Origin: Comamonas sp. lk
GTDB lineage: Bacteria; Pseudomonadota; Gammaproteobacteria; Burkholderiales; Burkholderiaceae_C
Length of the DNA: 64,000 nt
Direction of reading: 5' to 3'
Assembly (NCBI RefSeq): GCF_900564145.1
Contig: NZ_UOOB01000001.1
Location: 2,296,754-2,360,753 of the forward strand
This document shows, piece by piece, positions 1-64,000 of the stretch (position 1 is the stretch's first letter; every line of letters starts with the position of its first letter). The notes under the pieces were generated by a model. It did no database searches and was not told the DNA's origin. It was given only the letters and a program-made list of their open reading frames with translations. Position numbers and translations under genes: made by a program.

Positions 1-2614
1 GCAGGGGAGCCTGTGCGCCTGCCTGGCGTTGCTGGTAGGACAGTCCGGTCCATTCGTATCCCACGCCGCGCGGCAACTCCTTGATGATTGCCTCTATGGT
101 TTCCATCGCTTGGCCGCTGCTGTATCCAGGGTTGACGTCGCCGCTGATGCTGAAGGACAGATAACCGTTGTAGCGAGAAATCTGGGATGGCCCATCTACC
201 CAGCGCACCGTGGCAAATGCACTCAACGGCACTTGTTCTCCTGAAGCATTGGGCACACGCATGGCAAGCAGGTCATCAGGGTTGGATCGGTCCATGGGCT
301 GCGATTGCACCACGACGCGCTCCAAGCGGCCTTTGTTGACGTAGTCGCCGACGATGGCCGACCCGTAGGAGGTCGAGATCGCATTGCTGATGGCATCAAA
401 GCGCACGCCTTGCGCCTCGGCCTTGTCGCGGTCTATCTGGATGTTGAGCTGTGACGAGTTGGGCAGCCCTTCCACCATGGCGTAAGCAATGGATGGGGAT
501 TCTTTCAGCTGGGCCAGAAGCTTGTCGCGTGCCTCGCTCAAGGTGGCAAGGCCCACTCCGCCACGGTCTTGCAGTCGCAGAGCAAAGCCTCCGGCGTTGC
601 CAAGGCCTTCGATGGGCGGTGGGTTGATTGCCATGACCTGCGCGCCATTGTGTGAGCCCAGGGTTTCGTTCAGCAAAGCTGTTTCGACATCAACGGCTTG
701 ATCCGGCCCGCGTTGAGACCAGTCCTTGAGCGTTGGAAACGATATCGCCGCATTTTCTCCGCTGCCCGCAAAACTCCATCCCACGATGGTGATGGTCTGC
801 TCCACGGCATCTCGCGATGCCAGGTAGCTCTCTAGCTCCGACACCACAGCTTCGGTACGGCTGTACGTCGCGTTAGAAGGGAGTTGCACGTCGACAATGG
901 CATAGCCCTGGTCCTCGTTGGGTACAAAGGCTTCAGGCAGTTGCAGATAGGAGGCCGCCAGAATGGCAACGAGTGCGGCATATACCGCCATATAGCGTCC
1001 AGTTTTGCGCACCATTTTCTGGTTCAAAGCATCAAATCGCTGGGTCAGACGAGCAAAGAAGCGATTGAACCATCCGAAAAATCCACGCTTTTCTTCGTGG
1101 TGGCCTTTGGGAATGGGCTTGAGCAAGGTCGCGCACAAGGCGGGGGTGAGTGTCAGTGCCAGGAATCCGGAAAAAAGAATGGATACCGCCAAAGCCAGGG
1201 CGAACTGTTGATAAATGATCCCCACCGACCCGGACATAAAGCCCAGGGGAAGGAATACGGCGATAAGCACCAGCGTGATGCCCACGATGGCGCCAGACAC
1301 CTGCTGCATGGCCTTGACCGTCGCATCGCGCGGCGAGAGCCCTTCCTCAACCATCAGGCGCTCCACGTTCTCGACGACCACGATGGCGTCATCCACCAGA
1401 ATGCCGATGGCCAGCACCATGCCAAACATGGTCATCATGTTGACCGAGAAGCCCAAGCCATACATCACGGCAAAGGTGCCCATCAAGCACACGGGCACCA
1501 CAATCGTCGGTATGAGCGTGTAGCGAATATTTTGCAAAAACAGCCACATCACCAGGAACACCAGAACAATTGCTTCCAGCAAGGTGGCAACTACTTTCTT
1601 GATCGCTACTTCCACGAACAGCGAGGTATCGTAAGGAATCGCGAAAGTGACGTCCTGCGGAAAATTGGCACTCAATTCCTGCAGCTTTTGCTTCACTGCC
1701 GACGCTGTGGCGATCGCATTGGCGCCCGGGGCCAGCAACACGGCACCGGCTACGGCGCGTTTGCCATCCAGGCGTGACTCAAAGCTGAAATCCTGAAGAT
1801 TGCTTTCCATGCGCGCAACATCGGCCAGGCGAACAGAGGAGCCGTCGGCGTTGGCGCGCAGAATAATGTGTCCAAACTCCTCGGGGCTGCGCTTGGTGCC
1901 TTGCATGGTCAGCGTTGCCGTCAACATCTGATCGGTCGCACTGGGGCGGCTGCCGAAGCTGCCAGCAGGCACTTGGATGTTTTGGGCCTGAATGGCGGCG
2001 CTCACATCGGCGATGGACAGGCCGTATCCGAGCAATTTGGTTGAATCGACCCATACTCGCATCGAAGGTTCCGCGCTGAAGAACTGCACCTTGCCAACGC
2101 CTGGCAGGCGACGGATTTCCTTGTTCACATAGCGGGTCGCGTAGTCGGCGAGTTCAACAACGTCCTTGGTGGAGTCTTTGTCTTTGAACGTGAGCGCATA
2201 GATCAGCAGAAAGCCTGCGTTGGCTTGCTCGACTTGCAGACCCAGTTGCCGAACGGCAGCAGGCATTCTGACTTCGGCGTTCTTCAGGCGGTTTTGCACA
2301 TCGACCTGTGCGAGGTTGGGATCGGTACCGGGCTTGAAGGTAACGGTCAGCTCTGCCGTGCCACTGGAGCTTGAAGAACCAAAGTACAGAAGGTTCTTGG
2401 CACCGGACAGTTCTTCCTCGATAACGCTGGTGACCGTCTCGGCAATGGTCTGGGCCGAGGCTCCCGGGTACGACGCCATGATGGAGATCTGAGGCGGGGC
2501 CACATTGGGGAACTGCGAAACCGAGAGATTGGGTATGGCCAGCAAGCCTGCGAGGCAGATAAAGATGGCAATGACCCAGGCAAACTTGGGTCGACTGATG
2601 AAGAAGCGCGACAT
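1..2614 (-). CDS. RND (HAE1-type) multidrug efflux permease, 3' end outside window
   Basis: Inner-membrane proton-driven drug exporter of the AcrB/MexB class, which works as a trimer with a periplasmic adaptor and an outer-membrane channel. The start is fixed by the N-terminal signature MSRFFISRPKFAWVIA, typical of the family, followed by the first membrane helix and the porter-domain stretch QFPNVAPPQISIMASYPGAS. About 871 codons are present; the last visible ones read GYEWTGLSYQQRQAGAQAPL, the region just before the last membrane helices of HAE1 pumps, so roughly 180 residues lie beyond the left edge. No adaptor gene is seen upstream, where it usually sits; a TetR-family gene is divergent instead. 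Family call is secure; substrates are unknown. Confidence 0.93.
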   Translation of the reverse strand, partial: MSRFFISRPKFAWVIAIFICLAGLLAIPNLSVSQFPNVAPPQISIMASYPGASAQTIAETVTSVIEEELSGAKNLLYFGSSSSSGTAELTVTFKPGTDPNLAQVDVQNRLKNAEVRMPAAVRQLGLQVEQANAGFLLIYALTFKDKDSTKDVVELADYATRYVNKEIRRLPGVGKVQFFSAEPSMRVWVDSTKLLGYGLSIADVSAAIQAQNIQVPAGSFGSRPSATDQMLTATLTMQGTKRSPEEFGHIILRANADGSSVRLADVARMESNLQDFSFESRLDGKRAVAGAVLLAPGANAIATASAVKQKLQELSANFPQDVTFAIPYDTSLFVEVAIKKVVATLLEAIVLVFLVMWLFLQNIRYTLIPTIVVPVCLMGTFAVMYGLGFSVNMMTMFGMVLAIGILVDDAIVVVENVERLMVEEGLSPRDATVKAMQQVSGAIVGITLVLIAVFLPLGFMSGSVGIIYQQFALALAVSILFSGFLALTLTPALCATLLKPIPKGHHEEKRGFFGWFNRFFARLTQRFDALNQKMVRKTGRYMAVYAALVAILAASYLQLPEAFVPNEDQGYAIVDVQLPSNATYSRTEAVVSELESYLASRDAVEQTITIVGWSFAGSGENAAISFPTLKDWSQRGPDQAVDVETALLNETLGSHNGAQVMAINPPPIEGLGNAGGFALRLQDRGGVGLATLSEARDKLLAQLKESPSIAYAMVEGLPNSSQLNIQIDRDKAEAQGVRFDAISNAISTSYGSAIVGDYVNKGRLERVVVQSQPMDRSNPDDLLAMRVPNASGEQVPLSAFATVRWVDGPSQISRYNGYLSFSISGDVNPGYSSGQAMETIEAIIKELPRGVGYEWTGLSYQQRQAGAQAPL

Positions 2615-2732
2615 TGGTACGGACTGGAACAGAGGTGGTGCGGCCGCACCATAGCGCCCGCACAGTTTCGTGCGCAAAGGCTGGGCGCTAAGCCGCATCC
2701 CTTTGGTATTCACAAAAAAGCGTGTCAATGAT

Positions 2733-2764
2733 ACATTTTAGTCTCATTTGATATTTTAAAATGT
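2733..2764. promoter_or_regulatory. Operator-like inverted repeat between RND pump and TetR gene
   Basis: A perfect 8-bp inverted repeat, ACATTTTA and TAAAATGT, separated by 16 bases, sits in an AT-rich stretch between the divergent pump and TetR-family regulator. TetR proteins commonly bind such sites to repress both themselves and a divergent pump. The right arm covers the ATG at 2761, which argues against that codon being the regulator's start. Binding is inferred. Confidence 0.5.
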
Positions 2765-2838
2765 CATTTGGTGCTTTGTGGTCTCCAGCTATGTCTTGCA
2801 GGCACAATGGAGCCCATAAGAAATTCATAACTCCTCAG

Positions 2839-3387
2839 ATGACTCTCGAAGATGACAAGGCCTTGGCGGCATTGGCTGTTGCCATGGTTCAAAACCCTCG
2901 CGGTACCTACCAGGATCTGGCCGCGGCTGTAGGCGTGAGTCGCGCCACGCTCTACAGGTTTTGTCGTACGCGCGAAGAGCTCATACTGCGTCTGCTTCGG
3001 CATAGCTCAAGGCGTTTGACGGATGGCTTGGAAGACGCACAGCTTGAGGCAGGAGAGCCCAAGCAAGGGCTTGATCGTCTGATTGAGTCTCACCTCAAGC
3101 ACAAGGAGTTGGTCAGCTTCATCACCCAGTACTGGCAGGCCGACTCAGAGCTGGATCCTGAAATGGCGGCAGACTGGAAGCGCAATGAAGAAGCCATTGA
3201 TGCTTTCTTTTTGCGTGGCCAGCGTGCCGGGGTGTTTCGTATCGACATCAGTGCCTCAGCGCTGAACGACACGCTTGTCTGGCTCATCATTGGATTGACG
3301 GATTGCGAGCGGCGCGGGCGCATCGCGGGTGCTGCTTTGAGGGGCACGATTGCAGACCTATTTATGGCAGGGGCTCGCGCAGAGTAG
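2839..3387 (+). CDS. TetR/AcrR family transcriptional regulator
   Basis: DNA-binding repressor, probably controlling the divergent RND pump. The N-terminal helix-turn-helix is clear (TYQDLAAAVGVSRATLYRF), followed by an acidic, variable ligand-binding domain that includes FITQYWQADSELDPEMAADW. The frame is open back to an ATG at 2761, but the extra 26 residues do not look like TetR sequence and that codon lies within an inverted repeat, so the ATG giving MTLEDDKALAALAVAM is preferred; neither start has a good ribosome binding site. The product of about 182 residues is close to the usual 190-210. A hairpin terminator follows directly. Confidence 0.85.
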   Translation: MTLEDDKALAALAVAMVQNPRGTYQDLAAAVGVSRATLYRFCRTREELILRLLRHSSRRLTDGLEDAQLEAGEPKQGLDRLIESHLKHKELVSFITQYWQADSELDPEMAADWKRNEEAIDAFFLRGQRAGVFRIDISASALNDTLVWLIIGLTDCERRGRIAGAALRGTIADLFMAGARAE

Positions 3388-3410
3388 CGAGTTATTACCT
3401 GCTCCCCAAT

Positions 3411-3439
3411 AAAAAGAGCCTGCTCGGCGGGCTCTTTTT
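3411..3439. terminator. Bidirectional intrinsic terminator
   Basis: AAAAAGAGCC and GGCTCTTTTT flank a short loop, giving a GC-containing stem with A and T tracts on either side. It separates the convergent TetR and hydrolase genes and can serve both. Confidence 0.85.
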
Positions 3440-3464
3440 CGGCAGAAAGTCAGTTTGTGGTTTT

Positions 3465-4157
3465 TCAGGCCGCACTTGTGGTGGCTGCCTCATGAATCAC
3501 CTTGGCTACCTCGGCCGGGTGCGATGCAAGAGATGCGTGGCTTGCGTCCAGTGTGACAACCTTGCGCGCGTTCAGGCGTGAGGACATGCGAGTCTGATTT
3601 TCCGGTGAAATCATGCGGTCCTGACTGGAGATCTGATACCAGGACGGCTTGTGTTTCCATGCAGGATCGCTGACCGTATCGCCGAAGGTGCTTGCCAATG
3701 GCGCTTTCTGGCATGCCGCCATGACGAAGGCCTCGTCCGTCGTCAGATCCTGGCAAAAACTCTCGTGAAATTTATCTACTTTCAGCCACAGGTAACCATC
3801 GCTGTCCGGAACTAAATTGGGCGCGGCAATGGGCAGGTGCTGCTGCGTGATAGCGCCAGGGCTCTCACCTGCATCAGGTGCAAAAGCGGCAATGAAGACC
3901 AGTGCTGCCACATTGGGCAGATTGCCCGCTTCGCTGATGACGGCTCCACCATACGAGTGCCCGACCAAGACCACCGGGCCGCTGACCTGCGCAATCATCT
4001 TGCGGGTTCGTTCGGCATCGTCAGCCAGCGAGGTCAATGGGTTTTCTACCGCGCGTATGTCTTCATAGCCCAGACGTTTGAGTTCAAGAATGACTTTGCC
4101 CCAATGGGCGGCACCACCCCAAAATCCATGTACCAATATGACCGTTGGCTTGCTCAT
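3465..4157 (-). CDS. Alpha/beta fold hydrolase (EstC/MenH-like)
   Basis: Soluble hydrolase of about 230 residues. It opens with the beta-strand and oxyanion-hole sequence VILVHGFWGGAAHWG, has the nucleophile elbow GHSYGG (Ser of GxSxG), and a late His in TLDASHASLASHPAEVA, giving a plausible Ser-Asp-His triad. The start MSKPTVILVHG is preceded by GAGGAG at good spacing; an open upstream extension has no such site. The layout resembles the EstC/plant salicylate-esterase-like group, where related enzymes cleave small esters, but the substrate cannot be read from sequence. It stands alone between two terminator or intergenic regions. Confidence 0.85.
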   Translation of the reverse strand: MSKPTVILVHGFWGGAAHWGKVILELKRLGYEDIRAVENPLTSLADDAERTRKMIAQVSGPVVLVGHSYGGAVISEAGNLPNVAALVFIAAFAPDAGESPGAITQQHLPIAAPNLVPDSDGYLWLKVDKFHESFCQDLTTDEAFVMAACQKAPLASTFGDTVSDPAWKHKPSWYQISSQDRMISPENQTRMSSRLNARKVVTLDASHASLASHPAEVAKVIHEAATTSAA

Positions 4158-4339
4158 CGTACTAACTCCTCGTTCAAGGCTGGATGTAAAACGACCGACT
4201 GAGAATGGTGGCTGCTGGTGTACCTTGTGCTGCGCGGGCAGTTGTGAAAGTCGTGCCAATATAAGTCCATGGATAGAGAAGCAGTGTCAGGTTTGATCTG
4301 ACGCTGCGTGTCTTTCGGACGGTGTTCAATGTGAACGCG

Positions 4340-4648
4340 CTATGTCCTCGTACTCAAGAGTTCTTCCTGTGCATACCAGTCAGCGAATAATTTTCGCGAG
4401 TTTGCATCAAAGCTCAGGTTGCGAGATTGGCACCAGCTTTTGAACTCTTTGGGGTGGATGGTTGCGCGTATCAGCTTGTGCCCGGCTCGGCGCTGATGCT
4501 GCTCTCCAAGTCGGGCCGATTGCAGCCACTCCTCATACGAGCCAAAAGCGGTCTTGCCGTCGACCATCAAACGCTTCATGGCTTCGAATTCTGTCTCGCG
4601 AAACCAGATGACGCTGACGACCGGTGTCGGTGGAGAATTGTGGTCCAT
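4340..4648 (-). CDS. Hypothetical protein, 102 residues
   Basis: Unrecognised small soluble protein with a plausible GGGGG ribosome binding site before its ATG. It has an N-terminal stretch VVSVIWFRETEFEAMKRLM, a central basic segment, and a tryptophan-containing C-terminal half. No signal peptide or membrane segment is visible. It could be a stand-alone adaptor or a small regulatory protein; its composition is compatible with real coding sequence, but no function can be assigned. Confidence 0.6.
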   Translation of the reverse strand: MDHNSPPTPVVSVIWFRETEFEAMKRLMVDGKTAFGSYEEWLQSARLGEQHQRRAGHKLIRATIHPKEFKSWCQSRNLSFDANSRKLFADWYAQEELLSTRT

Positions 4649-4853
4649 ATCAACCCCCGTTTATGTTGCTAAGTGTGCAACTGAACAGCATAGACCTTGG
4701 TGGGTTGTTCTCCTATTTTTCAGGGGAATATGTATGAGTACCAAGGGGATGAGCGAGCCGCTCAGCTTCACTTATATGAAGGCTTTCGGCAAGGAAAAAC
4801 ACAGGCCATCCAAGCGCACGGCGCGACATTTCCAGCCCCTGTACCATGGCGGC

Positions 4854-5108
4854 ATGAAGCACATCAAGCCCATCGTTACCCTCGCTGCAGCAGCCGGACT
4901 ATCTGCCTGCGCAGCTCCCGAGCCAGCTGTGCCTGCACTTGGCATGGCCAACCCTGCATCGGTGTATTGCGTAAAGCTGGGCGGTACATCGGTGATGGAG
5001 TCACACGCGGCTGGGCAGGTGGGAATCTGTCATCTGCCTGATGGCACGCAGATCGAAGAATGGACGCTTTTTCGGAGAGATCATCCACAATCAGGCTCTG
5101 TTCGGTAA
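4854..5108 (+). CDS. DUF333-type small lipoprotein
   Basis: Short exported protein (84 residues). The start MKHIKPIVTLAAAAG begins a lipoprotein signal peptide with lipobox LSAC, so the mature protein should be anchored by an acylated Cys. The remainder, NPASVYCVKLGGTSVME through GICHLPDGTQIEEWTLFRR, matches the pattern of DUF333 proteins ('NPAs.yC...GG...G...C.lPDG...eeW.l.r'), which carry paired cysteines and are often annotated as hemolysin-like, without a proven function. The upstream in-frame extension is rejected because it would bury the signal peptide. Confidence 0.8.
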   Translation: MKHIKPIVTLAAAAGLSACAAPEPAVPALGMANPASVYCVKLGGTSVMESHAAGQVGICHLPDGTQIEEWTLFRRDHPQSGSVR

Positions 5109-5238
5109 AGTACCGAGTATTGCCGTGCATAATGTCGGGGCGCCATAAAAGTGCGTTTTTGGGCTCGTGCGGAGCGCTCCGCATCTGGAGCCTGATTCAG
5201 GTGTTCGAGCAATCGCACCAGCCGAATGAATCAAATAT

Positions 5239-5315
5239 CTGCCCGTAGCTCAGTTGGATAGAGCAACAGCCTTCTAAGCTGTGGGTCACAGGTTCGATCC
5301 CTGTCGGGCAGGCCA
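5239..5315 (+). tRNA. tRNA-Arg (anticodon TCT)
   Basis: A full cloverleaf of 77 nt can be folded: acceptor CTGCCCG pairs with CGGGCAG, the D arm is GCTCAGTTGGATAGAGC, the anticodon arm ACAGC-CTTCTAA-GCTGT has anticodon TCT, and the T arm is ACAGG-TTCGATC-CCTGT. Discriminator G and an encoded CCA follow. A phage-type integrase lies just downstream, so the 3' part of this gene is the probable attachment site. Confidence 0.97.
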
Positions 5316-5353
5316 ATTAAATCAAGGGCTTACGTGAGGCTCTTGAAAAATCT

Positions 5354-5429
5354 CCGCTCCGCAAAACTGGATGTTTAACCAGTTTTTTGAGCGCGTAAAC
5401 ACGTAAACGCTGAGCCCATTGCGGAGCGG
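5354..5429. repeat. Inverted repeat around the tRNA-Arg/integrase junction
   Basis: An 11-bp inverted repeat (CCGCTCCGCAA / TTGCGGAGCGG) encloses a terminator hairpin and two copies of CGTAAAC (CGTAAACACGTAAACGC). Position between tRNA and integrase suggests integrase arm sites or an att-proximal structure; this is inference. Confidence 0.5.
5363..5388 (+). terminator. Intrinsic terminator after tRNA-Arg
   Basis: AAAACTGG and CCAGTTTT form an 8-bp stem followed by further T residues, about 50 nt after the tRNA. It would end the tRNA transcript and insulate it from the convergent integrase gene. Confidence 0.7.
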
Positions 5430-5436
5430 GAATTCT

Positions 5437-6471
5437 CTATTTTGTGGCCTTTACTCGGGCCCCTCGCCGCAAGTAATGCCGTTTTGTGGTCTGTACCGAG
5501 GTGTGGCCCAGCTGCCTTGATGCGGCCAGCTCACCTCGATCATCCGCAACGTCATCAGCGGCCTTGGCCCGGAGGTCATAGAACCAGAATGCGCGAATCT
5601 GAGCAGCCAAGTCAGCATCGCCAGTCTTCGTTGCCGTTAATGCCGCAGCTTCACGCGCGGACGTAAATGCGTTTTTCAGCATATGTTTGGACATGGCTTG
5701 ACCCCGCTGGTTGAGCAGAAGACTGGCAGCCTCTGACCTAAAGCTACTTTTTCGCTCGGCGATCTTCGCTAACAAGGCCTGAAGTTGTCCCTCAATCTCA
5801 AAACGTAGCGGTGCTGAAGTCTTGCTTTGTTTGATGATCAGGAGTCCATCGACAATGTCTGCATGCGTGAGTGATAGGACATCCCCAGGCCGTTGCCCAG
5901 TCAAATAGGCCAGATCCATGGCGTGCTGAAGTGGCTCGTCGCTGTGCTCATAGACCGCGCTGTAAACGGCATCAGATATGTAGACTTCTCGCTTGCCAAG
6001 CGAGTGGCCCTCGATGCCTGCACATGGGTTCTCGCATTCAGTCCATCCCCATGCACGTGCAGTATTGAACATATGGGAGAACAGGCGCTTAAGTCGGTTT
6101 GCTGTTGTCGGCGTGCCCTTAGCCCATTGCAGCATTTGATAGATGTGCTTGGGTTTGATGGAGTTCAGCGGTGCAGGGGATGGCTGACAGAAGAATTCGC
6201 GCAGCTTTTTCATGTCACCGCGTTGGGTGGCCTGGGTCGTTGGTGCCTTTAGTGGCATTACCTCAGCCTCGTACCTGTCAGCCAGGTCAGCGAAAGTTTC
6301 AGACGCAGTCGCAATGGGCATCGCAGAGAGCTCAATCCATTTCTTTACTGCCTCTCGGTAGTCGCTTCCCAGTGGTATCTCTTTGCGCGGTCGAGAACCC
6401 GTGTCGAAGTAATAGTGAACATTCCCGGACTTTTGTTTGCGCGCCCGGAAATAGGGCATTGAATTAACCAT
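5437..6471 (-). CDS. int: Tyrosine-type site-specific integrase (prophage)
   Basis: Phage/island integrase of about 344 residues. The N-terminal arm-binding part starts MPYFRARKQKSGNVHYYFDTG; a core-binding SAM-like domain (APTTQATQRGDMKKLREFF) and the catalytic domain follow. Catalytic residues seen: Arg in AYLTGQRPGDVLSL, Arg in YDLRAKAADD (box II with Tyr in place of the common His), LGHTSVQTTKRHY with the His and the nucleophilic Tyr. It converges on tRNA-Arg, the presumed attachment site. The start overlaps the end of the upstream DUF4224 gene by eight bases, implying translational coupling; an ATG four codons further in is equally possible. Confidence 0.92.
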   Translation of the reverse strand: MVNSMPYFRARKQKSGNVHYYFDTGSRPRKEIPLGSDYREAVKKWIELSAMPIATASETFADLADRYEAEVMPLKAPTTQATQRGDMKKLREFFCQPSPAPLNSIKPKHIYQMLQWAKGTPTTANRLKRLFSHMFNTARAWGWTECENPCAGIEGHSLGKREVYISDAVYSAVYEHSDEPLQHAMDLAYLTGQRPGDVLSLTHADIVDGLLIIKQSKTSAPLRFEIEGQLQALLAKIAERKSSFRSEAASLLLNQRGQAMSKHMLKNAFTSAREAAALTATKTGDADLAAQIRAFWFYDLRAKAADDVADDRGELAASRQLGHTSVQTTKRHYLRRGARVKATK

Positions 6472-6697
6472 GACTCAGCGCAGGCTCCCAGGAAGGGGCC
6501 TGTTCTTTTTTCCTTGTAGAGCCTTCAATCGTTGAGCGAGTAACGATTGGGCGGCCTACGGCGTTGATATAGAACGGGATTTTCATTGTGCGGAGTGCCG
6601 ACACCTGGAGTTCTTCGCGCTTTTTTCCATTTTTTCCCGTGTTAACGCCGGTCAGCTCCTTGATTTCGTCTGGTGTAAGGAAGGTTGTCATATCCAT
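6464..6697 (-). CDS. DUF4224 phage protein
   Basis: 77-residue protein beginning MDMTTFLTPDEIKELTG, continuing through VSALRTMKIPFYINAVGRPIVTRS. This pattern (F-L-T-x-x-E-I-x-x-L-T-G ... Q-V-x-A-L-R-x-M-x-I-P-F-x-x-x-x-x-G-R-P-x-V) is that of DUF4224, a small family found next to phage integrases and thought to be an excisionase-like or DNA-binding accessory factor. Overlap with the integrase start fits a shared transcript. Function beyond that is not established. Confidence 0.82.
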   Translation of the reverse strand: MDMTTFLTPDEIKELTGVNTGKNGKKREELQVSALRTMKIPFYINAVGRPIVTRSTIEGSTRKKEQAPSWEPALSHG

Positions 6698-6861
6698 CCA
6701 ATCAAATTAAATGCCCCTCGCGGGGTCGAGCGGCTGCCGTAGCCAGCTGCTACTGATCCCACAGGCGCAGCGCGCTTGCATGCCCCGGATAGACCGGCAG
6801 CGCAGCAGTTAGGAGAGTTGAAGTGGTGGAGCAGGTAGGCCCGGTCTTCGGGCAGGTCCAC
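6688..6861 (-). CDS. Possible small phage protein with non-ATG start
   Basis: A 57-codon frame whose stop overlaps the start of the DUF4224 gene (ATATGA), giving sequence starting VDLPEDRAYLLHHFNSPNCC. A GTG is the first orthodox start; the frame extends upstream to ATA at 6882, which sits seven bases behind a GGAGACCTC identical in layout to the ribosome sites of neighbouring phage genes. It may be a gene whose ATG has mutated to ATA. Two adjacent Cys and no recognised domain. Weak call. Confidence 0.35.
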   Translation of the reverse strand: MDLPEDRAYLLHHFNSPNCCAAGLSGACKRAAPVGSVAAGYGSRSTPRGAFNLIGWI

Positions 6862-6900
6862 GGTGCTGGCGCTGGTTGCTATGAGGTCTCCAAAAAAGCA

Positions 6901-6924
6901 GAACCCCGCTCAGTGGCGGGGTTC
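6901..6924 (-). terminator. Prophage intergenic hairpin 1
   Basis: Perfect 9-bp stem GAACCCCGC/GCGGGGTTC with loop TCAGTG on the plus strand; on the minus strand it is followed by TTTTTT and then GGAGACCTC. First of six similar hairpins placed just before phage genes. Confidence 0.65.
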
Positions 6925-6950
6925 GTGGTTTGGTGGTTTTTTGTGAGGGA

Positions 6951-7226
6951 TCAGTTCTTATCCAGTTGAGACTGGTGGTAAGAGCAAAGCCTGAACCCTT
7001 GGTGTACCCGCTCATCGCAGTTCGGCACAGAGCATGCTTTCTTGCGCAGCAGGGGGGTGATGACTGTTTCATAGTTGAACTTTTGAGCACGACTCAAGGA
7101 TTCAAATCCTCTGTCTGCACACTGCTTGGCTGCCCCATGGGCAGGTGAGTCACGTACTAGAAGTCCTTCGTCAATCAACTCCTCAAGAATTTCCAAAAAC
7201 TCCTCTGCATCCGAGTCGTAAAGCAT
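6951..7226 (-). CDS. Hypothetical phage protein, 91 residues
   Basis: Small protein with a strong GGAGG ribosome site before its ATG. The first third is acidic (DSDAEEFLEILEELIDEG) and probably helical. The C-terminal half has two CxxC/CxxxxH pairs (KACSVPNCDERVHQGFRLCSYH), which could bind one zinc ion in a small finger. Such proteins in phage early regions are often DNA-binding or anti-host factors, but no family is recognised here. Transcribed with the other minus-strand phage genes. Confidence 0.6.
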   Translation of the reverse strand: MLYDSDAEEFLEILEELIDEGLLVRDSPAHGAAKQCADRGFESLSRAQKFNYETVITPLLRKKACSVPNCDERVHQGFRLCSYHQSQLDKN

Positions 7227-7343
7227 CAGTATTCCTCCAAGTGGTCAGACTAGTGAAACATGTATCTTTCGCTGATGCAATAGTCTTGATTGCTTGATTA
7301 CGGCTTAAACAATAGATTTGATGATATTGTTAAGTGAGCTTAT

Positions 7344-7727
7344 TCAGCAACACAAGGTGCCTTTCTGCGCCTGGGCGCGCTCTGCAATTTCAGCCAACGC
7401 AGCCTGAGCAAGGCTGAGAGTCGCGGTCGCAGTGATGTTCTGCTGCCTGATGATTTCAAGCTGCCTACGTTTGCGCGCAATCAGCCCTGCAAGAGCCTCG
7501 GCCTTGGTGCTGCTTACCCAACGCGCACCGGGGATCAATGCGAACCGCAGCTTCTGGTAAGGCCGCTCGACGGACTGCAGCCATGCGCCGCGTGGTGTTG
7601 CCTTCACGACTTTCCATTGCTGCCATTCCAACTCCATACCCTGATAGGTTTCCGAGCCGTCATCGATGTATTGACCTTCTACGCGGTGCAGTATGTCGTT
7701 GACCTTGGGTGTGTGCGTCTTGTTCAT
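7344..7727 (-). CDS. Hypothetical phage protein, 127 residues
   Basis: Begins MNKTHTPKVNDILHRVEGQY and contains WQQWKVVKATPRGAWLQSV, reminiscent of small phage early-region proteins that wrap a single beta-sheet domain, then a long probable helix or coiled coil (AEALAGLIARKRRQLEII...AQAALAEIAERAQ). A GTG codon directly before the ATG is also in frame. The TGATG junction with the upstream gene overlaps by one base, so the pair is translationally coupled. Function unknown. Confidence 0.6.
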   Translation of the reverse strand: MNKTHTPKVNDILHRVEGQYIDDGSETYQGMELEWQQWKVVKATPRGAWLQSVERPYQKLRFALIPGARWVSSTKAEALAGLIARKRRQLEIIRQQNITATATLSLAQAALAEIAERAQAQKGTLCC

Positions 7728-8920
7728 CACTCCCCCTTTGCTGCCGCGATAGCGGCGTCATCTTCCAAATGCAGCGGCCCCGTGCAGTACGGGTCGCGCT
7801 CGATGCGCGCCATGGCTGCACGAATCGCCCGTCGTGGTTGATCGCCGTAGATCTCCGAAACCACGCGCTCACGCGGCTCGCTCATGTGGTGCTGCACTGT
7901 TCGCCAGCCCACATCCTCCCCGTCGCTGGTAGTGAAGCAGCGCAGGTCAATGCACTGGTCTTGGAGAAAGGCCAGCAGCTCCGCATCCAGCGCGCCTGCC
8001 TGCGCCTGGGGTACGGCAAACAATGGCGTGGTGAACTTTCCAGCAGGCGTGATTCGGGAGGGCAGGTATCGGCCGGCGTTGAGAGAGTCAGGGCCGTCTG
8101 GGTCACGGTGGTGGTCGAGCTGCTCTTTGCTGACATACAGAACAGGCGCTTGCTCTGCTGCCTGCGCGGGGAGTCCGGTAGCAGTAGCCAGCAGGGCGCG
8201 CACTGAGCCTTCTGAGTAGAGATTGCGAATAGGCCACTTGCCAGATTCGACGGTTGCTTGCTTGTGCCGAGCATCAACAAAGCCATGCCATTCGCCGTCA
8301 TTGCCTTGAAACTCCATGGCGTCAGGCTCAGGCAGCACTGGCGCGGCTGCTGGCGCTGCCTGCACAGGGGCTGTGCGCTGGGCGCGGTCGGCGTCAACGT
8401 AGGCGCGCATCTGGTCTGCGGAATAAAGGCTTGTTCCGCCTGCGGGTGCGGGATCGCCAAAATCTACCTCGAGGCGGCCATTCATGAAGTCCACAACTTC
8501 AGCGGTGGATGATGGCAGATACGGGTATTCCGTAGGCTCCTGAATCTGGTGCAAGTACTGGCTACTTGGTGCGGCTCGGACAGCGAGGATGCGCAGGTCG
8601 CGCTTGATCCAGTCATCTGCTTGGAACACAGCCTGCCGAGCTGACTCAATCTGCTCGGGGTCGCCTTGTTTACGCGCTTCGTGATGCGAGATGACCTTGA
8701 CTGCGTGATCGCCGATGCGCTCGATGATCTCTTCAATCAGCTCCTCAATTGCTTCAGGTGTAGATGCGCGCAATAGGGCATGGCCGGCCTTAAATGCCGT
8801 GCGGCCGTAGCTCAGCAGGTGCTGTCGGTCCTGGCCGGTGACAAGGTTCAGGCTGAACGGCGCCATGAGCAGCGACAGGTGAATATCGTCGCCAGGGGTC
8901 ATCTTGATAGGTTGCTTCAT
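7727..8920 (-). CDS. Hypothetical phage protein, 397 residues
   Basis: Long hypothetical protein starting MKQPIKMTPGDDIHLSLL after GGGAGCC. The first ~130 residues are helical and charged (EAIEELIEEIIERIGDHAVKVISHHEARKQ). A Pro/Ala-rich linker follows (TAPVQAAPAAAPVLPEPDA), then a C-terminal part with many aromatic residues, including WHGFVDARHKQATVESGKWP. The modular look (helical head, flexible linker, compact tail) is typical of mosaic phage proteins, and parts resemble sequences that recur in Burkholderiales prophages. No catalytic motif is visible. The gene is preceded by one of the six GC hairpins. Confidence 0.6.
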   Translation of the reverse strand: MKQPIKMTPGDDIHLSLLMAPFSLNLVTGQDRQHLLSYGRTAFKAGHALLRASTPEAIEELIEEIIERIGDHAVKVISHHEARKQGDPEQIESARQAVFQADDWIKRDLRILAVRAAPSSQYLHQIQEPTEYPYLPSSTAEVVDFMNGRLEVDFGDPAPAGGTSLYSADQMRAYVDADRAQRTAPVQAAPAAAPVLPEPDAMEFQGNDGEWHGFVDARHKQATVESGKWPIRNLYSEGSVRALLATATGLPAQAAEQAPVLYVSKEQLDHHRDPDGPDSLNAGRYLPSRITPAGKFTTPLFAVPQAQAGALDAELLAFLQDQCIDLRCFTTSDGEDVGWRTVQHHMSEPRERVVSEIYGDQPRRAIRAAMARIERDPYCTGPLHLEDDAAIAAAKGE

Positions 8921-8944
8921 AAGGGTGGCTCCCAGAATGAGAAA

Positions 8945-8962
8945 AGCCCGCGGCGGCGGGCT
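8945..8962 (-). terminator. Prophage intergenic hairpin 2
   Basis: AGCCCGC/GCGGGCT with a 4-nt loop, followed on the minus strand by TTTTC and, 15 nt on, the GGGAGCC ribosome site of the next phage gene. Confidence 0.65.
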
Positions 8963-8989
8963 GGAGTGATTGCTTGAATTCGGGTTCGG

Positions 8990-9529
8990 CTACCACTTGC
9001 CGAAGGCTTCGGGCTTGTCGTTGACCGACAGCATCCCCGACAGCTCGTCGGCATGCACGCTTTTTGCCTCGATGGCGACGGGATAGTCTTCGGAGTCCAG
9101 CAGATCGGGGTCGGGCGCGGCCTGATACGCGGCCACAAAGCGGCCCATCCAATCCATGGCATCGGCTGAGCTGGTGGCCGTGTAGCGGCGAACGCCGTCA
9201 ACGATCAGCAGCCACACGGGCACCTTTTCAACCTGCGCTAACTTGTGCAGGCGCTCGTTTGCCAGCTCCACACAGCAGCGCAACTGACCCCGGTCCATGT
9301 CGACCAAGAAATCCGGGGTGGATGGCTTTTTGAGGACAGGGGCTAGCTGATAGCCGATCCAGGCGTAGTCGCACTTCTCATTGCGATAGTGGGGGCCGTT
9401 GCGGTCCTTCCTCACCAGCTCTGCGATTTCATCGACGGTCCCGTCTAAGCCAACGTAGCGTTTGGCGTGGCGCGCATAGGCAGTTTCAAAGTCCTCACGC
9501 AACTTTTTCAGTTCTTGCCAGGTAAGCAT
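8990..9529 (-). CDS. Hypothetical phage protein, 179 residues
   Basis: Starts MLTWQELKKLREDFETAYARH behind CTGGAGCCCT. It has an N-terminal helical segment, a middle part with KCDYAWIGYQLAPVL and PDFLVDMDRGQLRCCVELAN, and a beta-rich stretch VPVWLLIVDGVRRYTATSS. The alternation of strand and helix suggests a compact alpha/beta fold. No known family is recognised and no active-site pattern stands out. Position between two GC hairpins in the minus-strand phage run supports its being a real gene. Confidence 0.6.
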   Translation of the reverse strand: MLTWQELKKLREDFETAYARHAKRYVGLDGTVDEIAELVRKDRNGPHYRNEKCDYAWIGYQLAPVLKKPSTPDFLVDMDRGQLRCCVELANERLHKLAQVEKVPVWLLIVDGVRRYTATSSADAMDWMGRFVAAYQAAPDPDLLDSEDYPVAIEAKSVHADELSGMLSVNDKPEAFGKW

Positions 9530-9548
9530 AGGGCTCCAGAAAGCAAAA

Positions 9549-9568
9549 AGCCCGCTCAGTGGCGGGCT
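9549..9568 (-). terminator. Prophage intergenic hairpin 3
   Basis: AGCCCGC/GCGGGCT with loop TCAGTG, the same loop as hairpin 1; on the minus strand TTTTTGC and the CTGGAG ribosome site of the next gene follow. Confidence 0.65.
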
Positions 9569-9622
9569 CGAGTTATTGAATAGGACTGCGCAGCGTGAGC
9601 TGGGCGCCCCTGAAGAAGAACG

Positions 9623-10837
9623 CTAACTAGTGAGTGGTGCCAGAGCTTCGCCTATAGGCAGCGTGTCCTCAAAGTGGATATCCGGATAGGTTATGCCTGA
9701 CACATGTACGCAATCGCGGCCGGCATTTTTTGCGCTATAGAGAAGTTCGTCGGCTCTCTTTAAGGAGTGTTCCAACTCCGATGAATCTGTGATCGAGGCG
9801 ATGCCAAAGCTAAGGGTCAAAGGGTGGCCTGTGGGCAAAAGCGCGTTGTCAGAGCGAAGCTCAAGCTGGATTCTCTGAGCTACGTTTGTAGCACTCTGCG
9901 GACTGATTCCTGTCAATAGCAGCACAAACTCTTCCCCACCGAACCGAGCTACCAAGTCTTGGTTGCGAACATTACGCTGCAAAGTCGCGGAGACTAGTTT
10001 GAGTACTTCATCGCCGCGGTCGTGCCCCCAGGTGTCATTGATGCGTTTGAAGTGATCGATATCCGCAGTCAAAACAGCCATGGGATAAAGCCGCCTATTC
10101 GCAAGACGTCGCTGAGCAACTTCATGAAAGGCACGCCGGTTCAAGACTTTCGTCAGTGCATCATGGTCACGCTCATCGCGCAGTTGATTGACCGTTTCCT
10201 TCATGGCAATCGCCACTGTCAGAACAGTAAAAATCATTGCGAAAACCAGAATGCTCATTGAGGAGATCAGCCAATATGCTGACTGAGTGTATTCAGCCAT
10301 TCCTGTGTTCCGATTGAGGGTTATGAGAAAAGGTCTTGTGAAAGTAAAGGATGTGAAAATTACCGCAAGCCCGAGCAATATGCGATCAAGCCAATCTCTG
10401 GCACTCCCAGTCCTGAACGCAGAAAGGATTGGTAGCAGCATAACGAGTCCCGTTGCTGCGCTGAGTACATGCAAACGTGCTTGGAGGCTTGGTTCAGATT
10501 GGCTGTAGTGGAACAGTGCCGCCATTGTTACTAGGTAAATTAACAATGCAGATTTGGGTTGTGTAGAAACCCTCCATCGCTCAGCCCAACTCATTGTTAG
10601 AAACCAAGCGCCTAGCAGATACAGCGTCCCAGTGAGTAGCGCGTAGCGATTGAGTTTCTCAAACGACGCGTAGCTTTGAAAACTGACTGGAATTATAGAA
10701 AATGCATAAGAGCAGCTTTGCCAAAGTAAAAATTTATGCTGACGAAGGAAAATCCAACAGATAGCAAGTAGACCAGCCAAAAGCAAAATGGTCATTGACG
10801 GGGCGAACACAAAGATTTGGTCTTTTACTTCGGACAT
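9623..10837 (-). CDS. Membrane-bound diguanylate cyclase (GGDEF domain)
   Basis: Makes the second messenger cyclic di-GMP from two GTP. Residues 1-~215 contain six to seven hydrophobic helices (for example MTILLLAGLLAICWIF and ILVFAMIFTVLTVAIAM), a membrane sensor of MASE-like layout that I cannot assign further. A short linker leads to the GGDEF domain from about residue 225: DALTKVLNRRAFHE, ADIDHFKRINDTWGHDRGDE, and the active-site loop RFGGEEFVLLL, all intact, so activity is expected. No RxxD inhibitory site is evident just before GGEEF (ARFGGEEF). No EAL domain. It lies inside the prophage arm, transcribed with it, which is unusual cargo. Confidence 0.92.
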   Translation of the reverse strand: MSEVKDQIFVFAPSMTILLLAGLLAICWIFLRQHKFLLWQSCSYAFSIIPVSFQSYASFEKLNRYALLTGTLYLLGAWFLTMSWAERWRVSTQPKSALLIYLVTMAALFHYSQSEPSLQARLHVLSAATGLVMLLPILSAFRTGSARDWLDRILLGLAVIFTSFTFTRPFLITLNRNTGMAEYTQSAYWLISSMSILVFAMIFTVLTVAIAMKETVNQLRDERDHDALTKVLNRRAFHEVAQRRLANRRLYPMAVLTADIDHFKRINDTWGHDRGDEVLKLVSATLQRNVRNQDLVARFGGEEFVLLLTGISPQSATNVAQRIQLELRSDNALLPTGHPLTLSFGIASITDSSELEHSLKRADELLYSAKNAGRDCVHVSGITYPDIHFEDTLPIGEALAPLTS

Positions 10838-11141
10838 GAATTTTTGTGTAGGAAATATTTACCATTAACTGTAAGCGGATGCCGTAATTCATAATCTAAA
10901 GTGCTAGGCTTGCGGTGCTTGTGGCTCCTCTTTCAACTGTTGTTAACAATAGAAACTAAATGCAAGTGTATGAAAATTAAATACGTGATATTCCCTTGGA
11001 GCATTGGTGTTTGCCACTTGTCGACAGTAAATTTTCAGCAATTCAAGGGTTGACCCTTGTTATGGGCATGGGGTGATAAGCAGTTTCAGTGTGCTATTCC
11101 TTTTCGATGGTGCCGACCCATTTGCTCGTTACGCAAGGCAT
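10838..11141. other. AT-rich intergenic stretch without gene
   Basis: About 300 bases with no convincing coding frame. It is visibly more AT-rich than its surroundings, with runs such as GAAAATTAAATACG, so it may hold the promoter of the diguanylate cyclase gene, but no site can be assigned with confidence. Confidence 0.5.
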
Positions 11142-11540
11142 TCAAGAGACCACTTTTTTAATTTCTTGGATCTGGACGTCTATCCATCCAGCCTTCATGG
11201 CCAGCTCCTTGCACTGCTGGGCAGCTTCTTGCAGGCTATAAGGCTTACTGCGCACGGCTGAGCGCTTTGCTTTGCGCAGCCAGGCCTGCTCGTCAAAGTC
11301 TTCTACCGGTTTGCCGCCTGCTTTGCGTGCCATGACTTGCAATCGCGCATGCTCTTCCTTTGCTTTGGACAGGGCTTCGGGTGGGATTCCAGTGACGCGC
11401 CAGCCTTTATGCGCAGACACCTGGTCAGCCTTTGCGGCCACGCGCTTTTGGCGCTCCTGCTCCAGGGCTTCGGCGCGCATGGCAGCCATCCGGCTGGGTG
11501 AAATGGCTTTGCCATGGACATTCACGTAAGACAGGCTCAT
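11142..11540 (-). CDS. Hypothetical phage protein, highly charged
   Basis: 132-residue protein starting MSLSYVNVHGKAISPSRMAAMR, with GGAG eight bases before the ATG (an upstream TTG is rejected). It is rich in Lys, Arg, Glu and Ala and appears largely helical (AALEQERQKRVAAKADQ-type segments), and ends with a Trp-containing motif KAGWIDVQIQEIKKVV. This composition suggests a nucleic-acid-binding or coiled-coil protein. It follows rdgC in the transcription direction, separated by a GC hairpin, so it may share its recombination context. No family recognised. Confidence 0.6.
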   Translation of the reverse strand: MSLSYVNVHGKAISPSRMAAMRAEALEQERQKRVAAKADQVSAHKGWRVTGIPPEALSKAKEEHARLQVMARKAGGKPVEDFDEQAWLRKAKRSAVRSKPYSLQEAAQQCKELAMKAGWIDVQIQEIKKVVS

Positions 11541-11558
11541 GGGAGACTCCAAAGAAAA

Positions 11559-11578
11559 AGCCCGCGGCGTTGCGGGCT
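11559..11578 (-). terminator. Prophage intergenic hairpin 4
   Basis: AGCCCGC/GCGGGCT with a 6-nt loop; on the minus strand followed by TTTTTC and the GGAGTCTCCC ribosome site of the next gene. Confidence 0.65.
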
Positions 11579-11597
11579 TGGGGTTGTGGTGGCGGCC

Positions 11598-12584
11598 TTA
11601 AAACGGGTCTTCGCCTGGGACGGTATCGGTAGGTGCAACCTTCGATCCGGTGGTGCTGGCGTTGGCAGCTAGTGAGGCGGGTAGGTCGCCCAGGCCGGTG
11701 CGGCCTTCGCCGCCCAGGGCTTCGATCAGGTCAGGAATCAGGCGCGACAACTCACCCGTGGCAATGGTCACATCGGTATCAAAGCCGCCATCGTCCTGGC
11801 CGTTGCCGTCCATGACCGCATCCAGCAGCGCGATGTTCTTGATCTGCAGGCCTTCGGTCAGCACAAAGCTCACGCGGTCGTCCCAGGTCATTGCCAGCTT
11901 GGTCGGCAGCTTGCCGTGCTCGATGTGCTGGCGCACTTCATCAATATCCAGCGGGTGTCGGGCGTAGCGCACCACGGCCTTGGATTCGTCGGTTGCTTTC
12001 AGCTCTGTTTCGCGGTCTGCGGTGAAGCCCGCTGGCGGCTCCTGCGTCATCAGCCAGTGCGCCATGGCCGCCTGTGGGCTGGTCTGCGTGTCCAGTAGTG
12101 CCAGGCTAAAGCCAGTCAGGCCTTCCACCAGCAGCGTGACAACCTCATCGGCGCGGCCCTGGGCGCTGGTATCGAGCACCAGGGTGCGCGCCTGCGGATC
12201 GATCCAGACCCACATACTGCTCTGCTTGGTGAAGGCCATGGGCAGCAGATCCAGCTTGGCTTCATCCTTGAGTTCGCGCTTTTCTTTCTTCCCGGGCTTA
12301 CGGCCCTCGGTGGCCTCGATGTGCGCGGCCTTTTCATTGACCTTGCGATTGAGCACGCTGGCCGGCAGCATTTTGGATTCGCTCATGAAGCGCATCACCC
12401 ATTGACCGGCGACTGACTCGGCCAGCAGGCCATGGGCCTCGCTGCGTGGTGATGTCCAGCCCACGCTGCGCTCCTGTGTGGCGCCACATTCGGCAAACAC
12501 CGTCTTTTGCAGCGCATCTTCCAGCGTCTGAAGGTCGCCTTGCCAGCTCTCGGCAATGCGGTAAATGATCATGCTCTTGAACAT
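11598..12584 (-). CDS. rdgC: Recombination-associated protein RdgC
   Basis: Ring-forming DNA-binding protein that modulates RecA-dependent recombination. The N-terminus MFKSMIIYRIAESWQGDL, then ECGATQERSVGWTSPRSEAHG and GQWVMRFMSESKMLPASV, matches RdgC strongly; total 328 residues versus about 300 for E. coli, the excess being a Gly/Ala/Thr tail (GKVAPTDT-type). The central MAFTKQSSMWVWIDP segment is also typical. RdgC is usually a core chromosomal gene; here it lies within the prophage arm, where several phages carry their own copy. A second, chromosomal copy probably exists elsewhere. Confidence 0.93.
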   Translation of the reverse strand: MFKSMIIYRIAESWQGDLQTLEDALQKTVFAECGATQERSVGWTSPRSEAHGLLAESVAGQWVMRFMSESKMLPASVLNRKVNEKAAHIEATEGRKPGKKEKRELKDEAKLDLLPMAFTKQSSMWVWIDPQARTLVLDTSAQGRADEVVTLLVEGLTGFSLALLDTQTSPQAAMAHWLMTQEPPAGFTADRETELKATDESKAVVRYARHPLDIDEVRQHIEHGKLPTKLAMTWDDRVSFVLTEGLQIKNIALLDAVMDGNGQDDGGFDTDVTIATGELSRLIPDLIEALGGEGRTGLGDLPASLAANASTTGSKVAPTDTVPGEDPF

Positions 12585-12604
12585 TGGAGCTCCAGAAATG
12601 CGAA

Positions 12605-12622
12605 ACCCGCTTGTCAGCGGGC
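12605..12622 (-). terminator. Prophage intergenic hairpin 5
   Basis: CCCGC/GCGGG with loop TTGTCA, weaker than the others; on the minus strand GTTTCGCATTTCTGGAGCTCC and the rdgC ATG follow. Confidence 0.5.
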
Positions 12623-12646
12623 GGGTGAGTGGGGAAAGAGCGCGGC

Positions 12647-12922
12647 TCAGTGCTTGCTGAGGGGCTGCTCGTTTTTGCGGAGAGCTGATAGCGCATGGAG
12701 GTGCAGGACCAGGGCGCTGCAGAGCAGCGGGAAGTCGGCAGCGTCGATGTAAATGGCACCGCGCTCCTTGCGGGACTCGATGCCAAGATCAATCAGATTG
12801 CCGCCATTGACATGCAGCATGGCCAGGGTGGCGTTGATTTCGCCCAATTTCATGGTTTGGCCGCTTGCGATATGGGCCTTGAATTCGTCCTCGGACAGCT
12901 CGGAGAGTTTTGTGCGGCTCAT
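12647..12922 (-). CDS. Hypothetical phage protein, 91 residues
   Basis: Small protein MSRTKLSELSEDEFKAHIAS... with an acidic helical start, a glycine-rich turn HVNGGNLIDLGIESR and a leucine/histidine-rich helix LLCSALVLHLHALSAL near the end. The ribosome site before the ATG is weak. No recognised domain. Located directly upstream of rdgC in the phage transcript; early genes in this position often encode recombination accessory or anti-nuclease factors, but nothing in the sequence demonstrates that. Confidence 0.55.
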   Translation of the reverse strand: MSRTKLSELSEDEFKAHIASGQTMKLGEINATLAMLHVNGGNLIDLGIESRKERGAIYIDAADFPLLCSALVLHLHALSALRKNEQPLSKH

Positions 12923-12935
12923 GGCTGGTCGAGGT

Positions 12936-13025
12936 TCAAAGCGGCGCGCCGCTGATGATCAGGGCGCACGCGAGGGAGAGGGCCGCGATGCCAGAGGCAA
13001 CCAGCAGATTGAATAGGGTGCTCAT
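12936..13025 (-). CDS. Small membrane peptide (29 residues)
   Basis: Short frame MSTLFNLLVASGIAALSLAC... ending GAPL, almost entirely one hydrophobic helix. The ATG overlaps the stop of the upstream frame (ATGAG), a coupling arrangement common in phage small-protein genes, and it fills an otherwise empty gap between two genes. It may be a holin-like or inhibitory micro-protein; this is speculation. Confidence 0.4.
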   Translation of the reverse strand: MSTLFNLLVASGIAALSLACALIISGAPL

Positions 13026-13234
13026 GGGAGTTCTCGCAGGCATTCGTGGGTAGAAGCGTTGATCCAGATGGCCGAGTGGCCTGGAGGGCAGACGCCTGCG
13101 GGAACGGCCTTGGCAAGCATGGGCGCCGGTGCGTGATGTGGCTTGGCATCTGTTTTGGCCGCGATGGCACCCACGGCGATGGTGATCAGGGCTCCGATGA
13201 GCCAGGCGCTGGATTGGAGACTCCCGAGAAACAA
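13022..13234 (-). CDS. Possible small exported phage protein
   Basis: Frame of about 70 residues containing a hydrophobic helix WLIGALITIAVGAIAAKT, followed by a Pro/Ala/His-rich segment and a C-terminal domain with two Cys (GVCPPGHSAIWINASTHECL), likely disulphide-bonded outside the membrane. The start is unclear: TTG at 13234 is the nearest in-frame start but lies at the edge of the GC hairpin, while the GGGAGTCTCC ribosome-like sequence points to a codon near 13215 where no standard start exists. Possibly a decayed gene. It overlaps the following micro-ORF. Confidence 0.42.
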   Translation of the reverse strand: MFLGSLQSSAWLIGALITIAVGAIAAKTDAKPHHAPAPMLAKAVPAGVCPPGHSAIWINASTHECLRELP

Positions 13235-13237
13235 AAA

Positions 13238-13257
13238 AGCCCGCGTGAGTGCGGGCT
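13238..13257 (-). terminator. Prophage intergenic hairpin 6
   Basis: AGCCCGC/GCGGGCT with loop GTGAGT; on the minus strand TTTTTTGTTTCTCGGGAGTCTCC follows, the same layout as the other five. Confidence 0.65.
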
Positions 13258-13434
13258 GAGAGGGGTGAATAAAGATCCGGTGCCCTTTCGGGACCACGTG
13301 TGGCGGTATGGGCAAAGAGGAAACACTGGAGTTCAGGTGTCTGTGTCTCATTTATGCTGGGATCAAGAGACTGAAATAATCACCACGAGATTTGTTGAGA
13401 CGATTGCTTGTTTTTGTGACCTTGGGAGGGGGCG

Positions 13435-14127
13435 ATGAAAACATTGCTATCTGCGGTCGCAGTAGCCGCAATTCTTGTTTCTCCTGGGCAAGCACTAGCA
13501 GGTGCTACCGAAAAGGTGGCAATTCCTAGAGCTAATGTGGTTGAAAAAGAAACCGGTCCCGTCGGTGTTGGCCCTTTAAAACTTGGGATGAGCAAAGCTG
13601 ACGTTGAGGCCCAGAATTTTGGAGAGATGTATTTGGCATCTCGATTGCTCCGGTCGTTCAACAAAAATTCGGAGCAAGTTCCGGGTGTAGAGCGATACGT
13701 AAGCAAGTTGGGAACGTCGTTCTCATCCTCTCCAATTGATCTCAGCCTTGTCTTCAAGAATGGCGCGCTTACCACCATTACTGTGTTTGCAAGACGGCAG
13801 AGCTCAGTGATTACGACCTTGGCTGCCCAGGTGCTCTCTAAGTTTGGTGAAGGCAAGTTCTCGGATTCAACCTATGAAACTCCCTGTGGGTTTCTTAACG
13901 GGGAGACGCTGTTTGCCAAAACCGGAGACGTCAACCAGGTTTGGAAAACCAAGGGTGTCGATCACAAGACGATCCAAACTACCTTCACAAGAGCGCGTCT
14001 AGACACCTGCTCGGCCCGGCTACATGGGGATGAATTAATTGGGGTAACTTTGGAGTACCTGACCGTTGAATTGCTCCAAAGTGTGAGTCCAGTTTTTGGC
14101 GATAGCAAAGCGTTTGCTGGGCGTTAG
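13435..14127 (+). CDS. Secreted protein of unknown function, 230 residues
   Basis: Plus-strand gene amid minus-strand phage genes, with a good GGGAGG site before its ATG. The N-terminus MKTLLSAVAVAAILVSPGQALA is a clear cleavable signal peptide, so the protein is periplasmic or secreted. Two Cys (TPCGFLNG and TCSARLHG) could form a disulphide. The segment VGPLKLGMSKADVEAQ resembles the start of small beta-rich periplasmic domains in which a short strand is followed by a helix. Opposite orientation suggests a lysogeny-expressed cargo (moron) gene. No family recognised. Confidence 0.65.
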   Translation: MKTLLSAVAVAAILVSPGQALAGATEKVAIPRANVVEKETGPVGVGPLKLGMSKADVEAQNFGEMYLASRLLRSFNKNSEQVPGVERYVSKLGTSFSSSPIDLSLVFKNGALTTITVFARRQSSVITTLAAQVLSKFGEGKFSDSTYETPCGFLNGETLFAKTGDVNQVWKTKGVDHKTIQTTFTRARLDTCSARLHGDELIGVTLEYLTVELLQSVSPVFGDSKAFAGR

Positions 14128-14594
14128 GTTCCTGCCGACAGCATTGCTGGCGCACCATCTGGTGTGACAACTTTCGCCATCAGCGCGGAAGCCGCGCCGA
14201 AGACCCCAATCACCGTCTGCTAAGGCCTATTCCTGTGCAGACTTACTCGCTCAAGTGGTCACGCCGGATGGCTGCCGCTTACGCCGGCAAGTCGTGATGG
14301 TTATCGCTGTGTACCCCCCAGCTTCCCAACAACTCAACAAGAGGACAGATGACCTACGTTGCGAGGCAGACTTTCACTGTTTGCAGGCGGGCGACTGCCT
14401 GTCACAAACCATCAAGAAAAAGAGCGGATCACCCGGTTTGCGGTCTGTCGGTGGCGGTATCTCGGATTACCAAACTCCACGCCCGGTTGCAGTTTTTCAG
14501 TGCCGCGCTCTTTCTTGATGGCCCCGCTTAGCCCTGCGGGGGAAGGCACATGCATGCCGCATGCTGGCTACTCGCTCACATTTCAGAATCTCCG
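14128..14594. other. Gap with a possible broken small gene
   Basis: No intact gene is convincing. An ATG at 14349 preceded by AGAGGACAG opens MTYVARQTFTV; shifting frame after about eleven codons gives GRLPVTNHQEKERITRF, so this may be a frameshifted small phage gene. The remaining sequence shows nothing I can assign. Confidence 0.35.
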
Positions 14595-14816
14595 TCAGTC
14601 TTGGGATGGCAGAAGCAGGTCATGCTCGCGGCAGTAGGCCATTTCCTCGTCGTAGTCGGTATCGGCCAACACCAGGGCGCCGTCAGGTCCGTAGATGTTT
14701 CGTGTCGGCGCGCCCATGGCTTGGCCGATGCGTTCAACACGGTAGCCGTGGCGATCCCAGCATCCGTTTGGGCTGTTGGGGCTGGCTGGCTTCTGGGAGG
14801 AGTTGGCAGCTTCCAT
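14595..14816 (-). CDS. Possible small phage protein, 73 residues
   Basis: Frame MEAANSSQKPASPNSPNGCW... with an acidic C-terminal half (GALVLADTDYDEEMAYCREHD). The coding-like composition (Asp/Glu/Tyr-rich second half, sensible codon use) is in favour; the ribosome site is poor. It follows the next frame in the same direction and lies within the prophage remnant. No function can be inferred. Confidence 0.45.
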   Translation of the reverse strand: MEAANSSQKPASPNSPNGCWDRHGYRVERIGQAMGAPTRNIYGPDGALVLADTDYDEEMAYCREHDLLLPSQD

Positions 14817-14849
14817 TGCTTTGAAATTCCGTTGGTAATGAGGTGGAGC

Positions 14850-15050
14850 CTATTCATCCAGCAGGTGCGCTTTGATGAAGGGGCCAAATAACGGGTGGTC
14901 GCCTTTTTTGTATTCCAGGCGGAGGCAGTCACCCGGATTGAAGCCACCATGCGGGGCGATATGGGCATCCACTCGAACGTCAAAACCCATGTCTCCACTG
15001 ACCACAGTTAGGTTCCAGGCTCCGCTGACGAATTGCTCGGCGCGTTTCAC
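14850..15050 (-). CDS. Phage protein fragment next to IS (66 residues or more)
   Basis: Reads KRAEQFVSGAWNLTVVSGDMG ... HGGFNPGDCLRLEYKKGDHP ... FIKAHLLDE, a plausible small beta-rich protein. The only available start is a GTG located two bases from the end of the insertion sequence, so the gene has probably lost its true 5' end to the insertion or to a deletion at its edge. It is best read as the surviving C-terminal part of a phage gene. Confidence 0.5.
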   Translation of the reverse strand: MKRAEQFVSGAWNLTVVSGDMGFDVRVDAHIAPHGGFNPGDCLRLEYKKGDHPLFGPFIKAHLLDE

Positions 15051-15052
15051 CT

Positions 15053-15089
15053 TGAATCGACCAGATTTTTTTAGATAGCTGCCAGCCTC
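15053..15089 (+). repeat. IS3 element terminal inverted repeat, left
   Basis: Begins TGAATCGACCAGATTTTT and ends CAGCCTC; pairs with the right terminus as an inverted repeat. Confidence 0.85.
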
Positions 15090-15952
15090 ACGGAATTACG
15101 TCTCTCAAACTCTATTGGAGACAGACCATCAGCAGACGAATGTCTGCGAATGGGGTTGTAGAACATTTCGATGTAGCTGAAGACATCGCTGTGCGCCTCT
15201 TGCCTCGTAGGATAGGTTTTTCTGCGGATGCGCTCCCGCTTAAGCAACTGAAAAAAACTTTCAGCAACTGCGTTGTCGTGACAGTTTCCTCGCCTGCTCA
15301 TACTCGATTGCAGGTTGTGGCTAGCAAGGAAGCGCTGCCATTCATGGCTTGTAAATTGGCAGCCTTGGTCAGAGTGCACGGTCACGGTATTGCATGGTCT
15401 TCTACGCCAGAGCGCCATATGCAATGCATCCAAGGGCAGCTGGGTATCAATGCGGCTACCTGTTGCCCAGCCAACAACTTGGCGTGAGAACAGGTCAATT
15501 ACCGTTGCCAGGTACAGCCACCCCTCATGAGTGCTGATATAGGTGATATCAGTCACCCAGACTTTGTTCGGAGCATGCACGGTGAACTGCTGCGATAGTA
15601 AGTTGGGAGCCACGACTGCTGGAGCACCTCCTCGCACACGAGGGCGTCGTCCGTAGCCTCGCTGAGCCTTTAATCCCTCACAGCGCAGCAGTCTTGCTAC
15701 CCGGTGCCTGCTGCAGGTCTCGCCTAAGTCACGCATGTCCAATGTCAACTTGCGGTAGCCATATACGCCACCGCTTTCTAGCCATGCCTGCTTTAGAAGG
15801 CCCAATAGACGCTGGTCATCGGCCGCACGTTGACTGAGCGGCCGAACCCTCCAAGCGTAGTAACCACTGGGGTGCAATTGCAGCACCCGGCACATGCGCA
15901 CAACGCTGTAAATCAACTGGTGCTTGGCAATGAAGGCGTACTTCAGTCGCAC
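15071..15952 (-). CDS. IS3-family transposase OrfB (DDE catalytic part)
   Basis: Catalytic half of the transposase. An HTH_21-type region is followed by the rve integrase core with the DDE residues: first Asp in VWVTDITYISTHEGW, second Asp in TVHSDQGCQFTS, and Glu in NAVAESFFQLLKRE, with the characteristic K/R seven residues later. All catalytic residues are intact, so the element may still be active. It lacks an independent strong start and is normally made by programmed -1 frameshifting from orfA, for which the A7G run in the overlap (CTAAAAAAAGC) is the likely slippery site. Confidence 0.92.
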   Translation of the reverse strand: MRLKYAFIAKHQLIYSVVRMCRVLQLHPSGYYAWRVRPLSQRAADDQRLLGLLKQAWLESGGVYGYRKLTLDMRDLGETCSRHRVARLLRCEGLKAQRGYGRRPRVRGGAPAVVAPNLLSQQFTVHAPNKVWVTDITYISTHEGWLYLATVIDLFSRQVVGWATGSRIDTQLPLDALHMALWRRRPCNTVTVHSDQGCQFTSHEWQRFLASHNLQSSMSRRGNCHDNAVAESFFQLLKRERIRRKTYPTRQEAHSDVFSYIEMFYNPIRRHSSADGLSPIEFERRNSVRLAAI

Positions 15953-16221
15953 TGGCGAGCGAAGTACGCCGCCGCTTTTTTTAGGATGTCACGCTCCTCG
16001 GTGACCCTTTTGAGTTCTGCTTTGATACGGCGTAATTCTTCGCTTTGACTGACTTGCTCCTGCCGCTGAGCTGCGGGGATTTGCTGCAGTCGAATCCACT
16101 TATACAGACTATGCGTGCTCACGCCTAAACGGCGTGAGACGTCGGCTGCGCTGTGGCCGTGTTCCAAGATTTGCTTGACGGCCTCAATCCTGAATTCTTC
16201 TGGGTAGCGTTGTGCGTTCAT
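15943..16221 (-). CDS. IS3-family transposase OrfA (helix-turn-helix)
   Basis: 92-residue protein with the HTH of the IS3 group: RYPEEFRIEAVKQILEHGH and ADVSRRLGVSTHSLYKWIR, followed by a leucine-zipper-like coiled coil (SEELRRIKAELKRVTEERDILKKA) used for multimerisation. It binds the terminal repeats and regulates transposition. The 3' end overlaps orfB by about ten bases within the frameshift window, so an OrfAB fusion is expected. Intact. Confidence 0.92.
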   Translation of the reverse strand: MNAQRYPEEFRIEAVKQILEHGHSAADVSRRLGVSTHSLYKWIRLQQIPAAQRQEQVSQSEELRRIKAELKRVTEERDILKKAAAYFARQCD

Positions 16222-16247
16222 ATGGACTCCTATTTGAACGGAAATAG

Positions 16248-16284
16248 GAGGCTGTGAACTATCTACAAAAAGTTGGTCGATTCA
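16248..16284 (-). repeat. IS3 element terminal inverted repeat, right
   Basis: Read on the minus strand it begins TGAATCGACCAACTTTTT and ends CAGCCTC, mirroring the left terminus with six mismatches. Confidence 0.85.
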
Positions 16285-16411
16285 GTCTGCGCAAGTACCG
16301 GACCTTGCTGGCTTTGAGCAAATCGTTCTGACGCAGAAGCAGAGGTATGGCTGGGCCAGACCTCTTGCCGAGGCATGATTTTTTTGTGAATGCAAAGCTG
16401 TCGCGGCTCGC

Positions 16412-16891
16412 TTATTTCTCCGGCATGGCCGAAGAATGGTGGCTGGTGATGAGCCACTGTTTGCCATCCCACTGATAGGTATAGGTGTAGCGCGCCTTCA
16501 CGACGGCACCGGTCTTGGCGAAGGTAAATGTATACAGCCCCACATCCACCGCAGTGTTGCAGCCTATCTGTATGGTTCTGGAGTCAATGCGCCCGAAGGG
16601 TTGGTTCTGCAGAAACAGCTTGAAATAGTCTTCCTTTTGAGCCGCATCAAGGCGCGGCGTATTGGAAATAGTGGGCAGCAAGACCGATTTGGGTGCGTAG
16701 TTGGCAACGACCTTGTGCACATCGCCCGTCTGCAGGGATTGATTCCAACGGTCAAAAAGTGCCGCGATTTCCTGCTCGTTGGTCGCTTTGCAGGTTTCCG
16801 TGCGCATCGCTGAGGGGCCTGGCGGCTGCGAGGCGCATCCGGCAAGCAAGGCGCTTGCAGCCAAAAACGGAACCATGAAAATTTTCCGCAT
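16412..16891 (-). CDS. SnoaL-like (DUF4440/SgcJ-type) lipoprotein
   Basis: Exported lipoprotein of 159 residues. Signal MRKIFMVPFLAASALLAGC has lipobox LLAGC. The mature part EIAALFDRWNQSLQTGDVHKVVANYAPKSVLLP, then FGRIDSRTIQIG and AVVKARYTYTYQWDGKQWLITSHHSS matches the SgcJ/EcaC branch of the NTF2-like fold, with the terminal 'W.I..HHSS.MPE' ending seen in that group. NTF2-like proteins bind small hydrophobic ligands or catalyse varied chemistry; no specific substrate can be read. It lies just outside the prophage remnant and seems monocistronic. Confidence 0.82.
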   Translation of the reverse strand: MRKIFMVPFLAASALLAGCASQPPGPSAMRTETCKATNEQEIAALFDRWNQSLQTGDVHKVVANYAPKSVLLPTISNTPRLDAAQKEDYFKLFLQNQPFGRIDSRTIQIGCNTAVDVGLYTFTFAKTGAVVKARYTYTYQWDGKQWLITSHHSSAMPEK

Positions 16892-17041
16892 AGAAACTCC
16901 TCATCGCTAGGGGAGGATCACTCTAGCTGCGGTGGCTGCAGGGTCAATACCCATCTGTGATGGGGCTGAAATGGCAGCCTTGAATTCAGGGCATTGCTGT
17001 GCTGCGGTAGCGGTGTCATGTTCGTACAAGGAAACCAGGCG

Positions 17042-17482
17042 CTACTGGCAATGCTCACGCCATAGCCCGGCTTTGCGCGCCCTGGCTTCAGTTTGGGCAA
17101 ATGCGTACTGACCACGCTCCTGAGGGCTTTGCGCGTCAGAATCGGCCTGGTTCCACTTGGCCATACCCTGTGTGAGCAATGCCAGCCCTATATCCAGCGT
17201 CTTCTGGGGTCCTGGAGCTTCGTCCGGCTTGATCCAGACGGAGCAGATTCGGTGATTTTCATGCTGATTGCCGTTGCAGCGCAGCTCGGCTTGCTTCATG
17301 TAGGCGAGTTGGCTGAGTGCTTCACGGGCGCGGTTGGCGAACCGCTGATTGCGCTCAGGCGTATCAAGGCCCTGCAGTCTTACCTGTATCTCCTCATACT
17401 GCCCTGCGTCCCCGCAGCGGGCAGTCAGAGTGCGGCCGTCCGAGATGGCGATGACGAGGCAAGTGAGTGTGGCTGCGAGCAT
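17042..17482 (-). CDS. Thermonuclease-like (SNase) exported protein, metal site altered
   Basis: Staphylococcal-nuclease-fold protein of about 146 residues with a short hydrophobic N-terminus (MLAATLTCLVIA) that probably serves as export signal. The OB-fold core is visible: VRLQGLDTPERNQRFANRAREAL contains the conserved Arg and the Asp/Glu of 'R-L-x-x-x-D-x-P-E'. The first loop reads ISDGRTLTAR, where the family has DGDT: the second Asp, a calcium ligand in S. aureus nuclease, is Arg. Catalysis may be lost or different. A TTG five codons upstream is an alternative start. Two Cys pairs may stabilise it outside the cell. Confidence 0.8.
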   Translation of the reverse strand: MLAATLTCLVIAISDGRTLTARCGDAGQYEEIQVRLQGLDTPERNQRFANRAREALSQLAYMKQAELRCNGNQHENHRICSVWIKPDEAPGPQKTLDIGLALLTQGMAKWNQADSDAQSPQERGQYAFAQTEARARKAGLWREHCQ

Positions 17483-17598
17483 GGGCGGACGGCGCAATTG
17501 AAGTTTCTATCCTGCCCATGATAGGAGCACGCGAAGAAGCCAGCAGAATTTGACCAGACCGGGTTTTGATGAATGTGGCTTTGGCCGCAGCGTCGGAC

Positions 17599-17635
17599 AA
17601 AAAAGCCTGCTACTGAAAAAGTAGCAGGCTTTTTA
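17599..17635. terminator. Strong bidirectional terminator
   Basis: AAAAAAGCCTGCTACT and AGTAGCAGGCTTTTT form a 12-bp-plus stem with a GAAA-type loop and tracts on both sides. It insulates the nuclease gene from the acyl-CoA dehydrogenase operon. Confidence 0.92.
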
Positions 17636-17679
17636 CGTATGCTGGACGGACAGCAGGATGCTGCCGCCTGCGGCTGGGG

Positions 17680-18954
17680 TCAGCCGCCGCGCGTGACGGG
17701 TACTTGGGCGTCCTGGCCGTAGCTGCCGTACTTGCCCAGCTCCCACTTGGCGATGGCGTTGCGGTGCACTTCATCGGGGCCGTCGGCAAAGCGCAAGGTA
17801 CGGGCGTTCGCATAGGCGTAGGCCAGAGGGAAGTCGTCACACATGCCGCCGCCGCCATGTACTTGCATGGCCCAGTCGATGACCTGACAGGCCATGCTGG
17901 GGGCGACCACCTTGATCATGGCGATTTCGGTACGGGCGACCTTGTTGCCGGCCACATCCATCAGCCATGCGGCTTTCAGCGTCAGCAGGCGGGCCATGTC
18001 GATCTTGCAGCGGGCTTCGGCAATGCGTTCCTGCGTCACCGTCTGCTGGGCCACGGTCTTGCCAAAAGCAGTGCGCGAGGAGGCGCGCTTGCACATCAAC
18101 TCCAGTGCTCGCTCGGCCAAGCCGATCAGGCGCATGCAGTGGTGGATGCGACCTGGGCCGAGGCGACCTTGGGCAATTTCAAAGCCGCGTCCCTCGCCCA
18201 GCAGGATGTTGGACACGGGCACGCGCACATTGTCGAAATACATCTCTACGTGGCCATGGGGGGCATCGTCGTAGCCGAACACATTCAAGGGGCGCACGAT
18301 GCGTATGCCCTTGGCGTCTGCCGGTACCAGCACCATGCTTTGCTGCGAGTGCTTGGCCGCTTCAGGGTCGGTCTTGCCCATGGTGACAAACACAGAGCAG
18401 CGTGGATCGGCGGCGCCGGAAATCCACCACTTGTGGCCGTTGATGACGTATTCGTCGCCCTGGCGCTCGATGCGTGTGCCGATGTTGGTGGCATCGCTGG
18501 AGGCGACGTCGGGTTCCGTCATGGCGAAGGCCGAGCGGATCTTGCCTTCCAGCAAGGGCTTGAGCCAGCGCTCTTTATTGGCTTCATCGCCGTAGCGGGC
18601 GATGGTTTCCATATTCCCGGTGTCGGGAGCCGAGCAATTGAAAACCTCTGAGGCCCATGGCACACGGCCCATGATTTCTGCCAGCGGTGCGTATTCCTGA
18701 TTGGTCAGGCCTGCGCCGTGATAGCCCGAGGCTTCGGCACTGTCCACGGGCAAAAACAGATTCCACAAACCGGCAGCCTGGGCTTTAGGTTTGAGCTTTT
18801 CAATGGTCTGCAGCGCAGTCCAGCGCTTGCCCGCCGCCGTGTTGGCCGCCAGCTCCTCCGAGTAGTCTTTTTCGGAGGTATAGATATGCTCATCCATGAA
18901 CTTGAGCAGACGTTGCTGCAAATCCTTGGTCTTGGGTGAGTAGTCGAAATCCAT
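17680..18954 (-). CDS. Acyl-CoA dehydrogenase (ACAD10/11-like branch)
   Basis: FAD-dependent oxidation of an acyl-CoA to the enoyl-CoA, passing electrons to ETF. The 424-residue chain starts [19 protein letters not shown]. The mid-domain FAD/substrate motif [16 protein letters not shown], the second FAD region [19 protein letters not shown], and the C-terminal helical part with [12 protein letters not shown] and [19 protein letters not shown] are typical. The catalytic base position falls in the [16 protein letters not shown] block. The phosphotransferase gene ends 50 bases upstream; such pairs mimic the fused eukaryotic ACAD10/11, in which the kinase domain phosphorylates 4-hydroxyacyl-CoAs before the dehydrogenase part acts. 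A long upstream open frame is rejected. Confidence 0.93.
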
Positions 18955-19004
18955 GAATGCTCCTTTTGTTGTTGGAGGTTGAAGTGGCGTGGTGGTGGAA
19001 AAAA

Positions 19005-20090
19005 TCAGCTTCGCTGTGCAAATGACCAGGCCAGCTCGGCCATGGGGCGGGCCGTGTCGCCCGAAGCCTTGGCCTGGGCGCTGGAGGCCGTGCCAGCTTC
19101 GACGCGCTTGGCAATGCCTTGCAAGATGGCGGCAATGCGGAACATGTTGTAGGCCAGGTAGAAATTCCAGTCCTGGTGCAGCGCCGCCACATCGGCCACG
19201 CCAGCGCGCTGGCAGTAGCGCTGTATGTATTCCTTCTCGCTGGGAATGCCCAGCGCGGCGATATCCAGGCCGGCAATGCCCCGACCCAGGGCGGTGGGGA
19301 TGTGCCAGCTCATGCAGTGGTAGCTGAAATCGGCCAGCGGGTGGCCCAAGGTCGACAGCTCCCAGTCGAGTACGGCAATCACGCGTGGCTCGGTAGGGTG
19401 GAACATCAGGTTGTCCAGGCGGTAGTCGCCGTGAACGATGGAGACTTGGCTCTCGTCCTTGGCGCTGGCAGGCATGTGGGCCGGCAGCCATTGCATGAGT
19501 TTGTCCATCTCGGGGATGGGCTGGGTGACGGAGGCCACATACTGCTTGCTCCAGCGCCCGATCTGGCGCTCGAAGTAATTGCCGCTCTTGCCGTAGTCGG
19601 CTAGGCCGCGTTCGGCAAATTTCACGCTGTGCAGTGCCGCAATCACGCGGTTCATTTCGTCATAGATCGCAGCGCGTTCGGCAGGCGTCATGCCGGGCAG
19701 AGACTGATCCCAGAGCACGCGGCCCTGCATGAACTCCATGATGTAGAAGGCGCGGCCGATGATGGCTTCGTCCTCGCACAGCGCATACATATGGGGCACG
19801 GGCACATCGCTGTCCGCCAGGCCTTTCATTACCCGGTACTCGCGCTCTATGGCATGGGCCGAGGGCAGCAGCTTGGCGACGGGGCCCGGCTTGGCGCGCA
19901 TCACATAGTTCTTGCCGGGCGTGATCAGCTTGTAGGTGGGGTTGGATTGCCCGCCATTGAACATCTCCACCTGCAGCGGCCCTTCAAAGCCCTCCACATG
20001 CTGGCTCAGCCAGGTGCTCAGTGCCGCCGTATCGAAAGTATGTTGCTCGGTGACTGGGCGGGTGCCGACAAAATGATCAAAAGTGCTCAT
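19005..20090 (-). CDS. Phosphotransferase family protein (APH/ACAD10-11 kinase-like)
   Basis: Kinase-fold enzyme of 361 residues of the aminoglycoside/choline phosphotransferase superfamily. Seen: a substrate loop [12 protein letters not shown], the [12 protein letters not shown] helix with the ATP-salt-bridge Glu, the Brenner catalytic motif [17 protein letters not shown] (HxDxxxxN), and the metal-binding [16 protein letters not shown]. In ACAD10/11 the homologous domain phosphorylates 4-hydroxy acids or acyl-CoAs. The adjacent acyl-CoA dehydrogenase gene supports the same role, catabolism of 4-hydroxy-acids, though drug modification cannot be excluded. MPM start two codons earlier is also possible. 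Confidence 0.9.
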
Positions 20091-20350
20091 GGGCATTCAG
20101 TCCTGTGTTTTTTGAAGTGGTTCGGCCATGCGGCAGCCGCGGCCGCTGGCAAAGCGGGCGCCGGGAAGGCTGCTTGGAAAAAGAGGACGGCGCGGAGCTG
20201 CGATAAAGAGCAGCTGCGCCTGGCCGGTGACAGACTTGGTGCAGCGGCGGTGCCGGCTGCTCAAGTCAGAGAGAGAAAAGAGGGATGCGCCACAGATCGG
20301 TGCTGTGAGACTGCGGCGCTGCCTGCCGGACGGCAGGTGTGGTGAAGATT

Positions 20351-21070
20351 TCAGTTGTCCGTGTCGGCAATGCGCAGCAAGGTATCGCGATCGCGCACCA
20401 CCAGACCGCCCGGCTCGATGCGAATCACTTCCTCGCGTTCCATGGATTTGAGTTCCTGGTTCACGCGCTGGCGTGAGGCGCCCAGCAGCTGTGCCAGCTC
20501 TTCCTGTGCCAGATGCAGACCGATGCGCACCTCGCTGCTGTCCGAGAGACTGGTCACGCCATAGCTGCGAGTCAGGTGCAGCAATTGCTTGGCCAGGCGT
20601 GCACGCAGCGGCAAGGTGTTGAGATCTTCCACCAGGCCGTAGAGCTGGCGTACGCGGCGAGCATTGAGGCGCAAAATGGCTTCGGAGAACTCCACATGCA
20701 GCGCCAGAATGCGCTTGAAGTCGGGCTTGGAGACGCACAGCAGCGTGGTCTCGCCATGTGCATATGCATCGTGCGTGCGCTTGTCGCCATCCAGAATTGC
20801 CACATCGCCAAACCAGATACCCGGCTCCACATAGGTCAGCGTGATCTGCTTGCCCGTGATGGAGGTGGAGCTGACCCGCACCGCGCCCTTGGCGCAGGCG
20901 ATCCATTCCTCCGGCGGTTCGCCGCGTGCGCAGATGAGCGAGCCATCTTTGTATCGTTTGACGTAGGCGCATCGAAGAATGTCGTGACGCAGCGAAGGTG
21001 AGAGGGAAGAAAACCAGCGACCTGAGTTGATCGCTTCACGTTCTTCGATAGTAAGAATCGGGTCGTCCAT
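20351..21070 (-). CDS. Crp/Fnr family transcriptional regulator
   Basis: 239-residue regulator with an N-terminal cyclic-nucleotide-binding-type barrel (ICARGEPPEEWIACAKGAVRV, EPGIWFGDVAILDGDKRTHDAYA), a long dimer helix (FSEAILRLNARRVRQLYGLVED) and a C-terminal winged helix (AQEELAQLLGASRQRVNQEL) in which SRQRV is the recognition helix. It lacks the N-terminal Cys cluster of FNR, so it is more like Crp or the EFC1-type group; the effector is unknown. The barrel sequence EERIAC-like and the 'FGDVAILDG' segment resemble Burkholderiales homologues. It is transcribed toward the phosphotransferase/dehydrogenase genes and may regulate them. Confidence 0.9.
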   Translation of the reverse strand: MDDPILTIEEREAINSGRWFSSLSPSLRHDILRCAYVKRYKDGSLICARGEPPEEWIACAKGAVRVSSTSITGKQITLTYVEPGIWFGDVAILDGDKRTHDAYAHGETTLLCVSKPDFKRILALHVEFSEAILRLNARRVRQLYGLVEDLNTLPLRARLAKQLLHLTRSYGVTSLSDSSEVRIGLHLAQEELAQLLGASRQRVNQELKSMEREEVIRIEPGGLVVRDRDTLLRIADTDN

Positions 21071-21385
21071 GGCCTGTCTTATGTGTGACTGAATACCGGC
21101 CCATTGTCGCGTGTGGGACCGGCTGTGATGGGGTCGTCCGCCTCAGGGTTGTCACCTGTGCGTCCATACCTGCTGCAAGCAGGGCTTGCGTCGCTTCGGA
21201 AAATGCGTAAGCCCTGCAGTATGCGTGCTCCAAGCCAGAAAAAAGCCCGCAGATATCGCGTGCATTCATGAGCGATTCATGAGCTAGCGTGTCTGATACC
21301 GCAGGCTCAGGCCGAGAGCGCCACGGCGGTGCAGCTTATGGCATCCGCATGGCTTGCGAGCCATGGTTTGTGGTTTACACAAAAA

Positions 21386-21426
21386 AATAGCTGCTAGCGC
21401 TTATGGAATATGCGCCGGCAGCTATT
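21386..21426. repeat. Dispersed palindromic repeat (AATAGCTGC family)
   Basis: Imperfect palindrome with arms AATAGCTGC and GCAGCTATT around TAGCGCTTATGGAATATGCGCCG, just after thiE on the minus strand. Similar degenerate units lie at several gene ends in the window, so this is a REP-like family, perhaps also acting as terminator. Confidence 0.6.
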
Positions 21427-21445
21427 GATTTGGGAGTTGGAAGCC

Positions 21446-22387
21446 TCAGGTCGTGGCTTGCATGCGCTCCATCAGATGCTGTGCCGTGGCTTCCGGGTCG
21501 GGGGCATTGACCAGCGCCCGCACCACGGCGATCGAACCCACGCCTGTGGCGCGCACGGCAGGGAACAGATCGGCCGAAATGCCGCCAATGGCCACCAGCG
21601 GGTATTGCTGCATCAGGCGCACATAGGCGGCCAGGCGCGACAGGCCTTGCGGAGCCGTGGCCATTTTCTTGAGTGTGGTGGGAAACACCGCACCCAGGGC
21701 GATATAGCTGGGTTGCACGGCGTGGGCACGCACCATTTCGGCGTAGCCGTGGGTGGAGACACCAAAGCGTGTGCCCGAGCGGCGAATGGTTTCGAGGTCG
21801 GCCTTGGCAATGATGTCCAGGTCTTCCTGGCCCACATGAATGCCGTAGGCACCTGCCTCTAGCGCGGCCTGCCAGTGGTCGTTGATGAACAGCAAGGCGC
21901 CCGTGCCCTGCACGGCTGCAACGGCGGCTTTCACTTCGCGCAGCACGGCGGCCTGGTCGTCAGACTTGAAACGCAGCTGTACCGTAGGCACTCCGGCGCG
22001 GGCCATGCGGCCCACCCATTCGGCAGTCGGCAGCACGCCATACAGGCCTAGCGCGCGGGGGCAGCTGGCATAGGCCAGGGTCGGATCGGCGCCGGACAGA
22101 CCGAAGTCGCGCGAATCATCGGGCCAGTGCGTGGCGTCGAACTGGCCGCTGCGCTCGCCCTGGCGCTGCCAGGCCTGGGCCAATGTCTCAGCATCCACGG
22201 CAATAAAGCCCAGCGCGCTGCAGGCTTGCAGAGCCGCCAGGTAGGCGGGTTCCTGGCGCAGGGCGGCCGGCATGGGTTGAGGCGTCAGCTCGACCGAGTT
22301 GGCATCGTGGTGCAGTCGCGCGCCAAAGCTCTCGCTATGCCGGGCCATGATGCCTTGCGCCATGGCCTTGATTTCGGAGGCGTTCAT
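21446..22387 (-). CDS. thiE: Thiamine phosphate synthase with N-terminal extension
   Basis: Joins HMP pyrophosphate and thiazole phosphate to give thiamine monophosphate. The TIM-barrel part from about residue 110 carries VQLRFKSDDQ, ALLFINDHWQAALEAGAYGIHVGQEDL, SYIALGAVFPTTLKK, and PLVAIGGI, which match ThiE (the usual QLR.K, NDr.dlA, G.HlGQ.D, GpvF.T.tK, AIGGI). At 313 residues it is about 100 longer than standard ThiE; the N-terminal third (SIEL-type NSVELTPQPMPAALRQEP, ALGFIAVDAETLAQAW) is not ThiE-like, a feature seen in other Comamonadaceae. Last gene of the riboswitch-controlled thiO-thiS-thiG-thiE group; thiG ends two bases upstream. Confidence 0.93.
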   Translation of the reverse strand: MNASEIKAMAQGIMARHSESFGARLHHDANSVELTPQPMPAALRQEPAYLAALQACSALGFIAVDAETLAQAWQRQGERSGQFDATHWPDDSRDFGLSGADPTLAYASCPRALGLYGVLPTAEWVGRMARAGVPTVQLRFKSDDQAAVLREVKAAVAAVQGTGALLFINDHWQAALEAGAYGIHVGQEDLDIIAKADLETIRRSGTRFGVSTHGYAEMVRAHAVQPSYIALGAVFPTTLKKMATAPQGLSRLAAYVRLMQQYPLVAIGGISADLFPAVRATGVGSIAVVRALVNAPDPEATAQHLMERMQATT

Positions 22388-22389
22388 GC

Positions 22390-23193
22390 TTATTCCTGAT
22401 GCCAGAAGGGCGTGCCCAGCACCGGCGTGCTGGGTTGAGCGGCGGTCTGCTCGGCCATGGCGCCGGCGCGGTAGGCGGCGTGACCGGCATTGACGGCATC
22501 CGAGAACGCGCCGGCCATGGCCACGGGGTCTTCAGACAAGGCAACGGCGGTGTTGAGCAGCACGGCGTCATAGCCCCATTCCATCACCGAGCAGGCGTGG
22601 GAGGGACGGCCCAGGCCGGCATCCACAATCAGTGGCACCTTGAGGCGCTCGCGCAGCATCTGCATGGCATAGGGATTGACAGGGCCACGGCCCGTGCCAA
22701 TGGGCGCGGCCCAGGGCATGACGGCCTGGCAGCCCACGTCCACCAGCTTCTGGCACAGCACCAGATCGTAGGTGGTGTAGGGCAGAACCTGGAAACCGTC
22801 CTTGATCAGGATGGAGGCTGCTTCGACCAGATTGAGCGTATCGGGCTGCAGCGTGTAGTCGTCGCCGATCAGCTCCAGCTTGATCCAGGGGGTGTCGAAC
22901 ACCTCGCGCGCCATCTGGGCCGTGGTCACGGCTTCCTGGATCGTCATGCAGCCGGCTGTGTTGGGCAGCACGGGCACGTTGAGTTTGCGCAGCAGCTCCC
23001 AGAAGCTGGCACCGGTTTCGGCTGCGTTGCTGCCCTGGCGGCGCAGCGAGGCGGTGACCATGGCCGGCTTGGAACGGGCCACGGCCGCTTCCAGAATCGC
23101 CGGCGAGGGGTAACGCGAAGTGCCCAGCAGTAATCGGCTTTCAAAACGCTGGCCGTACAGAACCAGGGCGTCGTCGTTGGTTTTTGTATTCAT
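22390..23193 (-). CDS. thiG: Thiazole synthase ThiG
   Basis: Builds the thiazole phosphate ring from deoxyxylulose phosphate, dehydroglycine and ThiS thiocarboxylate. Typical features: LLLGTSRYPSPAILEAAV, the Schiff-base Lys in WIKLELIGDD, PNTAGCMTIQEAV, and the phosphate-binding AAPIGTGRGP and GLGRPSHACSVMEWGYDAVLLNTAVALSEDPV. The 267-residue length agrees with the family. It is followed by thiE with only two bases between and preceded by thiS, consistent with one mRNA under the TPP riboswitch upstream of thiO. Confidence 0.97.
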   Translation of the reverse strand: MNTKTNDDALVLYGQRFESRLLLGTSRYPSPAILEAAVARSKPAMVTASLRRQGSNAAETGASFWELLRKLNVPVLPNTAGCMTIQEAVTTAQMAREVFDTPWIKLELIGDDYTLQPDTLNLVEAASILIKDGFQVLPYTTYDLVLCQKLVDVGCQAVMPWAAPIGTGRGPVNPYAMQMLRERLKVPLIVDAGLGRPSHACSVMEWGYDAVLLNTAVALSEDPVAMAGAFSDAVNAGHAAYRAGAMAEQTAAQPSTPVLGTPFWHQE

Positions 23194-23293
23194 GATTTGT
23201 CTTTATCTTGGATCTGCAAGCCACTGCACAGGCATGGCCTGAGTGAGAGGCCCTGGGCAAGCGCTGCAGCGCAGCGACTCTGGCGAACTTTTT

Positions 23294-23491
23294 TCAACCG
23301 CCAGTGACTGGGGAGATGACTTCCATCTTGTCGCCATCATGAAGTGCCAGCGCCTCGTAGCGGGCCTTGGGCACAAAAAGGGTGTTGACGGCCACGGCAA
23401 ACGGCGGTGTGGCCTGCAGTTTTTCCAGCGCATAGGCCACGGTGGCCGCTGCGGGCAGTTCATGGGGATGCTGGTTGATGGTGATTTTCAT
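23294..23491 (-). CDS. thiS: Sulfur carrier protein ThiS
   Basis: 65-residue ubiquitin-fold protein MKITINQHPHELPAA... ending in the required diglycine (VISPVTGG), whose carboxylate becomes the thiocarboxylate that donates sulfur to the thiazole. The hydrophobic patch FAVAVNTLFVPKARYEALALHDGDKMEVI is typical. An in-frame ATG three codons upstream exists; further extension is unlikely. About 100 bases separate it from thiG. Activation by ThiF/ThiI-type enzymes must be encoded elsewhere. Confidence 0.95.
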   Translation of the reverse strand: MKITINQHPHELPAAATVAYALEKLQATPPFAVAVNTLFVPKARYEALALHDGDKMEVISPVTGG

Positions 23492-23619
23492 GGCGGTCAT
23501 CGGAGTCAATGCATTCTTTTCTAAGGCAGGGCGCAAAGTTACGCCTTGTGGCTCAAATTCTTGTGTATGCCCAGGTTGTTTGTGCTGTGCACCAAAGTCA
23601 GGGCTGGTGTGACAGGCGT

Positions 23620-24714
23620 TCAGCTGCGGTGTACGGCGACCTCAAATTCGCGGGCCAGCGGTGAATCGTTGTGGTCCACCAGTTCAAGCACCACATCCAG
23701 CATGGCGGGCGAGATCATGAAGCCGTGGCGGTACAGACCGTTGACTTCCATGACACGCGGGGCCAGCAGGCGCACGGCGGGCAGATTATCGGGCAGGGTG
23801 GGGCGGCACTGGGTGGCAATCTCCACAATCCGGCCCTCGGCAAAGCCGGGGTGCACGGTGTAGGCGGCAGAGAGCAGCTCTAACGTCGAGCGCACGCTGG
23901 CGGGCGACATATCGTCCGACTCGATCTCGGTCGCACCGATCACGAACAGATGGTCCTCTTTGGGGGCGATATAGATGGGGTAGCGCGGGTGAATCAAGCG
24001 CGTGGGGCGCTGCAGCGTCACCTCTGGCGCGTGGATGCGCACCACCTCGCCGCGTATGCCGCGCAGGTCTTTCCACTGCGAGCGGGCACCCAGGCCACGG
24101 CAGTCAAAGACAAAATCGGGCTGACCGGCCGTGCCGGGCGCAAAGTCCGACAGCTCGCGCGGCGCATGCCAGTGCAGCTTCACATCCAGCTCGGTCAGGG
24201 TTGGCAGCAGAGCGGCCATCAACTGGCGATTGTCCAGCTGTCCTTCGCCGGGCAGGTACACGGCCTGGCTGAAACGGTTTTGCAGCGCAGGTTCGCAGTC
24301 TTGCAGCGCAGCGCCGGTCTTTTCTTCCATGGCCGGCAGGCTGGGGTTGATGCGGCGATTTTTCTCCAGCAGGCCAAAAAAGCGGGCTGCATCGGCCTGA
24401 TCCTGGCGGTGCCAGAGGATGAGCGTGCCGTTTTGCTGAAAGAACACCGGTTGCTGCAGCCGGGCCAGCAGCTCGGGCCAGCGCTTCAAGGCATGTTGGC
24501 CCATGCGCACCACGCCGGGTTCGGTAATGGCCGACTCGGCCAGCGGCGCCAGCATGGCGGCCGCAACGCGGGCGGCAGCACCATCGCCTTCGGGGCCGTG
24601 GGCGTCGTACAGATCGATGCGGTGGCCGCGCAGAGCCAGCGCCAGGGACAGCAGCCGGCCCATGAGGCCGCCGCCCACAATGGCGACGTGTGAAGAAGCT
24701 TGAAGCAATGACAT
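23620..24714 (-). CDS. thiO: Glycine oxidase-like FAD enzyme ThiO
   Basis: FAD-dependent oxidation of glycine to the imine (dehydroglycine) used by ThiG in aerobic bacteria. 364 residues: N-terminal Rossmann HVAIVGGGLMGRLLSLALALRG with GxGxxG-type turn, VAAAMLAPLAESA (the conserved 'A.gmlap..E' segment), and C-terminal PIYIAPKEDHLFVIGATEIESDD and VMEVNGLYRHGFMISPAMLD. The upstream in-frame extension crosses the riboswitch and is rejected. First gene of the thiamine operon, about 120 bases below the riboswitch; presence of ThiO rather than ThiH fits an aerobic life style. Confidence 0.92.
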   Translation of the reverse strand: MSLLQASSHVAIVGGGLMGRLLSLALALRGHRIDLYDAHGPEGDGAAARVAAAMLAPLAESAITEPGVVRMGQHALKRWPELLARLQQPVFFQQNGTLILWHRQDQADAARFFGLLEKNRRINPSLPAMEEKTGAALQDCEPALQNRFSQAVYLPGEGQLDNRQLMAALLPTLTELDVKLHWHAPRELSDFAPGTAGQPDFVFDCRGLGARSQWKDLRGIRGEVVRIHAPEVTLQRPTRLIHPRYPIYIAPKEDHLFVIGATEIESDDMSPASVRSTLELLSAAYTVHPGFAEGRIVEIATQCRPTLPDNLPAVRLLAPRVMEVNGLYRHGFMISPAMLDVVLELVDHNDSPLAREFEVAVHRS

Positions 24715-24831
24715 GTGCGGTTCGTATTCTTTCAATCGATACGCACATGGAGCGGGGGCAGGTGGGAATGAGGCAGTCCTGCATGGCAACCATGTGCAGG
24801 ACAAAACGCGGATGTGGAACGCGCTGACTCT

Positions 24832-24962
24832 GAAACTCCCCACGCCAGCATGACCTGGATCGGGTGCAGGGGGCCGGTGTAGGCCCCAGGGTGTTTCTCA
24901 GTCCGCACCAAGTTTGCAAACACTTTGAATGGTTTGCAGACCGCGTGGGACACCCCTGTTTC
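24832..24962 (-). ncRNA. TPP riboswitch upstream of thiO
   Basis: On the minus strand, P1 is closed by GAAAC...GTTTC. Conserved elements in order: CAGGGGTGTCCC, GGACTGAGAAACACCC, a variable P3 hairpin GGGGCC...GGCCCC, and CACCCGATCCAGGTCATG followed by CTGGCGTGGGGA, equivalent to the consensus ACCTGATCTGGATAATGCCAGCGTAGGGA. It should lower thiOSGE expression when TPP is abundant. Confidence 0.93.
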
Positions 24963-25036
24963 GTCCGTGTGAGCAGATTAAAGCACAACCGGCGACATCG
25001 GGCATGGAGCACGCGCATGGGCGATAATTTTTCCCC

Positions 25037-25936
25037 ATGACCGCGCCAAACACTGAACCTACCGTATCCACCTTCCCATCCACTGCGGCTCCTCAAGCCT
25101 CCACAGGCCGCAAGCGCTATGCGCGCGTGCTCTCCATTGCCGGTTCGGACAGTGGTGGCGGTGCCGGCATCCAGGCCGATCTGAAAACTTGCAGCGCCCT
25201 GGGCTGCTACGGCATGACGGCAATTACCGCCATCACCGTGCAAAACACGCTGGGCGTGACTGGTATTCACGGCATTCCGCTCGCTACCGTACGTGACCAG
25301 ATCGATGCCGTGGTTCAGGACATTGGCGTGGATGCCGTCAAGATCGGCATGCTGGCCACGCCCGAGGTGGTGAGCGTGGTGGCCGATGCCATTCGCCGCC
25401 ACCAGATCAAGAACGTGGTGCTGGACCCGGTGATGGTGGCCACCAGCGGCGACCGCCTGATCGCGCCCGAGACTGCCCAGGTGCTGGTCAGGGAGATTTT
25501 CCCGCTGGCCAGCGTCATCACACCCAATCTGGACGAGGCCGCCATGCTGCTGGGCCGGGGCATTGGCGGTATCGACGATCTGGATGCGGCGGTGGCCGAT
25601 CTGCTGGCCATGGGGGCACCGGCCGTGCTGCTCAAGGGCGGCCATCTGCCCGGCGATCTGGTCATGGATGTGCTGGGCCGTCAGGGTCAGGCCGCCAGCG
25701 ACTATCTGCGCCTGCAATCGCAGCGCATCGCGACCCATAACGGCCATGGCACGGGCTGCACGCTGTCTTCGGCGATTGCCTCCTTCCTGGCCCAGGGCCT
25801 GGCTCTGGAGCAGGCCGTGACCGAAGCGCGCCGCTATATTCTGGGCGCGATTGCTGCCGGCGCCGATGTCTACACCGGCCACGGCCATGGTCCGCTCAAC
25901 CATGGCTATGCACCACGCGCGCAGCTGATTGTTTGA
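25037..25936 (+). CDS. thiD: HMP / HMP-phosphate kinase ThiD
   Basis: Ribokinase-fold enzyme that phosphorylates hydroxymethylpyrimidine twice to HMP-PP. After a 26-residue non-conserved leader: VLSIAGSDSGGGAGIQADLKTCSALG (substrate-binding), YGMTAITAITVQNTLGV, KIGMLATPEVV, VVLDPVMVATSGDRLI, ITPNLDEAA, and the anion-hole/catalytic Asp motif HNGHGTGCTLSSAIASFLAQG. Length 299. Transcribed divergently from the thiO operon with only 74 bases between its ATG and the riboswitch; no TPP element of its own is seen. A terminator follows. Confidence 0.96.
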   Translation: MTAPNTEPTVSTFPSTAAPQASTGRKRYARVLSIAGSDSGGGAGIQADLKTCSALGCYGMTAITAITVQNTLGVTGIHGIPLATVRDQIDAVVQDIGVDAVKIGMLATPEVVSVVADAIRRHQIKNVVLDPVMVATSGDRLIAPETAQVLVREIFPLASVITPNLDEAAMLLGRGIGGIDDLDAAVADLLAMGAPAVLLKGGHLPGDLVMDVLGRQGQAASDYLRLQSQRIATHNGHGTGCTLSSAIASFLAQGLALEQAVTEARRYILGAIAAGADVYTGHGHGPLNHGYAPRAQLIV

Positions 25937-25956
25937 GCCTCAACGGCCTTAGCAAG

Positions 25957-25991
25957 CCAAAGGCCTGCAGATGCAGGCCTTGGTTTTTTAG
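25957..25991. terminator. Terminator between thiD and SH3 protein gene
   Basis: CCAAAGGCCTGCA and TGCAGGCCTTGG form an 11-12-bp stem followed by TTTTTT on the plus strand. It ends the thiD transcript and separates it from the convergent gene. Confidence 0.88.
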
Positions 25992-26001
25992 CTCGAGGGC
26001 G

Positions 26002-26478
26002 TTACCAGCCCCAGACCAGATTGCCGGCCACCCAGCCGCTGGCGCCGTTGCTGCGCTGCACCTGCACCCAGCCACCCTGCTTTTTGAGGGTGCGCAGCAC
26101 ATCGCCTTGCTCCAGCCTGGCCACGCGGCGGTGGTTCTGGCCTGGGCCGGCCCGCAGATTGGCCGTAGGGGCCGTGACCACCATATGTGCGGCTTTGCCG
26201 GTGATGCCTTGATGGACCCAGCCCAGCGTGGCTTCGTTGTCCTTGACCCGCAGCCATGAGCCCTGGTGCTTGATGACCTGCAGCGGATAGCCTTTGCTCA
26301 GCTCCCAGCGCACGGGAGCGCGCGTACTGGGGGTGGCACGTACATTGGCAGTACTGCCTTTGATGCTCACGAATTCCTGAGCCTGGGCCGCGGCCGGCGC
26401 CAAGGTGGTGGTGAGGGCGGCCAAAGCCATGGCGCCAGCGGCTATCCAGCGAGGGGCACGGTGGTGATTGCAAAGCAC
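26002..26478 (-). CDS. Periplasmic protein with two bacterial SH3 domains
   Basis: 158 residues, GTG start behind AAGGAAA. An Arg-containing n-region then AAGAMALAALTTTLAPAAAQAQ forms a signal peptide. Two SH3b repeats follow: FVSIKGSTANVRATPSTRAPVRWEL...GSWLRVKDNEATLGWVHQ and TAPTANLRAGPGQNHRRVARLEQGDVLRTLKKQGGWVQVQRSNGASGWVAGNLVW. The 'NvRagPs..' and 'GWV' signatures are typical. Such domains often bind peptidoglycan or cell-surface ligands; no catalytic domain is attached, so it may be a wall-binding or scaffolding protein. Divergent from the ankyrin gene. Confidence 0.88.
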   Translation of the reverse strand: MLCNHHRAPRWIAAGAMALAALTTTLAPAAAQAQEFVSIKGSTANVRATPSTRAPVRWELSKGYPLQVIKHQGSWLRVKDNEATLGWVHQGITGKAAHMVVTAPTANLRAGPGQNHRRVARLEQGDVLRTLKKQGGWVQVQRSNGASGWVAGNLVWGW

Positions 26479-26587
26479 GGAGCAGTGTTTCCTTTCAAGA
26501 AAGTATCAAAATGCGTTGTACCTGGCGTCAGATCAGTGGGTGTTGCTATAGTTCCTGCAGAAAGCTGACAGCTTGAAAGGAATCTTC

Positions 26588-27334
26588 ATGCCATTGCCTT
26601 ATATGCGTTCCACCCTCACTGCTGTGCTGGGCCTGTCGGTACTGCTGGCTACGGGGCTGGCGGCCAGTCAAAGCGCTACGGCATCCAAAGCCATGGCGCC
26701 ACCGGTCTTGGCTGGCGATGGGCAAAACGGCAGCAACCAGGCCTTGGGTCCAGCGCTGCTGGCCGCGGCCGACAAAGGGGATGCAGCTGCGGTGCGGGAT
26801 CTGCTGGCGCGTGGTGCGCCCGTGAATGCGCAAGATGCGCAGGGAAGCACGCCGCTGCTGCGGGCCACGGCGGGCAACCATATAGCAGTGGCACGCTCGC
26901 TGCTGCTGCACGGGGCCGATGTCAATCTCAAGAACCAGCAGCAAGACAGCGCCTATATGCTGGCCGGTGCCCAGGGGCGGCTGGAGATTGTGCGCATGGC
27001 TCTCTCCTACGGGGCTGATCTCAAAAGCCTGAACCGCTATGGCGGCACGGCGCTGATTCCAGCCTGCGAACGCGGCCATGTGGAAACCGCCCAGGCCTTG
27101 ATCGCAGCCGGTGTGAACGTGGATCACGTCAACCGTCTGGGCTGGACCTGCCTGATGGAAGCCGTGGTGCTGGCCGATGGCGGGCCCGCCCATCAGGCCA
27201 TCATCAGCTCGCTGATTGCCGCCGGGGCCGATCTGAATCTGCCGGACAAGGAGGGCGTGACGGCCTTGGCCCACGCGCGCCAGCGCGGCCAGCGCGAGGT
27301 GGTGCAACTGCTGCAGGCGGCAGGTGCGAAGTGA
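26588..27334 (+). CDS. Exported ankyrin-repeat protein
   Basis: 248 residues from MPLPYMRSTLTAVLGLSVLLATG, a signal peptide with AAS-type cleavage region; an AAGGAA ribosome site supports this ATG over the upstream TTG. At least five ankyrin repeats follow, for example GPALLAAADKGDAAAVRDLL, GSTPLLRATAGNHIAVARSLLL, TALIPACERGHVETAQALI, and GVTALAHARQRGQREVVQLL. Ankyrin repeats mediate protein contacts; export suggests a periplasmic partner. It is divergent from the SH3 protein, so the two may share regulation. No further function can be read. Confidence 0.9.
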   Translation: MPLPYMRSTLTAVLGLSVLLATGLAASQSATASKAMAPPVLAGDGQNGSNQALGPALLAAADKGDAAAVRDLLARGAPVNAQDAQGSTPLLRATAGNHIAVARSLLLHGADVNLKNQQQDSAYMLAGAQGRLEIVRMALSYGADLKSLNRYGGTALIPACERGHVETAQALIAAGVNVDHVNRLGWTCLMEAVVLADGGPAHQAIISSLIAAGADLNLPDKEGVTALAHARQRGQREVVQLLQAAGAK

Positions 27335-27356
27335 TTTTGAGGTGAAACAAGCTTGC

Positions 27357-27377
27357 AGCGCTTGATGCGTAAGCGCT
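27357..27377. repeat. Dispersed AGCGCTT palindrome
   Basis: AGCGCTT-GATGCGT-AAGCGCT, with GAAAGCTCTTTAATTGATAG next to it, sits between the convergent ankyrin and cytX genes and belongs to the same degenerate repeat family as the unit after thiE. Confidence 0.55.
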
Positions 27378-27403
27378 GAAAGCTCTTTAATTGATAGTGA
27401 AAC

Positions 27404-28705
27404 CTATGCGCGAGCGGCTTGCACCTGAGCCGTCTGCCGCTGGCGGGTGAGCGCCGCCAGCACAAAGGTGATGATCAGTGTGGGTAGGGCCGAGCCCATG
27501 GCCTGGCTCAGATAGGGCATCAGGTGGTAGCAGGCAATACCCAGCAGCCAGAGGGTGACGGCGTCCCAGCGCACAGGCGGAGCCTTGTGCATCAGCTCCT
27601 GGGCGTTGGCGCCAAAGGACAGGCGGCCCAGCACCACGCCAAACAGCGGCACAAAGCAGGAACTCAGGATCAGCAGAAAAGGCTCCAGGCTGTGCATGGG
27701 CAGCACCAGGGCCAGCAGCGTGCAGACCGTGGCAATCAGCAGGCCCCAGCGGCGAATGCTCCAGCGGGGCAGCACGCTATGGGCCGACATGGAGGCCGAA
27801 TAAGCATCGCCATAAGCGTTGTCCACCTCGTCGATCAGCACCAGCGACAGGGCAATCAGCCCGCCTTGTGCCAGCAGCAGGGCGGTCACCAGATCCTGGC
27901 TGGGCAAGGTCAGCGCCACCAACACGCCCAGCGAATAGCACCAGATATTGGCCAGGGCAAAGCCCGTCCAGGTGCCGGTCAGCGCGGATTTTCCGTTCTT
28001 GCCATGGCGTGCATAGTCGGCCACCAGCGGCAGCCAGCTGATGGGCATGGCAATCACCAGATCCACGGCCGAGAGCATGCCCATGCTGCCGTCGCCAGCG
28101 CGGTTCCACAGCGGGGCAAAGCCTTGGGTCTGTGCCATGCCCACAAACTGCCAGCTCAGCCACAGCAGAGACAAAATCACCAGCGGCAGGGCCACGCGCG
28201 AGATGATGCGGCGCACCAGTTGCACCATGGAGCCGCTCATGAGCAGCAAGATCACACCGCCCCATAGCAGCGTGACCACCCAAGGCCAGTAGCTGGCCGC
28301 CATGCCCCCGCTCTGGCGGCCCAGGGCCAGCGTGGCATCGCGCATTATCACCAGCTCGAACGTGCCCCAGCCCAGCAGCTGCACGATGTTCAGCACAATG
28401 GGCAACTGCGCAAAGCGGCGGCCGTAGACGCTGTGCATCAGCCCGGCACTGGCCAGACCGCTGTCGCAGCCCAGTTTGGCCACCCAGCCCAGCAGGCCCG
28501 CGCCCACGCAGGAGCCCAGGACGATGGCACCCAGCGCTTGTGCGGGGCTGAGTGCGGGCAGCAGATAGGCGCCCATCTGCATGACCAAAAGGCCTACGCC
28601 CAGACTGAACCACAGCGAGGCGTGGTCGCGCCACAGGAACACGCGCTGGTGTTCGGCCACGGGCGCCAGGGCCTCGTTGCCAGGGGTGGAAGTAGATGAA
28701 TTCAT
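27404..28705 (-). CDS. cytX: HMP transporter CytX (NCS1 family permease)
   Basis: Inner-membrane permease of about 433 residues and some 12 hydrophobic helices, such as LWFSLGVGLLVMQMGAYLLPALS and WPWVVTLLWGGVILLLMSGSMVQL. The NCS1 pattern of cytosine/allantoin permeases is visible (WGTFELVIM, WLPLVADYARHG). The member under TPP-riboswitch control is CytX, proposed to import the pyrimidine moiety of thiamine, and the riboswitch directly upstream supports this over cytosine transport. The ATG has GCGGAG at good spacing; a longer frame crossing the riboswitch is rejected. Confidence 0.9.
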   Translation of the reverse strand: MNSSTSTPGNEALAPVAEHQRVFLWRDHASLWFSLGVGLLVMQMGAYLLPALSPAQALGAIVLGSCVGAGLLGWVAKLGCDSGLASAGLMHSVYGRRFAQLPIVLNIVQLLGWGTFELVIMRDATLALGRQSGGMAASYWPWVVTLLWGGVILLLMSGSMVQLVRRIISRVALPLVILSLLWLSWQFVGMAQTQGFAPLWNRAGDGSMGMLSAVDLVIAMPISWLPLVADYARHGKNGKSALTGTWTGFALANIWCYSLGVLVALTLPSQDLVTALLLAQGGLIALSLVLIDEVDNAYGDAYSASMSAHSVLPRWSIRRWGLLIATVCTLLALVLPMHSLEPFLLILSSCFVPLFGVVLGRLSFGANAQELMHKAPPVRWDAVTLWLLGIACYHLMPYLSQAMGSALPTLIITFVLAALTRQRQTAQVQAARA

Positions 28706-28799
28706 GAATGCTCCGCCAGTAAAACGAAGCAGGGGCCGTGGCCGGTGCAGGCGCGTGGCGCTCTTGCATGGCAAGTGCCTGGCCTTGGATACCGTGAAC

Positions 28800-28920
28800 A
28801 GCTTCCCTGCGCGAGGATGATCTCGGGCAGGCTTGGGTCTTGAAGACCCTGCCTGCGCAGTCAGGTTCAAAGGGACTCTCTCAGCCCCGGCGCTGATGCC
28901 ACCGGGACACCCCTAGCGTG
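28800..28920 (-). ncRNA. TPP riboswitch upstream of cytX, with enlarged arm
   Basis: Minus-strand order: TAGGGGTGTCCC, GGGGCTGAGAGAGTCCCTTTGAACCTGA, an extra hairpin GGCAGGGTCTTCAAGACCC (about 28826-28853), then CGAGATCATCCTCGCGCAGGGAAGC matching the 'GGATAATGCCAGCGTAGGGA' part. P4 pairing CTGCGC/GCGCAG frames the insertion. It should repress cytX when TPP is plentiful. Confidence 0.9.
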
Positions 28921-29207
28921 TGTGCTGCAGACCCGTGGATCTGCAGCAACGCAGGCAATTTTGCCAGAGTTGCTGCGCAGGCTCTGTGTCCTGCCATGGG
29001 CTGCCAGGGCGAGACTGCCGTGCATAAAGAGTGGCAATGAGGTTGGTGGTGAGTTGGGGTGGGGCGAGAAGAAGCGAGAAGGGCGGCCATGTCGGCAAAC
29101 GCTGCAGTTGCAAATGCTTGCAATTGCAGAGGTCTGGATTTAACCCCGTTGCGGCGGCTGGTGCGTTTGAGCAGATGTCATGGACATCAACCCAGGAGCC
29201 AACCACC

Positions 29208-30128
29208 ATGCAGACCTCTTCGATGCGCTTCAGTCTTTCGCCTTTGCCACTCTCGCGCGCCAGCTTGTTGCGCGCCGCCTGCGCCGCTGCGGCCATGGCG
29301 GCGTTCGGGACCGCAGGCACAAGCCATGCCCAGACCCGCTCGCTGGCCGACATCAGCATTGTGGAACGCGCCAGCGGCCGTGTGCTGCCCGTGTATCGCC
29401 AAGGTGGCGAGCTATGGGTTGCGGGTCGCCCGGGTGCCAACTACGCCGTGCGCGTGCGCAACCGCACGGGCGGTCGCGTGCTGGGCGTGATCAGCGTCGA
29501 TGGCGTCAATGTGCTCACCGGCAAGACGGCAGTCTCCCGCGCTCAGGACGGCTATGTGTTCGACGCTGGCGAGCAGGCCGACATCCTGGGCTGGCGCAAG
29601 AGCCAGGATCAGGTCGCCGCATTTTATTTTTCGCAAAGCGATATGTCTTACGCCAGCCGCACAGGTCGCCCCGGCGACGTGGGAGTGATAGGCGTGGCAC
29701 TGTTCAGCGAGAAACCACCCGAAATCGTTTATGAAAATCCTCGCCGCAGCTCGCGTCAGGCCGAGGACAGCCAGCAATCCTCTGCGGCGGCAGAAGCGCC
29801 TATGGCCGCTGATGCCGCTGCTCCCGAAGCCTCGGCCAGCGGCTCGGCCCGCAGCTCAGCGGCCGAAAAACGTGCTCCCCGTGCTGCAGCTCCCGCTCCT
29901 TCGCTGGGCACGGGTCATGGAGCGGTGGAGAACTCTTATGCGGGCAGCACCGAGTTTGAAAGTGCCTACAGCCGGCCCGAACAGCTGGTGCGCATACGCT
30001 ACGACAGCTATGCCAATCTGGTGGCCAAGGGCGTGATTCCCCAGCCTCGGCCTCAGCCCGTGTTGCCCCGCACGCCGCGCGCTTTTCCCGGCGATGACGC
30101 TTATGTGCCCGATCCTCCCCGCTATTGA
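29208..30128 (+). CDS. Exported protein of unknown function, 306 residues
   Basis: Begins MQTSSMRFSLSPLPLSRASLL with AGGAG upstream; a Tat/Sec-type signal (RAACAAAAMAAFGTAGTSHAQ) precedes the mature start. The next ~120 residues form a compact beta-rich domain (SIVERASGRVLPVYRQGGELWVAG, VRVRNRTGGRVLGVISVDGV, GYVFDAGEQADILGWRKSQD, FYFSQSDMSYASRTGRPG, IGVALF). A Ser/Ala/Pro-rich low-complexity linker and a tyrosine-containing tail (YVPDPPRY) follow. The N-terminal pattern recurs in Burkholderiales proteins of unknown role. It lies 59 bases before an ECF sigma gene in the same direction, perhaps a co-regulated target. Confidence 0.75.
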   Translation: MQTSSMRFSLSPLPLSRASLLRAACAAAAMAAFGTAGTSHAQTRSLADISIVERASGRVLPVYRQGGELWVAGRPGANYAVRVRNRTGGRVLGVISVDGVNVLTGKTAVSRAQDGYVFDAGEQADILGWRKSQDQVAAFYFSQSDMSYASRTGRPGDVGVIGVALFSEKPPEIVYENPRRSSRQAEDSQQSSAAAEAPMAADAAAPEASASGSARSSAAEKRAPRAAAPAPSLGTGHGAVENSYAGSTEFESAYSRPEQLVRIRYDSYANLVAKGVIPQPRPQPVLPRTPRAFPGDDAYVPDPPRY

Positions 30129-30186
30129 CGGAGCCTGCCCGGCATGAGGGTGGGGTTGGGGGCGGCGGTATTTGCATAATCGCGGC

Positions 30187-30774
30187 ATGGCCGAATTGCC
30201 GCCCCCCCAATCAACGATTGCCGACGAGGAACTGATGCGCGCCTATGCCGCTGGCGAGGCAGCGGCATTTGTGCCCCTGTACCGCAGACACAGTCTGCGG
30301 CTATGGCGCTATTTTTATCGCAACACCGGCGATGCGGCGCTGGCCGAGGATTTGAGTCAGGACTTGTGGTTCGCGCTTGTGGATTGCGCTGGAAGCTATG
30401 AAGTTCGTAGCAAATTCACCACCTGGCTCTTCACCATGGCCCATCACAAGCTGGTGGACCATTGGCGCCGGAAAAAGCCGGGTCTGAGTCTGTCGGCCGA
30501 TAGCGAGGAGTCCCAGCGCTTGGCCGAGAGCCTGTTTGCCGCTTCGGGCTTTGAGCCGGATCACCGTCTGAGTCGCCAGCTCATGGCCCAGGCCTTGCTC
30601 GATGCGCTGGCAAGCCTGCCAGCCGAGCAGCGCGAGTGCTTCTTGCTGCAGGTGGAGGCCGATATGTCGCTGGCCGAGATCGCCAGCGCCACGGGCGTGA
30701 GCGAAGAAACGGCCAAGAGCCGCTTGCGCTATGCGCGCGCCAAATTGCGCAAGGCGCTGGAGGAACTGGCATGA
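30187..30774 (+). CDS. ECF-type RNA polymerase sigma factor
   Basis: Alternative sigma factor of 195 residues. Region 2: RAYAAGEAAAFVPLYRRHS through EDLSQDLWFALVDCAGSYEVRSKFTTWLFTMAHHKLVDHWRR, which includes the promoter -10-binding helix; region 4: LLDALASLPAEQRECFLLQVEADMSLAEIASATGVSEETAKSRLRYARAKLRKAL, the -35-binding HTH. No C-terminal extension is present. The stop codon overlaps the next gene's start (ATGA), an arrangement typical of sigma/anti-sigma pairs. Target promoters are unknown; the preceding secreted-protein gene is a candidate. Start at MAELPPP is chosen over an upstream TTG. Confidence 0.92.
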   Translation: MAELPPPQSTIADEELMRAYAAGEAAAFVPLYRRHSLRLWRYFYRNTGDAALAEDLSQDLWFALVDCAGSYEVRSKFTTWLFTMAHHKLVDHWRRKKPGLSLSADSEESQRLAESLFAASGFEPDHRLSRQLMAQALLDALASLPAEQRECFLLQVEADMSLAEIASATGVSEETAKSRLRYARAKLRKALEELA

Positions 30775-31646
30775 GCCCGAAAACCGAGAATTCGTCAACC
30801 GGCCCCCGGCACGATGCGCTGCGCGATATCTATCTGGATGCCGTGCAGGGCGATGTCGGCCCCAGTGCACAAAGCAGCGAGCGCATTCTGGCCCATGCCA
30901 GGGCTGGGGCAGGGCGGGCCGGCAGCCGTGGCGAGCAAGGCGCCAGTACCGCCTCTCAAACCTCGGTCAAAGCTGCCGCCAACGATAGGTTCTGGCTGCG
31001 CCAGGCGGTGGCGAGCGTGGCCGCCATAGGCCTGGTCGGCTGGCTGGTGTTGCAGCATATGGCGGGCTGGGATGACGGAGGCAAGCGGGAAGCTGACGGA
31101 TTTGGCTCGGGTACGGCTGTGCATGAGCCGGCCAGGGCAGCAACTGAAGAGTCCACCAATCCGGCGGCCGGAGCGGCTTTGAGTGCGGAAAATGCTCCAC
31201 CGGCAGCAGCGCCCCGAGCAGATGCCGCGCGTAGCCGCATGACCGCTCCCATGCCTGCATCGCCGGAGCCTTCTTCGGCACCGCCGCTGGCCCAGTCGGC
31301 CGGTCAGCTCGCCGACCAATCCGCAACCAGCGTGGTGCGACCCGAGGCTAAAGAAACCAGGAGCGCTAAGCAGTCGCGGCAAGAGGCGCAACTGCCTTTG
31401 TGCCCTGAAGAGCAAGCACCGCCTGCCGCTGTACAGGCTGAGAAAGTGACGCCATCGGCCGCCGCTGCCTTGGCAGATATGGCGGCCAAAGTACCTGCTC
31501 AAACACCCGCAGTTTCCAAGGGCAATTCCGGGTCAGAATCCTCCGCCCCTGCATGCCGGCCGCGTCTGCCGGCGGTCAAAACCCCGACCAGGGAGCCAGG
31601 GAAATCAAACGAGGCTGAAGCGGACGAGCCCGAGTCAGGGCCTTGA
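30771..31646 (+). CDS. Putative anti-sigma factor (membrane protein with low-complexity tail)
   Basis: 291 residues overlapping the sigma gene by four bases. Residues 1-~65 form a short cytoplasmic segment, without the HxxxCxxC zinc motif of ZAS anti-sigmas; one membrane helix follows (AVASVAAIGLVGWLVLQHM). The remaining ~200 residues are Ala/Pro/Ser/Glu-rich and probably unfolded in the periplasm, with two Cys (PLCPEEQ and PACRPR). By position and topology it should hold the sigma factor at the membrane, yet the N-terminal domain does not match a known anti-sigma fold, so this remains inference. Strong composition bias makes homology weak. Confidence 0.7.
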   Translation: MSPKTENSSTGPRHDALRDIYLDAVQGDVGPSAQSSERILAHARAGAGRAGSRGEQGASTASQTSVKAAANDRFWLRQAVASVAAIGLVGWLVLQHMAGWDDGGKREADGFGSGTAVHEPARAATEESTNPAAGAALSAENAPPAAAPRADAARSRMTAPMPASPEPSSAPPLAQSAGQLADQSATSVVRPEAKETRSAKQSRQEAQLPLCPEEQAPPAAVQAEKVTPSAAAALADMAAKVPAQTPAVSKGNSGSESSAPACRPRLPAVKTPTREPGKSNEAEADEPESGP

Positions 31647-31747
31647 GGCGGCGACAGCGCTGATAAAAGCAGGAGCATCCAACGCAAGCCCTGTTTGCAT
31701 TTGTTCACAAAATCAGGGGTGAAACAGGGTGCAGGCAGGCAAAAAAA

Positions 31748-31766
31748 AGCCCGCGCGAGGCGGGCT
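31748..31766 (-). terminator. Terminator of the parvulin gene
   Basis: AGCCCGC/GCGGGCT with a 5-nt loop, preceded on the plus strand by a run of A so that the minus strand has GCGGGCTTTTTTTT. It also separates the convergent anti-sigma gene. Confidence 0.85.
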
Positions 31767-31813
31767 GTGGTGATGGTCTGACCAGTGCTTTTCAGCGCTG
31801 ATGTGAATCCATG

Positions 31814-32599
31814 TTACTGGATTTTTGCCTTTTTGCGCAGATCGTCCTGGAATTGCTGCAGCTTTTGCTGTTGCAGCTGCTGGCTGATCTGTGGCTTGAC
31901 GTCTTCAAACTTGGGCAGCTCGGCCTGACGTTCGTCATCGAGGCGGATGATGTGCCAGCCAAATTGGCTCTTGACGGGCGCTGGAGTCATTTCACCCTTT
32001 TTCAGCTTGACCAGGGCTTCGGTGAACTCGGGCACGTAGTTGTTGGGGTTGGCCCAGTCCAGATCGCCGCCGCGAGCACCCGATCCGGGGTCCTTGGATT
32101 CTTTCTTGGCGATGTCTTCAAACTTCTTGCCGGCCTTGACTTCGGCAATGATGGCCTTGGCGCGGTCTTCGGACTCCACCAGGATGTGGCTGGCCTTGAG
32201 TTCCTTGCCGCTGTTGGCAGCCACGAACTTGTCGTACTCGGCCTTGGCTTCGGCGTCGGTCACGGCATTGTTTTTCTGGAAGTCTTCAAACAGGGCGCGG
32301 ATCAGTATCGTCTGGCGGGCCATTTCCATTTGCTGCTTGTAGGCATCCGAAGCCGCCAGACCGCGGCGGTTGGCTTCCTGCATGAAGATTTCGCGGGCGA
32401 TGACTTCGTCCTTGATCATCTTGTCCATTTCGGGCGTCACGGGCTGGCCGCTGGCTTCGATCTGGGCCTTCAAGGCGCTCACGCGGGCCACGGGCACCGC
32501 CTTGCCGTTGACGATGGCCACGTTCTGGGCCGAAGCGGACAGGGCGGCAGCGCCCAGAACAGCGGCGGCCACGATGCGGGCCAATTTCTTTTGATTCAT
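31814..32599 (-). CDS. Periplasmic peptidyl-prolyl isomerase (parvulin type)
   Basis: Foldase for outer-membrane or exported proteins. Signal peptide MNQKKLARIVAAAVLGAAALSASAQ. An N-terminal SurA/PrsA-like helical chaperone part (NGKAVPVARVSALKAQIEASGQPVTPEMDKMI, EIFMQEANRRGL) leads to one PpiC rotamase domain (KASHILVESEDRAKAIIAEVKAGKKFEDIAKKESKDPGSGARGGDLDWANPNNYVPEF, VKSQFGWHIIRLDDER). A charged Gln-rich tail ends the protein. 261 residues. An ATG two codons upstream is also usable. Followed downstream by a clear terminator, so it is monocistronic or the last gene of the bolA-yciB run. Confidence 0.92.
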   Translation of the reverse strand: MNQKKLARIVAAAVLGAAALSASAQNVAIVNGKAVPVARVSALKAQIEASGQPVTPEMDKMIKDEVIAREIFMQEANRRGLAASDAYKQQMEMARQTILIRALFEDFQKNNAVTDAEAKAEYDKFVAANSGKELKASHILVESEDRAKAIIAEVKAGKKFEDIAKKESKDPGSGARGGDLDWANPNNYVPEFTEALVKLKKGEMTPAPVKSQFGWHIIRLDDERQAELPKFEDVKPQISQQLQQQKLQQFQDDLRKKAKIQ

Positions 32600-32697
32600 G
32601 CTCATTCGAATCTTGATTGAGAAAAGTGAATAAAGTTTCTTCCAATACGCAACAGGCTCCGTGAAACGGAGCCTGCGGTCATAACGGTAGTACGTTC

Positions 32698-32976
32698 TCA
32701 GAGAACTTCAATGGCGATGGCATGAACACCCTGGTCAATGAAGTCTTGCAGTGCATCATACACAAGGCGATGGCGTGCAACGCGGCTTTTGCCATCAAAC
32801 GCAGCCGCTGCAATGCGCACGCGAAAATGCGTGCCCACGCCGCTGTCGTTGGCGCCGGCATGGCCTGCGTGCTGGTAGCTTTCATCGATCACTTCCAGTT
32901 GCGTGGGCGACAGACGCTGCTGCAGTGCGGCGGCCATGTTCTGGGCGGTGATGTCGGGCAGGGGTGGTGCGCTCAT
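32698..32976 (-). CDS. BolA family protein
   Basis: 92 residues: QNMAAALQQRLSPTQLEVIDESYQHAGH through THFRVRIAAAAFDGKSRVARHRLVYDALQDFIDQGVHAIAIEVL. The BolA/IbaG fold is recognised by the 'L.P..L.V.DES..HAGH' start, the FxG-like FDGKSRVARHR segment, and the conserved His pair that coordinates an iron-sulfur cluster with a monothiol glutaredoxin. These proteins act in iron-sulfur trafficking and stress morphology. The start overlaps the stop of yciB (ATGA), so the two are co-translated. Confidence 0.93.
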   Translation of the reverse strand: MSAPPLPDITAQNMAAALQQRLSPTQLEVIDESYQHAGHAGANDSGVGTHFRVRIAAAAFDGKSRVARHRLVYDALQDFIDQGVHAIAIEVL

Positions 32977-33530
32977 GGTTGCTTGTCCTTGGTGTCGGCC
33001 GATTCCTGGGGCAGGTAGCGGCTCATGTAAATGGCCTGGGCAATCACAAACACCAGCATCAGTCCCATGCCGCCAAACAGCTTGAAGTTGACCCAGGTAT
33101 CGGTATCGAAGTTGTAGGCAATCCAGATATTGAGCGTGCCCATGGCGGCAAAAAACGCCGACCAGGCCCAGTTGAGCTTGAGCCAGATGGCATCGGGCAG
33201 TTGGAGCTGCGCACCCATGACGGAGCGCAGCAGGTTCTTCCTGAACACCAGTTGGCCGATCAGCAGTGCGCCGCCCATGAGCCAGTACAGCACCGTGGGC
33301 TTCCATTTGATGAAGTTGTCGTCGTGGGCCAGCAAGGTGGCACCGCCAAACAGCACGATGACGCCCAGGCTCACCCATTGCATGGGTTCGACCTTGCCGT
33401 TCTTGAAGCGCAGATAGGCAATCTGCGCCACGGTGGCGACGATGGCAACGGCTGTGGCGGTGTAAATGCCCCAGACCTTGAAAGCCACGAAAAACAGGAT
33501 GATGGGGAAAAAGTCGAGCAGCAGCTTCAT
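32973..33530 (-). CDS. yciB: Inner membrane septation/envelope protein YciB (IspZ)
   Basis: 185-residue membrane protein with five hydrophobic helices. The opening MKLLLDFFPIILFFVAFKVW, WKPTVLYWLMGGALL, and NWAWSAFFAAMGTLNIWIAYNF, FGGMGLMLVFVIAQAIYMSRYLP are the recognisable YciB/IspZ signature. The family takes part in cell envelope integrity and septation, interacting with elongation and division proteins; its chemistry is unknown. The stop overlaps bolA. A pseudo-consistent leader with no strong terminator precedes it. Confidence 0.95.
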   Translation of the reverse strand: MKLLLDFFPIILFFVAFKVWGIYTATAVAIVATVAQIAYLRFKNGKVEPMQWVSLGVIVLFGGATLLAHDDNFIKWKPTVLYWLMGGALLIGQLVFRKNLLRSVMGAQLQLPDAIWLKLNWAWSAFFAAMGTLNIWIAYNFDTDTWVNFKLFGGMGLMLVFVIAQAIYMSRYLPQESADTKDKQP

Positions 33531-33709
33531 GCGCGAAAGTTTAAGTAGTTCTGCGGGGCGAGCGGGCCGCTAGGGCACCGGAGGTATCGCTTCAATCTTG
33601 CATCATGCACCAAGGCAGCGATCCGTACGGCTTCAAAGCCTTGTGCAACGGACGGGAACTGCTATCAAAGCTGATGCAGCTGTCAAGGTGTCGGCTCAGA
33701 AGAGAGTCC

Positions 33710-33742
33710 GCTGAAAGCGCTGATGGATCAAGCGCTTTCAGC
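33710..33742. repeat. Perfect 12-bp inverted repeat overlapping the msrB 3' end
   Basis: GCTGAAAGCGCT-GATGGATCA-AGCGCTTTCAGC. On the minus strand the right arm encodes the last codons of msrB and the stop lies at the edge of the loop. Contains the AGCGCT core of the dispersed repeat family and can fold as a terminator stem, although the following T tract is short. Confidence 0.7.
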
Positions 33743-34165
33743 TCCATTTTTTTTAGTCTCGGGGTTCTGAAAATCCAGCGAGGCGGAGTTCATGCAGTAG
33801 CGCAGGCCGGTGTCGGTAGGGCCGTCGGGAAAGACATGGCCCAGGTGTGCGCCGCAGCCGCTGCACACGGTCTCGGTACGCACCATGCCGTGGGTACGGT
33901 CCACGATGTTGGTGATGGCGCCGGGCAGCGCCTGGTCAAAGCTGGGCCAGCCGCAGCCCGCGTCAAACTTGGTGTGCGAGTCAAACAGCTTGGCACCGCA
34001 GCAAACGCAGTGGTAGCTGCCGTCAGCCCAGAACTGCTCGTACTTGCCGGTGAAGGGGCGCTCGGTGGCCGCGTGGCGGGTGACCTGGAAGGCCGCAGGC
34101 TCGGCCCCCTTGTCCCGCAACAGGTCTTGCCACTCTTGATCGGATTTCTGTACAGGAAAGCTCAT
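33728..34165 (-). CDS. msrB: Peptide-methionine (R)-S-oxide reductase MsrB
   Basis: Repairs the R isomer of methionine sulfoxide. 145 residues with both zinc CxxC pairs (CVCCGAKL and [12 protein letters not shown]), the substrate region [15 protein letters not shown], and the catalytic Cys in [12 protein letters not shown]. No signal peptide, so cytoplasmic. Start [16 protein letters not shown] overlaps the stop of selO by four bases. The last residues come from a palindromic repeat. Pairing with SelO places two redox-damage functions in one transcript. Confidence 0.97.
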
Positions 34166-35706
34166 GAGGAACAGCTGATTTCAATGGAGGAAGCCCAGTC
34201 GGGCGGGAAGCCAGCCCAGTCTGCATGATCGGGATGGGGCGCATAAGGCGATTGGAGCACGACCAGCATTTGCTGCACAGGGGAAAAATCACCGCCTTGG
34301 GCGGCGCGGATCACGGTCTCGCCCAGGTGGTTGCGCAGCACAAAGCGTGGATTGGATTTTTGCATCAAATCGGCCGCTTGCGCTTTATCTGTCTTCGTCA
34401 GGTGCTCTGAATACAAGAGCGACCAGGCGTCGAAGCCGGCGCGATCCAGAATGATGTCGCGCAAAGGTTCGAAGTTCGGTTCGAAGTCCAAAGCACTGCC
34501 AGAAGCAGCCTGCTGCACGGCCTCGGTCAGGCGGCTAAAAAAGATGGTGTAGTCCACCCGGTTGTCGGCCAGCAGCTGCAGCAGGGGGTTGACCAGCAGG
34601 GCAAACCTGCCTTCGGCCGCCGGCGTGCCCGCTTCATCTTCGGGTAGGCCCAGCTTGCGCAGCATTTGCGTGGCGTAGGCGGCGGGAAAGACGCTTTTGT
34701 ACGACTCCAGCGCTGCAATCGTCAGCTCTTCATCGCCGATCAGCGGCAGCAAGGCCTGGCCCAGGCAGTACAGATTCCAGTAAGCCACCTGCGGCTGGCG
34801 ATTGAAGGCGTAGCGGCCCTGGTTATCGCTGTGGTTGCAGATATGGCCGGGGTCAAAGGCATCGAGGAATTGGAAGGGGCCATAGTCAATCGTCAGGCCC
34901 AGAACACTCATATTGTCGGTGTTCATCACCCCATGGCAAAAGCCCACGGCCTGCCACTGGGCCAGCAGGCGCGCGGTGCGCTCGCTCACGGCCTGCAGAA
35001 AATTGGCATAGGCATTGCCCGCCAGCGTGGTGGCTGTGCGGCATTCGGGGTAATGACGGTCGATCACCAGATCGGCCAAGGCCTTGAGTTCGGCCTGCAT
35101 GTCGCGGGCGGCAAAGTGCTCGAAGTGGCCAAAGCGCACAAAGCTCGCGGCCACGCGGGTGACGACGGCGGCGCTCTCCATGGTCTCGCGGGCAATCGGC
35201 TGGGGCGAACCTATCAGCGCCAGCGCACGCGTGGTGGGAATGCCCAGGGCAGCCATGGCTTCGCTGCAGAGAAATTCCCGAATCGAGGAACGCAGCACGG
35301 CCCGGCCGTCACCCATGCGCGAGTAAGGCGTGCGGCCTGCGCCCTTGAGCTGGACTTCAACGCCGGCTTCGGTTTCGCCCAGCAAGATGGCGCGACCGTC
35401 GCCCAACTGCCCGGCCCACACGCCAAACTGGTGGCCGCTGTACACGCTGGCCAGGGGGCGGCTGCCTTGTGCCACGGCGTTGCCCGCCAGCACCTGCAGC
35501 GCTTCGTCGCTGGTCAGCCATTGGGGCGACAGCTGCATCCACTCGGCCGTGCTGGCGCTGGTGGCTATCCAGTGCGGGCTGGGCAGAGGGGTGGGTTGCA
35601 GATAGGTGAAAAATGCGCTGCCAAGCGCTTCAAAACGGCCGGACAGAGAATCTGGCTGCGACCATTGCGGAGCGAAGGACGGGGTGGAACGGGGCTGCAT
35701 GCTCAT
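34162..35706 (-). CDS. selO: SelO/YdiU family protein adenylyltransferase (Cys form)
   Basis: Pseudokinase-fold enzyme that transfers AMP to Ser/Thr/Tyr of target proteins, linked to the redox response. 514 residues: nucleotide/substrate region [59 protein letters not shown], then [33 protein letters not shown] with the HGVxNTDN and DYGPF catalytic motifs. The C-terminal end reads ISCSS; the Cys occupies the position of selenocysteine in the metazoan form, so it is a Cys homologue. ATG 35706 is preferred over an internal ATG two codons later. Overlaps msrB. Confidence 0.95.
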
Positions 35707-35946
35707 GGCTGGATTGTCGCGCGCCGGGCTCAGCCTCATGGTCTGCAATGGCATGCCGTGAGGTGCTTGAGCTGTCCTGGTGTTTCCACGGGGGTCCCGT
35801 TGTACGGGCTGAGGAATTTCAGAGGGAGTCGTCTCTTGCAAGGTCGCCCGGGGCGCACATTGGTGACAGTCCGCAGATGCAGCTGGCAGCGCCCACGGTA
35901 GGATGTGCCGCTGCCAATAATTCAACGATTTCTTGGAGACATGCCA

Positions 35947-37572
35947 ATGTTGGGTCTGATGCAAAGCCAGCCGCTGCTGATTTCGTCCCTGATCGAGTTT
36001 GCCGCGCGCAACCATGGAGACGGCGAAATCGTCTCCCGGCGTGTGGAGGGCGATATTCATCGCTATACCTACAAGGATCTGGCCGGGCGTGCCCGCCAGC
36101 TGGCCAATACGCTGGACGGCATGGGCCTGGCCCAGGGCGAACGCGTGGCCAGCCTGGCCTGGAACGGCTACCGCCATATGGAGATGTATTTTGGCGTCAG
36201 CGGTTCGGGCCGGGTGCTGCACACCATCAACCCGCGTCTGCACCCCGAGCAGATTGCCTGGATCGTCAACCATGCCGAAGACAAGGCCCTGTGCTTTGAC
36301 CTGAGCTTTCTGCCCCTGATTCAGGCCGTGCATGCCAAGTGCCCTCAGGTCAGGCAATGGGTGGCGCTGTGCGATGCCGACAAGCTGCCGGCCGATAGCG
36401 GCATTCCGGGTCTGATCAGCTACGAGGCATGGATTGGCGGCCAAAGCGATCAATACAACTGGCCGTTGCTTGACGAGAACACGGCTTGCAGCATGTGCTA
36501 CACCAGCGGCACCACGGGCAATCCCAAGGCTGCGCTGTACAGCCACCGCTCCAGTACCTTGCATGCCTATGCGGCGGCGCTGCCCGATGTGATGAATCTC
36601 TCGGCCCGCGATTCCGTGCTGCCCGTGGTGCCCATGTTCCACGTCAACGCCTGGGGCATTCCCTATTCGGCCGCGCTTACGGGCTGCAAGCTGGTGTTTC
36701 CTGGCCTGGCGCTCGACGGCAAATCGGTGTACGAGCTGATAGAAGCCGAAGGCGTGACTTTTGCCGCCGGCGTGCCCACGGTATGGCAGATGCTGCTGAG
36801 CCATATGAAGCCGGGCGGCCTGCGTTTTTCCAAGCTCAACCGCACGGTGATTGGGGGTTCGGCCTGCCCTCCGGCCATGATTTCGGCATTTCAGGATGAC
36901 TATGGCGTCAGCGTGCTGCATGCCTGGGGCATGACGGAAATGAGCCCGCTGGGCACGCTGTGCACCTTGAAGAACAAGCATCTGAGCCTGCCCAAGGATG
37001 AGCAGATGAAGATTTTGCAAAAGCAGGGGCGTGCGATCTATGGCGTGGAGATGAAGATCGTCAACGACGAAGGCAAGGAGCAGCCCTGGGACGGCAAGGC
37101 CTATGGCGATTTGCTGGTGCGAGGGCCCTGGATCATCGACAGCTACTACAAGGGCGAAGGCAATCCCCTGGTCGATGGCTGGTTTCCCACGGGCGATGTG
37201 GCCACGATTGATGCCGATGGCTTCATGCAGATCACGGACCGCAGCAAGGATGTGGTCAAGTCCGGTGGCGAGTGGATCAGCTCCATCGACATAGAGAATA
37301 TTGCCATGGCCCATCCGGCGGTGGCCATGGCGGCCTGCATAGGCGTGCCCCACCCCAAGTGGGACGAGCGCCCGATTGTGGCCGTGGCCAAAAAGCCGGG
37401 GGCTGAAGTGAGCCGCGAAGAACTGCTCAAATTCTTCGAGGGCAAGACGGCCAAATGGCAGATCCCCGACGATGTGGTGTTTGTGGATGCGATTCCCTTA
37501 GGAGCCACGGGCAAGATGCTCAAGACCAAGTTGCGCGAACAGCTCAAGGATTACAAGCTGCCCACGGCCTGA
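35947..37572 (+). CDS. Acyl-CoA synthetase (AMP-forming, medium/long-chain type)
   Basis: Activates a carboxylic acid to its CoA ester through an acyl-adenylate. 541 residues: P-loop-like [36 protein letters not shown], the A5-type motif [49 protein letters not shown], and the catalytic Lys region [14 protein letters not shown]. The order matches the FadD-like/alkK group used for fatty or aryl-alkanoic acids. ATG 35947 has GGAG eight bases upstream; two earlier in-frame starts are less well placed. It precedes the transporter and beta-oxidation genes, which suggests it activates the substrate taken up by that transporter. Confidence 0.94.
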
Positions 37573-37592
37573 TCCAGAGCGGCTTGACGATG

Positions 37593-37628
37593 CGGCCATC
37601 ACCTTGCGGTGGTGGCCGTTTGTTTTTT
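37593..37628 (+). terminator. Terminator after acyl-CoA synthetase
   Basis: CGGCCA-CACC and GGTG-TGGCCG form an 11-bp interrupted stem with TTGC loop, followed by TTTGTTTTTT. Confidence 0.85.
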
Positions 37629-37825
37629 GCGCTGCGCGCAGATGTTTGGCTCGCGTTGAACTGCCCTGATCGCTCGTTGTCGTTGCGTGGGCTCAGTGCA
37701 TGGCAATGCGTTTGTTTTTAAATGAAACAGGGCTGAAATGAATATCCAATAAGCACATGCAGCTTCTTTTTTGATAGCTTTGCATTTTCTGTTTGTGAAG
37801 TCGCCAAGGTGATTGCCGCTAGGGC

Positions 37826-37843
37826 ATTCACCGATCGGTGAAT
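37826..37843. promoter_or_regulatory. Perfect 18-bp palindrome upstream of the binding protein gene
   Basis: ATTCACCGATCGGTGAAT is a perfect palindrome 55 bases before the ATG of the first HAAT binding protein, within a 325-base gap that otherwise holds a terminator and a 'GATAGCTTTGC' repeat trace. Symmetry and position suggest an operator for a dimeric regulator (TetR type would fit); the regulator is not in this stretch. Confidence 0.6.
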
Positions 37844-37898
37844 CCGGGATTGGCCTTTAGTCTGGGCCTCGCTCGAAAACCACCAACGGAGGCGCTTC

Positions 37899-39134
37899 AT
37901 GAAGTTTGCAATCAAGGCTGTGGCGGCATCGGTGATCCTGGCGTGTGCCGGATCGGCCATGGCCCAAAAGGGTGAGACCATCAAAGTGGCCTGGCTGGAC
38001 CCGCTGTCCGGTCTGATGGCCGCGCTGGGTTCCAACCAGCTCAAAAGCTTGCAGTACGCCGCTGAGGAAATCAACAAAAACAGTGCTTCGGGCGTGAAGT
38101 TCGAGATCATCGGCATAGACAACAAGCTCAGCCCCCAGGAAACCACGGCGGCTCTGCGCTCGGCCATGGACCAGGGCGCCCGCTATGTGTTCCAGGGCAA
38201 TGGCTCCGGCCCGGCGCTGGCCATCATGGATGCGCTGGAAAAGCACAACGCCCGCAACAAGGGCAAGGAAGTGGTCTACCTAAATTACGCGGCGGTGGAC
38301 CCCGACCTCACCAACAGCAAGTGCAGCTACTGGCATTTCCGCCTGGATGCCGACACCTCCATGAAGATGGAAGCGCTGACCACGTACATGAAGGACATGC
38401 CCGAGATCAAAAAGGTCTACCTGATCAACCAGAACTACGCGCACGGTCAGCAGGTGTCCAAGTACGCCAAGGACATGCTCAAGAAAAAGCGCCCCGATGT
38501 GGAAATCGTGGGCGATGACTTCTCGCCCCTGGCCCAGGTACGTGACTTTGCACCCTATGTCGCCAAGATCAAGCAGTCGGGGGCCGACACGGTGATCACC
38601 GGCAACTGGGGCTCGGACCTGGCCCTGCTCATCAAGGCCGCCAACGATGCAGGCCTGAACAACGTCAAGTTCTACACCTACTACGCCATTGCCACGGGCG
38701 CGCCCACGGCCATGGGCGCGGCGGCAGCGGGCAAGGTCTATATGGTCGGCTACGGCCACCTGAACATGCCCGGAGTGATGGACAAGATCGTCAAGGGCTT
38801 CAAGGCCAAGGTCAACGAGGACATGTATACCGGCACCGTCTATACCGGGCTGAACATGCTCGATCAGGCTTTCGCCAAGGCCAAGAGCACCGATCCGGTG
38901 AAGGTGGCCGCAACCATGGAAGGCATGAAGTTCCAGAACTACAACGGCGACGTGGAAATGCGCAAGAGCGACCACCAGCTGCAGCAAGGCCTGTACATCT
39001 CCCGCTGGGAGAAAGCCGGCGGCAAATACCCCACGGATTCGGAGAACACGGGCTATACCTTTGTCCCTGTGAAGTACTTCGAGCCCTATGTGGCCAGCAC
39101 GCCCACCAGCTGCCAGATGAAGCGCCCCTCCTGA
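37899..39134 (+). CDS. HAAT/Liv-type ABC transporter substrate-binding protein 1
   Basis: 411-residue periplasmic binding protein of the branched-chain amino acid (LivJ-like) class. Signal MKFAIKAVAASVILACAGSAMAQ. Mature start KGETIKVAWLDPLSGLMAALGSNQLKS is the family's first lobe; two Cys in mature part (NSKCSYWHF and the terminal TSCQMKRPS) may form a disulphide. Homologues next to acyl-CoA genes often carry aromatic or short fatty acids rather than amino acids. Its close paralogue lies 250 bases downstream. A GC terminator with T6 follows, which may let this gene be expressed separately. Confidence 0.93.
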   Translation: MKFAIKAVAASVILACAGSAMAQKGETIKVAWLDPLSGLMAALGSNQLKSLQYAAEEINKNSASGVKFEIIGIDNKLSPQETTAALRSAMDQGARYVFQGNGSGPALAIMDALEKHNARNKGKEVVYLNYAAVDPDLTNSKCSYWHFRLDADTSMKMEALTTYMKDMPEIKKVYLINQNYAHGQQVSKYAKDMLKKKRPDVEIVGDDFSPLAQVRDFAPYVAKIKQSGADTVITGNWGSDLALLIKAANDAGLNNVKFYTYYAIATGAPTAMGAAAAGKVYMVGYGHLNMPGVMDKIVKGFKAKVNEDMYTGTVYTGLNMLDQAFAKAKSTDPVKVAATMEGMKFQNYNGDVEMRKSDHQLQQGLYISRWEKAGGKYPTDSENTGYTFVPVKYFEPYVASTPTSCQMKRPS

Positions 39135-39159
39135 GGGCGGACGGCATCGTTTTCTCTTT

Positions 39160-39181
39160 GGGGGCGCAGGCCCCCTTTTTT
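39160..39181 (+). terminator. Terminator between the two binding protein genes
   Basis: GGGGGC-GCAG-GCCCCC followed by TTTTTT, a textbook intrinsic terminator. It implies that the second binding protein gene has its own promoter. Confidence 0.92.
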
Positions 39182-39390
39182 GTGCCCGGTGCTTTGCGTA
39201 TTTGTGTTTAAACCTGGAACTTTTGCCGGCAAGTGCGATGAAGTTGTGTGCTTGTGTCGCCTAAGTGTCCGGTGACTGCTTTCTAGTCACTTGCGCGATA
39301 GTTTCTAAGGCATACCCCAGCGGCGAATTGTCGGCTTGACGTTAGATTGAAGTCAGTGCCAAGACCAAAGCCTTTGAAAGGGGACAAGTG

Positions 39391-40626
39391 ATGAATTTGA
39401 TGATGCGTACGCTCGCCGTAGCCACCATGACCGTCTGTGCCGGCAGCGCCTGGGCTCAGAAAGGCGAGGTGGTGAAGATCGGCTGGATTGACCCGCTCTC
39501 GGGTCTGATGGCCGCGGTAGGTACGAATCAGCTCAAGACCTTTCAATTGCTGGCCGAGGATTTCAATCGCAAGAACAGCTCTGGCGTGAAGTTTGAAATC
39601 ATTGCACTCGACAACAAGCTCAGCCCGCAGGAAACCACGGCCGCGCTGCGCTCGGCCATGGATCAGGGCGCGCGCTATGTGGCGCAGGGTAACGGCTCGG
39701 GCCCGGCGCTAGCCATCATGGATGCGCTGGAAAAGCACAACAACCGCAACAAGGGCAAGGAAATGCTTTTCATGAATTACGCGGCGGTGGATCCGGACCT
39801 GACCAACAGCAAGTGCAGCTACTGGCACTTCCGCTTGGATGCCGATACCTCCATGAAGATGGAAGCACTGACCACCTTCATGAAGGACGAGGCCGATGTC
39901 AAAAAGGTCTATCTGATCAACCAGAACTACGGTCACGGCCAGCAGGTCTCCAAGTACGCCAAGGACCTGCTCAAGAAAAAACGCCCCGATGTACAAATCG
40001 TGGGCGATGACTTCTCGCCGCTGGCCCAGGTGCGCGACTTCGCACCCTATATCGCCAAGATCAAGCAATCCGGCGCCGACACGGTGATCACCGGCAACTG
40101 GGGCTCGGATCTGTCCCTGCTGCTCAAGGCCGCCAACGATGCGGGCCTGAACAACGTCAAGTTCTATACCTATTACGCTTTTGGTGCCGGTGCTCCCACG
40201 GCCATGGGGGCAGCGTCCGATGGCAAGGTCTACGTGGTGGGTTACGGCCACTACAACATGGGTGCGCCGATTCAGGCCTCCATGAATGAATTCAAGAAAA
40301 AGTTCAACGACGACCTGACGCAAAGCTCCATCTACCACGTGTTTGCCTTGCTCGATGCGGCTTTTGTGAAGACCGGCTCCACCGATCCCGTCAAGGTGGC
40401 GGCCGCGCTGGAAGGCATGAAGCTCAAGAGCTTCAACGGCGAGGTGGAAATGCGCAAGTCCGACCATCAGCTGCAGCAGGGCCTGTACATCAACAAGTGG
40501 CAGAAGGCGGGCGGCAAATTCCCGTATGACGCCGAGAACACCGGCTATACCTTCGCGCCGGTGAAGTACTACGAGCCCTATGTGGCCAGCACCCCGACCA
40601 GCTGCCAGATGAAGCGCCCGTCCTGA
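39391..40626 (+). CDS. HAAT/Liv-type ABC transporter substrate-binding protein 2
   Basis: 411-residue close paralogue of the upstream binding protein: signal MNLMMRTLAVATMTVCAGSAWAQ, then KGEVVKIGWIDPLSGLMAAVGTNQLKT. Long identical stretches, such as SPQETTAALRSAMDQGARYV and NYAAVDPDLTNSKCSYWHFR, plus identical C-termini, show a tandem duplication. Main differences lie around residues 270-330 (APIQASMNEFKKKFNDDLTQ against GVMDKIVKGFKAKVNEDMYT), in the second lobe near the ligand cleft, so ligand range may differ. AGGGGACA precedes the ATG. It heads the permease/ATPase genes directly. Confidence 0.93.
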   Translation: MNLMMRTLAVATMTVCAGSAWAQKGEVVKIGWIDPLSGLMAAVGTNQLKTFQLLAEDFNRKNSSGVKFEIIALDNKLSPQETTAALRSAMDQGARYVAQGNGSGPALAIMDALEKHNNRNKGKEMLFMNYAAVDPDLTNSKCSYWHFRLDADTSMKMEALTTFMKDEADVKKVYLINQNYGHGQQVSKYAKDLLKKKRPDVQIVGDDFSPLAQVRDFAPYIAKIKQSGADTVITGNWGSDLSLLLKAANDAGLNNVKFYTYYAFGAGAPTAMGAASDGKVYVVGYGHYNMGAPIQASMNEFKKKFNDDLTQSSIYHVFALLDAAFVKTGSTDPVKVAAALEGMKLKSFNGEVEMRKSDHQLQQGLYINKWQKAGGKFPYDAENTGYTFAPVKYYEPYVASTPTSCQMKRPS

Positions 40627-40750
40627 TGGCTTTTTTCCTTAAGGCTGCTCCAGGCCTGTTTCGTGTTGCCAGACCGATAACGCCATACAACACCCGGGCG
40701 CGGCAACCCTCCGAATTCACTTCATACGCATTAGAGAGCAAGGCAACTCG

Positions 40751-41704
40751 ATGACGCTGGAATTTTTTACCATATCACTGCTCAACGGCGTGAGTTACGG
40801 GCTGCTGCTGTTCATGCTCAGCTCGGGTCTGACGTTGATCTTCAGCATGATGGGCGTGCTCAACTTCGCCCACACCAGTTTTTACATGCTGGGAGCCTAC
40901 TTCGCCTACACGCTCAGCGGCATCATCGGCTTTTGGCCGTCGCTGCTGCTGGCACCGTTGCTGGTGGGCGTGCTGGGCGCGCTGTTCGAGCGCTACAGCC
41001 TGCGCCGGGTGCACAAGTTCGGCCATGTGCCGGAGCTGCTGGTCACTTTCGGCCTGTCCTATCTGATTTTGGAAGTGGTGCAGCTGGTCTGGGGGCGCGG
41101 CACCGTGCCCTACGCCCTGCCGCCTGCGCTGCAAGGCCCGCTATTCACGCTGTACGGCACGCAGTTCCCCAAGTCGCGCTCCTTTGTGATGCTGGTGGCG
41201 CTGCTGATGCTGGTGGCGGTATGGCTGCTGCTGACCCGCACCCGTATCGGGCTGGTGATTCAGGCCGCACTCAAGAACCCCGAGATGGTGGAAGCGCTGG
41301 GCCACAACGTACCGCGCGTGTTCATGATGGTGTTTGGTGGCGGTTGCGCGCTGGCCGGCCTGGCGGGCGTGATCGGCGGCAACACCTATGTGACGGAACC
41401 GGCCATGGCGGCGTCCGTGGGTTCCATCATCTTCGTGGTGGTGGTGGTGGGTGGCATGGGCTCGCTGGCAGGCGCTTTTGTGGCCTCGCTGCTGATCGGC
41501 GTGGTACAGACCTTTGCCGTGGCCATTGACTGGTCGCTGGCCAGTGCACTCAATTCCCTAGGCCATGCGGTCAACGAGTCCACGTTTGGTTGGCCGGTGC
41601 TCAAGCTCACCATCTCGCAGGTCGCACCCATACTTCCCTATCTGTTCCTGGTGCTGATTCTCATCTTCCGCCCCAAGGGCCTGCTTGGTACACGGGGAGA
41701 TTGA
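40751..41704 (+). CDS. HAAT ABC transporter permease, LivH-like
   Basis: 317 residues with about eight hydrophobic helices. LivH signature: TISLLNGVSYGLLLFMLSSGLTLIFSMMGVLNFAHTSFYMLGAYFAY at the N-terminus, then LLTRTRIGLVIQAALKNPEMVEALGHNV (the loop contacting the ATPases) and GGNTYVTEPAMAASVG...GGMGSLAGAFVASLLIGV. It pairs with the LivM-like permease three bases downstream. The 'ALKNPEMVEALGHN' loop is the coupling site for LivG/LivF. Confidence 0.95.
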   Translation: MTLEFFTISLLNGVSYGLLLFMLSSGLTLIFSMMGVLNFAHTSFYMLGAYFAYTLSGIIGFWPSLLLAPLLVGVLGALFERYSLRRVHKFGHVPELLVTFGLSYLILEVVQLVWGRGTVPYALPPALQGPLFTLYGTQFPKSRSFVMLVALLMLVAVWLLLTRTRIGLVIQAALKNPEMVEALGHNVPRVFMMVFGGGCALAGLAGVIGGNTYVTEPAMAASVGSIIFVVVVVGGMGSLAGAFVASLLIGVVQTFAVAIDWSLASALNSLGHAVNESTFGWPVLKLTISQVAPILPYLFLVLILIFRPKGLLGTRGD

Positions 41705-41707
41705 GCC

Positions 41708-43048
41708 ATGTCTTCGATTGTCAAACCGACCATGAATTCTTCCGTCGCAGCCAGCAGCCAGGATCAGGCGCATTACCGCTACAAGCCCTTGAACATGGGG
41801 CGCATCGTGATCTGGAGCCTGTTTGCGCTGGCGCTGATCGTGGCGCCCATGGTGTTCACCAGCTCGCTGGCGCTGACCATGCTCAGCCAGATCGGCTATC
41901 TGATCATCATCTGCCTGTCCTATAACATCCTGCTGGGGCAGGGCGGCATGCTGAGCTTTGGCCATGCCGTGTATACCGGTCTGGGTTCCTTCATCGCCAT
42001 TCATGCCATGAACAAGGCCGGTGGCGGCGAATGGCCGATTCCGCTGGTGCTGATTCCCATCATCGGCGGGCTGGGGGGCATGTTTTTTGCCGCCTTGTTC
42101 GGCTATGTGACCACCAAGAAATCCGGCACCACCTTTGCCATGATCACCATGGGTCTGGGCGAGCTGGTGGCCTCCATGGCGTTGATGTTCCCCGAGTTCT
42201 TCGGTGGCGAGGGCGGCATCACCACGGACCGTGTCTACAGCAAGTTCTTCGGGCTGGATTTTGGCTCCGGTCTGCAGGTGTACTACCTGATCGCCGTGTA
42301 CTGCTTTGTGTGCACGGTGGCCATGTTTGCCTTTACGGGCACGCCGCTGGGACGCATGCTCAATGCCGTGCGCGACAACCCCGAACGGGTGGAGTTTGTG
42401 GGCTACAACACGCAGCGCGTGCGCTATTTCGCCTTCATCATCGCCGGGTTCTTTGCCGGCATAGGCGGCGGTCTGGCGGCCATCAACTTCGAGATCATCA
42501 CGGCCATGGACAGCGTGAGCGTGGTGCGCTCCGGCGGCTATCTGTTGTTCACCTTCCTGGGCGGCGCCACCTTCTTCTTCGGCCCCATCATCGGCGCGGT
42601 GCTGCTGGTGCTGGCCTCGGTGCTGCTGTCCGAGCTGACCAAGGCCTGGTTGCTGTACCTGGGTCTGGTGTTCCTGCTGATGGTGATGTATGCGCCCGGC
42701 GGCGTGGCCAGTCTCATCATGATGAATCTGCGGGTTGCCAAGTTCGGTCATCTCAAGCGCCTGCTGGTGCCCTATCTGGGCGTGCTGGTCTCGGCCTTGA
42801 TCATGGTCACCGGTGCAGCAGCCTTGATCGAGATGATCTACCACATGCAGCTCAACGCAGCGCTGGGGCCGAATGTTCCGTTCATGGGCACGCAACTCGA
42901 TACCAGCGCCGCTGCCACCTGGACGGTGGCCATCGTGGTGTTCGTTGTGGGTCTGGGTCTGGTGGAGGTCTTCAGGCGCATGACTTACCGCCGCTGGGAG
43001 CGCATTCAGGAAGCGATCGAAGAATCCATCAAGAAAGGGGAGGCTTGA
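41708..43048 (+). CDS. HAAT ABC transporter permease, LivM-like
   Basis: 446 residues, longer than common LivM, with a hydrophilic N-terminal extension and a C-terminal part with an extra helix pair (LLVPYLGVLVSALIMVTGAAALIEM and TWTVAIVVFVVGLGLVEVF). Core motifs: YNILLGQGGMLSFGHAVYTGLGSF, GTPLGRMLNAVRDNPERVEFVGYNTQRVRY (coupling loop) and GSGGYLLFTFLGGATFFFGPIIGAVL-like segment VRSGGYLLFTFLGG. Forms the pore with the LivH-like protein. The following ATPase gene begins three bases after the stop. Confidence 0.94.
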   Translation: MSSIVKPTMNSSVAASSQDQAHYRYKPLNMGRIVIWSLFALALIVAPMVFTSSLALTMLSQIGYLIIICLSYNILLGQGGMLSFGHAVYTGLGSFIAIHAMNKAGGGEWPIPLVLIPIIGGLGGMFFAALFGYVTTKKSGTTFAMITMGLGELVASMALMFPEFFGGEGGITTDRVYSKFFGLDFGSGLQVYYLIAVYCFVCTVAMFAFTGTPLGRMLNAVRDNPERVEFVGYNTQRVRYFAFIIAGFFAGIGGGLAAINFEIITAMDSVSVVRSGGYLLFTFLGGATFFFGPIIGAVLLVLASVLLSELTKAWLLYLGLVFLLMVMYAPGGVASLIMMNLRVAKFGHLKRLLVPYLGVLVSALIMVTGAAALIEMIYHMQLNAALGPNVPFMGTQLDTSAAATWTVAIVVFVVGLGLVEVFRRMTYRRWERIQEAIEESIKKGEA

Positions 43049-43051
43049 ACC

Positions 43052-43864
43052 ATGAGCAGCAGTGCCCAACATATTTCGGCAGTGCCGCTGGCCCAGCCCT
43101 ATGCACTGGAGCTGCGCAATCTGCGCAAGAACTTCGGCAAGACGGAAATCATTCGCGGCGCGCAACTGGCGGTGAATGCCGGCGAGCGCATCGCCATCAT
43201 CGGCCCCAACGGAGCCGGCAAGAGCACGCTGTTCAATCTGATCAGCGGGCGCTTCGAGCCCAGCAGCGGCGAGGTGCTGCTGCATGGCCAGCGCATCGAC
43301 GGCAAAAAACCGTTCGAGATCAACCGCATGGGGCTGTCGCGCAGCTTTCAGATCACCAACATCTTTCCCAAGCTCAGCGTGTTCGAGAATCTGCGCTGCA
43401 GCGTGCTCTGGAGCCTGGGCTACCGCTACAGCTGCTGGCGCTTTCTGTCCCGACTGCATGATGCCAACGCGCGCGCCACGGAGCTGATGGAAATGATAGG
43501 CCTGCACCGCAAGCGCGACACGCTGGCCGTCAATCTCACCTATGCGGAGCAGCGGGCGCTGGAAATCGGCATCACCATCGGTGGCGGTGCCAGCGTGATC
43601 TTGCTGGACGAACCCACGGCCGGCATGAGCAACAGCGAAACGGCACACTTCATCCAGCTGATCAAGAAAGTGACCGAAGGCAAGACCTTGCTGACGGTGG
43701 AGCATGACATGGGCGTGGTCTTCGGCTTGGCCGACAAGATTGCCGTGGTGGTCTATGGCGAAGTCATTGCCTTTGACACGCCGGAGGCGGTGCGCGCCAA
43801 TGCGCGCGTGCAGGAAGCCTATCTGGGCTCATCGGTGGCAGACCAGCAGGCAGGAGCGCATTGA
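43052..43864 (+). CDS. HAAT ABC transporter ATPase, LivG-like
   Basis: 270-residue ATP-binding subunit. Walker A AIIGPNGAGKSTLFNLISG is canonical; the Q-loop region FQITNIFPKLSVFENLRC, the LivG-typical long helical segment, signature-like LTYAEQRALEIGIT, Walker B VILLDEPTAGMS with catalytic Glu, and the switch His in TVEHDMGVVF are all present. The LTYAEQR form replaces LSGGQQ, as is normal for LivG proteins. GGGGAGGCTTGAACC precedes its ATG. Confidence 0.95.
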   Translation: MSSSAQHISAVPLAQPYALELRNLRKNFGKTEIIRGAQLAVNAGERIAIIGPNGAGKSTLFNLISGRFEPSSGEVLLHGQRIDGKKPFEINRMGLSRSFQITNIFPKLSVFENLRCSVLWSLGYRYSCWRFLSRLHDANARATELMEMIGLHRKRDTLAVNLTYAEQRALEIGITIGGGASVILLDEPTAGMSNSETAHFIQLIKKVTEGKTLLTVEHDMGVVFGLADKIAVVVYGEVIAFDTPEAVRANARVQEAYLGSSVADQQAGAH

Positions 43865-43865
43865 T

Positions 43866-44561
43866 ATGCTGAAGATCAGTAATTTGCATGCCTACTACGG
43901 CAAAAGTCATGTGCTGCACGGAGTGGACTTCGAAGTGCAGCCGGGCGAGATCGTGGCCTTGCTGGGGCGCAATGGCTCTGGCCGCTCCACCACGGCCAAG
44001 GCCATCATGGGCCTGGTGCACTGGGAGGGCTCGCTGGACTGGAAAGGCCAGAGCCTGACCGGCAAGAAAGCCTATGAGGTCGCCCATCTGGGCGTGGGCT
44101 ATGTGCCGGAAAGCCGGGATGTGTTTCCCAATCTCACCGTGCACCAGAATCTGATGCTGGGGCAAAAAGGCAAGGGTCGCCAGAGTCGCTGGGGCTTTGA
44201 CGATATGTATGCCATGTTCCCGCGCCTCAAGGAGCGTCAGCATACCGAGGCCGGCGTGATGTCCGGCGGCGAGCAGCAGATGCTCACGCTGTGCCGCACT
44301 CTGATGGGCGATCCGGACCTGATCATCATCGATGAGCCTACTGAGGGACTGGCACCCAAGATCGTGGAGCTGGTGGGCGAATACCTGCAAAAGATCAAGG
44401 AGCGCGGCGTTTCCGTGCTGCTGATCGAGCAAAAACTCACCATCGCCATGAGCATCTCCGACCGGGCCCTGGTCATGGGCCACGGCCACATCGTGTTCGA
44501 CGGAACTCCCGACAGCCTGCGTGCCGACCAGAAGGTGCGCAAGGAGTGGCTGGAGGTTTAG
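43866..44561 (+). CDS. HAAT ABC transporter ATPase, LivF-like, Walker A Arg variant
   Basis: 231-residue second ATPase, MLKISNLHAYYGKSHVLHGVD. The Walker A loop reads LLGRNGSGRSTTAKAIMG: the invariant Lys is Arg (codon CGC). The other motifs are standard: NLTVHQNLMLGQ, signature VMSGGEQQMLTLCRTLMG, Walker B LIIIDEPTEGLAP with catalytic Glu, and a Gln in LLIEQKLTIAM at the H-loop position, as in LivF. With one canonical LivG and one variant LivF, ATP binding is likely asymmetric. The open frame extends upstream inside livG and is rejected. Confidence 0.93.
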   Translation: MLKISNLHAYYGKSHVLHGVDFEVQPGEIVALLGRNGSGRSTTAKAIMGLVHWEGSLDWKGQSLTGKKAYEVAHLGVGYVPESRDVFPNLTVHQNLMLGQKGKGRQSRWGFDDMYAMFPRLKERQHTEAGVMSGGEQQMLTLCRTLMGDPDLIIIDEPTEGLAPKIVELVGEYLQKIKERGVSVLLIEQKLTIAMSISDRALVMGHGHIVFDGTPDSLRADQKVRKEWLEV

Positions 44562-44567
44562 GAAAAA

Positions 44568-44624
44568 GGCACACCGCTGCTCAGCGGTGCCACTTTCGCC
44601 CTCTCTTGCTTCGCGGGAGAGGGC
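44568..44624 (+). terminator. Double hairpin after the transporter operon
   Basis: First stem GGCA-ACCGCT/AGCGGT-GCC, second stem GCCCTCTC/GAGAGGGC. T tracts are short, so termination strength is uncertain; the second stem resembles an intergenic repeat. Confidence 0.6.
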
Positions 44625-44752
44625 GCAGCCATTGCTGAGGGGCGGCCCCGGTTTGCCATTTTTGGTTGGGTGTGTGCCAGGCTTTGAGTTCAAGGGGATG
44701 TCTCTGCCGGGACAAACATCTGTTGCGCATCGCAGCAAAACTTGGACAATTA

Positions 44753-44773
44753 AAAATGCACGATCGTTCTTTT
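44753..44773. promoter_or_regulatory. Palindromic operator-like site before the fadJ-type gene
   Basis: AAAATGCACGATCGTTCTTTT has a perfect ACGATCGT core and further symmetric bases (AAA-G...C-TTT). It lies about 23-43 bases before the ATG, overlapping or next to the expected promoter. A fatty-acid-responsive dimeric repressor is a reasonable guess. Confidence 0.5.
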
Positions 44774-44795
44774 CTATCGCATAGGGGACAACAGC

Positions 44796-46895
44796 ATGAC
44801 TGCTGAATACAAAGTGGACGGTGCCATCGCCGTCATTAGCTTGAACAATCCGCCGGTCAACGGCCTGGGTCTGTCGACGCGCCGCGCCATTGTGGCCGGG
44901 CTCAACCAGGCCAATGCCGACCCTGCCGTCAAGGCCATCGTCATCACGGGAGCGGGCAAGGCCTTCTCCGGCGGTGCAGACATCACGGAGTTCGGCAAGG
45001 AAGACGCCTTGCGCGAGCCGCACCTGATTTCCGTTCTGCAGCAGTTCGATCTGTCCAGCAAGCCCACGGTGGCTGCGATTCACAGCGTGTGCATGGGCGG
45101 TGGCCTAGAGCTGGCGCTGGCCTGCAACTACCGCATTGCTGCCGCAGGTACGGCAGTGGCACTGCCCGAAGTCAAGCTGGGCCTGCTGCCCGGCGCTGGC
45201 GGCACACAGCGCCTGCCACGGGCACTGGGGGTGGAAACGGCGCTGAACATGATCGTCAGCGGCGAAACCGTCAAGAGCGAGATGCTGGCCAGCATCCCCG
45301 GCCAGAAGCTGTTCAACAAGATGGCATCCTCGCCTGAAGCCCTGCTGGCCGAAGCCAAGGGTCTGGCGCTGGAAATGGCCGATGTGCGCCCCCTGCCGCG
45401 CGTGCGCGATCTGCCTTGCAAGCACCCCCAGGGCGAGGCTTATTTCGAGTTTGCCGCCACCATGGTGCAAGGCATGTCCAAGAACTTCCCGGCACCAGCG
45501 CGCTGCGTGGAAGCCGTGAAGCACGCCACCACCAAGAAGTTCGATGACGGCATGGCGCTGGAGCGCGAAGCCTTTATGCAGCTGATGCTGACGCCCGAGT
45601 CCCGCTCGCTGCGCCATCTGTTCCTGGCCGAGCGCGCCGCCTCAAAAATAGCCGATGTACCTGCCGATACGCCGGTGCGCGATATCCGCACCGTAGGTGT
45701 GATCGGCGCCGGCACCATGGGCGGCGGCATTGCCATGAACTTCCTGAACGCCGGCCTGCCCGTCACCATGCTGGAGACCAAGCAGGAAGCGCTGGATCGC
45801 GGCGTGGCCACGATCCGCAAGAACTACGAAGCCCAGGTCAAGAAGGGCAAGCTCAAGCAGGAAAAGTACGAGGAGCGTATGGCGCTCTTGAGCACCACCC
45901 TGGACTATGCCGGCCTCAAAGATGCCGACCTCATCATCGAGGCGGTGTTCGAGGAAATCGGCGTCAAGCAGCAGGTGTTCAAGCAGCTCGATGAAGTGGC
46001 CAAGGCCGGTGCCATTCTGGCCTCCAACACTTCCACGCTGGACGTGGACAAGATTGCCTCCTTCACCAAGCGCCCTCAGGACGTGGTGGGCATGCACTTC
46101 TTCAGCCCCGCCAATGTGATGAAGCTGCTGGAGGTGGTGCGCGGTAAGGCCACGGCCAAGGATGTGCTGGCCACGGTGATGAAGCTGGCCAAGAAGATCA
46201 AGAAGACGGCCGTGGTGTCCGGCGTCTGCGATGGCTTTATCGGCAACCGCATGATCGAGCAGTATTCGCGCCAGGCCGGCTTTTTGCTGGACGAAGGTGC
46301 CACGCCCCAGCAGGTGGACAAGGCCGTCGAGAAGTTCGGCTTTGCCATGGGCCCCTTCCGCATGGGCGATCTGGCCGGCAACGATATCGGCTGGGCCATT
46401 CGCAAGCGCCGCTACCAGGAAAAGCCCAACATGAAGTACAGCGCCAGCGCAGACCGCCTGTGCGAGCTGGGTCGCTTTGGCCAGAAGACGGGGGCAGGCT
46501 GGTATGACTATGTACCGGGCAAGCGCGACGCGATTCCTTCGGATGTCGTGGCCAAGATGATCGAGGAGCATCGCAAGAGCCTGGGTATCACGTCGCGCAA
46601 GATCTCCGATGAGGAAATCGTGCAGCGCCTGGTGTTCGCCCTGGTCAACGAAGGCGCGCACATCCTGGAAGACGGCATCGCGGGCAAGTCCGGCGATATC
46701 GACATGGTGTATCTGACCGGCTATGGCTTTCCGCTGTGGCGCGGTGGCCCCATGCACTACGCCGGTGAAGTGGGCCTGTTCAACGTGGTGCAGGCCATGG
46801 GCCGCTTTGCCCAGAACCCCAACGATGACGCCAAGTTCTGGCAACCCGCGCCGCTGCTGGCCAAGCTGGCCGCCGAAGGCAAGCAGTTCAGCTGA
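44796..46895 (+). CDS. Bifunctional enoyl-CoA hydratase / 3-hydroxyacyl-CoA dehydrogenase
   Basis: Carries out the second and third steps of beta-oxidation. 699 residues: crotonase domain first (VDGAIAVISLNNPPVNGLG, oxyanion region GKAFSGGADITEF, MGGGLELALACNYRIAAAG, PEVKLGLLPGAGGTQRLPRALG, with catalytic Glu), then from about residue 295 the NAD-binding fold TVGVIGAGTMGGGIAMNFLNAG, catalytic HFFSPANVMKLLEVV with His, and two C-terminal 3HCDH domains (GFIGNRMIEQYSRQAGF, AMGPFRMGDLAGNDIGW, TGYGFPLWRGGPMHYA). Domain order and size match FadJ-like proteins. AGGGGACA precedes the ATG. Confidence 0.96.
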   Translation: MTAEYKVDGAIAVISLNNPPVNGLGLSTRRAIVAGLNQANADPAVKAIVITGAGKAFSGGADITEFGKEDALREPHLISVLQQFDLSSKPTVAAIHSVCMGGGLELALACNYRIAAAGTAVALPEVKLGLLPGAGGTQRLPRALGVETALNMIVSGETVKSEMLASIPGQKLFNKMASSPEALLAEAKGLALEMADVRPLPRVRDLPCKHPQGEAYFEFAATMVQGMSKNFPAPARCVEAVKHATTKKFDDGMALEREAFMQLMLTPESRSLRHLFLAERAASKIADVPADTPVRDIRTVGVIGAGTMGGGIAMNFLNAGLPVTMLETKQEALDRGVATIRKNYEAQVKKGKLKQEKYEERMALLSTTLDYAGLKDADLIIEAVFEEIGVKQQVFKQLDEVAKAGAILASNTSTLDVDKIASFTKRPQDVVGMHFFSPANVMKLLEVVRGKATAKDVLATVMKLAKKIKKTAVVSGVCDGFIGNRMIEQYSRQAGFLLDEGATPQQVDKAVEKFGFAMGPFRMGDLAGNDIGWAIRKRRYQEKPNMKYSASADRLCELGRFGQKTGAGWYDYVPGKRDAIPSDVVAKMIEEHRKSLGITSRKISDEEIVQRLVFALVNEGAHILEDGIAGKSGDIDMVYLTGYGFPLWRGGPMHYAGEVGLFNVVQAMGRFAQNPNDDAKFWQPAPLLAKLAAEGKQFS

Positions 46896-46969
46896 ATTCA
46901 AGCGAGGCCGGGCCGCGATCTCAGTGAGCCGCCCCGGCTTGTGCCATACCAAGAACACAAGGACAGACC

Positions 46970-48145
46970 ATGACATCCGCAGTGATTGTTTCTACCGCGC
47001 GCACTCCGCTGACCAAGAGCTGGAAGGGCGCATTCAATATGACTTACGGCCCCACCATGGGGGCGCATGCCGTCAAGAGCGCCGTGGAGCGCGCCGGCAT
47101 CGATGGCGCAGACGTTGAAGACGTGATCATGGGCATGTCGCTGCCTGAAGGCACGACCGGCGCCAATGTGGCGCGTCTGATCGCCGTGCGCGCCGGCCTG
47201 CCTGTGACCACCTCGGGTCTGACCATCAACCGTTTCTGCTCCTCGGGTCTGCAGGCGATTGCGCTGGCCGCCCAGCGCATCATCGCCGGCGAAAACGATG
47301 TGCTGGTGGCCGGCGGTCTGGAGAGCATCTCCTGCGTGCAGCCGCATCTGAACCCGCACATGGCTTTCGATCCCGAGCTGACGGCCATGAAGCCCGAGGT
47401 GTACTGGAGCATGCTGCAGACGGCAGAGCAGGTGGCCAAGCGCTACCACATCAGCCGCGACGCCCAGGACGAGTACGGCGCCTCCAGCCAGCAAAAGGCG
47501 GCCGCCGCCCAGGCTGCCGGTCTGTTCGATGCCGAAATCGCGCCCATGAAGACGGTGATGGGCGTAGCCGACAAGGTGCGTGGCCTGATCACCAAGGAAG
47601 TGCTGGCCAGCAAGGATGAAGGCATTCGCGAAGGCACGACCAAGGACGGCATCAGCGGCCTGCGCAGCGCGCTGCCTGGTGGCGTGATCACCGCAGGCAA
47701 TGCCAGCCAGTTCTCCGACGGCGCCGGTGCTTGCACCGTGGTCAGCGAAGACTATGCGTCGCGCAAAGGCCTCCAGCCCCTGGGCCGTTTCCTGGGCTTT
47801 GCCGTGGCCGGTTGCGAGCCCGATGAAATGGGCATTGGCCCGATTTATGCCATTCCCAAGGTGCTCAAGAAGCTGGGCCTGAAGATGGACGACATCGACC
47901 TCTGGGAGCTCAACGAAGCCTTTGCCGTGCAGGTCATCTACTGCCGCGACTATCTGGGCATTCCGGCCGAGTGCCTCAATGTCAACGGCGGCGCCATCGC
48001 CCTGGGTCACCCCTATGGCGTCTCGGGCCAGCGCCTGACCGGTCATGCACTGATCGAAGGCAAGCGCCGCGGTGCCAAGCGCGTCTGCGTGACCATGTGC
48101 ATAGGCGGGGGCATGGGCGCGGCAGGCATCTTCGAAGTTCTGTAA
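46970..48145 (+). CDS. Thiolase (acetyl-CoA C-acyltransferase)
   Basis: Cleaves 3-ketoacyl-CoA with CoA to acetyl-CoA and a shortened acyl-CoA. 391 residues: [20 protein letters not shown] with the nucleophilic Cys, [72 protein letters not shown] with the catalytic His, and the second catalytic Cys in [19 protein letters not shown]. It completes the spiral with the hydratase/dehydrogenase encoded 74 bases upstream. 'FadA-like' by order, not proven for chain length. Confidence 0.96.
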
Positions 48146-48158
48146 GCGCCTGGATGTG

Positions 48159-48192
48159 AAAGCCGCAGTCCGGTCCGGATTGCGGCTTTTTA
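48159..48192 (+). terminator. Terminator after thiolase
   Basis: AAAGCCGCA-TCCGG and CCGGA-TGCGGCTTTTT give a long stem with T5. It separates the thiolase from the acyl-CoA dehydrogenase gene. Confidence 0.88.
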
Positions 48193-48212
48193 TTTGAGCG
48201 ATTTACATTGTT

Positions 48213-48252
48213 TTGATAGCTGAATGCGCAATACCCATAAGCGCTAGAGCCG
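48213..48252. repeat. Dispersed repeat unit (GATAGCTG...ATAAGCGCTAGAGCC)
   Basis: TTGATAGCTGAATGCGCA followed by ATAAGCGCTAGAGCC, the clearest unit in the window of the dispersed intergenic repeat, inserted between thiolase and the following acyl-CoA dehydrogenase gene. Confidence 0.6.
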
Positions 48253-48292
48253 GTTTTTACTGAATCTGAGTAGATTTGACTAGAGGTTTGCT

Positions 48293-50125
48293 ATGCGTCT
48301 GCGTTCCACCATCGACTTTTTGCTCTATGACTGGCTCAAGACCGAAGAGCTCAATAGCCGTCCGCGTTTTGCCGATCATTCGCGCCAGACCTTTGATGCG
48401 GTAATGGACATCTGCGAGCGCATTGCCCGCGAGAAGTACGCGCCTTTCAACCGCACGGTTGACACGCAGGAGCCGCAGTTCGACGGCGAAAAAGTCATTC
48501 TTCCCGAATGCACTTATGAGGCACGCAAGGCCTTTGCCGAATCCGGCATGCTCAGCGCCGCGCAAGACTACGAGATAGGCGGCATGCAGCTGCCTTATAC
48601 GGTGGAGGCTGCGGCCAACTGTTTTTTTGCGGCGGCGTCGATCAGCATAGGCTCCAATATGCTGACCAGCGGCAATGCCAATGCCATCCTGGTGCACGGC
48701 ACCGAGATGCAAAAACAGGTGTTTGCCGCCAATGAATTCAACGGCCGCTGGGCCGGCACCATGTGCCTGTCCGAACCGCAGGCCGGCTCCTCGCTCTCCG
48801 ACATCACCACCCGTGCCGAAGCCGATGGCCAAGGCTTCGAGGCCGATCCTCTGGGGCCGCGCTATCGACTCAAGGGCAACAAAATGTGGATCAGCTCGGG
48901 CGACCATGAGCTGACCGAGAACATCGTGCATCTGGTACTGGCCAAGATTCCCGGTGCTGACGGCAAGTTCATCCCCGGAGTCAAAGGCATCTCGCTGTTC
49001 ATTGTGCCCAAGAAACTGGTGGATACCGAAGGCCGGTTGACGGGTGAGCGCAACGATGTGGCGCTGGCCGGCCTCAATCACAAACTGGGCTGGCGCGGAA
49101 CGACCAATACGCTGCTCAATTTTGGCGAGGGCAGGTATCCGGTGCGCGGCGGCGCTGGCGCCCTTGGCTATCTGGTGGGCAAGCCCGGCGAAGGCCTCAA
49201 GTGCATGTTCCACATGATGAACGAGGCCCGGATTTCGATTGGCATGGCCGCTTCCATGCTGGGGCTGGCCGGCTATTACGCCAGTCTGGAATATGCGCAA
49301 AATCGTCCGCAGGGCCGCCCCATCGGAGAGGGTGGCAAGGATGCGAGCAAGCCCCAGTCGCGCATCATCGAGCATGCCGATGTCAAGCGCATGCTGCTGG
49401 CGCAAAAAGCCTATGGCGAAGGCGCGCTGGCGCTGAACCTGTATTGCGCGCGGCTGGTGGATGAGCAGTACACGGGCTCGCCCGAGGCTGCGGCCCAGGC
49501 CAAGCTGCTGCTGGAAGTGCTGACGCCTGTGGCCAAGAGCTGGCCCAGCGAGTTCTGTCTGGAGGCCAATTCTCTGGCAATCCAGATTCACGGCGGCTAC
49601 GGCTATACGCGCGATTTTGCGGTGGAGCAGTACTGGCGCGACAACCGCCTGAACATGATTCACGAGGGCACGCACGGCATTCAGGCCATGGACTTGCTGG
49701 GTCGCAAGGTGGTCATGGATGGGGGCAAGGGCCTGCAGCTGCTGGCCGGTCGCATCAATGCCACCATTGAGCGGGCCATGGGCCGGGCGCAGCTCTCGGG
49801 CTATGCCAACCATCTGGCCAAGGCGCTGGCAGAAGTGGGCGCAGCCACCAAATCGGCCTGGGCAACCGGCAATCCACAGGAGGCGCTGGCCAATGCCGTG
49901 CCCTATATGCAGGCTTTTGGCCATATGGTCCTGGCCTGGACCTGGCTGGATGTGGCCCTGGCCTTGCTGGACAAGGATGAGGAGCTGGCCATTGCCGCAC
50001 ACAAGGGCGGTATTGCGGCCATGCGCTATTTCTTCCACTACGAGCTGCCCAAGATCGGCGGCTGGCTGCAGGTGGTCAAATCCAGGGACATGACTTGCGC
50101 CCAGATGCGGGAAGAGGAGTTCTAG
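48293..50125 (+). CDS. Acyl-CoA dehydrogenase, 610-residue class
   Basis: First step of beta-oxidation. The longer 600-residue type has an N-terminal extension and a C-terminal domain: MRLRSTIDFLLYDWLKTEEL is the typical N-terminus. FAD/acyl motifs MCLSEPQAGSSLSDITTRAEADG and MWISSGDHELTENIVHLVLAKI, the segment YTRDFAVEQYWRDNRLNMIHEGTHGIQAMDLLGRKV with catalytic Glu in HEGTHGIQ, and a C-terminal helical domain (YANHLAKALAEVG, MVLAWTWLDVALALL). It is preceded by a repeat rather than a strong operator, so control may be separate from the thiolase. Confidence 0.95.
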   Translation: MRLRSTIDFLLYDWLKTEELNSRPRFADHSRQTFDAVMDICERIAREKYAPFNRTVDTQEPQFDGEKVILPECTYEARKAFAESGMLSAAQDYEIGGMQLPYTVEAAANCFFAAASISIGSNMLTSGNANAILVHGTEMQKQVFAANEFNGRWAGTMCLSEPQAGSSLSDITTRAEADGQGFEADPLGPRYRLKGNKMWISSGDHELTENIVHLVLAKIPGADGKFIPGVKGISLFIVPKKLVDTEGRLTGERNDVALAGLNHKLGWRGTTNTLLNFGEGRYPVRGGAGALGYLVGKPGEGLKCMFHMMNEARISIGMAASMLGLAGYYASLEYAQNRPQGRPIGEGGKDASKPQSRIIEHADVKRMLLAQKAYGEGALALNLYCARLVDEQYTGSPEAAAQAKLLLEVLTPVAKSWPSEFCLEANSLAIQIHGGYGYTRDFAVEQYWRDNRLNMIHEGTHGIQAMDLLGRKVVMDGGKGLQLLAGRINATIERAMGRAQLSGYANHLAKALAEVGAATKSAWATGNPQEALANAVPYMQAFGHMVLAWTWLDVALALLDKDEELAIAAHKGGIAAMRYFFHYELPKIGGWLQVVKSRDMTCAQMREEEF

Positions 50126-50150
50126 GCCTTCATCGCTCTGCGCCCCAAGA

Positions 50151-50177
50151 AAAAGGCCCGCTGATGCGGGCCGTTTT
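50151..50177. terminator. Bidirectional terminator between acyl-CoA dehydrogenase and patatin genes
   Basis: AAAAAGGCCCGC-TGAT-GCGGGCCGTTTTTTT, an eight-base GC stem with A and T tracts, placed between convergent genes. Confidence 0.93.
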
Positions 50178-50192
50178 TTTGGTGCTTGGAGC

Positions 50193-51227
50193 TCAGGGCT
50201 TGTCGCAGGAATCGCTGAGACCGGCCATGCCGGCCAGTTTTTGCATGCTGCTGCGCTGGCTCAGGCAAGCCTGGTGCCTGGCTTCGCCGGCCTTGGTCTG
50301 GGCCAGCAGCAAGGCCTTGGCACGCTCGGCCTGCAACTGGGCAATGCGTTCGCGGATCTGCGGCATCAGCGCGGCGGCAGCCTTCTCGCCTTCCACAATC
50401 GCGTTGGCACGCTGGCCGAAGTCGGCTGCACCTATATCGAGCACCTTGGGGCGAATGATGATGTCGGCCCGGGCCAGCTCGGCCTGGCCCAGCTTCTGGC
50501 CCATGATGGCAATCGACTGGTTGAGCGCGCCCAGCATGTTCTCGGGCGCCTTGCCACGTGCCTTGTTGGAGATATCCACGGCGATCACGATATCGGCGCC
50601 CAGATTGCGCACCGCATCCACGGGCACGGGGCTGACGATGCCGCCGTCGACAAAGTGGTACTTGCCAATCGTCACGGGCTGGAACACGCCGGGCACGCTG
50701 CTGGAGGCGCGCACGGCCTGGCCGGTGTTGCCGCGTGCAAACACGGTGCGTTCGCCATCTTCCAGGCGGGTGGAGACGACGACAAAAGGCTTGGCCATCT
50801 GTTCCAGCGGCTTGCGGTTTACCTGCTCGTTGACATAGTCCTCGAGCTTCTGGCCCAGCACCAGACCGCCGGAAGACAGTTGCAGATCGCGAATCTTGGC
50901 CTCGTCCAGCGCCACGGCTTTCTCTTGCAGCTCAAAGGCATTCATGCCGCTGGCGTAGAGCGCGCCCACCACGCTGCCGGCGCTGGTGCCGGCCAGCACC
51001 GAAGGGGTCAGGCCGTTGGCTTCCAGCATCTTGATGACGCCGATATGGGCAAAGCCTTTGGCCGCACCGCCGCCCAGGGCCAGGCCGATCTTGATGGGCG
51101 GGGCGGAAACCGTGGTGGCAGTCGCTTCAGGCGCGGCTGCGGAAGGGCTGGGTGGATTGCTACCGCAGGCGGCCAAGCCCAGCAGGCTCAAACACGCCAG
51201 AGGGCGCAAAAAAACATTCAAGCGCAT
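50193..51227 (-). CDS. Patatin-like phospholipase lipoprotein (RssA-type)
   Basis: 344 residues. Signal MRLNVFLRPLACLSLLGLAACG gives lipobox LAAC, followed by a Pro/Ala/Thr linker. The patatin fold is complete: IGLALGGGAAKGFAHIGVI (oxyanion loop GGGxxxG), nucleophile elbow LAGTSAGSVVGALYASG, and VDGGIVSPVPVDAVRNLGADIVIAVD with catalytic Asp of DGG. The Ser/Asp dyad implies acyl-hydrolase activity on lipids at the envelope. The C-terminal helical tail with two Cys (QACLSQRSS and SDSCDKP) is outside the catalytic core. Transcribed alone, closed by the terminator. Confidence 0.93.
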   Translation of the reverse strand: MRLNVFLRPLACLSLLGLAACGSNPPSPSAAAPEATATTVSAPPIKIGLALGGGAAKGFAHIGVIKMLEANGLTPSVLAGTSAGSVVGALYASGMNAFELQEKAVALDEAKIRDLQLSSGGLVLGQKLEDYVNEQVNRKPLEQMAKPFVVVSTRLEDGERTVFARGNTGQAVRASSSVPGVFQPVTIGKYHFVDGGIVSPVPVDAVRNLGADIVIAVDISNKARGKAPENMLGALNQSIAIMGQKLGQAELARADIIIRPKVLDIGAADFGQRANAIVEGEKAAAALMPQIRERIAQLQAERAKALLLAQTKAGEARHQACLSQRSSMQKLAGMAGLSDSCDKP

Positions 51228-51416
51228 GCCAGGAAATCCTGCTGTCTATGGGGCGCAAAGTATAGCTGGCCGCTGTTTCTGCCCTGTGAGCATTGCTATT
51301 CGCTTCTTTATTGATAGCTTTGAGCGAAATATGGGCAAGGGGTTTAGCGCAAATTCATTGAAACGATCAGCGACGGCATACGCCATGTTTGACAGATTTG
51401 ATGCACAATAGTTTGT

Positions 51417-51920
51417 ATGCCAACTAAATCCACGGACAGAGCCGAAGGCCAGCATGATCTCTCACAGGTGCGCTCGCGCTTCGGGCGGCTGATCGGCTCG
51501 GTGTACCGCCAATGGCGCCGGCAGGTGGATTTGAGTTTCAAGGACCAGGGGCTGACCGACGCGACCCGCATGCCCTTGGTGGTGCTGTATGCCAAGCAGG
51601 AGGCCATGCTGCAAAAAGAGCTGGCCAAGGCGCTGCATCTGGAGACTTCCTCGCTGGTGCGGGTGCTCGATCAGCTGCGTGCCATGCAGCTGGTGGACTG
51701 GGCCAGCGACCCGCAGGACCGACGTACCAAACGCATTGCCTTGACCGAGCAAGGCCGCGCGGCAGCAGCCAGCATCGTCGATAAAAGCCTGGAGATAGAG
51801 CACGAGATGCTGGCCGACCTCACGCCCGAGGAGCTTTCCGTGACCCGCGCCACGTTGGAAAAAATTGCCAAGCGCTTCGCTGCCATGAACGATTCCGAAC
51901 CCGGCAGCACGCCCCGCTGA
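51417..51920 (+). CDS. MarR family transcriptional regulator
   Basis: 167-residue winged-helix regulator: FGRLIGSVYRQWRRQVDLSFKDQGLTDATRMPLVVL dimer helices, DNA-binding helix QKELAKALHLETSSLVRVLDQL, and wing WASDPQDRRTKRIALTEQGRA with the DRR-type tip. MarR proteins often repress adjacent efflux genes; two MFS transporters follow in the same direction (24 and 4 bases apart), so it most likely controls them. A trace of the dispersed repeat (TTGATAGCTTTGAGCG) precedes it. No ligand is predictable. Confidence 0.93.
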   Translation: MPTKSTDRAEGQHDLSQVRSRFGRLIGSVYRQWRRQVDLSFKDQGLTDATRMPLVVLYAKQEAMLQKELAKALHLETSSLVRVLDQLRAMQLVDWASDPQDRRTKRIALTEQGRAAAASIVDKSLEIEHEMLADLTPEELSVTRATLEKIAKRFAAMNDSEPGSTPR

Positions 51921-51943
51921 GCGTCTCAATCAAACCAGACTTC

Positions 51944-53197
51944 ATGCCCGAGACAAGCACATTGAGCAAGTCCAGCTTATGGACCATCCCACCGGCCTGG
52001 TGGGTGGGCTTTGCACTGGTGGTCGGTGTGATGGGCGCGGCGCTGATCAGCCCGCTATATGCCTTGTACCGAGAGGCCTGGCAGCTGCGGGCCAGCGATA
52101 TCTCGGCCATTTATGTGCTGTATATGGCGGGCGGCCTGTGCAGCCTGCTGTTTTTAGGGCGCCTGCCTGATCGCGTGGGCTTCAAGCGCGTGCTGCTGGT
52201 GTTTTTGGCGCTGACCTTGCTGGGCACGCTGGTGTCCATGCTGGCCTGGGACAAAAGCAGCTTGATTGTCGGACGCTTCATGGTGGGCGTGTCCTCCAGC
52301 CTGATCACCATCAGCGGCACGCTGGGGCTTACCGCCTTGCTCAGCCGTGACGGGCAGTCCTCGCCGCAGCGCGTGGCCATGTTGGCCAGCTTTCTCAATG
52401 TGTTCGGTTTTGGCCTGGGGCCGTTGATTGGCGGGGTGCTGGGCCAGTGGGGGCCCCAGCCCTTGCTGACGGCCTATATCCCCACGCTGATTCTGGGTCT
52501 GGTGGGCATGGCGGCCATCTACAAGCTGGAGCTGCCCGGGCATGCGCACCACGCCGCCCACGGCCAGGGCGTATTGCGCTGGCAGGACTGCATGCCGCGC
52601 CTGACCTGGCCGGCGCGTGCAGAGTCCGTCGCTTTCATGATGACCTGCGGCTTTCCGTTTTTGGCCTTTGGCGTCTTCGGCTTGTATGCCTCCATGGCGC
52701 CGCTGTTTCTGAAGCAGATGGTGAGCTGGCACGGCCCGTTTGTCAGCGGCACGGCGATTGCCGTGATTTTGCTGGCCTCGGCGGCCATTCAGATGCTGGT
52801 GTCGCGCATGCGCGTGCACCGCTGCGGACGGCTGGGCATGCTGGCGTTGGTGGTCAGCAATGCCTTGCTGATCGTCAATCTGCATGCGTCCTCCACCCTG
52901 ATTTTTGTGGCCGGCGTGGCCTTGACGGCCATAGGCCATGGCATGTCCATGCTGGCGGGCATGTCCATGGTCAGCCGCATTGCCGGACCGGACAACCGCG
53001 CAGGCCTTTTGTCTACCTATCAGCTGATTGGGTTGATAGGTTCGATGCTGCCCATGATGGCCGTGGGCTGGATTGCCGATCATTGGGGCATCGACTGGGC
53101 GGTGACCCTGTTTGCCCTGATGGTCATGGTGTTGGGAACGGTGCTGGGATGGGCTTTTGCGCGGCATCCGCGCATGCGGGCCGTGGCACAGGAGTAA
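51944..53197 (+). CDS. MFS transporter (sugar/drug efflux type)
   Basis: 417-residue major-facilitator protein with twelve predicted helices. Motif A after helix 2: LFLGRLPDRVGFKRVLL, the 'GxLaDrxGrkr' loop; motif around helix 4-5: RFMVGVSSSLITISGTLGLTALL; second-half GMSMLAGMSMVSRIAGPDNRAGLLSTYQLIG. A first helix region TIPPAWWVGFALVVGVMGAALISPLYALYREAW is typical of the ~400-residue DHA-type exporters. Co-transcribed with the MarR gene before it and another MFS gene after it; substrate unknown. Confidence 0.88.
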   Translation: MPETSTLSKSSLWTIPPAWWVGFALVVGVMGAALISPLYALYREAWQLRASDISAIYVLYMAGGLCSLLFLGRLPDRVGFKRVLLVFLALTLLGTLVSMLAWDKSSLIVGRFMVGVSSSLITISGTLGLTALLSRDGQSSPQRVAMLASFLNVFGFGLGPLIGGVLGQWGPQPLLTAYIPTLILGLVGMAAIYKLELPGHAHHAAHGQGVLRWQDCMPRLTWPARAESVAFMMTCGFPFLAFGVFGLYASMAPLFLKQMVSWHGPFVSGTAIAVILLASAAIQMLVSRMRVHRCGRLGMLALVVSNALLIVNLHASSTLIFVAGVALTAIGHGMSMLAGMSMVSRIAGPDNRAGLLSTYQLIGLIGSMLPMMAVGWIADHWGIDWAVTLFALMVMVLGTVLGWAFARHPRMRAVAQE

Positions 53198-53200
53198 GAG

Positions 53201-54454
53201 ATGAATGAGGATGGAAAAGACAGCGCCGCGCGTTCTTCGTTGGAAGCGCTGCCGCAGTCTGTAGTCGGCGCGGCCCCGTTTGCGGACCGGGTGCGCGTGC
53301 CCTTGTGGCTGCTGGTGCTGGTGACCCTGAGCGGCACCATGGCCATGCATATTTTCGTGCCGGCCTTGCCGGTGGCCGGTTCCGCCCTGCATGCCTCGCC
53401 CGCCAGCATGCAGCAGACCATCACGCTGTATGTGGTGGGTCTGGCGGTGGGCCAGCTGATCTACGGCCCGATTTCGGATGCCTGGGGGCGCAGACCGGCC
53501 TTGCTGATGGGTTTGGGCCTGTATCTGGGGGCCGGCTTGCTGGCCTTGTTCGCTCCCAGCCTTGAGTGGCTGCTGGCCGCGCGCCTGTTGCAGGCCCTGG
53601 GTGGTGCGGCCGGCATCACGCTGGGGCGGGCGATTGTGCGCGATACCTCCACGCCCGCGCGCATGACCAAAGATCTGGCCTTGCTCAATCTGCTGACTCT
53701 GGTGGGGCCAGGCCTGTCGCCCATCATCGGCTCCTATCTGGCAGAGCATTTTGGCTGGCGTGCCATCTATGTGTTTCTGGTCTGCATGGGCTGCGCCATG
53801 GTGATCTGCAGCTACAAGCTGCTGCCCGAGACCAGCAAACAGCGCAGCCCGCTGGCGGTCGCCGGTATCGCCAGGGATTACCGCCGCCTGCTGGGCAATC
53901 CCGTTTTTGTCGGCTTCATGCTGGGCGGCTCCTGCTCGACCACGGCACTCTACCCTTATCTGGCCACCGTGCCCTATATCGTGCATGAGCAGCTGGGCTA
54001 CCCCATCAGCCAGGTGGGCTGGTTTGCCGCGGTGACAATTGTGGGCGCCAGTGTGGGAACCTTGATCACGCGGCGCTTGACCGGCAGCGTCAAACCCGAG
54101 ATTTTTCTGTACCTGGGCGCAGGCCTGAGCTGCTCCATGGCCGTGCTGCTGCTGCTGGTCTATCAATGGGGGGCGCTCAACGCCACGGCTCTTGTGCTCA
54201 TCAGCTTCACCATGACCATGGGGGCCGGGCTGGCCAGTCCAGCGGCGCTGTCGCGCTCGCTGAGCTCGGCGCCGGGGCTGGTGGGCTCGGCCGCCGGCTT
54301 TTATGGCTTTGGCCAGATGGCCATGGGCGCCATAGGCACCAAGCTGGTGGGCTATGGGGACGATCCCACAGTGGCCTGCGCCGTAACCCAGATCGCCATC
54401 ACGGCGCTGGCGCTGGCGAGCTACCGCTTTGCCCAGCGGCGCTCTCCAGTCTAA
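53201..54454 (+). CDS. Bcr/CflA family MFS multidrug efflux protein
   Basis: 417 residues: MNEDGKDSAARSSLEALPQ leader, then VPLWLLVLVTLSGTMAMHIFVPALPVAGSALHAS, the QQTITLYVVGLAVGQLIYGPISDAWGRRPALLMG motif A and RLLQALGGAAGITLGRAIVRDTSTPAR motif C of drug:H+ antiporters. Twelve helices. The 'YGPiSDrfGRRp' pattern with GRA.vRD places it in the Bcr/CflA (DHA1) group, which includes exporters for bicyclomycin and other drugs. It begins four bases after the previous MFS gene, so the two pumps are coupled. Confidence 0.92.
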   Translation: MNEDGKDSAARSSLEALPQSVVGAAPFADRVRVPLWLLVLVTLSGTMAMHIFVPALPVAGSALHASPASMQQTITLYVVGLAVGQLIYGPISDAWGRRPALLMGLGLYLGAGLLALFAPSLEWLLAARLLQALGGAAGITLGRAIVRDTSTPARMTKDLALLNLLTLVGPGLSPIIGSYLAEHFGWRAIYVFLVCMGCAMVICSYKLLPETSKQRSPLAVAGIARDYRRLLGNPVFVGFMLGGSCSTTALYPYLATVPYIVHEQLGYPISQVGWFAAVTIVGASVGTLITRRLTGSVKPEIFLYLGAGLSCSMAVLLLLVYQWGALNATALVLISFTMTMGAGLASPAALSRSLSSAPGLVGSAAGFYGFGQMAMGAIGTKLVGYGDDPTVACAVTQIAITALALASYRFAQRRSPV

Positions 54455-54461
54455 GGCCGGC

Positions 54462-56042
54462 TCAGCGCATGGCCCGGCGCAGCCAGGCGCTGCTCCAGTC
54501 CACGGCCATGCTGAGCGCCAGCATGGCAATGATCACGGTGCTGGCCTGGGCATAGTGAAACAGCGACAGCTCAAAGTACAGCAGCTGGCCCAGCCCGCCG
54601 GCCCCCACAAAACCCAGGATGGCGGCCATGCGGATATTCATCTCCCAGCGGTACAGCGTATAGGCCAGCAGCTGCGGCGCAGCGCCGGGAAAAGTGCCGT
54701 AGCAAAACGCCAGCAAGCGGTTGCTACCGGCCAATTGCAGGGCGCGGGCCGGGGCGGCGGGCGTGTTTTTCAAGGCCTCGGCATACAGCCGCCCCAGCAC
54801 GCCCGAGGTGTGCAAAGCCAGGGCCAGGGCCCCGGCAAACGGCCCCAGACCCACGGCTAGCGCCGTGATGGTGGCCCAGACCAGCTCGGGCACGGAGCGC
54901 AGCACGTTCAGCACCAGATTCCATGGCGCCCGCCAGCGCGGCAAGGCCAGCAGCAGGCCGGCCATGGCGGCCAGCAAGGTGCCGACGATGGAAATGGCCA
55001 GCGTCTCCCAAACGCCTTGCAGCACCTTGAGCAGCCAGGGCTGGCTCAGATCCGGCGGGAAAAAGCCCTGCACGAACTCGCCCATGCTGCTGGCTGCTTC
55101 CTGGGTGAACAGGGCCGGTAAATTCATGTCCAGCAGGCGCAGACTGCCCCACAGTCCTGCGATGGCTGCTATCAAAAACAGTGTGCTGCGCCAGCCAAAA
55201 GGCAGGGCGTGCGCGGCGGGCACCGCATCGAGTGCGCTGCGCAGCCAGGTCGAGAGCAGATCGGCGGCCGCTACCAGCAGCATGAAGGCCAGCAAGATGC
55301 TGGCGGCTTCGCCGCCGTTGAGCATCTTCATGGCCTGATCCATGAGCTGGCCCAGACCGCCGGCGCCCACAAAACCCATGACCACCGAAGCGCGGATGGC
55401 GCACTCCCAGCGGTAGACGGTGTAGGAGGTCAGCTCCTTGGCCGCCTGCGGCAGCAGTCCGTAGAGCAGGGCCTGCAAGCGGCCCGCGCCGCTGGCGCGC
55501 AAGGCTTTGGCGGGGGCCGGGTCGGTGGATTCCAGAATTTCGGCATAGACCTTGGCCAGCATGCCGCCATAGGTCAGGCCCAGGGCCAGCACGCCGGCAG
55601 CCGGGCCCAGGCCGAAGACGCGCACGAACACCAGAGCCCAGACCAGCTCGGGAATGCCGCGCAAGATGGTAAGCACGCCACGTGCCACCGGGTTGAGGGT
55701 GACCCGCTCGCGTGCCGCACCGCTAGACAGATAGGCCATGGGCACGGCAATCACCAAGGCCAGCGCCATGCCGGCCGTGGCAATGGCCAGGGTCTCCAGC
55801 GCCGCCTGGCCCAGATAAGCCAGGAACTCGGCACCGGTTTCCGGCGGCAGAAAGCTGGCCAGAAAGTTGCCTATCACCTTGAGGTTGTTGGCGTCCAGAA
55901 ACGGCTGCAGCGAAAAACCCGAGGTCTGCAGCATGGGCCACAGCAAGACCAAGGCAAGCACCAGCCAGGTCAGCCGTCCGCGCGCAGCGGGGTCCCGTTT
56001 CGCGAATCGGGCGCTTGAATCCGACACCACGTTTACCGGCAT
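54462..56042 (-). CDS. Fused tandem PhnE-type ABC permease
   Basis: 526 residues containing two PhnE-like permease domains in one chain; single PhnE is about 260. Domain 1: [44 protein letters not shown] and coupling loop [24 protein letters not shown]; domain 2: [41 protein letters not shown] and [25 protein letters not shown]. Both end with [10 protein letters not shown]. Around twelve helices, equal to a permease dimer. Its start overlaps the ATPase gene stop. It handles phosphonate-like or selenate-like anions, as suggested by the binding protein. Confidence 0.92.
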
Positions 56043-56896
56043 ATCATTGCCGAGGCCGCAGAGTCCGCCAGGGCTTGAGCGGCTGCCGGGATGGCGGCAT
56101 GGGCCGCGCCGCCTGTGCTGTTATGCATGGTGGGCAGAGGTTGAATCTGGCCGTCGGCCGCGGCATACAGCGCCTGCAGCTGCGCCTGCGTCACCTGGGC
56201 TGCAGGCAGATCGAAGGCAATGCGGCCGTCGCGTATGCCGACAATGCGCTCAAAGCAGCTCAGCGCCAGATCCACGGCATGCAGACTGGCCACCAGCGTG
56301 GCCTGGCGCGCCGCAGCTTCCTGCACCAGCAGTTGCACGGTGGCCAGAGACAGGGCCGGGTCCAGCGCCGATACCGGCTCGTCGGCCAGGATCAGGCCGG
56401 GCTGCTGGTAGAGCACGCGGGCAATGCCCACACGCTGCAGCTGCCCGCCAGAGAGCTGATCGCAGCGGGCAAACAATTTGTCTTCAAGCTGCACGCGGGC
56501 CAGGGCTTCGCGCGCGCCGGGAATGTCTTGCGGATAGGCCAGCGAGGCCAGGGCTTTCCACAGCGGCCACTGGCCCAGCTTGCCCGCCAGCACGGCGGTG
56601 ATCACGCGCTGGCGCAAAGGTATGGGGGCAGCCTGGTGCACCGTGCCTATGCGGCTGCGCAGGGCTTTAAGCTGAGCCGCAGAAGTGTGGGCGGATACGG
56701 TTTGCTGCAGCACCATCATGCGGCCGGCCGTGGGCAGGTGGCTGCTGCCTAGGGTGTTGAGCAGCGAGGTTTTGCCTGCGCCCGAAGGGCCGATCAGCGC
56801 CATGTTTTCGCCTTGCGCGGCAGACAGGGAGATGCCCGAGAGTGCCACAAAGCCGTTGGCGTGGGTCAGACCTGCGTCCTCAAGAAGAAAGCTCAT
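56033..56896 (-). CDS. PhnC-type ABC transporter ATPase
   Basis: 287 residues. Walker [21 protein letters not shown]-loop [28 protein letters not shown], signature [20 protein letters not shown], Walker [14 protein letters not shown], and switch His in [14 protein letters not shown]. This set and the 'RSRIGTVHQ...LAGKLG' stretch place it in the PhnC group. The ten-base overlap with the permease gene shows coupling. It energises the fused permease. Confidence 0.93.
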
Positions 56897-56956
56897 GAGA
56901 CGGTTCTTTGAAAAAGATAGCGGCTGGCGTATATCAGTCAGACGCTAGCGGGCTAA

Positions 56957-57022
56957 AAGGCATGAAAAATGCCTTGTGAGAGAGAAATTAGAGCCGCATC
57001 ACGGCATCGCGCGCCGTGATGC
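56957..57022 (-). promoter_or_regulatory. Two stem-loops between phnD- and phnC-type genes
   Basis: Perfect hairpins AAGGCAT-GAAAA-ATGCCTT and GCATCACGGC-ATCGCGC-GCCGTGATGC lie in the 137-base gap. Such intercistronic stems usually slow 3' decay or partly stop transcription, so that the binding protein is made in excess over ATPase and permease. A trace of the dispersed repeat (GATAGCGGCTGGCG) lies next to them. Confidence 0.6.
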
Positions 57023-57033
57023 TTTTGGAGTGC

Positions 57034-57933
57034 TTATTTCAGCAAGCCGGCCGACTTGGCTGCCGCTTCGATGCCCACATAGTTTTCGGGCTTGGTAGCG
57101 ATGAACTTGCTGGCGCGCTGCAAGTCCATGATGGCCTTGTGCTCGGGCTTGGCTGGGTCCAGTGCCAGGAAGGCGTCGGTCAGCTTCTTGATGATGGCCG
57201 GGTCCAGATCGCCACGCACCGTCCAGTTGTAGTCAAAGTAGGTGGGGGTGGTGGCGAACACGCGCACTTTGGAGGTGTCAACCTTCTTGGATTCCACCAG
57301 CTTGTCCCACACCGAGGTGTTGAGCACGCCCGCGTCGGCCTTGCCGGCGGCCACAAAGGCCACGGTGGCGTCATGCGCGCCGGAGTAAGCCACGGTCTTG
57401 AAGTCTTTTTCGGGGTTCAGGCTGGCTTGCTGCAGGAAAAAGCGCGGCATCAGGCTGCCCGAGGTGGACGAGGGTGCGCCAAAGGCAAAAGTCTTGCCCT
57501 TGAGGTCGGCCAGAGTCTTGATGTTGGGATCGGCCGTCACGAATTTGCTGGTGAAAACCGCATCTTCGGCGCGCTGCACGATGGGAATGGCCGTGCCGTT
57601 GGTGCGGATCTTCGCTTGCACAAAAGTAAAACCGCCCAGCCAGGCCATATCCAGTTTCTTGGTGGCCAGCGACTCGACCACGGCGGCGTAGTCGGAGACG
57701 GGGGTGAACACCACTTTCATGCCGGTGGCTTGCGACAGGTACTCGCCCAGAGGCTTGAACTTGCGCTGCAGCTCGGTGGGCGCTTCGTCGGGAATGGCCG
57801 ACACGCGCAACACGGCCGGGGTGTCGGCGTGGGCGCTGATGGTCATCAGAGAAGATGCGGCAAAGGCTGCAACAGCCAGACCGCGCAGCGCCGTACGGCG
57901 AGCGGCCATGCGGCCAGCGAAGGAGTGCGTCAT
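57034..57933 (-). CDS. PhnD-type substrate-binding protein (resembles 'putative selenate' family)
   Basis: 299-residue periplasmic binding protein. N-terminus MTHSFAGRMAARRTALRGLA is Tat-like (ARRTALRG) with the hydrophobic core LAVAAFAASSLMTISAHA. Mature start VLRVSAIPDEAPTELQRKFKPL is followed by VVFTPVSDYAAVVESLATKKLDMAWLGGFTFVQAK and DLKGKTFAFGAPSSTSGSLMP. The block IPDEAPTELQRKF with SDYAAVVESL is that of proteins annotated 'putative selenate ABC transporter' rather than classical PhnD, as far as I recall; the substrate is therefore open between phosphonate/phosphite and selenate. Preceded by a structured leader with terminator. Confidence 0.88.
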   Translation of the reverse strand: MTHSFAGRMAARRTALRGLAVAAFAASSLMTISAHADTPAVLRVSAIPDEAPTELQRKFKPLGEYLSQATGMKVVFTPVSDYAAVVESLATKKLDMAWLGGFTFVQAKIRTNGTAIPIVQRAEDAVFTSKFVTADPNIKTLADLKGKTFAFGAPSSTSGSLMPRFFLQQASLNPEKDFKTVAYSGAHDATVAFVAAGKADAGVLNTSVWDKLVESKKVDTSKVRVFATTPTYFDYNWTVRGDLDPAIIKKLTDAFLALDPAKPEHKAIMDLQRASKFIATKPENYVGIEAAAKSAGLLK

Positions 57934-58129
57934 GAAGTGTTCCGTTCAAAAAGCTACCGCCGTCCGGATACACGGCGGTTTAACAGGTCGCAAGCGGGTG
58001 GCTTGCGGCGAATGAGAACCCATAGGCGGTACATCGACCGCTGGCGGCGATTGTTGCGCAAACCCTAAGTCCTCGCGGACCGCTTCGGTTAGGCCCTCGC
58101 AGCCGTGCTCCGGCATTACGCCGAAACTT
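57934..58129 (-). ncRNA. Candidate structured 5' leader (attenuator or riboswitch) of the phnD-type gene
   Basis: 196 bases before the ATG fold into successive stems on the minus strand: GGC-GTAAT-GCC; a three-way junction closed by CCTAA/TTAGG (58064-58093) holding CCG-AAG-CGG and GTCC-GCGA-GGAC with a GNRA loop; GCGGT-CGATGT-ACCGC extended by CCA/TGG; CGCAAGC-CACCC-GCTTGCG; and the terminator. GCCGCC at 58043-58048 can pair with the distal terminator arm, a possible antiterminator. I do not recognise a known riboswitch. Confidence 0.6.
57948..57979 (-). terminator. Leader terminator hairpin before the phnD-type gene
   Basis: Minus strand ACCGCCGT-GTATCCGG-ACGGCGGT followed by AGCTTTTTG: an 8-bp GC stem and T5, ending about 15 bases before the ATG. 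A terminator here only makes sense as attenuation. Confidence 0.8.
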
Positions 58130-58645
58130 TCAGCGGGCAGCGGCACAAGCCCAGTTCAACTCCATGGCCTGCACCTGAAGCTCAGAGCCTTGGCGCAACA
58201 ACGCAAGATTTCCTACAGGAAAAAAACCATGTGCTTTGTACAAGCGCATGGCGGGAGAGTCCGCGACCGTGACGCCGAGGCGAACAAGTTGCGTTCCACA
58301 TTTTTTGGCCCAGGCAAGTGCTTGGGTGAGCAGGGCATGGCCAGCACCCTGGCCGCGCACAGCAGGCTCGACCCACATCTGATAGATGTCGGCAACCCCG
58401 GGCTCCGAGTCGGACAGCTTGCACCAGATAAGTCCGCAGACCTGCTCATCATTGATGGCAAAAAGCACCCGGTCCTTGCCTCCGGTGGCCGCAGCAGCAA
58501 GTCGTTCGGACCAGTTGTCATCTGCTCTCGCGACCTCTGCCTCCCAAGTGCTGCCGAAGGCGTCGGGCGAATCCTGCAGCGCCTGCAGGCGCACATCACG
58601 GTACTTAGACCATTCCTGAGGGGTGACAGCGCGAATGGAGATCAA
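58130..58645 (-). CDS. GNAT family N-acetyltransferase
   Basis: 171 residues from a TTG start (LISIRAVTPQEWSKYRDVRLQAL) with GAGGA at ideal spacing; the frame extends upstream but without GNAT sequence. Acetyl-CoA-binding fold: IYQMWVEPAVRGQGAGHALLTQALAWAKK contains the R/Q-x-x-G-x-G/A motif A, followed by LVRLGVTVADSPAMRLYKAHGFFPVG, the motif B with Tyr and the typical 'GF' ending. Acceptor unknown. It is the gene upstream of the transporter leader, in the same direction. Confidence 0.9.
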   Translation of the reverse strand: MISIRAVTPQEWSKYRDVRLQALQDSPDAFGSTWEAEVARADDNWSERLAAAATGGKDRVLFAINDEQVCGLIWCKLSDSEPGVADIYQMWVEPAVRGQGAGHALLTQALAWAKKCGTQLVRLGVTVADSPAMRLYKAHGFFPVGNLALLRQGSELQVQAMELNWACAAAR

Positions 58646-58835
58646 GAAGTGTCCTCTTTTGCCGGGTTGGCAATGAGCGCTTATCTTCGCATGCCCGCAG
58701 GGCGTGCCCAAGTGGCAGCGGCTGGCCTGCCACTTCAGGAAAGGTTTGAGCGGTCTCTGCCACGCCAAGCGCCACGGCATCCATGGAGGTACATGCATGT
58801 CGTGGCGCTTGAGTTGGTCAGCAAAGGCTGCTAGA

Positions 58836-60416
58836 TCAAAGAATGGCTTCAATCAGGCTGGGGCCGGGGGTGTTGTAAGAGCGCGAGAGTGCCTGAGCCA
58901 GGGATTCCAGATTGCCGACCTTGACGGCGCTCACACCCATGCCCTTGGCAAGATCCGACCAGTCAATGATGGGCCTGTCCAGCGAGAGCATATCTGTGGC
59001 GCGCTTGCCGGGAGTACCCGCACCCACGGCCGCCAGTTCGCCGCGCAGGATGCCGTAGGCGCGGTTCACAAAGATCACCACGGTGACGTTGAGATTTTCC
59101 CGCGCCATGGTCCACAGCGATTGCAGGGTGTACATGCCGCTGCCGTCGCCTTCCAGTGCCAGAACCCGGCGCTCGGGCGCGGCCATGGCGGCGCCCACGG
59201 CTGCAGGCAGGGCAAAGCCGATGGAGCCGCCGCAGCTGGTCAACCAGTCGTGCGGAGCGGCATGTGCCGTCAGCGCATCAAAGCCCCGGCCGGTGGTCAT
59301 GGCTTCCTCTACCACGATGGCATGGGCGGGCAGGGTGGCAGCCAGGGTTTTGCCAATGCCTTCGGGCGTCAAGGGGCCGGACAGGGCGACGGGCTCCTCC
59401 TGCTCGACCAGGTTAGCGGGCGCTAGGCGCTGGGCGTTCAGGGCTTCGCACAGAGCGGACAGAGCTTGCTCCGGGCAGTCTTCCGGTGTGGACAGGGTGA
59501 GGAATTCGCAACCTAGCGCCGTCAGGCGGCCAGGCTTGCCGGGGTAGGCGAAAAATGCCACGGGTGGCTTGGCGCCCACCAAAATGATGCGCTTGAATGG
59601 GGCCAAGGCGGCCAGGCCCAGATCCACGGCATAGGGCAGGCGGGGTACGCGCACCCGTCCGGCGCCGCGCTCCATGCGGGCGGTATAGAACTCGGCGCGC
59701 ACCGTGCACTGCGTGGCAGCGGCAATCTTGCCGGCCAGGGTGGTGCATTTTTCGCGCAGGGCGCGGTCGCCCAGCAGGATCAAGGTGGATTGTGGCGCTT
59801 CACGCAGGGCTGCGATGATGGGCGCCCAATCCTGGGGCAGGGCTGCGCTGGCGGGAGCCGCTTGCTGGCTTACGGCTTGCGCGCTGGCATGCTGCGGTGC
59901 ATCGGACGTATCAGGCACTTCAGACCAGGCCACATTGGCCGGCAGCACCAGGGTGGCAATGCCGCCGGGGCGCGCGTTGGCGCGGCGCACGGCTTGGGCG
60001 CCGTCGGCGGCAATGGCCTCCGCGCTGGCGGTGGTGTGCACCCAGTCGCTCATAGGAGCGGCAATGCCGTGAATGTCCGAGGTTAGCGGCGCATCCAGCT
60101 CCAGATGGCTGATGGCGTGATCCCCGACGATGTTGACAATGCCGGAGCGTGCTTTTTTGGCGTTGTGCAGATTGGCCAGGCCATTGGCAAGACCGGGGCC
60201 CAGGTGCAGCAGCGTGGCTGCGGGGCGGTCGGCCATGCGGTAGTAGCCGTCGGCCGCACCGGTGACCACGGTCTCATGCAGGCCCAGCACGCAGCGCATG
60301 CCCTCGATCTTGTCGAGAGCGGCCACGAAGTGCATCTCGGAGGTGCCGGGGTTGGTAAAGCACACATCCAACTGGTTGGCGATGAGTGTGTGGACTAGTG
60401 TTTCTGCACCATTCAT
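58836..60416 (-). CDS. Thiamine-diphosphate-dependent enzyme (benzoylformate decarboxylase/ALS-like)
   Basis: 526 residues with three TPP-enzyme domains. N-terminal PYR domain: GAETLVHTLIANQLDVCFTNPGTSEMHFVAAL with the ylide-activating Glu region LGLHETVVTGAADGYYRM; central domain GDRALREKCTTLAGKI; C-terminal PP domain CGGSIGFALPAAVGAAMAAPERRVLALEGDGSGMYTLQSLWTMARENLNVTVVIFVNRAYGILRGEL with the GDG...N TPP/Mg motif. The N-terminal NPGTSEMHF pattern is seen in the acetolactate synthase/benzoylformate decarboxylase superfamily of catabolic enzymes. It probably decarboxylates a 2-oxo acid; the substrate is not known. Next to transporter and dioxygenase genes. Confidence 0.9.
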   Translation of the reverse strand: MNGAETLVHTLIANQLDVCFTNPGTSEMHFVAALDKIEGMRCVLGLHETVVTGAADGYYRMADRPAATLLHLGPGLANGLANLHNAKKARSGIVNIVGDHAISHLELDAPLTSDIHGIAAPMSDWVHTTASAEAIAADGAQAVRRANARPGGIATLVLPANVAWSEVPDTSDAPQHASAQAVSQQAAPASAALPQDWAPIIAALREAPQSTLILLGDRALREKCTTLAGKIAAATQCTVRAEFYTARMERGAGRVRVPRLPYAVDLGLAALAPFKRIILVGAKPPVAFFAYPGKPGRLTALGCEFLTLSTPEDCPEQALSALCEALNAQRLAPANLVEQEEPVALSGPLTPEGIGKTLAATLPAHAIVVEEAMTTGRGFDALTAHAAPHDWLTSCGGSIGFALPAAVGAAMAAPERRVLALEGDGSGMYTLQSLWTMARENLNVTVVIFVNRAYGILRGELAAVGAGTPGKRATDMLSLDRPIIDWSDLAKGMGVSAVKVGNLESLAQALSRSYNTPGPSLIEAIL

Positions 60417-60781
60417 GGGAGAGCTCTCCTGGGGTTGGGGCCGTATGCATGAGCGCAAGGGCCGTGCCGCTGCATTGAAGAAATAAAGACCATAGCGACT
60501 TGCGCTTTTACTGCAAGCATTTGCAATGACTTTTATATATTTTTCAGCGCAGCAATTGCGTTGCGCGCTATGTTTTTGCATTCGTTGTGAATACCCGAAT
60601 CAAAGCCGGCAGTCAGACCGTAGCCCAGGGCTTGGCGGTCTTTGACGCGACGCGTTGAGTCGGCTTGCGCCGCTGACCGAAAATGCCAAGAGGCTGCCGT
60701 AAAGCACAAACGGCGCCAGGCAGTGGGTACTGAACCTGGCGCCGCCGTGAGTCCAGAGGCTGGATTGGCGTTGGGCGCGGC
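60417..60781. other. Intergenic stretch without gene
   Basis: 365 bases upstream of the TPP-dependent enzyme gene and after the Bug binding protein gene. It includes an AT-rich patch TTTTATATATTTTTCAG, a likely promoter for the TPP enzyme gene, and GGCGCCAGG inverted copies (CGGCGCCAGGCAGTG / CCTGGCGCCGCCG) that may form the terminator of the following minus-strand gene. No coding frame is convincing. Confidence 0.5.
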
Positions 60782-61771
60782 TTATTCCGGTTTGTAGTTG
60801 ATGGACTTGAGCAGCGCGGCCTGTTGCTGGCTGGCCTGTTTGAGGTCGGCCATCAGCTCTTCGCTGGTCGCTGCCGTGGGTTCATCCATGCCCATTTCAC
60901 GCACGCGCTTTTGCACGGCAGCCTTGCGGAAATGCGCCAAGGTGATTTCGCGCACTTTTTGCTGAATCGCTGGCGGGACATCGGGGCGAGACCAGACGCC
61001 AAACCAGCCGGCCTGTGCCAGTTGTGGGTAACCGAGCTCCTTGAAGGTCGGGGTGTCCGGCAGTTCGGCAATGCGCGTGGGGTAATTCACGGCAATCGGC
61101 TTGATCTTGCCGGCCTTGATCAGAGGCAGGGAGGTGGTCAGGCCGTCAAACATCAAAGGAATATGGCCGCCCATCAAGTCGGTCAAGGCAGGAGGAGAAC
61201 CTTTGTAGCCCACATGTTTGAGCTGGATACTCGTCAGCTGTCCCAGCAGCATGCCAGAGGTGTGGCCCTTCATGCCGGTGGCGTAGGACGCAAAGTCCAG
61301 ACCGCCCTTTTGGGTCTTGGTATAGCTGATGAGCTGCTGCAGATTGGAGACGGGCAGCTCCTTGTTGGCCACCAGAATCAGGCCGGTACGGCTGATCTGG
61401 GCCAGTGGCTTCAAGTCCTTGAACGGCTGGTAGTTGACTTTGTAGGCCAGAGGCGTCTCGGCGACGATACCGCCCTGAATCACCAGCAAGGTATGGCCGT
61501 CCTTGCCGTTGGCCATCAAGTCATTCACCGCCAGCACGCCGCCGGCACCCGGCTTGGATTCGACGATGACGGTCTTGCCCAGATCCTGCTGCAGACCCTC
61601 GGCCAGCAAGCGGGCCAGGGAGTCGGCACTGCCGCCGGCCGGCGCACCGACCACCAAGCGCAAGGGCTTGCTGGGCCAGTCGGCCTGGGCCTGAACCTGG
61701 GTGCTCAAGGCCGTGCCCAGCACGGCCATACCCAGTACCAATGTGTTGCGGCGTCGCTTGAAGTTCTGCAT
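60782..61771 (-). CDS. Bug-family (TctC-like) periplasmic binding protein
   Basis: Tripartite tricarboxylate-type receptor of 329 residues. Signal MQNFKRRRNTLVLGMAVLGTALSTQVQAQ; AAGGAGACAAGAC precedes the ATG. Family features: DWPSKPLRLVVGAPAGGSADSLARLLAEGL, GKTVIVESKPGAGGVLAVNDL (the loop 'V.NRPGAGG'), YKGSPPALTDLMGGHIPLMFDGLTTSLPLIKAGKIKPIAV, and ELPDTPTFKELGYP. Bug receptors bind carboxylates with their alpha/beta hydroxy groups; partner membrane subunits need not be linked. It likely delivers the substrate of the TauD-type and TPP enzymes beside it. Confidence 0.93.
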   Translation of the reverse strand: MQNFKRRRNTLVLGMAVLGTALSTQVQAQADWPSKPLRLVVGAPAGGSADSLARLLAEGLQQDLGKTVIVESKPGAGGVLAVNDLMANGKDGHTLLVIQGGIVAETPLAYKVNYQPFKDLKPLAQISRTGLILVANKELPVSNLQQLISYTKTQKGGLDFASYATGMKGHTSGMLLGQLTSIQLKHVGYKGSPPALTDLMGGHIPLMFDGLTTSLPLIKAGKIKPIAVNYPTRIAELPDTPTFKELGYPQLAQAGWFGVWSRPDVPPAIQQKVREITLAHFRKAAVQKRVREMGMDEPTAATSEELMADLKQASQQQAALLKSINYKPE

Positions 61772-61802
61772 GTCTTGTCTCCTTGATGGTTTTTTGTGTG
61801 AC

Positions 61803-62645
61803 TTAGAACGGTTTGTCGCCGATGATGGCTGCGCGCTCCATCTTGCGGGGGGCGGGCCAGTAGTCCTGCACGGCGTAGTGCTGGGTGCAACGGTTGTCCC
61901 ACATGGCAACGCTGCCGGGTTTCCAGCGGAAGCGCACCTGGTACTCAGGGATGGCGGCCTGGCTGATCAGGTAGTTCAGCAGCATGCTGGAGCCGGGCGT
62001 CTTGTCCTGACCGTAGCGCACGTTCTCGGGCGTGTGGTAATTGGCAAAGTGGGTGGTGAAGCTGCAAACGTACAGAATCTTCTCGCCGGTTTCGGGGTGG
62101 GTGCGCACCACGGGGTGCTCGACCGGAGGATTCATGCGACCGAGTTCCAGACGCTTTTCTTCGGGCATGACAGCGCCGAAACCGTGCTCGATGCTGGACT
62201 TGGCCTTCAGGCCGTCAATCTTCTTCTTGATGTCGTCGGGCAGGTTTTTATAGGCCTCCACCATATTCACCCAGATGGTGTCGCCACCGACGGCAGGGCC
62301 GTCGACGCAGCGCAGCACACAGCCCATGGTGGGCGTCTCGCGCCACTGACCGTCGGTGTGATATGTGTTTTCGTAGTTCTCGCGCTTTTCGCTGCGATAG
62401 ATCTGGACCAGGCCGGGGTGATCCGGATCGCTGCCGGCCACGGGGTGGTCTTCCAGATCGCCGAAGTGACGGGCAAAAGCCACGTGCTCGCCGCGTGTGA
62501 TGTCCTGGTCACGGAAGAACAGCACCTTGTGCTGCAGCAGCAAGGCCTTGATTTCGTTGGCCAGGCCTATGTCGCGGGATGCATCCCCCAGGCTCACGCC
62601 AGAAACTTCAGCACCAATGCTGCAGGTCAGTTGTTCGACTTTCAT
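61803..62645 (-). CDS. TauD/TfdA-family Fe(II)/2-oxoglutarate dioxygenase
   Basis: 280-residue oxygenase that couples 2-oxoglutarate decarboxylation to substrate hydroxylation. The iron ligands: HxD in ENTYHTDGQWRETPTMG and the distal His in NRCTQHYAVQDYWP, with the Arg that holds 2-oxoglutarate in APRKMERAAI. N-terminus MKVEQLTCSIGAEVSGVSL and LLLQHKVLFFRDQDITRGEHVAFARHFG are family-typical. Taurine, sulfonate, or phenoxy-acid cleavage are the known options; the neighbouring Bug receptor and 2-oxo acid enzyme suggest a small organic acid. Same direction as the receptor gene, 31 bases apart. Confidence 0.93.
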   Translation of the reverse strand: MKVEQLTCSIGAEVSGVSLGDASRDIGLANEIKALLLQHKVLFFRDQDITRGEHVAFARHFGDLEDHPVAGSDPDHPGLVQIYRSEKRENYENTYHTDGQWRETPTMGCVLRCVDGPAVGGDTIWVNMVEAYKNLPDDIKKKIDGLKAKSSIEHGFGAVMPEEKRLELGRMNPPVEHPVVRTHPETGEKILYVCSFTTHFANYHTPENVRYGQDKTPGSSMLLNYLISQAAIPEYQVRFRWKPGSVAMWDNRCTQHYAVQDYWPAPRKMERAAIIGDKPF

Positions 62646-62654
62646 AGCCTTCTC

Positions 62655-62812
62655 CTAGATTGTGAAAACGGATGCGCCCAGGGTTCGGTGGGACTTCAGG
62701 TCGCTGTGCGCCCGGGCTGCATCAGTCAGCGTGTAGCGTTTGTGAATGTCGATGCGGACGCTGCCGGCTGCCTCATGGTCAAACAGATCGGTCAGCAGGG
62801 GCTTAAACACTC
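62655..62812 (-). pseudogene. C-terminal remnant of a quinone oxidoreductase (MDR family)
   Basis: A 50-codon open stretch upstream of the dioxygenase gene reads VFKPLLTDLFDHEAAGSVRI then DIHKRYTLTDAARAHSDLKS and ends TLGASVFTI with TAG. This matches the C-terminus of zinc-free NADPH:quinone oxidoreductases ('YPLADAARAHADLEARRTTGATVL'). The rest of the gene is absent and the frame upstream of about 62812 does not continue the homology, so it is a deletion remnant. Confidence 0.7.
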
Positions 62813-63055
62813 TGCGGCAGCAAGGCGTTGATGCACGTTATTGCCGCTCAGGGAAAATTTTCGGATTAGCAGGCGCCGGAAGGCTTGACCGATTGCGACA
62901 GCTTGTTGCCCTCTTTGACAGAACTGGGAAAACCCTAGCGATCTTTGGCCTGGAAAGCGCACCCCTGGCCTGCAGATCGACACTCTGTCGTTGCTCTGTT
63001 TGCTTAACGCTGGGGGGAGGCTAGGGAACTACTCGATTGACCGGCATCGCGGCTA

Positions 63056-63069
63056 TTGATATAAATCAA
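63056..63069. promoter_or_regulatory. FNR/Anr-type box upstream of AraC gene
   Basis: TTGATATAAATCAA matches the consensus TTGAT-N4-ATCAA without mismatch, about 90 bases before the AraC-type start. An FNR-like regulator may activate or repress this promoter under low oxygen. Confidence 0.65.
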
Positions 63070-63099
63070 AAACGCACGCTTATAAAAAAGCATGCGTTT
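63070..63099. repeat. Inverted repeat next to the FNR-type box
   Basis: AAACGCA-CGCTTATAAAAAAGCA-TGCGTTT, arms of 7 bp plus inner GCTT/AAGC. It directly follows the FNR-type box and may be the binding site of the AraC regulator or a second operator; with the following ATTTTT it might also act as a weak terminator. Confidence 0.5.
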
Positions 63100-63157
63100 C
63101 ATAATTTTTGCTGAGCCCAAACGCAGGGCTCAGAGCAATGGATTTGCATTGGTCACG

Positions 63158-64000
63158 ATGACGCCCCGTATCCGCAGTGTCAGCCTCGGCAAATATGCCA
63201 AGGTGGCAAATGAGCTTGGTATTGATCCGCTGCGCATGTTTCGCCAGGTGGGGCTGGATCACAGCTGCCTGAATTCTCCCGATCTTCTGGTTCCCGAAGC
63301 GGCGTTTGCCCGCTTGCTGGAGACTTCGTCGGCTCAGGCTGGCCAGGCTTCGTTAGGCTTGCTCATGGGGTCGTATTGGCGTTTGTCGGATTTTGGTCCC
63401 CTCAGCCTGCTGCTGCAGCACCAGGCCAGCCTGTCTTCCATGCTGCAGACGCTCAAGGACTACAACCACCTGATCAGCAGCACGGTGGCCACTGAAATCG
63501 TGACGCAGGGGCGTTACTCCATCATTCAGCTGCACCTGGATACCGAACGCGACAGTCCCGGTCGTCACCCCATGGAATTGGGCATTACCGCCTTGCTGAG
63601 TCTGTGCCGCCACCAACTGGGCAGAGGCTGGAATCCGGCAAGCATTCATTTCTCCCATAACTCACCTGGCAGCACCATGAACCACCGCCGGGTGCTGGGA
63701 AGCGATATTGTGTTTGCCTCCGATTTTGACGGCATTGTGGTGAGCAACGAGGACATGAAGCTGCTCAATGCCGAGCACGACAGCCTGATGGAAAGCCATG
63801 CCCGCAGTCTGATGGACATGCATGCGCCACGGCCGGCCGCCAAATCGTTGGAGCAGCAGGTGCGCAGTACCTTGCAGTCCTTGCTGCCGCATGGTCGCCA
63901 CAGCATTGCCCATGTGGCCAGCGCGCTCGGCTATACGGCCCGCTCTTTGCAGCGCCACCTGGAAACCCATGACACCAGCTTTCAGGAAGCCCTGGATACG
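63158..64000 (+). CDS. AraC-family regulator, 3' end outside window
   Basis: 281 codons visible. The N-terminal ~200 residues form the arabinose-binding-like domain of OruR/AraC_binding_2 proteins: MTPRIRSVSLGKYAKVANELG, GLLMGSYWRLSDFGPLSLLLQHQASLSSMLQTL. The first HTH of the AraC domain is present (HVASALGYTARSLQRHLETH); the second lies beyond the edge. An ATG without a good ribosome site is used; no better start exists. Such regulators usually control an adjacent oxygenase or transport gene; here the minus-strand dioxygenase/Bug/TPP genes are candidates. Confidence 0.88.
   Translation, partial: MTPRIRSVSLGKYAKVANELGIDPLRMFRQVGLDHSCLNSPDLLVPEAAFARLLETSSAQAGQASLGLLMGSYWRLSDFGPLSLLLQHQASLSSMLQTLKDYNHLISSTVATEIVTQGRYSIIQLHLDTERDSPGRHPMELGITALLSLCRHQLGRGWNPASIHFSHNSPGSTMNHRRVLGSDIVFASDFDGIVVSNEDMKLLNAEHDSLMESHARSLMDMHAPRPAAKSLEQQVRSTLQSLLPHGRHSIAHVASALGYTARSLQRHLETHDTSFQEALDT

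Follow-up and report, generated by a model that had tools for sequence, protein, structure and literature searches.

Bacteria need selenium import for selenoproteins and 2-selenouridine, and excess selenium is toxic. To our knowledge, the sensing of selenium by bacteria is poorly known. In Escherichia coli, the selAB genes are reportedly preceded by a SECIS-like leader that is bound by SelB.

The leader described here comes from Comamonas sp. lk and lies in the window, i.e., the whole stretch of 64,000 nucleotides that was analyzed. Like riboswitches that employ a translational platform, it is a short 5' leader with covarying stems and conserved loops, has a predicted pairing that masks the Shine-Dalgarno (SD) sequence and recurs before genes of related function; unlike the known representatives of this group, it matches no Rfam model, and a selenium ligand is proposed here from gene context. 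With SECIS and SelB-bound leaders it shares the proximity of selenium genes and a hairpin with a conserved loop, but the motif is located upstream of start codons, not within an open reading frame after UGA, matches no SECIS model, and is found also in genomes that have no SelB match over the cut-off. Tandem-hairpin riboswitches such as mini-ykkC (guanidine-II) are similar in that two small hairpins with conserved loops are separated by a variable stretch, whereas their loops differ from those described here, and the Rfam match is lacking and the genes are different.

On balance, we favor the interpretation that this element represents a new family of cis-acting leader RNAs, consisting of hairpins P1, usually P2, and P3, which serves genes for selenium acquisition and genes of selenium clusters and would be tuned to selenium status. 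A compact RNA tied to both a putative selenium importer and selA/selB clusters would be a candidate selenium sensor, and its presence marks a flavoprotein and a TlpA-like protein as candidate selenium genes.

An Rfam 15 scan of the window yielded a single gathering-level match, a far-off tRNA, and none at the motif; a permissive scan of the window leader (E<=10) gave two poor matches only (E 4 and 5.3). At the motif in 10 further sources, no family reached the gathering score, and E<=5 gave poor sub-threshold matches only. The view taken in the initial annotation that the leader is unlike the TPP, cobalamin, SAM, glycine or guanidine riboswitches agrees with these scans. Among the papers listed by full-text searching of open-licence literature, there was no selenium riboswitch or leader of this kind, and the term 'selen' occurs 0 times in three reviews or surveys (PMC10043782, PMC2864571 and PMC7266159).

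The importer locus and the conserved part of its leader

The leader occupies the gap of 196 bases between the genes for an acetyltransferase and a substrate-binding protein (58129 to 57934, minus strand). Because the flanking genes on either side are on the minus strand, the leader is read on this strand, and a plus-strand reading was dropped. The genes of the locus are:

54462..56042, minus strand: PhnE-type permease, double (two matched PhnE stretches)
56033..56896, minus strand: PhnC-like ABC ATPase (best model TIGR02315, 198.3 bits, below the cut-off of 266.1)
57034..57933, minus strand: substrate-binding protein, assigned by profile score to TIGR04553, 'putative selenate ABC transporter'
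58130..58852, minus strand: acetyltransferase, upstream of the leader

The binding protein scores 379.8 bits against TIGR04553, over the curated cut-off of 250, so that by score the transporter belongs with the TIGR04553 transporters, the latter model itself being a hypothetical equivalog; against the PhnD phosphonate-binding equivalog TIGR03431, the protein reaches 177.8 bits, below the cut-off of 261.1. Accordingly, among the ligands considered in the initial annotation (a phosphonate, selenate or a related anion), a link to selenium rather than to phosphonate is supported, both by this score and by sister copies of the leader in selA/selB clusters (see below). We infer that the window copy of the leader controls the three-gene importer.

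When folded singly, the leader stays within the range of shuffled sequences: the z-scores are -1.43 for the whole leader (17 of 200 shuffles fold as well), -1.20 for its 5' 68 nt (22 of 200) and -1.04 for its 3' 117 nt (28 of 200). Structure beyond chance is therefore not shown by the window sequence alone, and single-sequence folding, not being significant, was discarded as evidence. Since such folding is not convincing, the proposal that the PhnD/selenate-type transporter is preceded by a structured leader with a probable regulatory role needed comparison. The suggested examination of homologous leaders did reveal covariation, which sustains this general proposal but not the detailed fold that accompanied it.

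The boundaries of the conserved part became apparent from a DNA search of the leader against 41 genomes, the window's own and those of 40 relatives, which produced matches in 16, all within the genus. Leader positions 1-68, the part with the supposed three-way junction, are reached by no match in the 41 genomes except the window itself, and every other match begins at position 69 or beyond. By this comparison, only the 3' part of the leader (58044-57947, minus strand) is the conserved element. Among the 17 loci compared with 1.5-kb flanks, the acetyltransferase gene is near the leader only in that of the window. Two features need to be distinguished here:

58059..58129, minus strand: 3' flank of the acetyltransferase gene with the CCTAA/TTAGG element and the GCGA hairpin, outside the conserved leader
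57965..58058, minus strand: 94-nt repeat, a leader remnant, 100% identical to G000:C1:3128438-3128531 (plus strand)

The CCTAA...TTAGG stretch (58093-58064), thought to close a three-way junction, and the GTCC-GCGA-GGAC hairpin (58080-58069) both exist as reported, but they belong to the non-conserved acetyltransferase flank and not to the conserved element. As a whole, the initial annotation was partly right in its observation, and the evidence favors its general idea more than its specifics.

The second copy of the repeat in the window's genome (L017, 1501-1594) follows a choice-of-anchor-I gene and ends inside the P3 loop, and six relatives (L002, L003, L004, L005, L007 and L009) have this same gene upstream of an intact leader with its transporter. 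These observations suggest that the operon, together with the leader starting at about the -10 region, was relocated beside the acetyltransferase gene, leaving a leader remnant behind. The 5' limit of the moved segment agrees with the limit of conservation, and the remnant carries the same change in the P1 loop (A for G) as the window copy. The three-way junction would then be the flank of the neighboring gene, juxtaposed when the operon moved.

Anatomy and covariation of the leader RNA

A starting covariance model built from 16 leaders of the genus detected the motif in 6 of 399 genomes of the family and 8 of 399 genomes of the order (G000, G002 and G006 being in both), and the matches extended to G263 and G418, from two further genera of the family, and to f21, a second family of the order. 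In f21, model R2 found matches at E<=0.05 at 61 places in 53 of 249 genomes and 20 of 68 genera; 6 of these places are training sequences and the other 55 are outside the training set. The window core scores 102 bits (E 5.2e-22) with model R1 and 87.3 bits with R2, the window copy being part of both training sets. The consensus was derived from 76 copies, i.e., the 78 matches minus L126 (genome G922) and L129, which look false. In the window, the element is organized as follows:

57947..58044, minus strand, read 58044 to 57947: conserved core P1-P2-P3, 98 nt, matched by covariance models R1 and R2
58026..58041, minus strand: P1 hairpin GCGGU-CGAUGU-ACCGC; loop consensus CKGNGU
57989..58007, minus strand: P2 hairpin of variable sequence, recognized by inspection in most relatives
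57980..57983, minus strand: UUAA ahead of P3, both A's invariant (76 of 76 copies)
57956..57979, minus strand: P3 hairpin ACCGCCGU-GUAUCCGG-ACGGCGGU
57952..57955, minus strand: AGCU after P3; consensus GGYU

Over the 76 copies, the consensus order is P1 (GCGGU-CKGNGU-ACCGC), a linker, usually P2, UAA, P3 and GGYU. By inspection, P2 is absent in L119, L121, L122, L125 and L127. P3 consists of about 7-9 pairs and its loop often reads UUCCG or AUCCG; the CC in this loop is invariant (74 of the 74 copies with letters there), and so are positions 2 (G) and 4 (U) of GGYU (76 copies). The window copy has an A at 58034 in the P1 loop, where 95% of 74 copies have G, and an A at the first position of GGYU (57955), the sole case among the 76. 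Having broken two near-invariant positions, it may be impaired, and we infer that this mildly deviant copy was carried along when the operon moved.

The alignment of 63 distinct sequences shows changes in both partners for 12 of the 13 pairs and pairing in 97.6% of its 819 cells, and it contains 150 double-change cells compared to 49.7 in shuffled alignments (0 of 500 shuffles as high), alignments A3-A5 having been fitted to the structure of the model, which favors that structure. Sliding the 3' partner by 1-3 columns leaves at most 68.6% of the cells paired. An earlier set of 22 sequences gave 9 of 13 pairs with changes on both sides and 99.3% of cells paired, and the wider alignment of 78 matches gave 12 of 13 pairs and 97.3%. 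The most telling changes are the large ones in the P3 arms (ACCGCCGU/ACGGCGGU, ACCUGCGU/GCGCAGGU and GUCCGGACG/CGUCCGGGC). Given that G-U cells (59) exceed C-A cells (18), the RNA likely corresponds to the minus strand of the window. Comparison among the copies establishes the fold, the strand and the invariant loop and flank positions, along with the gene associations described in the next section, and we consider it almost certain that the motif is a conserved structured RNA.

In L008, L013 and L015, there are about 45 extra bases, apparently one more hairpin, between P1 and P2. Two further interactions were considered on inspection and rejected, namely, kissing of the P1 and P3 loops, where CGG/CCG suits most copies of the genus but CUG loops elsewhere break the pairing, and exchange of the P1 and P3 arms, which is feasible in copies of the genus but not in most copies of the second family.

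Target genes, selenium context and taxonomic range

The motif is found upstream of start codons, and for 74 of the 78 matches the gene that follows belongs to one of four types, which were defined only after the genes had been seen. The commonest target is the TIGR04553 binding protein (38 matches), followed by a flavocytochrome-c-sulfide-dehydrogenase/SQR-like flavoprotein (18), a TlpA-like thioredoxin (11) and a second PhnD-like binding protein (7; the one that was scored reached 212.9 bits with TIGR04553, below the cut-off). Among the f21 matches outside the training set, 52 of 55 precede one of these four types. A second P1-like hairpin (CGAUC...AUCG; CCGAUC-UGYG-UAUCGG type) is present up to 75 nt upstream of P1 in 14 of the 78 copies, of which 6 precede TlpA-like genes, 5 flavoprotein genes, 3 second binding-protein genes and 0 TIGR04553 genes (e.g., L081, L082, L085, L087 and L103).

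The four matches before none of these types are L076, L078, L126 and L129. In L078 (5001-5094), the leader is retained before a decayed transporter operon that has lost most of the binding protein and ATPase genes, and in L076 the genes downstream of the motif are, as named by inspection, an acyl-CoA-dehydrogenase-like gene and then one for a binding protein, a possible fifth target type.

The link to selenium follows from the gene neighborhoods. The selA and/or selB genes lie within about 6 kb of 13 of the 18 flavoprotein copies, typically in the order fdhA-B-C, fdhE, selA, motif, flavoprotein, selB; in long-flank loci, they are also found beside 3 of 11 TlpA copies and 1 of 7 copies before the second binding protein, and beside 0 of 21 TIGR04553 copies, two of which have FdhA. 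An Rfam scan of 10 sources detected tRNA-Sec in 3 and SECIS in 1. Three TIGR04553 genes without the motif adjoin selD, which is located upstream in L154 and L158 and divergently in L160, and a Sphaerotilus plasmid carries the consecutive genes mnmH-ATPase-permease-TIGR04553-selD. SelD is over the cut-off in all 29 motif genomes searched (out of 71 in the two families that have a match; the 29 include G922, which rests on a doubtful match) and in 42 of 49 genomes without the motif (Fisher 0.033); among genomes at least 90% complete, the counts are 27 of 27 with and 38 of 40 without. Because SelD is this common in relatives that lack the motif, its presence is nearly uninformative, and co-occurrence with SelD was discarded as proof of a selenium link. 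Judging from gene context, the targets of the motif likely constitute a selenium regulon.

The identity of the non-transporter targets allows a different interpretation, in which the leader responds to sulfur or thiol redox state (sulfide, thiosulfate or persulfide) and the selenium genes are bystanders: a flavocytochrome c/SQR-like flavoprotein together with a TlpA-like thioredoxin could act on sulfur, and a Paracoccus homologue lies beside SoxYZ in a sox-like cluster. We regard this possibility as rather improbable considering that selA/selB clusters hold the majority of the flavoprotein copies (the above 13 of 18) and that TIGR04553, the target in 38 of 78 cases, is found by selD and mnmH in the cases seen.

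Several loci also encode a transglutaminase-like protein (Transglut_core, tested in L096, 5577-6764, only), encoded downstream of either the TlpA-like gene or the flavoprotein gene. Similar genes are present in L074, L077, L081, L082, L085, L087, L091, L095, L097, L103 and L105, and in L082, L085, L091, L096 and L097 the transglutaminase-like gene shares the locus with selA and/or selB.

Conserved loops combined with variable arms are also compatible with protein binding, and some copies of the motif are adjacent to selB, so the same RNA family might be bound by a trans-acting RNA-binding protein or small RNA, in the manner of SelB on SECIS-like leaders. However, SelB is over the cut-off in 21 of the 29 motif genomes and has no match over the cut-off in the other 8 (7 of 28 when the doubtful G922 is left aside), which makes it unlikely as the binding factor; 7 of the 8 genomes are 99-100% complete, and all 8 encode MnmH as well as SelD. 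Furthermore, no Rfam SECIS model reaches the threshold at the motif, the SECIS_3 match in L042 being located at its fdhA. Overall, recognition by a trans-acting factor, which could be a protein other than SelB, appears unlikely.

The motif ranges over the Comamonas/Delftia genus (including one Acidovorax MAG), two related genera and the second family of the order. Searches at the class and phylum levels, which ran Infernal's stricter filters that lose weak matches, produced weak matches outside the two families in 1 of 321 and 4 of 214 genomes, respectively. On inspection, four of these five are inside long open frames, and the fifth (L191), which lies between genes, is a terminator-like hairpin that lacks the P1 loop; none of the five had a target gene by tblastn, and all were called false. 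In this sampling, the RNA family therefore seems limited to two families of the order. The importer gene is more widespread: 57 of 250 genomes in the order encode TIGR04553, of which 5 have the motif at that gene, 50 show no motif there at E<0.1 (the best being L141, E 0.12) and 2 were left unchecked, so that in possessing such a leader the window transporter differs from most TIGR04553 members sampled in the order.

Transcription start and a predicted translational switch

Three further features of the window are relevant to expression:

58050..58055, minus strand: weak -10-like AACAAT (4 of 6) just upstream of P1, matching in position the TATA[AG]T that importer leaders have outside the genus
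57948..57952, minus strand: U5 run that gives P3 the look of a terminator, not conserved
57940..57946, minus strand: Shine-Dalgarno region AACGGAA

The box TATA[AG]T is present up to 18 nt upstream of the model start in 22 of 25 TIGR04553 leaders outside the genus and in 0 of 150 control windows taken from these loci, and therefore the mRNA of these importers should begin near the base of P1. The 13 leaders of the genus have no TATA[AG]T, and only 2 of them have 5 of 6 or better; at P1 before the other three gene types, the box occurs in 0 of 36 copies, which may be co-transcribed with upstream genes. The promoter-like boxes suggest that transcription probably starts upstream of the conserved hairpins, at the base of P1, and probably downstream of the 5' hairpins listed in the initial annotation. 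The gene association in 74 of 78 cases and the box in 22 of 25 both support the location of the motif 5' of its target genes, and by these comparisons it is very probably a cis-regulatory leader.

The inverted repeats P1 and P3, together with the promoter-like box that adjoins P1 in many importer leaders, could also be taken for an operator dyad in the DNA that binds a transcription factor over the start site. Yet the arms vary by compensatory changes with G-U pairs and the loops are fixed, the opposite of what is expected of an operator, and the box is missing before the other three gene types; we find this reading very hard to accept.

A transcription attenuator, with P3 as an intrinsic terminator relieved by ligand binding, was the mechanism originally proposed. 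The window indeed contains a terminator-like hairpin before the ribosome site, ACCGCCGU-8-ACGGCGGU at 57979-57956 followed by AGC and by U5 at 57952-57948, and several copies of the genus have a U5 run after P3 as well. As a general switch, this does not hold: only 13 of 78 copies (11 before TIGR04553 genes) carry a T4 run in the first 14 nt after P3, and therefore termination is not the common mechanism. Moreover, the conserved GGYU separates P3 from the run, no conserved antiterminator was seen, and the GCCGCC segment to which this role had been ascribed (58048-58043) is not conserved and reads otherwise in relatives, e.g., AAGCGCC. We consider attenuation a poor candidate.

A translational switch is suggested by the potential of CGGA in the SD region (57944-57941) to pair with UCCG of the P3 loop (57968-57965). 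Complementarity of P3 loops to their own SD is 12.53 for 45 distinct loops, compared to 11.76 (sd 0.27) for permuted SDs and to 10.63 for shuffled loops, and 49 of 20,000 permutations score as high as the real pairs; for 65 distinct loop/SD combinations, it is 12.77 compared to 11.98 (8 of 20,000 as high). The test is a modest one, made post hoc and without correction for phylogeny. Four of the 78 matches (L117, L126, L128 and L129) were left out of this analysis, and L015, L078, L102, L103 and the second match in L097, which have no clearly located start, were left out of the scoring. Examples include UCUCC with GGAGA, CUUCCG with CGGGAG, and UCCCC with GGGGA; several loops, including those of L119, L125 and L127, match their own SD no better than an average SD. 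Thus, the P3 loop weakly covaries with the SD, in support of SD masking by a loop pseudoknot, and we are evenly divided on whether P3-loop/SD pairing constitutes the switch.

Under the mechanism that we propose, the leader RNA would set expression according to selenium status. The conserved P1 loop and the UAA-P3-GGYU region would recognize a selenium metabolite or else a factor that reports one; at ample selenium, the P3 loop would pair with the SD and block translation, and when selenium is short, the SD would be freed and translation would proceed. The direction, off at ample selenium, is proposed because the target is an importer. Direct sensing of a ligand by the RNA is a real possibility, if perhaps slightly disfavored. 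Tentatively, the element might even be the first natural class of riboswitches that directly sense a selenium species (e.g., selenophosphate, selenide or selenite), with the P3 loop as anti-Shine-Dalgarno, controlling import and accessory genes in Betaproteobacteria. If the RNA itself binds the ligand, it may need to tell selenium from sulfur, which is chemically hard. The leader could also serve as a selenium biosensor.

Other TIGR04553 genes have leaders with patterns of their own. In family f28 (L150, L151, L153, L156 and L157), a hairpin of the GGCGGCUUAUCGUCCGCC type, a terminator, a second similar hairpin and the start codon follow each other, as seen by eye, which is possibly an analogous or distantly related regulator. 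L162, L180 and L185 have a GUGCCCCGUGCGGGC hairpin in common, located shortly upstream of the TIGR04553 start.
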